This document shows, one piece after another, positions 1 through 23,845 of a stretch of 23,845 bases of DNA. Positions within the stretch are counted from its first letter, which is position 1, and each line of letters begins with the position of its first letter. The stretch spans positions 1-23,845 of IMG/VR virus record IMGVR_UViG_3300013115_000102; one strand, given 5' to 3'. This DNA is from a virus. Under the pieces are notes generated by a model. It saw nothing but the letters and a program-made list of their open reading frames with translations. It ran no database searches and was not told the DNA's origin. Both the position numbers and the translations under genes were made by a program.

Positions 1-2339
1 TTTAATATAAAACCACGTCGAGGATGTTTGATTTGGTGAAACTCAAATCCTTTAAAGTCTGCGTAATTTTTAACCCAATTAACAAACCGTTGATTACTTA
101 TTTTCGCTTGGTCCGAAAATTCCTTTCTAAACTGGTCGACAATATCGTTGGTGTAAATCTTCGCGTCCAATCCAATTGAATCATCCAAAATAAAATCGTA
201 AAAATCTTTCGATGTCGATTGAATAAATCGTTTAATATTAACGTTTATCGATTCAGGTTTTATTAATCCAAATTTTAAGAATAAACGACAACAATTAATC
301 ATGTAATTATCAAAACGACTCCATTGTTCTGAATTCCACTCGTCAAAAAGTAACTTTCCAAACTCGTCTAAAGGCGTTCGATACTGGTTAAAATATTGGT
401 ATAATTCCACTTCGTGGCGTCGTCTATCATGTGACGAACCGGATCCGCTTAAAACATAATTAGTCGTAATTATAATTTTTGGCGATTTCTCGAACGGGAT
501 AAATATTTCATCTTTATTTTTTCGATTGACGCTTATTCCCTCAGTAATTATTGAAAACAAAGCCTCAAAGTTAAATTTCTTCTTTACATCATCGAACGCT
601 AGGATTTGAGTGTCTAACCCAACACGCTGAAAAACGAACTCACCGCGAGCAGGATCGAACGACTTTCCATCGATAGTTACTGATTTTTTAAATTTTCCTA
701 ATGCTGTTAATAACAAGCTTTTTCCACTTCCTCCGTTTGGATCTCCCGTTGATATTTCTTGATCGTTAAAAATAATTGCCTTTTGATCTGTTTTTGATTT
801 AAAAGAACTTATTAAATAACCGATAGTAGTTTCTAAAGTTTGAATTCTTTTGTTTTCATCCGCTGAAATCCTAGAAACAAATTTTTGAAAATCGTTTTCG
901 TCTGATTCTGTAATAATATAATCACGGTCAATAATTTGATCCTTCCAAACATAAGCGTTACAATCTATATAATCTTTAAGAGTTGCCCCATCTTTTGTTA
1001 CCTCAACCACTCCGTTTTGAAAATACAAATAAACAACCTCTTTTGTGTCGGACATCATTTTTAATTCTATCGAGTCCAGGAACGAAAGATATGTATCACT
1101 AAAATACTTTGTGGACGATGCGAGTACGTTCCAAATATCTAATTCAGATTTGTCGTAAAGGTAATTTAAAACAAAATCTTTTATTTTTGTTGCGGATGAT
1201 GCTCGTACAATATTCTCGTCAATATTTATAAATAACGGAACTTCTGATTTCTCATCATTATAAAATTTATAGAATCCTTTCTTTTCTAAAAACAACTTAA
1301 ATTGAACGTTATCTATAACGATTCGACTTCCTGTTTTCGTTTCGATTTCGTACCAAAATACAATCTCTTTTGAATTGTTTTTAATCGACTCGATAACTTC
1401 TTGGTCGGCTTGTGGAATTGCGTCCTTAATCTTTTCGATTGGGACGCCTTTATGTAATTGCGTCTCGATCTGTTTGTAAGTCTGCCGGTCCTCAAAGTAT
1501 TTCGATCCATGACTCGCTCTATTTCGGTAAGCTGATTTGATTAGGTTAGTCACTTCGCTTTCGGGCATGGATCCCATTACAATTTGGGATAGTATTGTCG
1601 ACTCTGCTACAAGTTGATCGATGCCGTAATCGTTAAAGGCCGACGCAAGTACAAAAAGGTTGTTATTTCGTTCACCTTCGATTAGTCCAAAATTATCGTT
1701 CCACCATTTCAAAAGGCGCGATATAATTTCGCTTGATTGCGTTAAAACGATTTGGGGCTCTCGTTCGGTGTATTGGTATCCTTCCTCTTCCGCTTTGTTT
1801 ATGAAAAGCTTTGAATCGTAGTTAATGTAAATAGTTGGATCGTAAGACTCAAAACAAGCGCGGGAAATGTTTTTGCAAGACTTATCGAAATAATCCGATT
1901 CGAAATATTTTTCAAGACCTCTGAAATAGAGTTTATATTCTTCTTTGTCGCATTCCGGTATTTTAACCAACGCTTTTAATCCGTTGCCGCTTGGAGAGGT
2001 AAAAACGCTTAAAACATATTCATCTGATTCTAATTTTTTACGCCATTCTTTGAACGTCTTGTCGTCTTTGAAATCGTCGAAGTCCAAAGAACAAATTCCG
2101 GACGACTTGATTAATGAGTCGTCCTTACGCGCTGAGAATGTACCCGCAAACAAAATACATGGTAACGACTTTTTTAGTTCGTTTCGTTTTTCTTTATCTG
2201 ACTCGTTTCTAATTTTTTCTAATAAAGCTTTAGAGGATCCGTTTTTAATCCTTCCAAGTATCTTTTCGATGCTAACCTGAAAGTCCCCCAATTTTGGATT
2301 AAAGAGGCTTTTGTAAACTGTGATTTGTGTTTCCTTCAT
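1..2339 (-). CDS. Primase-helicase (VirE-N/BT4734-like N-terminus, SF3-type ATPase), partial at window edge
   Basis: I translated the minus strand from the ATG at 2337-2339 and found an open frame of 779 codons that reaches base 1 with no stop, so the 3' end is missing. Residues about 60-125 (CILFAGTFSAR, SSGICSLDFDD, SPSGNGLKALVKI) match the VirE-N/BT4734-like primase fold; D86 and D88 are the likely metal ligands. The C-terminal half has a helicase core: Walker A GDPNGGSGKS at 532-541, Walker B ILAFDD at 579-584, sensor IIITTNY at 622-628 and arginines 639-641, as in phage D5/DUF5906-type SF3 proteins. The inferred role is priming and unwinding at the phage replication fork. It is the most downstream replication gene here, separated from the DnaA-like gene by 176 bp, and it starts directly after the AAAACACAAC leader. 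The domain calls come from motif recognition, not a profile search. Confidence 0.88.
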   Translation of the reverse strand, partial: MKETQITVYKSLFNPKLGDFQVSIEKILGRIKNGSSKALLEKIRNESDKEKRNELKKSLPCILFAGTFSARKDDSLIKSSGICSLDFDDFKDDKTFKEWRKKLESDEYVLSVFTSPSGNGLKALVKIPECDKEEYKLYFRGLEKYFESDYFDKSCKNISRACFESYDPTIYINYDSKLFINKAEEEGYQYTEREPQIVLTQSSEIISRLLKWWNDNFGLIEGERNNNLFVLASAFNDYGIDQLVAESTILSQIVMGSMPESEVTNLIKSAYRNRASHGSKYFEDRQTYKQIETQLHKGVPIEKIKDAIPQADQEVIESIKNNSKEIVFWYEIETKTGSRIVIDNVQFKLFLEKKGFYKFYNDEKSEVPLFINIDENIVRASSATKIKDFVLNYLYDKSELDIWNVLASSTKYFSDTYLSFLDSIELKMMSDTKEVVYLYFQNGVVEVTKDGATLKDYIDCNAYVWKDQIIDRDYIITESDENDFQKFVSRISADENKRIQTLETTIGYLISSFKSKTDQKAIIFNDQEISTGDPNGGSGKSLLLTALGKFKKSVTIDGKSFDPARGEFVFQRVGLDTQILAFDDVKKKFNFEALFSIITEGISVNRKNKDEIFIPFEKSPKIIITTNYVLSGSGSSHDRRRHEVELYQYFNQYRTPLDEFGKLLFDEWNSEQWSRFDNYMINCCRLFLKFGLIKPESINVNIKRFIQSTSKDFYDFILDDSIGLDAKIYTNDIVDQFRKEFSDQAKISNQRFVNWVKNYADFKGFEFHQIKHPRRGFIL

Positions 2340-2349
2340 GTTGTGTTTT
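2340..2349 (-). promoter_or_regulatory. AAAACACAAC leader of the primase-helicase
   Basis: On the minus strand the start codon is immediately preceded by AAAACACAAC. The same decamer or a close variant stands before four other early genes. There is no Shine-Dalgarno sequence. It is probably a phage translation-initiation leader, and it supports the start at 2339. Confidence 0.5.
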
Positions 2350-2515
2350 TTAAAGTTGTGGTCGGCTAAAATATAAAATTAATTGTATCCGCCCATATCT
2401 TAAACCCTTTATTTTATTACTCTTATTTCTTCTTTGGGCTACTTGGCGGAGTAAACTAAGGAAAAATAAATAAATAATAAATAAGTAATAATAGAGAGAA
2501 TAAGGGAGGTGCTTT
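2350..2515. other. AT-rich gap between primase and DnaA-like genes; possible origin region
   Basis: This stretch of about 166 bp has no ORF I can support. Positions 2462-2494 are a run of AAATA/TAAT units. GGCGGA at 2445-2450 and its inverse TCCGCC at 2388-2393 form a widely spaced inverted pair. I found no DnaA box (TTATNCACA), clear promoter or strong terminator. An AT-rich tract between a DnaA-domain gene and a primase-helicase is a reasonable candidate for a replication origin, but that rests on position alone. Confidence 0.25.
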
Positions 2516-3046
2516 TTACTGCCTAGTCGCCGAATAACCTTTTCCGTAGTGGTGTTTACATAGTCCTTTTGAAAAAACTTTGTTGTTGCAATTATTAACC
2601 ATACACCTAATGTCCTTTATTTCGTATTTTCCTTGCATTTTAAGCATTCTTTCACACTCTTCGACCTTTTCCTTAAGATTCGGGTCAAAACCTCTTAGAG
2701 CGTCTTTAATTTTATTTTCTGAATGAATTGCGGTTGCGTGATCCTTTCCGAAATAACTTCCCACTTTTTGATACGAAAACCTAGTGTATTTGTAAAGTAA
2801 ATACATTCCAATCTGTCTTGCTTGTACTATATCACGTCGTCTTGTTTTCGACATTATAGTTATTCGGTCTAATCTCGACACAGACGAAACAACTTCAATT
2901 ATATCGTTTATGTTATAGATTATCATCGAATTATCATCGAAATAAACTTCCACTTCTTTTTCTATTTCTTTAATTAAGTCGCTAATTCCAAAAGTTTCGC
3001 CTTTCAGTTTGGAAGCCGCTCTCCATACCATCTTTTTATTTAACAT
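2516..3046 (-). CDS. DnaA domain IV-like DNA-binding protein with C-terminal zinc finger
   Basis: The protein has 176 residues. Residues about 66-115 match domain IV of DnaA, the DnaA-box-binding helix-turn-helix: a basic TRRRDIVQARQIGMYLLY helix, then KVGSYFGKDHATAIHSENKI, the equivalent of the DnaA signature GRDHTTVLHA. No AAA+ module precedes it; residues 1-60 are short and unrelated to the DnaA ATPase. Residues 148-167 carry C-x4-C-x9-C-x2-H (C148, C153, C163, H166), a small zinc-binding finger of a type common in phage proteins. It probably binds DNA at the phage origin or at host DnaA boxes, either to recruit the primase-helicase or to interfere with the host. Its start overlaps the stop of the upstream zinc-ribbon ORF, and it has the AAAACACAAC leader. 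The domain IV call is firm; the role is inferred. Confidence 0.8.
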   Translation of the reverse strand: MLNKKMVWRAASKLKGETFGISDLIKEIEKEVEVYFDDNSMIIYNINDIIEVVSSVSRLDRITIMSKTRRRDIVQARQIGMYLLYKYTRFSYQKVGSYFGKDHATAIHSENKIKDALRGFDPNLKEKVEECERMLKMQGKYEIKDIRCMVNNCNNKVFSKGLCKHHYGKGYSATRQ

Positions 3047-3189
3047 TCTTCGTTGTGTTTTTTAATAAACTTGTAAGAGCATTTTTTACAAGTCGTTCCG
3101 TTGTGTTTTAACTTTACCCCGCAAAACTCGCAAAAGAATTGCGGGAATAAAGAAAGTTGAATTTTCGGGTTAGGTTTTTCGTTAGGCAA
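3040..3189 (-). CDS. Small zinc-ribbon protein (49 aa), TTG start
   Basis: This short frame fills the gap between the exonuclease and the DnaA-like gene. The only plausible initiation codon is the TTG at 3187-3189, three bases after the exonuclease stop; an in-frame TGA lies just upstream. The product has CEFCG at 20-24 and CKKCS at 34-38, a compact C-x2-C...C-x2-C zinc ribbon, and ends KHNEEC. Its stop overlaps the ATG of the DnaA-like gene (ATGTTAA), so the two are probably translationally coupled. The leader word AAACACAAC occurs twice inside the frame, each time encoding KHN. The tight packing and the metal motif support a real gene. The non-ATG start and short length leave doubt, and part of the sequence may exist mainly as the leader of the next gene. 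Confidence 0.55.
   Translation of the reverse strand: MPNEKPNPKIQLSLFPQFFCEFCGVKLKHNGTTCKKCSYKFIKKHNEEC
3052..3061 (-). promoter_or_regulatory. AAAACACAAC leader of the DnaA-like gene
   Basis: AAAACACAAC followed by GAAGA and then the ATG at 3046, read on the minus strand. A second copy lies at 3100-3109 inside the zinc-ribbon ORF and is not followed by a usable gene start. Confidence 0.5.
3069..3093. repeat. Perfect 8-bp inverted repeat ACTTGTAA-N9-TTACAAGT
   Basis: ACTTGTAA at 3069-3076 and TTACAAGT at 3086-3093, separated by nine bases, form a perfect hairpin or operator-like palindrome. It lies inside the zinc-ribbon ORF, 23 bases upstream of the DnaA-like ATG. No T-tract follows on the minus strand, so it is not a typical terminator. 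It could fold in the mRNA to tune translation of the downstream gene, or be a protein-binding site. Confidence 0.45.
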
Positions 3190-3191
3190 TT

Positions 3192-3818
3192 CTAAAAAGT
3201 ATCAGTTATTTTCGATTCGTATTCATCAAGTTTTTTAATGAATTTAGTTAGTCCCGTTTCGAAATCTTTCAAATCGTCTTTAATATCCTCGCGGTGAATT
3301 GTTACGATGTGAATCGGCCTAATCTCGAATCTTGGATCGAACGATACAAAATACATTGTTTCGATTGTTTCAGCCATTGCGAAATAATGGTAAACCTGAT
3401 ATTTGTATTCTGCGGGAACTCTATTTGTTCGAATGTATTCAACGTGTTTTTTAGTCGATGGACATTTAACCTCAACGCCTGCCATTGGGATATTCGCACC
3501 GTCTAAAATCAATCCGTCCGGTGAAAGGTGACAACCAGGTAATTTATCATTTGTTACTAATCCAAACGATTCGACTTTTAAATCTTGTCTATCCTCGAAC
3601 TCAGCGATTGCGATTGGTTCAAGGTCAATCCCTCTTTGCATTGCTTCGTTTACAAAATTTTCTTCGATGTGGTCCGAATGTCTCTCGGCGATAAGTTCAT
3701 CGATTAAAGGTAAATTGTTTTTGGCAAACGCGGATTTAACGCGCGTTCCACCAATTGAACCTTTTCTTAATTCGGTCCATTCTTTCGTTCTTTGTTCTAA
3801 CTCCTTAACTAAGTTCAT
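3192..3818 (-). CDS. YqaJ-like viral recombinase / lambda-type 5'-3' exonuclease
   Basis: The protein has 208 residues, a normal length for the YqaJ/lambda exonuclease family of the PD-(D/E)XK nucleases. It has the N-terminal RTKEWTELRKGSIGGT block, MQRGIDLEP (E67), LSPDGLI (D101), GVEVKCPSTKKH (E116 and K118, the catalytic ExK) and YKYQVYHYF (Q141). This enzyme degrades one strand of a duplex end to give a 3' overhang for single-strand annealing. The start overlaps the end of the upstream conserved gene by 14 bp, which suggests a functional pair. An AAAACACAA leader precedes the ATG. Family assignment is firm; the partner is discussed under the next gene. Confidence 0.92.
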   Translation of the reverse strand: MNLVKELEQRTKEWTELRKGSIGGTRVKSAFAKNNLPLIDELIAERHSDHIEENFVNEAMQRGIDLEPIAIAEFEDRQDLKVESFGLVTNDKLPGCHLSPDGLILDGANIPMAGVEVKCPSTKKHVEYIRTNRVPAEYKYQVYHYFAMAETIETMYFVSFDPRFEIRPIHIVTIHREDIKDDLKDFETGLTKFIKKLDEYESKITDTF

Positions 3819-4290
3819 TTTTCATTGTGTTTTTAGTGTTAATAATTTCTTTGTGATTCTTCTCGTCTGAATTTAAAGACTTCCAAATCGATTGAAGGTC
3901 TGATAAATCCAACGCTCCTTTTAATTTCTCGATCGCTTCGGTTGGGTCGATGTTCGCTTTTGGTTTTACTTGTCTAACTCTTAAAGCGTCGGTCGTTTCT
4001 CCAAATGCCGAAACTTTCTCGGTTCCAAGTAAAATTGTTTTTCCGATCCAATCCTCAACGTACGGCGAACCGTGAACGCTTGTAATTGTTTTCGCGTTTG
4101 TTTTGTTACAAATCATACCTTTGTCGACTTGCTCGAAATAAAGAACCATACACGACTCTTTTCGTCCCGACTGTCCTTCGACCTCTTCGTTTTTAACTTC
4201 GACGATTGTTAATTCTAAATCGTCACCATCTATTGAGTACCCGCCTAAATACTGGTAATCAAAATTGTTTTTCCAATGTGTTTTACTCAT
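3805..4290 (-). CDS. Conserved phage protein; candidate ssDNA-binding/annealing partner of the exonuclease
   Basis: The protein has 161 residues. The pattern MSKTHWKN...YLGGYSI, ELTIVEVKNEEV, CMVLYFEQ, MICNKTNAKTI, GSPYVEDWIGKTILL and VSAFGETTDALRVRQVKPK resembles a conserved phage protein I have seen next to YqaJ-type nucleases and that is usually left without a function. The alternation of beta-strands with conserved Gly and Trp over residues 5-110 would fit an OB-like fold, followed by a helical, charged tail (about 115-161). It overlaps the exonuclease gene by 14 bp and is the first gene after the second shared promoter element. No RecT, Redbeta or ERF signature is visible in the window, so a role in single-strand binding or annealing is a reasonable guess. 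That is inference from context. Confidence 0.7.
   Translation of the reverse strand: MSKTHWKNNFDYQYLGGYSIDGDDLELTIVEVKNEEVEGQSGRKESCMVLYFEQVDKGMICNKTNAKTITSVHGSPYVEDWIGKTILLGTEKVSAFGETTDALRVRQVKPKANIDPTEAIEKLKGALDLSDLQSIWKSLNSDEKNHKEIINTKNTMKNELS
3824..3833 (-). promoter_or_regulatory. AAAACACAAT leader of the exonuclease
   Basis: AAAACACAAT followed by GAAAA and then the ATG at 3818, lying inside the end of the upstream gene. It is a variant of the early-gene leader. Confidence 0.45.
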
Positions 4291-4294
4291 TTTT

Positions 4295-4304
4295 GTTGTG
4301 TTTT
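4295..4304 (-). promoter_or_regulatory. AAAACACAAC leader
   Basis: AAAACACAAC followed by AAAA and then the ATG at 4290 on the minus strand. It is almost identical to the leader at 5065-5074. Confidence 0.5.
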
Positions 4305-4341
4305 AAGATTATGAGATTAAAGTTATAAAATACTTTTTAAC

Positions 4342-4357
4342 TGAACAAATTTATTCA
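4342..4357 (-). promoter_or_regulatory. Shared promoter/operator element B (TGAATAAATTTGTTCA)
   Basis: On the minus strand this 16-mer contains TAAATTTG, an exact Bacteroidetes -7 box (TAnnTTTG), flanked by TGAA and TTCA arms. A near-identical element lies at 5114-5129. The distance from the box to the next ATG is 56 bp here and 57 bp there. No TTG -33 box is visible at the usual spacing, so an activator or phage factor may be needed. A second candidate -7 (TAACTTTA) lies just downstream. Confidence 0.5.
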
Positions 4358-4364
4358 ATAAAAT

Positions 4365-4562
4365 TTATATTTCTACTTCCGATCCGTCAGTTTTACGAAC
4401 TATAATCGTTGCGTCGCATAATTCGCAAAATTTTTTGAACTCGCTTAATTTCATTGTTTCGTCTCTGACTGATCTATGAAACGACGTCGAATGTGTTCTA
4501 ATTTGTTTCGCGATCGAATCGACTGAATTCGGTTTCGCTATTTCGTTTAGTTGTTTTTTCAT
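4365..4562 (-). CDS. Small putative HTH (Cro-size) DNA-binding protein
   Basis: The protein has 65 residues. Residues 13-55 (SVDSIAKQIRTHSTSFHRSV, then DETMKLSEFKKFCELCDATI) follow the helix spacing of short XRE/Cro-type HTH proteins of Bacteroidetes phages, with a final beta-strand IIVRKTDGSEVEI. I cannot verify the HTH without a profile search. The gene lies between the two shared palindromic promoter elements and stops only 7 bp from element B, a typical place for an autoregulator. Its start is preceded by AAAACACG, a variant leader, which overlaps the stop of the preceding gene. Confidence 0.5.
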   Translation of the reverse strand: MKKQLNEIAKPNSVDSIAKQIRTHSTSFHRSVRDETMKLSEFKKFCELCDATIIVRKTDGSEVEI

Positions 4563-4563
4563 G

Positions 4564-4860
4564 TTAACGTGTTTTGTATAATAATTCTAATGTTTTGCGG
4601 TATCTATCTTGCAACCTGGTTAACGCCGCTTTTTTAATCTCCCAAATATGATAACGTATTTTTGTTGTTGCTATCATATTGAATTGGTTATTATACCACT
4701 CTATTGATTTATAGGCCGCTTGTGTTTGTTTCTGCATGAAGTCGACCGAATTAGCTATATCCTCCAATAGATTAATCGTTGCGATTCGATATGGATCATC
4801 ATAGCTATATTTTGCCATTTCTTCAACCCTTCTTTGAATTTCGTTTTTAATTGCGTTCAT
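4564..4860 (-). CDS. Hypothetical helical early protein (98 aa)
   Basis: Not recognised. The sequence is strongly alpha-helical and charged, rich in Lys, Arg, Tyr and Gln, with no Cys and no membrane segment. Its ATG has an A-rich leader ending AAATAAACAAA instead of the AAAACACAA form. It lies 15 bp after the 61-residue gene and directly before the HTH gene, so all three probably share the transcript from element A. Small helical early proteins of phages often act on host proteins, but nothing here shows that. Confidence 0.65.
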   Translation of the reverse strand: MNAIKNEIQRRVEEMAKYSYDDPYRIATINLLEDIANSVDFMQKQTQAAYKSIEWYNNQFNMIATTKIRYHIWEIKKAALTRLQDRYRKTLELLYKTR

Positions 4861-4875
4861 TTTGTTTATTTGTAT

Positions 4876-5061
4876 TTAAAGTGATTCGTTTGCGAAGTCT
4901 ATTAATTTTTCCAATTCATACGATGCGTTCTCGTCATCTTTTAACCTTTCTCTAAGTTCAAACCTATAAGGCATGATTTTAAAAGGCTTAACATATTCGT
5001 TATTTCTTAACTGTTGCTCGTATTTAGCAATGTTTTGTTCTCTAAGTTCTTCGTAGTTCAT
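4876..5061 (-). CDS. Hypothetical early protein (61 aa), first gene of the early operon
   Basis: Not recognised. This is a short helical protein with N-terminal MNYEELREQNIAKYEQQL and a central FKIMPYRFELRERL segment. It is the first gene after promoter element A and has the full AAAACACAAC leader four bases before the ATG. The position and the strong leader suggest high early expression. There are no motifs, signal peptide or membrane segment. Confidence 0.65.
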   Translation of the reverse strand: MNYEELREQNIAKYEQQLRNNEYVKPFKIMPYRFELRERLKDDENASYELEKLIDFANESL

Positions 5062-5064
5062 TTT

Positions 5065-5074
5065 GTTGTGTTTT
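5065..5074 (-). promoter_or_regulatory. AAAACACAAC leader of the first early gene
   Basis: AAAACACAAC followed by AAA and then the ATG at 5061. It is nearly the same as the leader at 4295-4304, and the two transcripts would have leaders of similar length. Confidence 0.5.
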
Positions 5075-5111
5075 TAAATCGATGATGTAAAGATAATCAA
5101 AAAAAGTATTC

Positions 5112-5131
5112 AGTGAACAAAAATATTCACT
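5112..5131 (-). promoter_or_regulatory. Shared promoter/operator element A (AGTGAA...TTCACT around TATTTTTG)
   Basis: The arms AGTGAA and TTCACT form a perfect 6-bp inverted repeat with an 8-bp centre. On the minus strand the centre is TATTTTTG, a match to the Bacteroidetes -7 box TAnnTTTG. The core TGAATAwwTTTGTTCA is shared with element B. It lies 57 bp upstream of the first early ATG and just downstream of the late terminator. A TTG -33 box is not seen at normal spacing. TATCTTTA further downstream is an alternative -7. Confidence 0.55.
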
Positions 5132-5163
5132 TAATCGCTATTTAGAATGATTACAAATAAGAA

Positions 5164-5183
5164 AAGGTGACCGAAGCCACCTT
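5164..5183 (-). terminator. Terminator of the late/lysis operon, cUUCGg tetraloop
   Basis: On the minus strand AAGGTGGC, loop TTCG, GTCACCTT forms an 8-bp stem (one G-T pair) closed by the very stable C(UUCG)G loop, followed by TTCTTATTTG. It stands 47 bp after the last late gene and just before early promoter element A, so it separates the two blocks. Confidence 0.75.
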
Positions 5184-5229
5184 AACACTTAAACACAACT
5201 TTGCCCCTTAGATCGGGACTAAAGAATCT

Positions 5230-5430
5230 TTATTCTCCTATTATCTTAATAGCTTGTTCGTCATCGATTAAACCTTTCGATACTAAATAACAAGCCGCAA
5301 CGATTTGGATAATCCTAACCGCTAATTTTGCGAATTTTCTTTGTTTGGCGTTTGTTGTAACTGAATTAACAATGTTATCTAACTTCGCGCCTTTTGGGAT
5401 TGCTCCGTATATGTTTTTAATCCACTTCAT
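5230..5430 (-). CDS. Small one-span membrane protein of the lysis region (66 aa)
   Basis: Not assigned to a family. Residues about 35-55 (AKLAVRIIQIVAACYLVSKG) can form one membrane span; a basic stretch (KQRKFAKLA) precedes it and an acidic tail follows. It begins two bases after the endolysin stop and is the last gene before the terminator. By position it could be a spanin-like component, an antiholin or a small accessory holin. There is no lipobox and no cleavable signal peptide. Confidence 0.6.
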   Translation of the reverse strand: MKWIKNIYGAIPKGAKLDNIVNSVTTNAKQRKFAKLAVRIIQIVAACYLVSKGLIDDEQAIKIIGE

Positions 5431-5432
5431 AA

Positions 5433-5858
5433 TTACTTAATTTCGAAATGTGGGCGATCTAACCATCCTTTCCAGTTCCCCCCCCACTCTAACTTAACAC
5501 CTTCTAAGGCCGCCGCTTGTAACATACAAACCGCAACTTTATTAAATAACAGCTCTTGTTCTTTTGGATCCATAGTGTAAACGTTTTCACCTTTAACGTA
5601 CGGAATCACATCGACCGCTTTCCCGCTTTGGTGATATGATTTTTTATCGTATCCATCATATTTAGAAAAACTATTCTCGAACAATTTGTTTTGCTCGTCA
5701 GCTGTTCTTAAACCTCCAAACTCAGGAATTGACATATCAACACCGTCTTTTTTTCTTGATGCGATACGAATCGCTCTAAATAAAACACGTACGATTTTCT
5801 CGTCTACGCCTTTCATTCTGTTTAACGATGTTTGTCCCCACTGGTATTTTTGCGCCAT
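5433..5858 (-). CDS. Endolysin: M15 (VanY-like) L-alanyl-D-glutamate / D-Ala carboxypeptidase-type peptidase
   Basis: The 141-residue length is normal for a single-domain M15 phage endolysin such as the T5 type. The zinc site is complete: H76 and D83 in SYHQSGKAVDVIPY and H137 in RPHFEI, with FGGLRT (R51) upstream and LEWGGNWKGW before the last ligand. It cuts peptide stems of host peptidoglycan at the end of the cycle. There is no signal peptide, so it needs a holin to reach the wall. It lies between the STAS-like gene and the one-span membrane protein. An AAAACAC stretch sits 10 bases before the ATG, a weaker form of the early leader. Confidence 0.9.
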   Translation of the reverse strand: MAQKYQWGQTSLNRMKGVDEKIVRVLFRAIRIASRKKDGVDMSIPEFGGLRTADEQNKLFENSFSKYDGYDKKSYHQSGKAVDVIPYVKGENVYTMDPKEQELLFNKVAVCMLQAAALEGVKLEWGGNWKGWLDRPHFEIK

Positions 5859-5873
5859 TGTTTAGAAGTGTTT

Positions 5874-6275
5874 TCACAAATTTAAGCTTTTAGCCCAACT
5901 AACCGCGTCTTTCTCGGTTGTAAAAAATCTAAGTTTAGGACTTTTTAACAATACTTTCGCTAATAAATTAAGGACTTTAACACCTAATTTGTAAAACTTT
6001 TCAACCGCTTTTTTATCTGCTAAATAAACAACGCCAATCACGTCAACGCCTCCAATTGCTTTATTTGTTGTAAACGTTTTCATTGTTTCGGGTTTAATCT
6101 TAACGGATGAATGAATAACACCGACATACTTCCTAATAAAATGAGATTTCGATAGTTTCTCTTTTTCCCAAACGATAAGATCCGATACGGTTTGATCTAT
6201 TATTGAATTATGTTTGTATGTAACAATACATACGTCCCCATCTAACTCGTACTTTATTACACTATTTTCAAACAT
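5874..6275 (-). CDS. STAS/SpoIIAA-like protein (133 aa)
   Basis: The order of elements, IKYELDGDVCIVTYKHNSII, a helix, YVGVIHSSVKIKPETMKTF, VDVIGVVYLADKKAVEKFYKLGVKVL and the C-terminal PKLRFFTTEKDAVSWAKSL, resembles STAS-like proteins common in Flavobacteriia genomes, whose C-terminus usually reads FT-x-E-x-x-A-x-x-W. Host members are small cytoplasmic proteins of unclear function. No catalytic residues are apparent. Its place between a holin candidate and the endolysin is unusual for a host-like protein. The assignment is by memory of the pattern and should be tested by profile search. Confidence 0.5.
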   Translation of the reverse strand: MFENSVIKYELDGDVCIVTYKHNSIIDQTVSDLIVWEKEKLSKSHFIRKYVGVIHSSVKIKPETMKTFTTNKAIGGVDVIGVVYLADKKAVEKFYKLGVKVLNLLAKVLLKSPKLRFFTTEKDAVSWAKSLNL

Positions 6276-6435
6276 AGCTTTAAAATACGAAAAATAAATA
6301 TCGAAATTAGTAAGAATAACCCAATTCGTTGCGAGGCGACTTTTCTATCCTGTAAATAAATCAACAACACGAATCGCCAAAAATGTTTCATAATCCGCAA
6401 AATAACGGATTTTTATCAATTTTTGTTACGACTTT
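6276..6435. other. 160-bp gap in the lysis region
   Basis: No supported gene lies here. It contains an inverted repeat, AATCCG (6392-6397) and CGGATT (6406-6411), with an 8-base loop. The repeat is followed by TTTTT on the plus strand but not on the minus strand. No convincing TTG/TAnnTTTG promoter was found on the minus strand. The gap separates the membrane genes from the STAS-like and endolysin genes. Confidence 0.4.
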
Positions 6436-6705
6436 TTACTTAGATTTTTTAAATAGTGATTTTGCCGTCTTAATTATCGGAATAAGACCCGCAACACATG
6501 AAATTGCCAACGACGCAATAGTAAACCATTTTTGTGTGACATCTACCATTTCAACTTTGGGGGCTTCAGTAACAAACTTAACAACTGTAACACCTTCCGG
6601 AATAGAATCCAGCCCAACCATCATCGCGCAAAATGATATAACCGCGAAAACATAATCAGATATAAGATCAATAAAACTGTCGTTCATTCGTTTAAAAGTC
6701 TGCAT
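6436..6705 (-). CDS. Putative holin (two transmembrane segments, 89 aa)
   Basis: The protein has two hydrophobic segments, about 17-35 (DYVFAVISFCAMMVGLDSI) and 60-78 (WFTIASLAISCVAGLIPII), a short loop and a basic C-terminus (KTAKSLFKKSK). Size, topology and position upstream of the endolysin fit a class II or III holin that opens the inner membrane. A second in-frame ATG at residue 7 could give a shorter form, as in dual-start holins; that is only a possibility. Confidence 0.65.
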   Translation of the reverse strand: MQTFKRMNDSFIDLISDYVFAVISFCAMMVGLDSIPEGVTVVKFVTEAPKVEMVDVTQKWFTIASLAISCVAGLIPIIKTAKSLFKKSK

Positions 6706-6744
6706 CTAAAATTAAGTTTTTTCGGTGTGAAATAAAAATAATAT

Positions 6745-7185
6745 TTATTCCTTTTCATTTACGAACCTAATCCATAAAATGTTTAATAAACTCGATACAA
6801 TACACCCTAGCGTTAAGAAATCGAAAATATTTGTTTCATATCTATCTCCAATTAAATTATCTAACAAGTCCCCGCAACAAACCGCGAACCAGGATTCAAT
6901 CAACCAACGAAACAATCCTTTTTTGAAAGGTCTATAAAAATAAAACCTATACAAATGTATTAATAAAGAAGAAAATAAAAACGACGAAAGAGATTGAAAG
7001 CAAAAGAACGCGTTCCAGTAACCGTTATCGCTTGTTGGGAATAAAACATTTGCAATTGTTGACCCGAAAACATCCGAGCATATCGCCAAAACTAATAGCG
7101 ACAAAAGAACGTCGTTTTTTACGTTATTTCTTAACCCGTTTTTTTGGATGTGTTCGACGAACTGGTTTAAGTGTTTTTGAAACAT
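6745..7185 (-). CDS. Multi-span membrane protein of the lysis region (146 aa)
   Basis: I chose the ATG at 7183-7185, preceded by AAAGGA and an A-rich stretch. An upstream TTG at 7224 is open in frame but overlaps the preceding gene and lacks a leader. The protein has hydrophobic segments at about 26-46 and 57-77, a likely third at 118-140, and an amphipathic, Cys-containing stretch at about 92-110 (WLIESWFAVCCGDLLDNL). It is not a known holin family to me. It could be a second holin, an antiholin or a superinfection factor. Confidence 0.65.
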   Translation of the reverse strand: MFQKHLNQFVEHIQKNGLRNNVKNDVLLSLLVLAICSDVFGSTIANVLFPTSDNGYWNAFFCFQSLSSFLFSSLLIHLYRFYFYRPFKKGLFRWLIESWFAVCCGDLLDNLIGDRYETNIFDFLTLGCIVSSLLNILWIRFVNEKE

Positions 7186-7217
7186 ATTTGTTTTGTCCTT
7201 TTTTTGAAGCCATAATA

Positions 7218-8792
7218 TTAACAATTTGTTTTTACATAATTCTGATTAAAGTCCTTATATTTTAATTCTAAAGGTGCTAAATGCGTAACGTCTTTATAGT
7301 CGATCGTTTCCATTGAATCAAATACAACTTGTTTTTGAATATAGTCTTTTTTGTGATTATTTAGGTTATAATCTGTAAAAAATAAACTATTTGCGAAGTT
7401 GTGGTATTCGATAATTTGGTCCGTAATACAATCGGGAATGTGCATTGTTTGACATGAATACGTATTAATCAATTCGGATCTAACTTGTTTCGAATCTCTA
7501 TTTGCATATAATACAAACTCTTGTTCGTATTCTGTTTGTCTATTTCCGAAGAAACCGCGAACACGTAAACCGTCTAACCAATTAAGATTCGTAAAATCAA
7601 AATCAAGGTGACGCAAATAACCATTTTGAACCGATTGGATACGAAACGTTCCGTTTGCTTTGTCTTGTGTATATTCATTTAATTCAAATGGAATTGAATA
7701 CGTTGTTTGTGATCCTGTTAAAAATACTAAATCTACTTTAATTCGGTATGTTCCTGGTCCTTCAAGTAACAATACTTTTTGCCACTGAATTTGCACTCCT
7801 TTGTAGTTTGGATATTCGCTAAACGCTCCGAAATCGTAATATATTCCGTAATCGTCGTTAACGATTGGCAAATCTGTAACGCCATTTTTTTGTAATGTTA
7901 AAGTTATTGTTTCGCTTGAAAAATTCCTTTTAAATAGAAAAGAATTAATGTCGTTTTTCCACTCATCGTTTGAACTCGATGAAGCTAACACCGGAGATTG
8001 ATAACAACACTCGTCTAGTTCCTCATCGACTATCGTTTGTGGTTGTTGTGGTGTTGTTGGAACCGAACAAATCGATTGTGTTACAATTGGATCGTCTCCC
8101 AAAGCTCCACCAGTTGACCCAACACCTAAATCAATCCAACCCGCATTCCCTCCACTTAAGAACGCCCATTCAGTTGCCTCAATAGGTGGGTCGGGTGTAA
8201 TAGGTGCGACATCTTGGTAAGTGTATAATATGTCGCCCGTTGTCGAGTCAAAAGTATAGATGTGTTTATAATCGGCGACCTCCGCCCCCATGTCGTCTTG
8301 AATCTCCACACCTACGATTAACTCTAAGTCTTGCGTCTCGTCAAAGTTTACAAAAAACGCACCGTAAGCACTCGCACCAGTTGAACCACCCGAAGGAATA
8401 TCGTTGATTGGAACTTCTAAGTTATCAAATCCAAATCCCATTCCCTCGATTCCGTACAAGTTCGACGAATTAGATTGTAAAAAAGCCCCTCTATTTTGAG
8501 AGTTTACAACGTTATCATACTGAGCGTTTAAATTAAAAAAGAATGGATTCCAAGAATCTTGAACCCCTCCCAATTCGCAAGCGTCAATATTTGTCCCGTC
8601 AAAAGTACAATCTGAAAATTCCCAACTATTCAACGGTATAGTATAAAAGGGGTTTATCTCTAAAAAATAATCCCCCGTTAATTGTTCTACTCCCCCAACT
8701 TTAACCGACTGTATCGCGCAACGATATTCATCCGTTCCCGTTGTTGTTGACGTTTGGAATAAATCTTTAATATAAAAGTATGCTTTCGTCAT
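7218..8792 (-). CDS. Putative tail/virion structural protein (524 aa)
   Basis: No family recognised. The protein is beta-rich with many aromatic residues, Ser, Thr and Asp and few Lys, as in surface-exposed phage structural proteins. It has a low-complexity Pro/Thr/Gln hinge near 240-255 (SVPTTPQQPQ), a CC pair in DECCYQSP, and single Cys residues elsewhere including the C-terminus. It is the last structural gene before the lysis genes and follows the LamG-like adhesin, so it is probably a distal fibre or tip protein. The TCGA-rich composition is like the phage core, unlike the two genes before it. Confidence 0.6.
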   Translation of the reverse strand: MTKAYFYIKDLFQTSTTTGTDEYRCAIQSVKVGGVEQLTGDYFLEINPFYTIPLNSWEFSDCTFDGTNIDACELGGVQDSWNPFFFNLNAQYDNVVNSQNRGAFLQSNSSNLYGIEGMGFGFDNLEVPINDIPSGGSTGASAYGAFFVNFDETQDLELIVGVEIQDDMGAEVADYKHIYTFDSTTGDILYTYQDVAPITPDPPIEATEWAFLSGGNAGWIDLGVGSTGGALGDDPIVTQSICSVPTTPQQPQTIVDEELDECCYQSPVLASSSSNDEWKNDINSFLFKRNFSSETITLTLQKNGVTDLPIVNDDYGIYYDFGAFSEYPNYKGVQIQWQKVLLLEGPGTYRIKVDLVFLTGSQTTYSIPFELNEYTQDKANGTFRIQSVQNGYLRHLDFDFTNLNWLDGLRVRGFFGNRQTEYEQEFVLYANRDSKQVRSELINTYSCQTMHIPDCITDQIIEYHNFANSLFFTDYNLNNHKKDYIQKQVVFDSMETIDYKDVTHLAPLELKYKDFNQNYVKTNC

Positions 8793-8811
8793 GTCTTAAA
8801 GATAACATTTT

Positions 8812-10110
8812 TTAAGGTACATCATTAACAATACTAGAGCTTGTCATTGAATACATGATATAAATACAATTAGCAGCACTTCCGCTATCTTGTAAGAACG
8901 GGTATGTATCACCGTCTCCCATTCTCCACCAATGAACAGGATCAGAAGTTAATCCACTTAAATCTAAAGGAACGCCTCCATTGTAAATGCTAGAAATATT
9001 TGTGCTTTCGTCACTATCCCAAACGGCTAGTTCGTCAATTTTACAATTGTTTCGCATATAATCGCTACTGTTATACCTTCCAACTCTTAAATTTACACCA
9101 TTTAAAGCGGTTGTTATTCCGAAGTTACTATTGCTATTTATTGTTGTCTGTTGCACTCCATCAATAAACATTTTAAAACGGCTGTAATAATCACTAATAC
9201 TTCCACTTGATGAACCCGTAGTTCCACCGTCATACGTAATCATGTAATGATGCCAATCTCCATCATTTGATAAACTACCAACGGGGCTTTTAAATTCTAA
9301 ATTATTATTATTAGTTCCGTACCTAAAAACTAACTGTTGCCTAGCCGTATTATTACCGTTCCAATACATCCAAATATGATTTCCATTAGCAACATCATTA
9401 GAACCATAATAAAAAATAGTTTGTTCTTGGTTGTTACTACTTCCCGCTTTGAAATAAAATGAAACTGTCCATGCATCACCACTTCCTGAACCGTTTCCAG
9501 TTCTTCCAAGTGTTGAATCTAATAAACTAGCGTTAGCCCCTAACCAATCATTTTGCTGAAATATTACGCTTTTTGTATTAGCAAAAGGAGGATTTGAAAC
9601 TGTTAAAACTATTGTTTCTGAATCTTCACCATTATAATTAATCGCTTTTACTGGGATATTATAAGTTCCTGCCACTAAACTTGAACCGCCTATAATTTTT
9701 CTATTGTTACCATCAACAGTCGTTATTCCCGAAACGTTTGATAAATCCCATTCATAACCAACCCCAAAATTAGCTGTTAATTCATAATTAATTATTGAAC
9801 CCTCTACGCTATTAATCGTTAACGGGCTTGTTATTGATGGTAAGTTTGTTGTAGGTGTTCCTGAACTTGCAAAAATAGCGTTTAATTGATTACAAACTTC
9901 AACCGCTGTTCCCGTGTATGGGTTGTCGTTTTCATCTACAAAATTTGTATGATCTGCATTAGAAACAATATCAATTTGCCTTGCTAAATCTGTTATCGAT
10001 ACCGTAGTTGTTGGAACGCTTGCTTGTAAACTGTTTACAAATTGCGCCCCGTTTGCATCTTCAATGAATATCGAGTTCGCAGCCTGATCTTTATAAATTT
10101 TAATACTCAT
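8812..10110 (-). CDS. Tail adhesin with Ig-like (He_PIG-type) and LamG-like domains (432 aa)
   Basis: The domains in order are: an N-terminal virion-attachment part (about 1-85), an Ig-like/cadherin-like domain (about 88-172, ITSPLTINSVEGSIINYELT...SETIVLTVS), and a laminin-G/concanavalin-like lectin domain (about 176-400). The last shows AWTVSFYFKAG, DGDWHHYMITYDGG, RFKMFIDGVQQTT, LRVGRYNSS and KIDELAVWDSDES, which are standard LamG landmarks, then VHWWRMGDGD. Such a module binds sugars or proteins, so the likely job is attachment to the host surface. The gene is almost free of the TCGA word that is frequent in the rest of the window, suggesting recent exchange. It has no signal peptide, as expected for a virion protein. 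Confidence 0.8.
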   Translation of the reverse strand: MSIKIYKDQAANSIFIEDANGAQFVNSLQASVPTTTVSITDLARQIDIVSNADHTNFVDENDNPYTGTAVEVCNQLNAIFASSGTPTTNLPSITSPLTINSVEGSIINYELTANFGVGYEWDLSNVSGITTVDGNNRKIIGGSSLVAGTYNIPVKAINYNGEDSETIVLTVSNPPFANTKSVIFQQNDWLGANASLLDSTLGRTGNGSGSGDAWTVSFYFKAGSSNNQEQTIFYYGSNDVANGNHIWMYWNGNNTARQQLVFRYGTNNNNLEFKSPVGSLSNDGDWHHYMITYDGGTTGSSSGSISDYYSRFKMFIDGVQQTTINSNSNFGITTALNGVNLRVGRYNSSDYMRNNCKIDELAVWDSDESTNISSIYNGGVPLDLSGLTSDPVHWWRMGDGDTYPFLQDSGSAANCIYIMYSMTSSSIVNDVP

Positions 10111-10114
10111 TTTT

Positions 10115-10645
10115 TTATCGCTTTATTACTTGAATAACTGAACCCGCATTTGTAACTGTTGCATTTGACGTACAATAAACTTGCAATTTTATAGGGTTGT
10201 CTTTTGTGTTAGTATCTCCCATGTAAATTAAATCAGGAACTAAGCTAAATCTATAATCCTGACCCGAACCACTATCTAAACGCCCAATAATTTTTTCAAG
10301 CGTGTAAGTTCCTCCCCCATTACCTAATTCATACCTAAACCTTAATTGTGCGTTGTTAGTATTTGGGTTAATAGTATAATCATTACGAACAAGAATAGTA
10401 TCGCCTAAATCTAATTCTGTAACATCAATATAACCCGTTGAAGTGTCCATCAACTCAGTTACTCCTGTCGGTGGGTAATTCTTGTTAGTAAAAGCACCTA
10501 AACCGTCATTAGGCAAATCTGTCCAAGTGTCTGCGGTAATACTAAACCCTCCCGTTGTATCATTGTAATCAATAAAACCGTTTTGCGTACCGTTGCCGTT
10601 ATTCCCCGCGGGCTCTTGCAACGCTCCTTTATAAACTTTTCCCAT
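10115..10645 (-). CDS. Putative virion/fibre protein (176 aa)
   Basis: No family recognised with certainty. The sequence is rich in Gly, Asn and Thr with predicted beta-strands, starting GKVYKGALQEPAGNN and ending TNAGSVIQVIKR, a form typical of trimeric head or tail fibre modules. It lies four bases upstream of the LamG gene and shares its low-TCGA composition, so the two were probably acquired together. It may be a receptor-binding tip or a decoration protein. Confidence 0.55.
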   Translation of the reverse strand: MGKVYKGALQEPAGNNGNGTQNGFIDYNDTTGGFSITADTWTDLPNDGLGAFTNKNYPPTGVTELMDTSTGYIDVTELDLGDTILVRNDYTINPNTNNAQLRFRYELGNGGGTYTLEKIIGRLDSGSGQDYRFSLVPDLIYMGDTNTKDNPIKLQVYCTSNATVTNAGSVIQVIKR

Positions 10646-10648
10646 GAC

Positions 10649-11014
10649 TTAGTATGTATCTTGATTATCAATCTGTGAATAATACCCCGTTATGGTTCCC
10701 GCGCTTGCTCCCGATCCATCGATTGTGAACTTTGCGTAATTAGATATAATCGAATCGATTTCAATTGTAACTGAACCACTCGCGCCACTTATTGGAATCG
10801 ATGTAACTCGACTTCCATCGGTTGGATCAACGAAAGGAAATTCGTCGAAATTCGTGCCGTCCATCGATACCCCTAAACCAAAAGATGCGGTCCCACTTAA
10901 ACCGGACCAAACCAATTGAAGCGCAACCGCGTAATTTGCTGATAATTTTTGATCTGAATCGGGACTAGTTGTTATGTCTGCCGAATCAAATATTTTTAAA
11001 TTTTTATTTGCCAT
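10649..11014 (-). CDS. Small beta-rich virion protein (121 aa)
   Basis: Not assigned. The sequence MANKNLKIFDSADITTS, then YAVALQLVWSG, GTASFGLGVSMDGTNFDEFP and a C-terminal YYSQIDNQDTY suggests a single beta-sandwich. It resembles small structural proteins in other flavophage tail regions. Its ATG overlaps the stop of the 58-residue ORF by 11 bp. It is TCGA-rich, marking the upstream edge of the TCGA-poor fibre island. Confidence 0.6.
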   Translation of the reverse strand: MANKNLKIFDSADITTSPDSDQKLSANYAVALQLVWSGLSGTASFGLGVSMDGTNFDEFPFVDPTDGSRVTSIPISGASGSVTIEIDSIISNYAKFTIDGSGASAGTITGYYSQIDNQDTY

Positions 11015-11180
11015 CGCTTTTTTGCTTTAAATCTAAAGCATCTTCAACGACTTTGAATAGATTTTCGACGGTACTCTTATGTTTATCGATATCGGTTAAA
11101 CTCCCGTTGAATTTTACCCCCGTATAAACTAATTTCTTTATCGCTTCTAATGCTTCTTTTTCTGTTAATTCTTTTTCCAT
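11004..11180 (-). CDS. Small helical protein (58 aa)
   Basis: A complete minus-strand frame runs from the ATG at 11178-11180 to the TAA at 11004-11006, overlapping the next gene by 11 bp. The product begins MEKELTEKEALEAIKKLV and has a second helix STVENLFKVVEDALDLKQ, with heptad-like spacing consistent with a short coiled coil. It is acidic with no membrane span. It fills the otherwise empty gap between two structural genes, which supports it as real. Possible roles are fibre chaperone or minor virion component. Confidence 0.65.
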   Translation of the reverse strand: MEKELTEKEALEAIKKLVYTGVKFNGSLTDIDKHKSTVENLFKVVEDALDLKQKSDGK

Positions 11181-11204
11181 TTGTTTATGATTTTAATTGT
11201 TTGT

Positions 11205-11621
11205 TTATGTGTTTGGTATTCCTACAACTTCAAGACTTCCTTCTGGGAAAATCTCTTCATCGTAAAAATATTGAATTAAAAATCTGTTTTGGTCCTCAAT
11301 CATTCCGTAAACATAACCTTTTTCAGATTCAATGAAAGGGTATTTATCAGAACCATCTTCATTAAAAACCTCTACTGTGTAACTTGGTTTTAACTCTTTA
11401 ATTTGTACGTTTGGGCTCGTGTGTTGCTCTGTGTAATCACCAATCCAAATGTTTAAATTAATTTGCCATTTTAAATATACCCCGCCTTGAATGTCAACGG
11501 GTGCTTTTAACCACGCTGTCACCTCTGTGCCAACTGGCAATTCAGTTTCGATTTTATCTCCGAAATTAGTATACTGAACTTGTGTTAATTTTAGCGTTTC
11601 GCTTGTTGTAATTTTTATCAT
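11205..11621 (-). CDS. Hypothetical virion-associated protein (138 aa)
   Basis: Not recognised. The protein is beta-rich, starting MIKITTSETLKLTQVQYTNF, with Trp residues in VTAWLKAP and WQINLNIWIGDY, and an acidic C-terminus. It sits between a tail fibre gene and the small helical gene with three-base spacing, so it is probably a fibre-associated structural protein. TCGA words are scarce here too. Confidence 0.55.
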   Translation of the reverse strand: MIKITTSETLKLTQVQYTNFGDKIETELPVGTEVTAWLKAPVDIQGGVYLKWQINLNIWIGDYTEQHTSPNVQIKELKPSYTVEVFNEDGSDKYPFIESEKGYVYGMIEDQNRFLIQYFYDEEIFPEGSLEVVGIPNT

Positions 11622-11624
11622 GTC

Positions 11625-12623
11625 TTATGCTGTTGTATTATCTATAATTAAACCTGTATTTGCTAATTTAGTTAAAAGGTCAGCTAAAGCCGCATTACCA
11701 CCTCTTGAACCTGTTATTGTTTGTTGTGCAACTGGTGCGGTCCCGTAGAATCCTAAATCCCCCGAAGAATCACAAACCATAACGTCACCTTTTAGCGTTA
11801 TATCTTCCGTTGATATTGGGGCATTTCCACCAATAACTAAACTACCTGACGCCCGTACATAGCCCTGCTCTAAAAGCCAAATTTGTTTTGTACCTAAAGC
11901 AAGATCAAAGAATATATCGCGAACATTACCACTATTGTAAAATTCAAAATCATGTTGTAAAGGTATTTTAAAACCTGCCACACCTGTACTGCTTGCGCCT
12001 AATGTTAGCGGACCTCTCCAAAAACCTCCAGTATCACGATTAACTTTAAATTGTACCCCTAAACCGAATAATTGATCTCTAACCGCCAAAGCTCCGTTTG
12101 TGTCAGTTGATGAAATTTCAACCCCCGCTGTGTTTGAGAATGATGCGTAAGTTTGAAAAGTTCCTGTTTGGCCTTGAATAACAAAAATATCGTTCGATAT
12201 TGCATTATTACCGTCAAAAGTTAATGTGTTTGAACTCATATCGTGACTGTAGTTACCCAACAACGTTAAACCATTAGTATCCAAAATATTACCTCCTGAC
12301 GGTATGTCAGAAAGTAACGCAACAACTCCCGTTTGATCGGGTAAAGTGTATTGCCTATTCGCTGTCAATGTATCAGGAACTAACGACCCCAAAAACGAAG
12401 CGTTTTCAAAATCAACCGAATCGCCCGCAGTTACTTCGATGTTTTGCCCCGATGTAGTGTTGGCCGTTCTTAATGTGTTAGATAATCCATTCGCTAACGT
12501 ATCTAAAATATCCTTTAACAAACCGTTGTGGTCCGATGGTTGTATCGATTCGTCAGGAGCTAAATCATCTAATAAAAGATCGATAGCCGCGTCGACGTTT
12601 GTCCTATTTCCTAAGTCTGCCAT
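11625..12623 (-). CDS. Tail fibre protein (332 aa)
   Basis: The N-terminal part (about 1-105) has the helical start MADLGNRTNVDAAIDLLLDD and the beta-rich LVPDTLTANRQYTLPDQTGVV pattern often seen in phage fibre stalks. The middle is a Gly/Ser/Thr-rich beta region. The C-terminus GFYGTAPVAQQTITGSRGG and ALADLLTKLANTGLIID is a tip motif shared by many phage fibres and virion proteins. It probably contacts the host surface. TCGA words are concentrated in the 5' third and nearly absent from the 3' half, consistent with domain exchange at the tip. Confidence 0.75.
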   Translation of the reverse strand: MADLGNRTNVDAAIDLLLDDLAPDESIQPSDHNGLLKDILDTLANGLSNTLRTANTTSGQNIEVTAGDSVDFENASFLGSLVPDTLTANRQYTLPDQTGVVALLSDIPSGGNILDTNGLTLLGNYSHDMSSNTLTFDGNNAISNDIFVIQGQTGTFQTYASFSNTAGVEISSTDTNGALAVRDQLFGLGVQFKVNRDTGGFWRGPLTLGASSTGVAGFKIPLQHDFEFYNSGNVRDIFFDLALGTKQIWLLEQGYVRASGSLVIGGNAPISTEDITLKGDVMVCDSSGDLGFYGTAPVAQQTITGSRGGNAALADLLTKLANTGLIIDNTTA

Positions 12624-12625
12624 AA

Positions 12626-15088
12626 TTATGCGTATTGGTTACCGTATTGCGCTCCATAAATACCAGGCGTTGCAAGGTTTTTATAACCTATTCTCGCCGA
12701 TGTTTTATAGCCAACACCGTTTAAATTTAAAAAATTGTTATCAATTAAAACGGATAAACGAATCTTTGTGTCGCTTATCTTTTCAATTTTACATTTTGTT
12801 TCGCCGCTAATTGGTTTTAAAATACCGTTTACGTTATCCAAATCAGTCGATAACATTTCGATTCCTTTTATTCCCCCTTGTTCGTAAACTTCGATCCTAA
12901 TAACTCCGAAATAATCAGCAATATCACCAACATTCCCGAAAGTATCTTCCAAATCGAAATCAGCCTCAATAAGTGTTGCATCGTCTTGTAAAATTGCGTT
13001 TGTTCTTACTCCGTTAACATCTAATCCCGTATAAAGGTCAACCGTTTTTGATTCGTTCCAATGGTTAATTGATCCGTCCCAAATGTCTGATTCCTCATAA
13101 GTACGAACGTAAATGTTCGATGAGTTTTTAGTATTAACTAATTCACCACTTGTGTTTAATTCTGTTTGTAATGAAAATCTAAGTTTCCAATCGTTAAAAA
13201 CAGAATCCAAACGCGCCCAGTTTTGATTCCTCCCATTAAATGTTTTGTTTCCGTCTACTAAATCGTTTGGAACGTTTGCGTTTTCGATCCAGTATTCCCA
13301 ACGTGGACGAAGTGCGTAACGCATCCAATAAGCTTTTTTAGTCCCAACATCTAACGTTTGATCCCTAACAACTTGAATTAAATTCTTATCGACTCCGCTA
13401 GCCATTTGAAAACCTCTAGTCGTATCGACTGAAATTTGTTGGACATCATTGGAATCAACTGGAAACCCTGTTGTGTCTATTGAGTAATTTTCACATTCGA
13501 AAGTTTCACCGCTAACAGTGTTAAAACCTTCTACAATAAAACTAATTGAGTCTAAAGTCTCGTTTTTACTTGTATCTAAAAAGTATAAGCTTTGCGTTAA
13601 CACCTCATCCTCAACACAACCAAGTAATGTTGGCGTTCCGCTATTATTTACCGATTGAATATGGTTTAAAAACTCGATTGAAGCATCACCAACAACAAAT
13701 TGTGTTGGTTGTTCTCCTAAAGTGTTAAAGTCACATTTTAAACTAACTCTATCCGATAAATTAGTCGCTAACGTTTCGTCCGCCAATGATACATAAACAC
13801 AATAATTCCAATCAGACTGATTGATTGAATCGAAATATAATCCAAAGTCGCTATTAGGTTGGAATTGTCCATTTATGTAAACTGTATCACCAAAGTTAGA
13901 TATTGAATCGAATCGAATATCCATAGCCGCACCACTAGCGTTTTGAAAACCTAAATTAGTGAATTGCCCCGTTGATTGGTTAATTGTTTGGCTTAAATCG
14001 TTAAACAATAAGTTTTTATAGTTCTCTAAATTATTCTCTTCGATTAAAGTTTGATCGAAAGGAATAGTAAAAAATCCTAATTTATACTCAGACGTTGCCG
14101 ATGCTCCTGGTTGATTTAATACAATTTGGAAATTAGTCGGTTCGTCTTTTGATATTACCGAAGTGTTCGCGCCCCCTGTTGTTGTGTATGTTACACCTAT
14201 AACATTGTAATTATTATCGCCACCGTTGAAATTCTCATCAAACCAACCAACATTCCCGTCCAAAGCTGTTTCGCTTGAATCAGTTTTAACAAAAACATTC
14301 GGGTTGTTTATTTCAGGTAAAAACGTTAATTCGAAAACGTCTGTTAACGATTCGTTATCAAATAAAAACGAAGGAGACGTATTATTTTGGAAATCCGATA
14401 AACTGTCATAAAACGGTATTATTTGGAAATCTATTGTTATTCTAAAACTTTGCGTTACTCCTGACTTACCTAATCCAATTATAGAGGCATTAAAAACAGA
14501 ATGTCCCGAATTAAAACCAATTGGATTAAGAGGAAAAACCGTAACTAAATCAGTCGGATCGATTCCCGTAACCTCGAATCTAGGTGTTGTATCATCAATT
14601 AATGAGTTTAACGACCCCGATTGTAAATTACTATTCGCTATTAAATTATAATTTAAAACTAATCCGTCGACATTATCGCTAGTTTGTATTATTAAATTAG
14701 TCGATGTTTCCGTCCCGTTTGTAAAAGGATAATTAAAAGCGGGCGGAAAAGTACCCGATGTTAACGAAATACGCATTCTAGTAGGTGTAAGCAGTGTTAT
14801 TGTACCCGTTCCCGCGTAAACAACTGGACCACCTCCCGGATCGTATGTAGTAGCGAAAGCAATCCCCGCACCATTAATAAAACCATCATCGAAAAATGAA
14901 CCGCTAGACCTAACAAATTCGTTCGTTCCGTCGGACTCAGTAGAAACCGAATAACTCGATTCAAATTCCACCTCAATATCAACGTCTAGTTCTAACGTGA
15001 TTCGATCGCCTACGTTACCAAGTAACCACGACGTTTTTTCTGCACGAAATTCGTTTGTGTACTCTCTACGTGTTATTATTGCGCCCAT
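12626..15088 (-). CDS. Large minor tail / tail-tip protein (820 aa)
   Basis: No family recognised by motif. The protein is beta-rich, acidic and low in Lys. It opens MGAIITRREYTNEFRAEKTSW and ends GTSARIGYKNLATPG-like aromatic and Gly segments. Several internal repeats of strand-rich, Asn/Ser/Thr sequence suggest multiple sandwich domains. Size and place between the tail hub and the fibres fit a baseplate or tip scaffold to which fibres attach. Composition matches the phage core. Confidence 0.65.
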   Translation of the reverse strand: MGAIITRREYTNEFRAEKTSWLLGNVGDRITLELDVDIEVEFESSYSVSTESDGTNEFVRSSGSFFDDGFINGAGIAFATTYDPGGGPVVYAGTGTITLLTPTRMRISLTSGTFPPAFNYPFTNGTETSTNLIIQTSDNVDGLVLNYNLIANSNLQSGSLNSLIDDTTPRFEVTGIDPTDLVTVFPLNPIGFNSGHSVFNASIIGLGKSGVTQSFRITIDFQIIPFYDSLSDFQNNTSPSFLFDNESLTDVFELTFLPEINNPNVFVKTDSSETALDGNVGWFDENFNGGDNNYNVIGVTYTTTGGANTSVISKDEPTNFQIVLNQPGASATSEYKLGFFTIPFDQTLIEENNLENYKNLLFNDLSQTINQSTGQFTNLGFQNASGAAMDIRFDSISNFGDTVYINGQFQPNSDFGLYFDSINQSDWNYCVYVSLADETLATNLSDRVSLKCDFNTLGEQPTQFVVGDASIEFLNHIQSVNNSGTPTLLGCVEDEVLTQSLYFLDTSKNETLDSISFIVEGFNTVSGETFECENYSIDTTGFPVDSNDVQQISVDTTRGFQMASGVDKNLIQVVRDQTLDVGTKKAYWMRYALRPRWEYWIENANVPNDLVDGNKTFNGRNQNWARLDSVFNDWKLRFSLQTELNTSGELVNTKNSSNIYVRTYEESDIWDGSINHWNESKTVDLYTGLDVNGVRTNAILQDDATLIEADFDLEDTFGNVGDIADYFGVIRIEVYEQGGIKGIEMLSTDLDNVNGILKPISGETKCKIEKISDTKIRLSVLIDNNFLNLNGVGYKTSARIGYKNLATPGIYGAQYGNQYA

Positions 15089-15329
15089 ACTTGTTAGTTA
15101 ATTCGTCAATAGATTGTTTTACCTTAACAATATCGCCACTTTTTTTGGCATTCTCAATAATCTTGTTTGACTCTTTAACAAGCTGTTGCAATTTTACTTT
15201 TTCATTGTTAGGAATTTCCGGCAAAACCTTATCTAACATTGAATTCAATAAATTTGGTACGTCTTTAGTGTCTTTTGCGAATTGTTCCGCAAGTTTTAAA
15301 GACTGTTCAAAAATATTATTGCCCTTCAT
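15066..15329 (-). CDS. Small helical tail-region protein (87 aa)
   Basis: Not recognised. The protein is all helical and charged (NIFEQSLKLAEQFAKD, NEKVKLQQLVKESNKIIENAKK, DIVKVKQSIDELTNKYGRNN). It overlaps both neighbours, by 14 bp with the 591-residue gene and 23 bp with the 820-residue gene, which argues for a real coupled gene. It could be a tail assembly factor or trimerising peptide. Confidence 0.65.
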   Translation of the reverse strand: MKGNNIFEQSLKLAEQFAKDTKDVPNLLNSMLDKVLPEIPNNEKVKLQQLVKESNKIIENAKKSGDIVKVKQSIDELTNKYGRNNNT

Positions 15330-17091
15330 TAAATACTAATTTAAGGTTTTTTGTGTAAAGTTGTTTTATTTTATATTGAATACTTGCTAAACCGATTTGA
15401 AAATCCCATTCAATCGATATAATTTCACCCGTTCGGCCATCTTCTAAACTAAATTTATTATTCGACAAAACCTTGTTCCAATCATCCAAACAAAACGGAA
15501 CTTTCTCGGCCGTCTCCAAAATATGTTGGTTGTGGACCGTTTGACCCGTTGTTGTATCGGTAACCTCTGCAAATGATTCTATTACGTGGAATTTTTCCCA
15601 AAGTTCTTTTGCTGTAATTTGTTCGGAATCCATTTCCTCCGCTTCGATTATTAGAAACTTATCAACCGTAATTGTGTCGGCGGATAATTGCATCATTCCT
15701 TTACGATCAGCAATTAAACCGCCTAGATTTGAACTACCACCAAAAAAACCAATTACACTGTCCGCAATATCTCCAAGTGTTTTTAATAATTGCTCGTATT
15801 CTGTTAAACTATCTTTTCGAGTACCTAACGCAAAAGGAGGGCGAATTTGTGCTAACCCCTTACCCAATTGCAGTTTTTTGTTGTTTGTCGTAACTGGTTC
15901 AGCTATTACCTGGTAATTAGTCCCCTCAAAATTCTCTAAACTGTTTTGATCTTGTATGTCCGTTTGAAACGATATAAAATAATTCTTTAAAAACTCGCCC
16001 GTATTATAAGCGAACTCGCTTCGTCTTATCCCTTGATTTGTTTCTACGTTTGGCAAAATGTAAGTTGATAACGAACTCCAATAATCACGACGTTCGAATC
16101 TAAAAACTCCGCCCTCTATTTTGTAATCAGCGTTGAAAGTTTCTAACATTACGCGAATAAAGTCGCCAAAATTATAAATTGCTGATTGTTGGTTAGGATG
16201 TCCGAAATCGTCCGTTGCTCCAAATAATCCACCACGCTTTGATTTGTTTGGAAGGATAACCGCTTTACTGAATCTAGGATCGTCGAAAATAGTTGATTGA
16301 AATCCTAACCCTAAATAAGTTAACCCAACTTCAAACAATCTTTTTATCGTCATTGCTCTGTATCTCCTAACTGGTGGGATAAACTGATTTATTAAATCCG
16401 TAACCGTTTGTATTAAAGCGATAACTATCGCCGTAGTATAAGCGATTTGAGCAACTAAACGAATTGAATTAGCTATAATCTTACCAACATTAAAAACTGG
16501 AACCCCTAAAGCCGAAAACGACGGGACTGTTGCTTCTATTAAATTACTTGTAGCCTCTGCAATGTCTTTAATACCTTGTATTAATTCCCTTTGTAATAAA
16601 TAAATCGCAATAGTTAATTGACCAACTATAAACGCTTCGGGTCTAAAATTTAAAACATAAGGTACATTCACATAATCGGAACTTTGGATAAAACCTTTTT
16701 GACGTAAATAACCAAATGAGAAACCGTCGGCAACCTCGTTTAGCCAATCTGAACCATCTGATTTTACAATATTCGCTATTACTTTCTCACATTCTACAAA
16801 GTTAGCGTCGTTAGTTAAATCGATCATTCCATCAAACACATTTTGAGAGTCTAAACCGATTTTATACGGTATCCCCTCAAATATTCCGACTCCACCGTTT
16901 AACCCATCCTCAACGATTTGGTTGATACGTTTCGCATCTTCTAAAACGAACTCGATCGAACTTGTCGAAATCTCTTGTTCGTCTTGTCCTTCTCGCGTTC
17001 CCCATTGCGCTAACAATTTTAATTCGGGTAAATTCGCGGGCGTTCCTCCTGGTTGGCCGTCTAACTCAAAATTTATGTTAAGGTTTGACAT
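15316..17091 (-). CDS. Tail-tip/hub-like protein (591 aa)
   Basis: The gene lies directly downstream of the tape measure gene with a three-base gap, the position of the distal tail or tail-associated protein in siphophages. The first 100 residues are beta-rich (NINFELDGQ, IEFVLEDAKRINQIV). Two hydrophobic stretches, about 153-167 and 210-238 (IRLVAQIAYTTAIVIALIQT), are unusual for a tail protein and may insert into the host membrane during DNA entry or pack in the tail lumen. The C-terminal half is soluble, with PFALGTRKDSLTEYEQLL and EIISIEWDFQIGLASIQYKIKQ. I do not see a peptidase or lysozyme motif. No family could be named. Confidence 0.65.
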   Translation of the reverse strand: MSNLNINFELDGQPGGTPANLPELKLLAQWGTREGQDEQEISTSSIEFVLEDAKRINQIVEDGLNGGVGIFEGIPYKIGLDSQNVFDGMIDLTNDANFVECEKVIANIVKSDGSDWLNEVADGFSFGYLRQKGFIQSSDYVNVPYVLNFRPEAFIVGQLTIAIYLLQRELIQGIKDIAEATSNLIEATVPSFSALGVPVFNVGKIIANSIRLVAQIAYTTAIVIALIQTVTDLINQFIPPVRRYRAMTIKRLFEVGLTYLGLGFQSTIFDDPRFSKAVILPNKSKRGGLFGATDDFGHPNQQSAIYNFGDFIRVMLETFNADYKIEGGVFRFERRDYWSSLSTYILPNVETNQGIRRSEFAYNTGEFLKNYFISFQTDIQDQNSLENFEGTNYQVIAEPVTTNNKKLQLGKGLAQIRPPFALGTRKDSLTEYEQLLKTLGDIADSVIGFFGGSSNLGGLIADRKGMMQLSADTITVDKFLIIEAEEMDSEQITAKELWEKFHVIESFAEVTDTTTGQTVHNQHILETAEKVPFCLDDWNKVLSNNKFSLEDGRTGEIISIEWDFQIGLASIQYKIKQLYTKNLKLVFNEGQ

Positions 17092-17094
17092 TTA

Positions 17095-20000
17095 TCAAAT
17101 ACGATTTTTAGTTACTCTATGTCTGTTTATTAGTCTCTTATTACCTGATTTTCTCTCATCTATAAAGTCCATGACGCCGCGAGTAACTTTTTCAACATCA
17201 ACGATTTGTTCCGGCTTGTTCTCGATCGCTTTTCTTGTCGCTTTCATTTCATCTAATAATCTTGGATCACTTCCCCCCGATTGCATTACTTGTAACGCGT
17301 TAACTTGTGGTTGCATGAAGTTCGAACCAATCATTCCTGAATCGATCGCCTTTGTTAAAGCTACAAAGTTACCTTTTCCAAATTTAGCCATTGTGGACCC
17401 TTTCCAAATACCTTCATTCCCCTCAACTAACACTGGAATTCCTTTCCCTCTTTTCGCGTGCGATTCACCTCGAACAACTCCATTACTTATCGAATTACCT
17501 CCTTTCGCTCCGTTCTTATTCGCGTCCATGAAATCTGAAACATCCCCATGTTCACCCGTACCCGTACCGAACGATAGTATTGCGCTCTCTAACCCTTGTA
17601 AGATACTAAAGTCTCTTAAAACTGATACTAACGCGCTCTCATCACCCGATGCAGACGCCGCCGAATATGCAGAATATAAAGCGCGAATTTTATCCAATTG
17701 GATTTGCTTTTTCTGTGATTGAATCTTCTTTTGTTCGATTTCCGCCAAGGCTTGTTCCTCAAATGCTAAATTATTCTCCAATCCCGCTTGTGCCCTTGCT
17801 TCTTGTCTATCGACGATGGCTTCTTGTTTATCTTCTAATCGATCCAACTCGTTTATTTGTTTGTCCAATCTCATTTGGAACGAATCAAAAACAGCTTGCG
17901 CGGTTGCGTCTTGAATGTCTTGGATTTTATCCGCCTTTTCTTTTTCTGCGTCAATTGCGATTTTATTTTTTAATCTCGCTAATTCTAGTTCCTTATCAAT
18001 TGCATCACGTCCCGACGCTTTTTCTAAATCAATCTCACGTTGTAACTGCTCTATTTTTAATTTAGTTAGTTCCTCGTTTATTTCTTCTTGCGTTGCCTCA
18101 GATTCTAGTAAATCAATCTCACGCGCTTTTTGCTCTCTTGCGTCTTGACGCTCTAAGGCTTGGATATCAATTGTTTCCCTATCCTCTACACCTTTTCGGC
18201 GAATCTCTGTTTTTTGTTTTTCTAAAGCCTGAAACTCTTCCGAAGTTTTCTTAAACAACTTTTGTTGTTCCTCTATTTCTTCAATTGCTCTTTTCTCTTC
18301 TATCTTTTGAAGTTCTAAAGCTTGTTGTTTTTCATTCTCGATATTCTTCGCGCGTAAATCTTCTAATTGGTTGAATACCTCTTTTCGTAATTCTAAACGT
18401 TGTCTATCAAGATCGATTAAAGTTTCGTTTAATTCGCTTTCTTGCGTTCTTGCTTCTCTTACAACTTCCAATAATCTACCTTCCAATATTTCAGAAAGTC
18501 CAATCGCTCTGATCTTTTCGTTTAAAACCTTAGCGTCACTTGTCTTTATTAAGTCATCTATATCTATTCTAGTTTTTGCGACTCTTTTGATCTCTGCAAC
18601 TTCTTCGCCTAAAACTTTACGTTGTAATCTTTGTGTTTCAAGTATTAACTTTCGACGCTCATCGAATCTTTTCTTTTCATCTGCTATTAATCGTTCGTTT
18701 ACAGATTTTTGATTGTCGAACCCATCGATTAAAATGTCCAAGTTCTTTTCCAATTCGTCTTGTAACAATTGGTTCGCAACTCTTCTAATCGCTAACGCTT
18801 TTAATTCGGCGTCTTTCTCCGCTTCTATAAACTCGATACGCTTGTTTGATAGTTCTTGTTCATCCTCTCTTGTTTGAGTTTTTCTATCTTTCTTAAACTT
18901 GAATAACGCTTCTTCAACTGCTAATTCTCTTCGAACTATCTCTAAGTTTTTCTCCGCCGCTTGACTTTGTAATCTCGCCGCGTCTTGGATCGCCTGAGTT
19001 CTCTCCGCGAACGATTTAGTTGCGTCCGCTTCGATTTCTTCCGATTTTTCACTTTCGGCGTTTAAGCGCGCTACTTCTTCACGTAACCCGATAAAATCTT
19101 TTTCATTCTTTCTTATTTGGTCCCCAATAGCCGCGAAATCGTTAGCCGCTTTTAATGCCGCTTTTCCTATTCCGTCGGTTTGTTCTTTAATTGTATTTCC
19201 TAAATCTTTGAACCCTTTCCCAACCTTTTCAAGTGCTTTTTGTACTTTCTCAGGTGCGCCAGTTGTTAAACCGATAAAACCTTCTAAAGCCCCCGTTAAG
19301 GACTCAGCCGTTGTTTTTCCAACTTGATCCCCAACCTTTGCAAATCTCGACGACACTTCCTCGGTTGCTCCCGCTAATCTATCGTTCGCCCTTGCTAATG
19401 CGTCCGCACCTTCTTGGGTTTTCTTAAAGAACGCTACTAATGAAGCTAACAACGCAATAAACGCACCGATTGCCGAAGCTTTTAAAACATTATTAAACAC
19501 CTTCATCGAACGCGATGTCGTTTTAACCGCTCTCGATAATCCTAAATAAGCAATTATAGATTTCTTTTGTTGCGTCTCGTTTGCCTCCGATGCAACTGTA
19601 TTTGTTACTACTTCTTCCGTCTCGTCTTTAAATGATGAACCAACTATATTAATTACAACATTTAAATTGTTTATTACTTGCGATAAGATCCCCGTTTGAT
19701 CTACTGCACCCCCAATCGATTCGGTCCAAAGGTTAGTTTCTTTTAACGCCTCTTTTACCTGATCCTTATAATTACCAACCTCTCTTTGTGTTTGACCAAC
19801 TGATTTGTCGATATCTTTTAGTTTCTGATCTAACGCCGTAACCTCTTCCAATAATTCTTGTGACGCTTGGGTGTTTTCTTGCCCGGCCGCCGCCAAGTTT
19901 TTATATTGTTTTCGAAGGTCTCTTAAACGCTTCGATTGTTTGTCGTATTCTCCCGTTAGTCCTTTGTTTTCCTTCGCTTGTTCCTTAACCTCCCTTCTTT

Positions 20001-20391
20001 GTTTAGCAATTTCCAAACGTAATTCTTCGTTCGCAACCGCTTGATCGTCGGTTAGTTCGATTAGCTTTTGTCTTAACTTTTGCTCTTCCTTCGCTAATTT
20101 AACCGCTTTTTTCTTTTGCTCAGTCGCTTGACCTTCCGCGTCTTGTAATTCCTTGTTTGCTTTGATTAGTTTCTCTAATTGCTTTTCAAGTTTTTCCAAT
20201 TCCGCCTCCTGGTCGTCCGTTGCATCAGTAAAATCGGATGCGGATTTGCGAGTTTTTTCTATTTCGTTTCGGAATTTCTTTTGTGCTGATAAAAAATGCT
20301 TTTCTAATTTATCAATCGCGGCGATTAACTTATCAATCGCGCCGTCGTCAATTACTAAATCGGAATATTTAATTGGATTACCTTCGTCCAT
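17095..20391 (-). CDS. Tape measure protein (1098 aa)
   Basis: This is the longest gene in the window, placed right after the tail chaperones. Residues about 15-215 and 410-880 are long charged coiled coils rich in Glu, Lys, Gln and Arg. A hydrophobic segment at about 302-323 (NVLKASAIGAFIALLASLVAFF) is the usual membrane-spanning stretch of tape measure proteins. The C-terminal part (about 975-1020) has GESHAKRGKGIPVLVEGNEGI, a Gly-rich motif common in tape measures of this host group. It sets tail length. By the rule of about 0.15 nm per residue the tail would be near 165 nm, which suggests a siphovirus. The start overlaps the chaperone fusion by 14 bp. Confidence 0.93.
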   Translation of the reverse strand: MDEGNPIKYSDLVIDDGAIDKLIAAIDKLEKHFLSAQKKFRNEIEKTRKSASDFTDATDDQEAELEKLEKQLEKLIKANKELQDAEGQATEQKKKAVKLAKEEQKLRQKLIELTDDQAVANEELRLEIAKQRREVKEQAKENKGLTGEYDKQSKRLRDLRKQYKNLAAAGQENTQASQELLEEVTALDQKLKDIDKSVGQTQREVGNYKDQVKEALKETNLWTESIGGAVDQTGILSQVINNLNVVINIVGSSFKDETEEVVTNTVASEANETQQKKSIIAYLGLSRAVKTTSRSMKVFNNVLKASAIGAFIALLASLVAFFKKTQEGADALARANDRLAGATEEVSSRFAKVGDQVGKTTAESLTGALEGFIGLTTGAPEKVQKALEKVGKGFKDLGNTIKEQTDGIGKAALKAANDFAAIGDQIRKNEKDFIGLREEVARLNAESEKSEEIEADATKSFAERTQAIQDAARLQSQAAEKNLEIVRRELAVEEALFKFKKDRKTQTREDEQELSNKRIEFIEAEKDAELKALAIRRVANQLLQDELEKNLDILIDGFDNQKSVNERLIADEKKRFDERRKLILETQRLQRKVLGEEVAEIKRVAKTRIDIDDLIKTSDAKVLNEKIRAIGLSEILEGRLLEVVREARTQESELNETLIDLDRQRLELRKEVFNQLEDLRAKNIENEKQQALELQKIEEKRAIEEIEEQQKLFKKTSEEFQALEKQKTEIRRKGVEDRETIDIQALERQDAREQKAREIDLLESEATQEEINEELTKLKIEQLQREIDLEKASGRDAIDKELELARLKNKIAIDAEKEKADKIQDIQDATAQAVFDSFQMRLDKQINELDRLEDKQEAIVDRQEARAQAGLENNLAFEEQALAEIEQKKIQSQKKQIQLDKIRALYSAYSAASASGDESALVSVLRDFSILQGLESAILSFGTGTGEHGDVSDFMDANKNGAKGGNSISNGVVRGESHAKRGKGIPVLVEGNEGIWKGSTMAKFGKGNFVALTKAIDSGMIGSNFMQPQVNALQVMQSGGSDPRLLDEMKATRKAIENKPEQIVDVEKVTRGVMDFIDERKSGNKRLINRHRVTKNRI

Positions 20392-21129
20392 TCTGTTTCA
20401 ATTGTTTGTTATTCAAATCAATTAAGATATAAACTTCTTTTACGGTCATTTGTTTTACATCGCGCCCATTTGCGTTTGCACTTAAGGAATGACATAATTC
20501 CTCAAATGAACGATCGAACTCGATTTCGTAACTCCCTGACCCGTTGAAAGTTTTAGGCTTTGCCAATGATAACAAATAACGTTCTATCTTATCAGCGACG
20601 TCGCTAGGTTCACCCGATAGCAAATCATCGCATAAGGCTAAAATACGTTTTTTTCTGTTAACAAATAGATTTTTACGGTCGAGGTTGTTAAACTTGCTCG
20701 GGAAGAATAGACTTAGTTCGGTTTCGAGTTTTTTTTTACCTCGTCGGAAGTGGTTCGAACTTCTCCGATAGTTAACCCCCAACCGGACAACGTTTTTAAT
20801 TTATCCTCCAAATTAGATTGTGAGAAATCTTTAATTATTTGCCCGTCAATACTTTTTATCAAACAAGCGAACGCCAACCCTGTGACGTTGTTGTTTGTCA
20901 TAATATTGTGGTAAGTATTACGCAAATTGTACATTTCGCCTAACGCCTCGTCTACCATCTTTTTGCCTAAGAACTGGAATATTTTACTAATCTTAGAATC
21001 GAACGCCATAACATCACCGCCTAACTCAGCGTCTAACATAACGTATTTGTTAAACGCGTTAAATCTGCAAAATGGTAATGTATCAATTGAGTCGTAAAAC
21101 TCGACGTTGTGTTTTCCTAGTTTAAGCAT
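20378..21129 (-). CDS. Tail assembly chaperone, -1 frameshift fusion (GT-like, about 250 aa)
   Basis: If ribosomes slip by -1 on A AAA AAC (20728-20734), decoding passes from GTA AAA AAA AAC to CTC GAA ACC and continues to the stop at 20378, giving 134 residues of the G part plus about 116 of the T part. The T frame starts LETELSLFFPSKFNN and ends NNKQLKQNGRR. The T frame also has an ATG at 20780-20782, but this lies inside the G gene and has no leader, so I treat it as part of the fusion frame and not as a separate gene. The fusion end overlaps the tape measure start by 14 bp. Confidence 0.8.
20713..21129 (-). CDS. Tail assembly chaperone, short form (G-like, 138 aa)
   Basis: This 138-residue soluble protein ends TSDEVKKNSKPN at the TAA at 20713-20715. 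It lies immediately upstream of the tape measure gene and overlaps a second frame in the -1 register that runs to 20378. This arrangement is the standard lambda G/G-T pair: the short form and a frameshifted long form together load the tape measure and recruit tail subunits. The sequence itself shows no detectable family motif to me; the call comes from position and the frameshift site. Confidence 0.8.
   Translation of the reverse strand: MLKLGKHNVEFYDSIDTLPFCRFNAFNKYVMLDAELGGDVMAFDSKISKIFQFLGKKMVDEALGEMYNLRNTYHNIMTNNNVTGLAFACLIKSIDGQIIKDFSQSNLEDKLKTLSGWGLTIGEVRTTSDEVKKNSKPN
20728..20734 (-). promoter_or_regulatory. Programmed -1 frameshift slippery heptamer A AAA AAC
   Basis: The heptamer lies at the end of a run of nine A on the minus strand, with frame-0 codons AAA and AAC in exactly the X XXY YYZ phase. 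The -1 frame continues open for 351 bases while frame 0 stops 15 bases later. A strong downstream stem-loop is not obvious. Confidence 0.85.
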
Positions 21130-21377
21130 TTGTTTATGATTGGTGCGGATAATAAAGGTACAAACAAAATCCGTAAATCAAAAAACCAAACCAATTCGGG
21201 AATAATAAATAAAAACGTGATATGATGAGCAAAACAATAATTACAATCAACCGCCTTTTGTATAAAGGCATTTGGTGAATATCCGCTCATTAACTCCCTA
21301 ATCCCCCATTTTTCTAATAAAATAATAATGGACCAGGTTAAGCAACTATAAAATATTATGTGTTCTAAATAGTACAA
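21117..21377 (-). CDS. Small membrane protein with CxxC motif (86 aa), TTG start
   Basis: The start is a TTG at 21375-21377 that overlaps the end of the upstream gene; no ATG occurs before residue 30, and starting there would lose the first membrane span. The protein has hydrophobic segments at about 5-22, 52-66 and 68-82, and CNYCFAHH at 45-52 between them. A CxxC motif before a membrane span recurs in phage and bacterial membrane proteins of unknown function. A membrane protein between tail-terminator-like and chaperone genes is odd for the tail block. It may act in host envelope modification or superinfection exclusion, but that is a guess. Confidence 0.6.
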   Translation of the reverse strand: MYYLEHIIFYSCLTWSIIILLEKWGIRELMSGYSPNAFIQKAVDCNYCFAHHITFLFIIPELVWFFDLRILFVPLLSAPIINKCLN

Positions 21378-21952
21378 TCTTCGGGAATTGTTGTGGTTAT
21401 GTTAAACTTAAACCCGGCGTATGGGTAATTAAAATATTGCTTTTGACTTAATTGGTCAAATGAATAATTCGCGAAAATATCGTCGATGTCCTCATCGATA
21501 CTATTTATAGTTAATCGAACACCGTTCGGAATCTCGTTAGTTAGCTTGTTTCTAACGTCTCGTTTTAATTCTTCCGTAAAATAATAGTTGTCACCCTTTG
21601 CCGAATCAATCTTTTTTAAATTAACCCAAAAGATAACCCCTAAATCAACATCGTAGTAATTCGTTACGTTTCGAGCAAATTCGCCGTTTAAGGTTTGCGA
21701 ACCAACTTCGAAAAAACTCATTGCCTGTAAATTATCGTTGAACTCAACCGAATAATATTCGCCCTTTTCTTGATAAACCCACGGTGTTGCAAATTCTACA
21801 CCTTGACGATTCCCCTTCTTAATATAAGACCTCCCAAAAGAATGAGTTAACCAGGGCATCGAACCGAATAACAATTGTAATTTACCGATAACCGCATCCA
21901 CAAATACAGGATTTGGAGGAATTGGAACCGTTGGATTTGCGTAACTGCTCAT
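21365..21952 (-). CDS. Tail terminator-like or major tail protein (195 aa)
   Basis: Residues 10-40 form an N-terminal helix region with a Pro-rich start (NPTVPIPPNPVF), followed by alternating strands (VEFATPWVYQ, YYDVDLGVIFWVNLKKI) and a helix FTEELKRDVRNKL, then FKFNITTTIPEDCTI. This alpha/beta layout is like tail terminator (completion) proteins that cap the tail tube. The gene order (neck protein, this gene, chaperones, tape measure) also allows it to be the major tail tube protein. I cannot decide between them from the sequence. Confidence 0.55.
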   Translation of the reverse strand: MSSYANPTVPIPPNPVFVDAVIGKLQLLFGSMPWLTHSFGRSYIKKGNRQGVEFATPWVYQEKGEYYSVEFNDNLQAMSFFEVGSQTLNGEFARNVTNYYDVDLGVIFWVNLKKIDSAKGDNYYFTEELKRDVRNKLTNEIPNGVRLTINSIDEDIDDIFANYSFDQLSQKQYFNYPYAGFKFNITTTIPEDCTI

Positions 21953-22395
21953 ATCTTAATTTCTTTTCTAATTTCTTTTAATAACTCCGGTTTTATTACT
22001 ATCTCACGAAACAAATTGACGTTGTTTTTAGTCAATCCAAATATTCGTTCCCCGTATCGATCAATTAGCCATTTTGTTTTGCGATCCGTTGCGTTTATTT
22101 TGAACTGTTTATCGTCTATAATAACTTCGAATGATTTGTAAAAATCGCCCTCCAGTCTTAAGGTAACCCTATCCGATGGTTGGTTTAATGCTTTTTTCAA
22201 TCGTTTATAAGGGTTTGAGTATTGCCCCAAACTTTGACCGTCCGAACCGATCCCCTTATCAAACAACTGCTTTCTAGTGTTTAACTCAATTATTTCGTTT
22301 GAGTTTTCCTCAACAATCGATTTTACAACATCAACAACGAAGTCGTTTTTAACTCTTTGCATTGTCTTTTTTAATCCCGCAAAAGGTAAAGCCAT
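21949..22395 (-). CDS. Neck / head-tail joining protein, HK97 gp10-like candidate (148 aa)
   Basis: The helical N-terminus (VKNDFVVDVVKSIVEENSNEII) is followed by LNTRKQLFDKGIGSDGQSLGQY, then VTLRLEGDFYKSFEVIIDD and DRYGERIFGLTKNNV. This QLFdkGigsdG...Y pattern and the GDFYxSF segment occur in a widespread set of Bacteroidetes phage connector-region proteins that sit where HK97 gp10-like neck proteins do. The gene overlaps the next one by 4 bp (ATGA type). The role in joining head and tail is inferred from position and fold pattern. Confidence 0.6.
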   Translation of the reverse strand: MALPFAGLKKTMQRVKNDFVVDVVKSIVEENSNEIIELNTRKQLFDKGIGSDGQSLGQYSNPYKRLKKALNQPSDRVTLRLEGDFYKSFEVIIDDKQFKINATDRKTKWLIDRYGERIFGLTKNNVNLFREIVIKPELLKEIRKEIKI

Positions 22396-23547
22396 TTAAA
22401 CCGATCTTTTTCTAACTCCGTATTTCTTATTACATGGTAAACAAGGCGAATCGATCATGCTAAAATCAAAGTCGGCCGCTTTTACTGCGTCGCTTAATCT
22501 TTGCGATAATCCTTTCTCGAAAGTTTCTTTATCCCCTTCTAAATCTCTAATTATCATATCACGCGATACGTTAGACAATCTATTTAAACGCATTGAATGT
22601 TTCATATCGTTTAGAATATCAACCGCCACTTGTTTTCCGATTAAATCAGCTAACACGAATTTTTGATCGCAAAGATATTTTGATATGTCACATTTAACCG
22701 TAACACCAAAGTTTAACCCAAAATTGTTTGACGGATTATATTGTCTGTCTGTATAGTCGAACATATCCGTTCCGTTTAAATCACTACTAGAAACCTCAAT
22801 CGGTACAATTCTAACAAAGTCTAAACGTCTCGACCAAACCTTCATTGCGTTTGCTCCACCGCTACACGTATTACATGGACCCTTATACCAATTGAAATCC
22901 TTTTTTATAGCTTGTCCAGTTATATCATCCTGGTAATATCCTATGTAAAACAACCCCCCCGAATCATACTCGTTGTTTAAATACGATAAATCGATAACCT
23001 CCGACAATGTCAACCACTCCATCGAGTTGCCTTTAGTTGTCGTTCCTGATACTGTTTGAATCGGTTCTAACTGTGAAGTATGATAAATGTAAATTGGTAA
23101 GTTTGTTTGTGGTTGTGAGAATTGTAACCCGATTTTATCTATCGTTACTTTAACGCCGTAACTCTGTTTTAACTCAATCTCAACACCTACAAATGACCCA
23201 TCCGATACGATTGTATCTTGAAACCTTCCAATTCCATCGAAAAGCCTCGAACTATTCAACAACGTTTTAGTCGATTCGTTTAGTTTCTTTTCAATCGAAA
23301 CTTTTGTAACCGCTTTACTAATTCCCGACGCAACTTTTTCGTTTAAATAATCATTGATTGTTTTATCCTCCGGTGTTGTGTTCGTGATATTCTCAATTGT
23401 TAACAACGGATGAAAGTCGTTATAAATTAATCCCGAATCGCTTTGTAATAAATTCGGATCGGTGATTTGTGGAACGTCAGGATTCGCATCGTTTCGCCAT
23501 CCTAAAAGCGAAACCATACAACTTTGAATAGTACTTGGATCAAACAT
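22396..23547 (-). CDS. Cys-rich structural protein of the connector region (383 aa)
   Basis: Starts MFDPSTIQSCMVSLLGWRND and PLLTIENI, a beginning I associate with structural proteins of other flavophages. It has several Cys pairs: CNTCSGG, CDISKYLCDQ and the C-terminal SPCLPCNKKYG. The middle is beta-rich (VGVEIELKQSYGVKVTIDKIGLQF) and the C-terminal 100 residues are helical. The Cys pairs may bind metal or form bonds in the virion. A TATATTTG box (23564-23571) lies 16 bp before the ATG. I cannot say whether it is a capsid, connector or tail protein. Confidence 0.6.
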   Translation of the reverse strand: MFDPSTIQSCMVSLLGWRNDANPDVPQITDPNLLQSDSGLIYNDFHPLLTIENITNTTPEDKTINDYLNEKVASGISKAVTKVSIEKKLNESTKTLLNSSRLFDGIGRFQDTIVSDGSFVGVEIELKQSYGVKVTIDKIGLQFSQPQTNLPIYIYHTSQLEPIQTVSGTTTKGNSMEWLTLSEVIDLSYLNNEYDSGGLFYIGYYQDDITGQAIKKDFNWYKGPCNTCSGGANAMKVWSRRLDFVRIVPIEVSSSDLNGTDMFDYTDRQYNPSNNFGLNFGVTVKCDISKYLCDQKFVLADLIGKQVAVDILNDMKHSMRLNRLSNVSRDMIIRDLEGDKETFEKGLSQRLSDAVKAADFDFSMIDSPCLPCNKKYGVRKRSV

Positions 23548-23563
23548 AAAAAATCGATTTACT

Positions 23564-23571
23564 CAAATATA
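23564..23571 (-). promoter_or_regulatory. Possible -7 box TATATTTG upstream of the structural gene
   Basis: The minus strand reads TATATTTG, an exact TAnnTTTG match, 16 bp before the ATG of the Cys-rich gene. The -33 TTG is 24 bp upstream, slightly too far, and the transcript leader would be only about 10 bases. In AT-rich DNA this may be chance. Confidence 0.25.
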
Positions 23572-23585
23572 CGAAAAACAAGCAA

Positions 23586-23810
23586 TTAAAAAGGACAATC
23601 AACCTTAACTGGTTTCCTTAAATGTTTTCTTAGTTTTTTATAGTTGTAGAACTTGCCTCTTATTGAATATCCTATCATTCCATTTTTATAAACTTGTTTT
23701 ATCTTTCGCCCTGTTTTAGAGTTAAAACAAAGTTTATCGTCAACCCAAACGTATTCAGGCGCAAAGTCTAATTCAAATTTTACCGTATAAGTTATTGATA
23801 TAGTTCTCAT
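23586..23810 (-). CDS. Small basic phage protein (74 aa)
   Basis: The protein has APEYVWVDDKLCFNSKTGRKIKQ, then IGYSIRGKFYNYKKLRKHLRKP and a final CPF. The NSKTGRxIKQ...GYxIxGKFYxxKxLRxHL pattern recurs in small Bacteroidetes phage proteins and recalls the short DNA-binding repeats (NUMOD type) of homing endonucleases, without a nuclease domain. It is strongly basic. The 35 bases beyond its ATG to the window end hold no clear signal. Function is unknown. Confidence 0.6.
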   Translation of the reverse strand: MRTISITYTVKFELDFAPEYVWVDDKLCFNSKTGRKIKQVYKNGMIGYSIRGKFYNYKKLRKHLRKPVKVDCPF

Positions 23811-23845
23811 TAAGTGGGTGTGAAGGTGTTATTACAAAGACGTTA

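Follow-up and report, generated by a model that had tools for sequence, protein, structure and literature searches.

The Cro protein of phage lambda is a small HTH_3 protein of an early operon, and the dyad operators that it reads are tripled between divergent promoters. For T4 MotA and lambda CII, the site of the regulator overlaps the -35/-33 region of the promoter at a fixed spacing. The published promoter of the Bacteroidetes consists of TTTG at -33 and TAnnTTTG at -7, and a TTTG -33 box gives full activity (PMC2483708); the -7 box has been placed at -12 to -5 (PMC9723704). The SOS (LexA-like) operators reported from the same phylum are GGA-N5-TCC and CTAA-N5-TTAG (PMC8565304), and the literature searched held few relevant papers on transcription control in Bacteroidetes phages.

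The window analysed here is a virus record of 23,845 bases whose main genes lie on the minus strand, and the nearest cultured relatives found infect Flavobacterium. An operator over an early promoter is a kind of arrangement that is already known, and this phage is a further example of it. Like Cro, the candidate regulator p65 is small (65 aa), belongs to an early operon and is probably autoregulated, with dyad operators on early promoters, but it gives no detectable HTH_3 profile match, no integrase was found in the phage records, the operon genes are all on one strand, and the operators are single and dispersed and not tripled between divergent promoters. As with MotA and CII, the dyad overlaps the -33 region at a near-fixed spacing; in contrast to them, the phage site is an inverted repeat that also holds a good -33 box, and activation is here only a candidate. 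The promoter resembles the sigma-A promoter of Bacteroidetes and Flavobacterium (PMC2483708, PMC9723704, PMC7366714) in its invariant TTTG, in a TAnnTTT[G/A]-type box 19-23 nt away and in a predicted leader of about 22 nt, and differs from it in that the -7 box in many cases has a final A or the form TTAG and that a conserved dyad covers the -33 box. The SOS operators are likewise palindromic and found in Bacteroidetes, whereas the phage consensus TTAsTGAA-N8-TTCAsTAA has other half-sites and another spacing, and host control of the LexA type was rejected on this difference in motif (PMC8565304).

Results

Elements and genes in the window

On the minus strand, the structural genes are followed by an M15-type endolysin gene (5433-5858), a small holin-like gene (5230-5430), an intrinsic terminator hairpin (5164-5183) and, just after it, the first element with its promoter P1. 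Terminator-like hairpins are found before P1 at the matching place in relatives. The P1 operon begins with the gene of a 61-aa protein (p61, 4876-5061), continues with that of a 98-aa protein (p98, 4564-4860) and ends with that of p65 (4365-4562). The second element, with P2, comes next, and the first gene after it encodes a 161-aa protein (phrog_21613, 3805-4290) and adjoins the gene of a YqaJ-like recombinase/exonuclease (PF09588, 3192-3818) in the P2 operon. Further on are a small zinc-ribbon-like protein, a protein of the P2 operon with a stand-alone DnaA C-terminal DNA-binding domain (PF08299, 2516-3046), which has a cysteine-rich tail, and a large protein of 779 aa (3-2339) that runs off the record; the latter is a homologue of a 790-aa protein of the relative G001 and is probably a primase/helicase.

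The initial annotation described two copies of a palindromic 16-mer on the minus strand, and a pattern search of the record found both at those positions, TGAATAAATTTGTTCA (4342-4357) and TGAATATTTTTGTTCA (5114-5129); TGAATANNTTTGTTCA is matched exactly nowhere else in the record, and each 16-mer is unique there. The distances to the next ATG, measured between the last base of TTTG and the first of the ATG, are also the 56 and 57 nt that were claimed. Of the inverted repeat said to be formed by the arms, the dyad is present but imperfect, with 7 of 8 base pairs matching at 4342-4357 and 5 of 8 at 5114-5129. A first-order Markov model predicts 0.003 occurrences of the 14-base pattern per window, and two copies in one window were not obtained in any of 300 simulations. 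The arms alone, TGAA-N8-TTCA, are not above chance in the window with the same model (2 observed, 1.0 expected), and since they are expected once per window, the case for the element rests on its conservation. The two elements are real, go beyond chance and are kept in relatives. A weaker copy with 2 mismatches, TGAATACTTTTTTTGA, lies at 5097-5112 on the minus strand, right after the P1 operator and 17 bp away from it; in relatives, none was seen outside the near twin of the window.

Promoter register

An alignment on TTTGTT was made of 31 sites, which come from about a dozen related phage lineages and are not independent of each other. The TTTG of the element is invariant (31/31), and downstream of it all 31 sites have a -7-type box (TA..TTT[GA] or TA..TTAG) at a spacing of 19-23 nt, which is exactly 20 in 26 sites and 19, 21, 22, 23 and 23 in the other five. 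Words of this type occur in the background at 0.0029 per position, or with a chance of about 1.5% per site. Because of this box, and of the match to the published Bacteroidetes promoter, the TTTG of the element is, as judged from the alignment, the -33 box of an ordinary host-type sigma-A promoter.

The centre of the element had been taken for the -7 box itself, and in favour of this TAnnTTTG is central in 23 of the 31 sites, both window copies included. In the other 8, however, CG, TG or TT replaces TA (e.g. TGAACGTATTTGTTTA) and the promoter is otherwise intact, the downstream -7 box being kept in every site, and we regard the centre as a most improbable -7 box. On this alignment the first reading is off by one promoter element, and because the register shifts, a regulator would cover the -33 box and not the -7 box. 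That both copies lack a normally spaced TTG -33 box, as was stated, is correct only with the centre read as -7, as the TTTG itself is at -33 spacing from TATCTTTA (22) and TAACTTTA (20).

In the window, the P1 operator is the 24-bp dyad TAAGTGAATATTTTTGTTCACTGA at 5110-5133, containing the 16-mer at 5114-5129; its TTTG, read as the -33 box after the consensus of PMC2483708, is inside the right dyad arm at 5118-5121, and the -7 box lies 22 nt further on at 5088-5095, as placed by the site alignment and the box position of PMC9723704. The P2 operator is the 24-bp dyad TTATTGAATAAATTTGTTCAGTTA at 4338-4361, containing the 16-mer at 4342-4357, with the TTTG that the alignment marks as -33 box at 4346-4349 and, after a spacer of 20, the -7 box at 4318-4325. 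All of these are on the minus strand. Both window -7 boxes are one base off the strict TAnnTTTG, and TAAATTTG is found at the place of the P2 -7 box in L020-L023. Most -7 boxes are without the final G, and the strict form is the downstream box in seven sites (L016, L017, L020, L022, L084, L092 and L129). Counting from the first T of TTTG, the transcript is expected to begin some 36 nt downstream, and not 5-10 nt past the element, which predicts starts near 5083 for P1 and 4313 for P2, with leaders of about 22 and 23 nt. A sigma-70 promoter scan was set aside as uninformative for this phylum.

Dyad shape and variation

The dyad extends over about 24 bp in the 31-site alignment (left half TTAsTGAAyrwa, right half tttgTTCAsTAA), with the best symmetry centre directly 5' of TTTG (0.66 against 0.53 for the next best), and the sequence upstream of the arms varies among sites. 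Within the left arm, alignment positions -8 (T) and -5 (A) never vary, and -7 is G in 23 of 31 sites; T-8 and A-5 are outside any known sigma-A element. Changes in one arm are clade-specific: the left-arm G is replaced by A or T in the L004-L008 group, and the right-arm C by T in the L009/L016/L017/L018 group. L004-L006/L008 have a weaker left arm, reduced to TATA at P2. Such single-arm changes would fit, without proving it, a dimer site able to tolerate a single weak half. At P2, L009 and L015-L017 carry another dyad (TTGACGTTTGTCAA), and no P2 dyad was found in L012. In this clade the dyad over the TTTG of P2 is TTGAC-N4-GTCAA, which occurs once in each of four loci, as TTGACGTTTGTCAA at L189:5483, L190:4422 and L017:3928 and as TTGACTTTTGTCAA at L009:3040.

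Recurrence in related phages

The relatives, about a dozen related phage lineages, were collected by searches with the 65-aa and 161-aa proteins. Many of them have the element at both the P1 and the P2 place, and the conservation in related phages that the initial annotation had set as a test is borne out. A third copy, P3, follows the helicase gene in G001, G002, G003, G004 and G007 (records of 15-38 kb); P3 is found in all six close helicase relatives and is absent in the 16 distant phages listed. G003, L084/L115 and L092 have a fourth copy, P4, behind the capsid gene, and a further one lies ahead of the TerS-TerL operon in L129. The window shows two copies only because the record ends before the P3 and P4 places, and its near twin G004 carries P3. 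A PWM scan of the large contigs returned the P1-P4 sites and their reverse readings and nothing else, and no match was obtained in Flavobacterium phage Fpv5, in Phocaeicola phage BD26P1, in L024 or in 218 kb of distant helicase loci. When viral contigs were searched for the exact 16-mer, a -7-like word at a spacing of 18-24 accompanied it at 10 of 79 places. One of them, L095 (spacing 24), was read as chance, and the other nine are the known phages plus L084/L115, L092 and L129. Of what was originally proposed, a phage-specific early promoter class and an inverted repeat placed as a regulator site are supported.

Other features of these genomes can be mentioned here. In the near twin, the allele of the 161-aa gene is divergent (55% identity; window 3805-4290 against L025:4001-4495), yet the adjoining p65 is identical, which looks like an allelic replacement. 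The small genes right after P1, P3 and P4 vary among close relatives (L009, L015-L018, L084, L092, L197-L202), as if the conserved promoters marked slots for accessory genes. In G001, a DNA methyltransferase-like gene (L189:6636-7550) that the window does not have is placed between the YqaJ and zinc-protein genes. A second promoter class, TATATTTGA[AG]TAAA, has neither a dyad nor a consistent -33 box and was seen at 23558-23571 (-) of the window, at L195:4924 (+) and at L196:15869 (-); it is conserved ahead of a 383-aa structural gene and is probably a late promoter.

Candidate regulator

The elements had been linked to the 65-aa gene lying between them, and co-occurrence in relatives supports this. 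Among the small early genes tested, p65 is the only one present in every operator-bearing early region seen. G003 and G005 keep the operators and p65, and p61, p98, the DnaA_C protein and the zinc protein, none of which was detected in these two, were rejected as regulator for that reason. The contigs found via the 161-aa gene have a dyad promoter in 21 of 21 cases with p65 and in 0 of 17 without it, although 16 of these 17 are distant phages, which leaves L024 as the single close case behind the co-occurrence. By reading of its sequence, L024 has a TTG and a -7 box at the corresponding place, and no dyad. Shared as well are the 161-aa and YqaJ genes, but L024 has them and no dyad. A dyad operator is placed on the early promoter of p65 itself, as P1 precedes the operon ending in the p65 gene both in the window and in relatives, and p65 is in our view the most likely regulator to read the dyad.

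No match to p65 was found in searches of Pfam, NCBIfam or PDB, and HTH_3 (PF01381) had no match in seven records at E 10. Its AlphaFold models, helices followed by a beta hairpin, reach a pLDDT of only 59 and 62; Foldseek with the low-confidence model gave no match with E below 0.7, and its matches were ignored. Bacterial genomes gave no homologue of either p65 or the 161-aa protein, and p65 was not found in sequenced phages. The suggestion that p65 is a helix-turn-helix protein is unproven. A switch of the lysogeny type was rejected, as the seven records, of which several are fragmentary, gave neither an integrase (PF00589) nor HTH_3 (PF01381).

Discussion

The promoter architecture, the conserved dyad, its recurrence at three to four places and its co-occurrence with p65 can be read from the genomes themselves. 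We hypothesize, with a probability of about 0.5, that p65 is an autogenous repressor which, as a predicted dimer, binds the dyad over the -33 box of the promoters of the P1-P4 class. The dyad, about 24 bp and centred near -36.5, covers the -33 box, so that a dimeric regulator and sigma could not easily occupy it at the same time. Promoters of this class precede the early operon (P1) and the recombination and replication operon (P2), and follow the helicase gene (P3) and, in some relatives, the capsid gene (P4). On entry of the phage, P1 would fire with host sigma alone, and p65 would accumulate and then shut P1 and, later, P2 and P3. P1 is the first promoter after the terminator and precedes the p65 gene, so that it must at first work with host sigma only, which favours repression. 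Repression, the binding of the dyad by p65 and the dimeric state of p65 are inferred. Against a repressor stand the absence of homology between p65 and any DNA-binding family, the -7 boxes that mostly end without G and could mean that help is needed, the weakened left arm in L004-L006/L008, and the other or missing P2 dyad in some relatives.

The main rival to repression is activation, where a phage protein on the dyad at -33 would help or replace the contact of sigma region 4 and the promoters would be of a middle type, as for lambda CII and T4 MotA. The nearly fixed spacing to the -7 box and the sub-optimal last base of the -7 boxes would agree with it, but P1 transcribes the candidate regulator's gene from behind a terminator and so has to be active before any of that protein is present, and TTTG is identical to the published -33 box of full activity (PMC2483708), and we consider activation unlikely. 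It is similarly doubtful that tiny phage proteins without known relatives reprogram the Bacteroidetes RNA polymerase over -33, as an activator or a sigma-appropriating factor, and so define a middle-promoter class. A regulator of the host, and not of the phage, could read the dyad, and p65 indeed has no recognised DNA-binding domain; this is nevertheless quite improbable, as no copy of the element turned up in Fpv5 or BD26P1, which are phages of the same host phylum, its presence tracks p65, and the reported SOS operators of Bacteroidetes are of another form (PMC8565304). Equally improbable is that there is no regulator at all and that the left arm simply extends a strong phage promoter. In favour of this, conservation is highest in the right arm and TTTG, the left arm is the one weakened in L004-L006/L008, and the arms alone gain nothing from the Markov test, but the left arm, with T-8 and A-5 invariant and G-7 in 23 of 31 sites, reaches beyond the known sigma-A contacts and mirrors the right arm, and L024, which is without p65, keeps a TTG and a -7 box there without the dyad.

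Repression by p65 is the reading that we prefer, and what emerges is a defined regulon, made up of three to four promoters and a single candidate regulator gene, in phages related to those of Flavobacterium. Such circuits are little described in Bacteroidetes phages, which makes the finding one of moderate interest. If p65 binds the dyad, it would represent a new family of small DNA-binding proteins, and the pair of protein and operator would be a compact switch usable in flavobacterial genetics.
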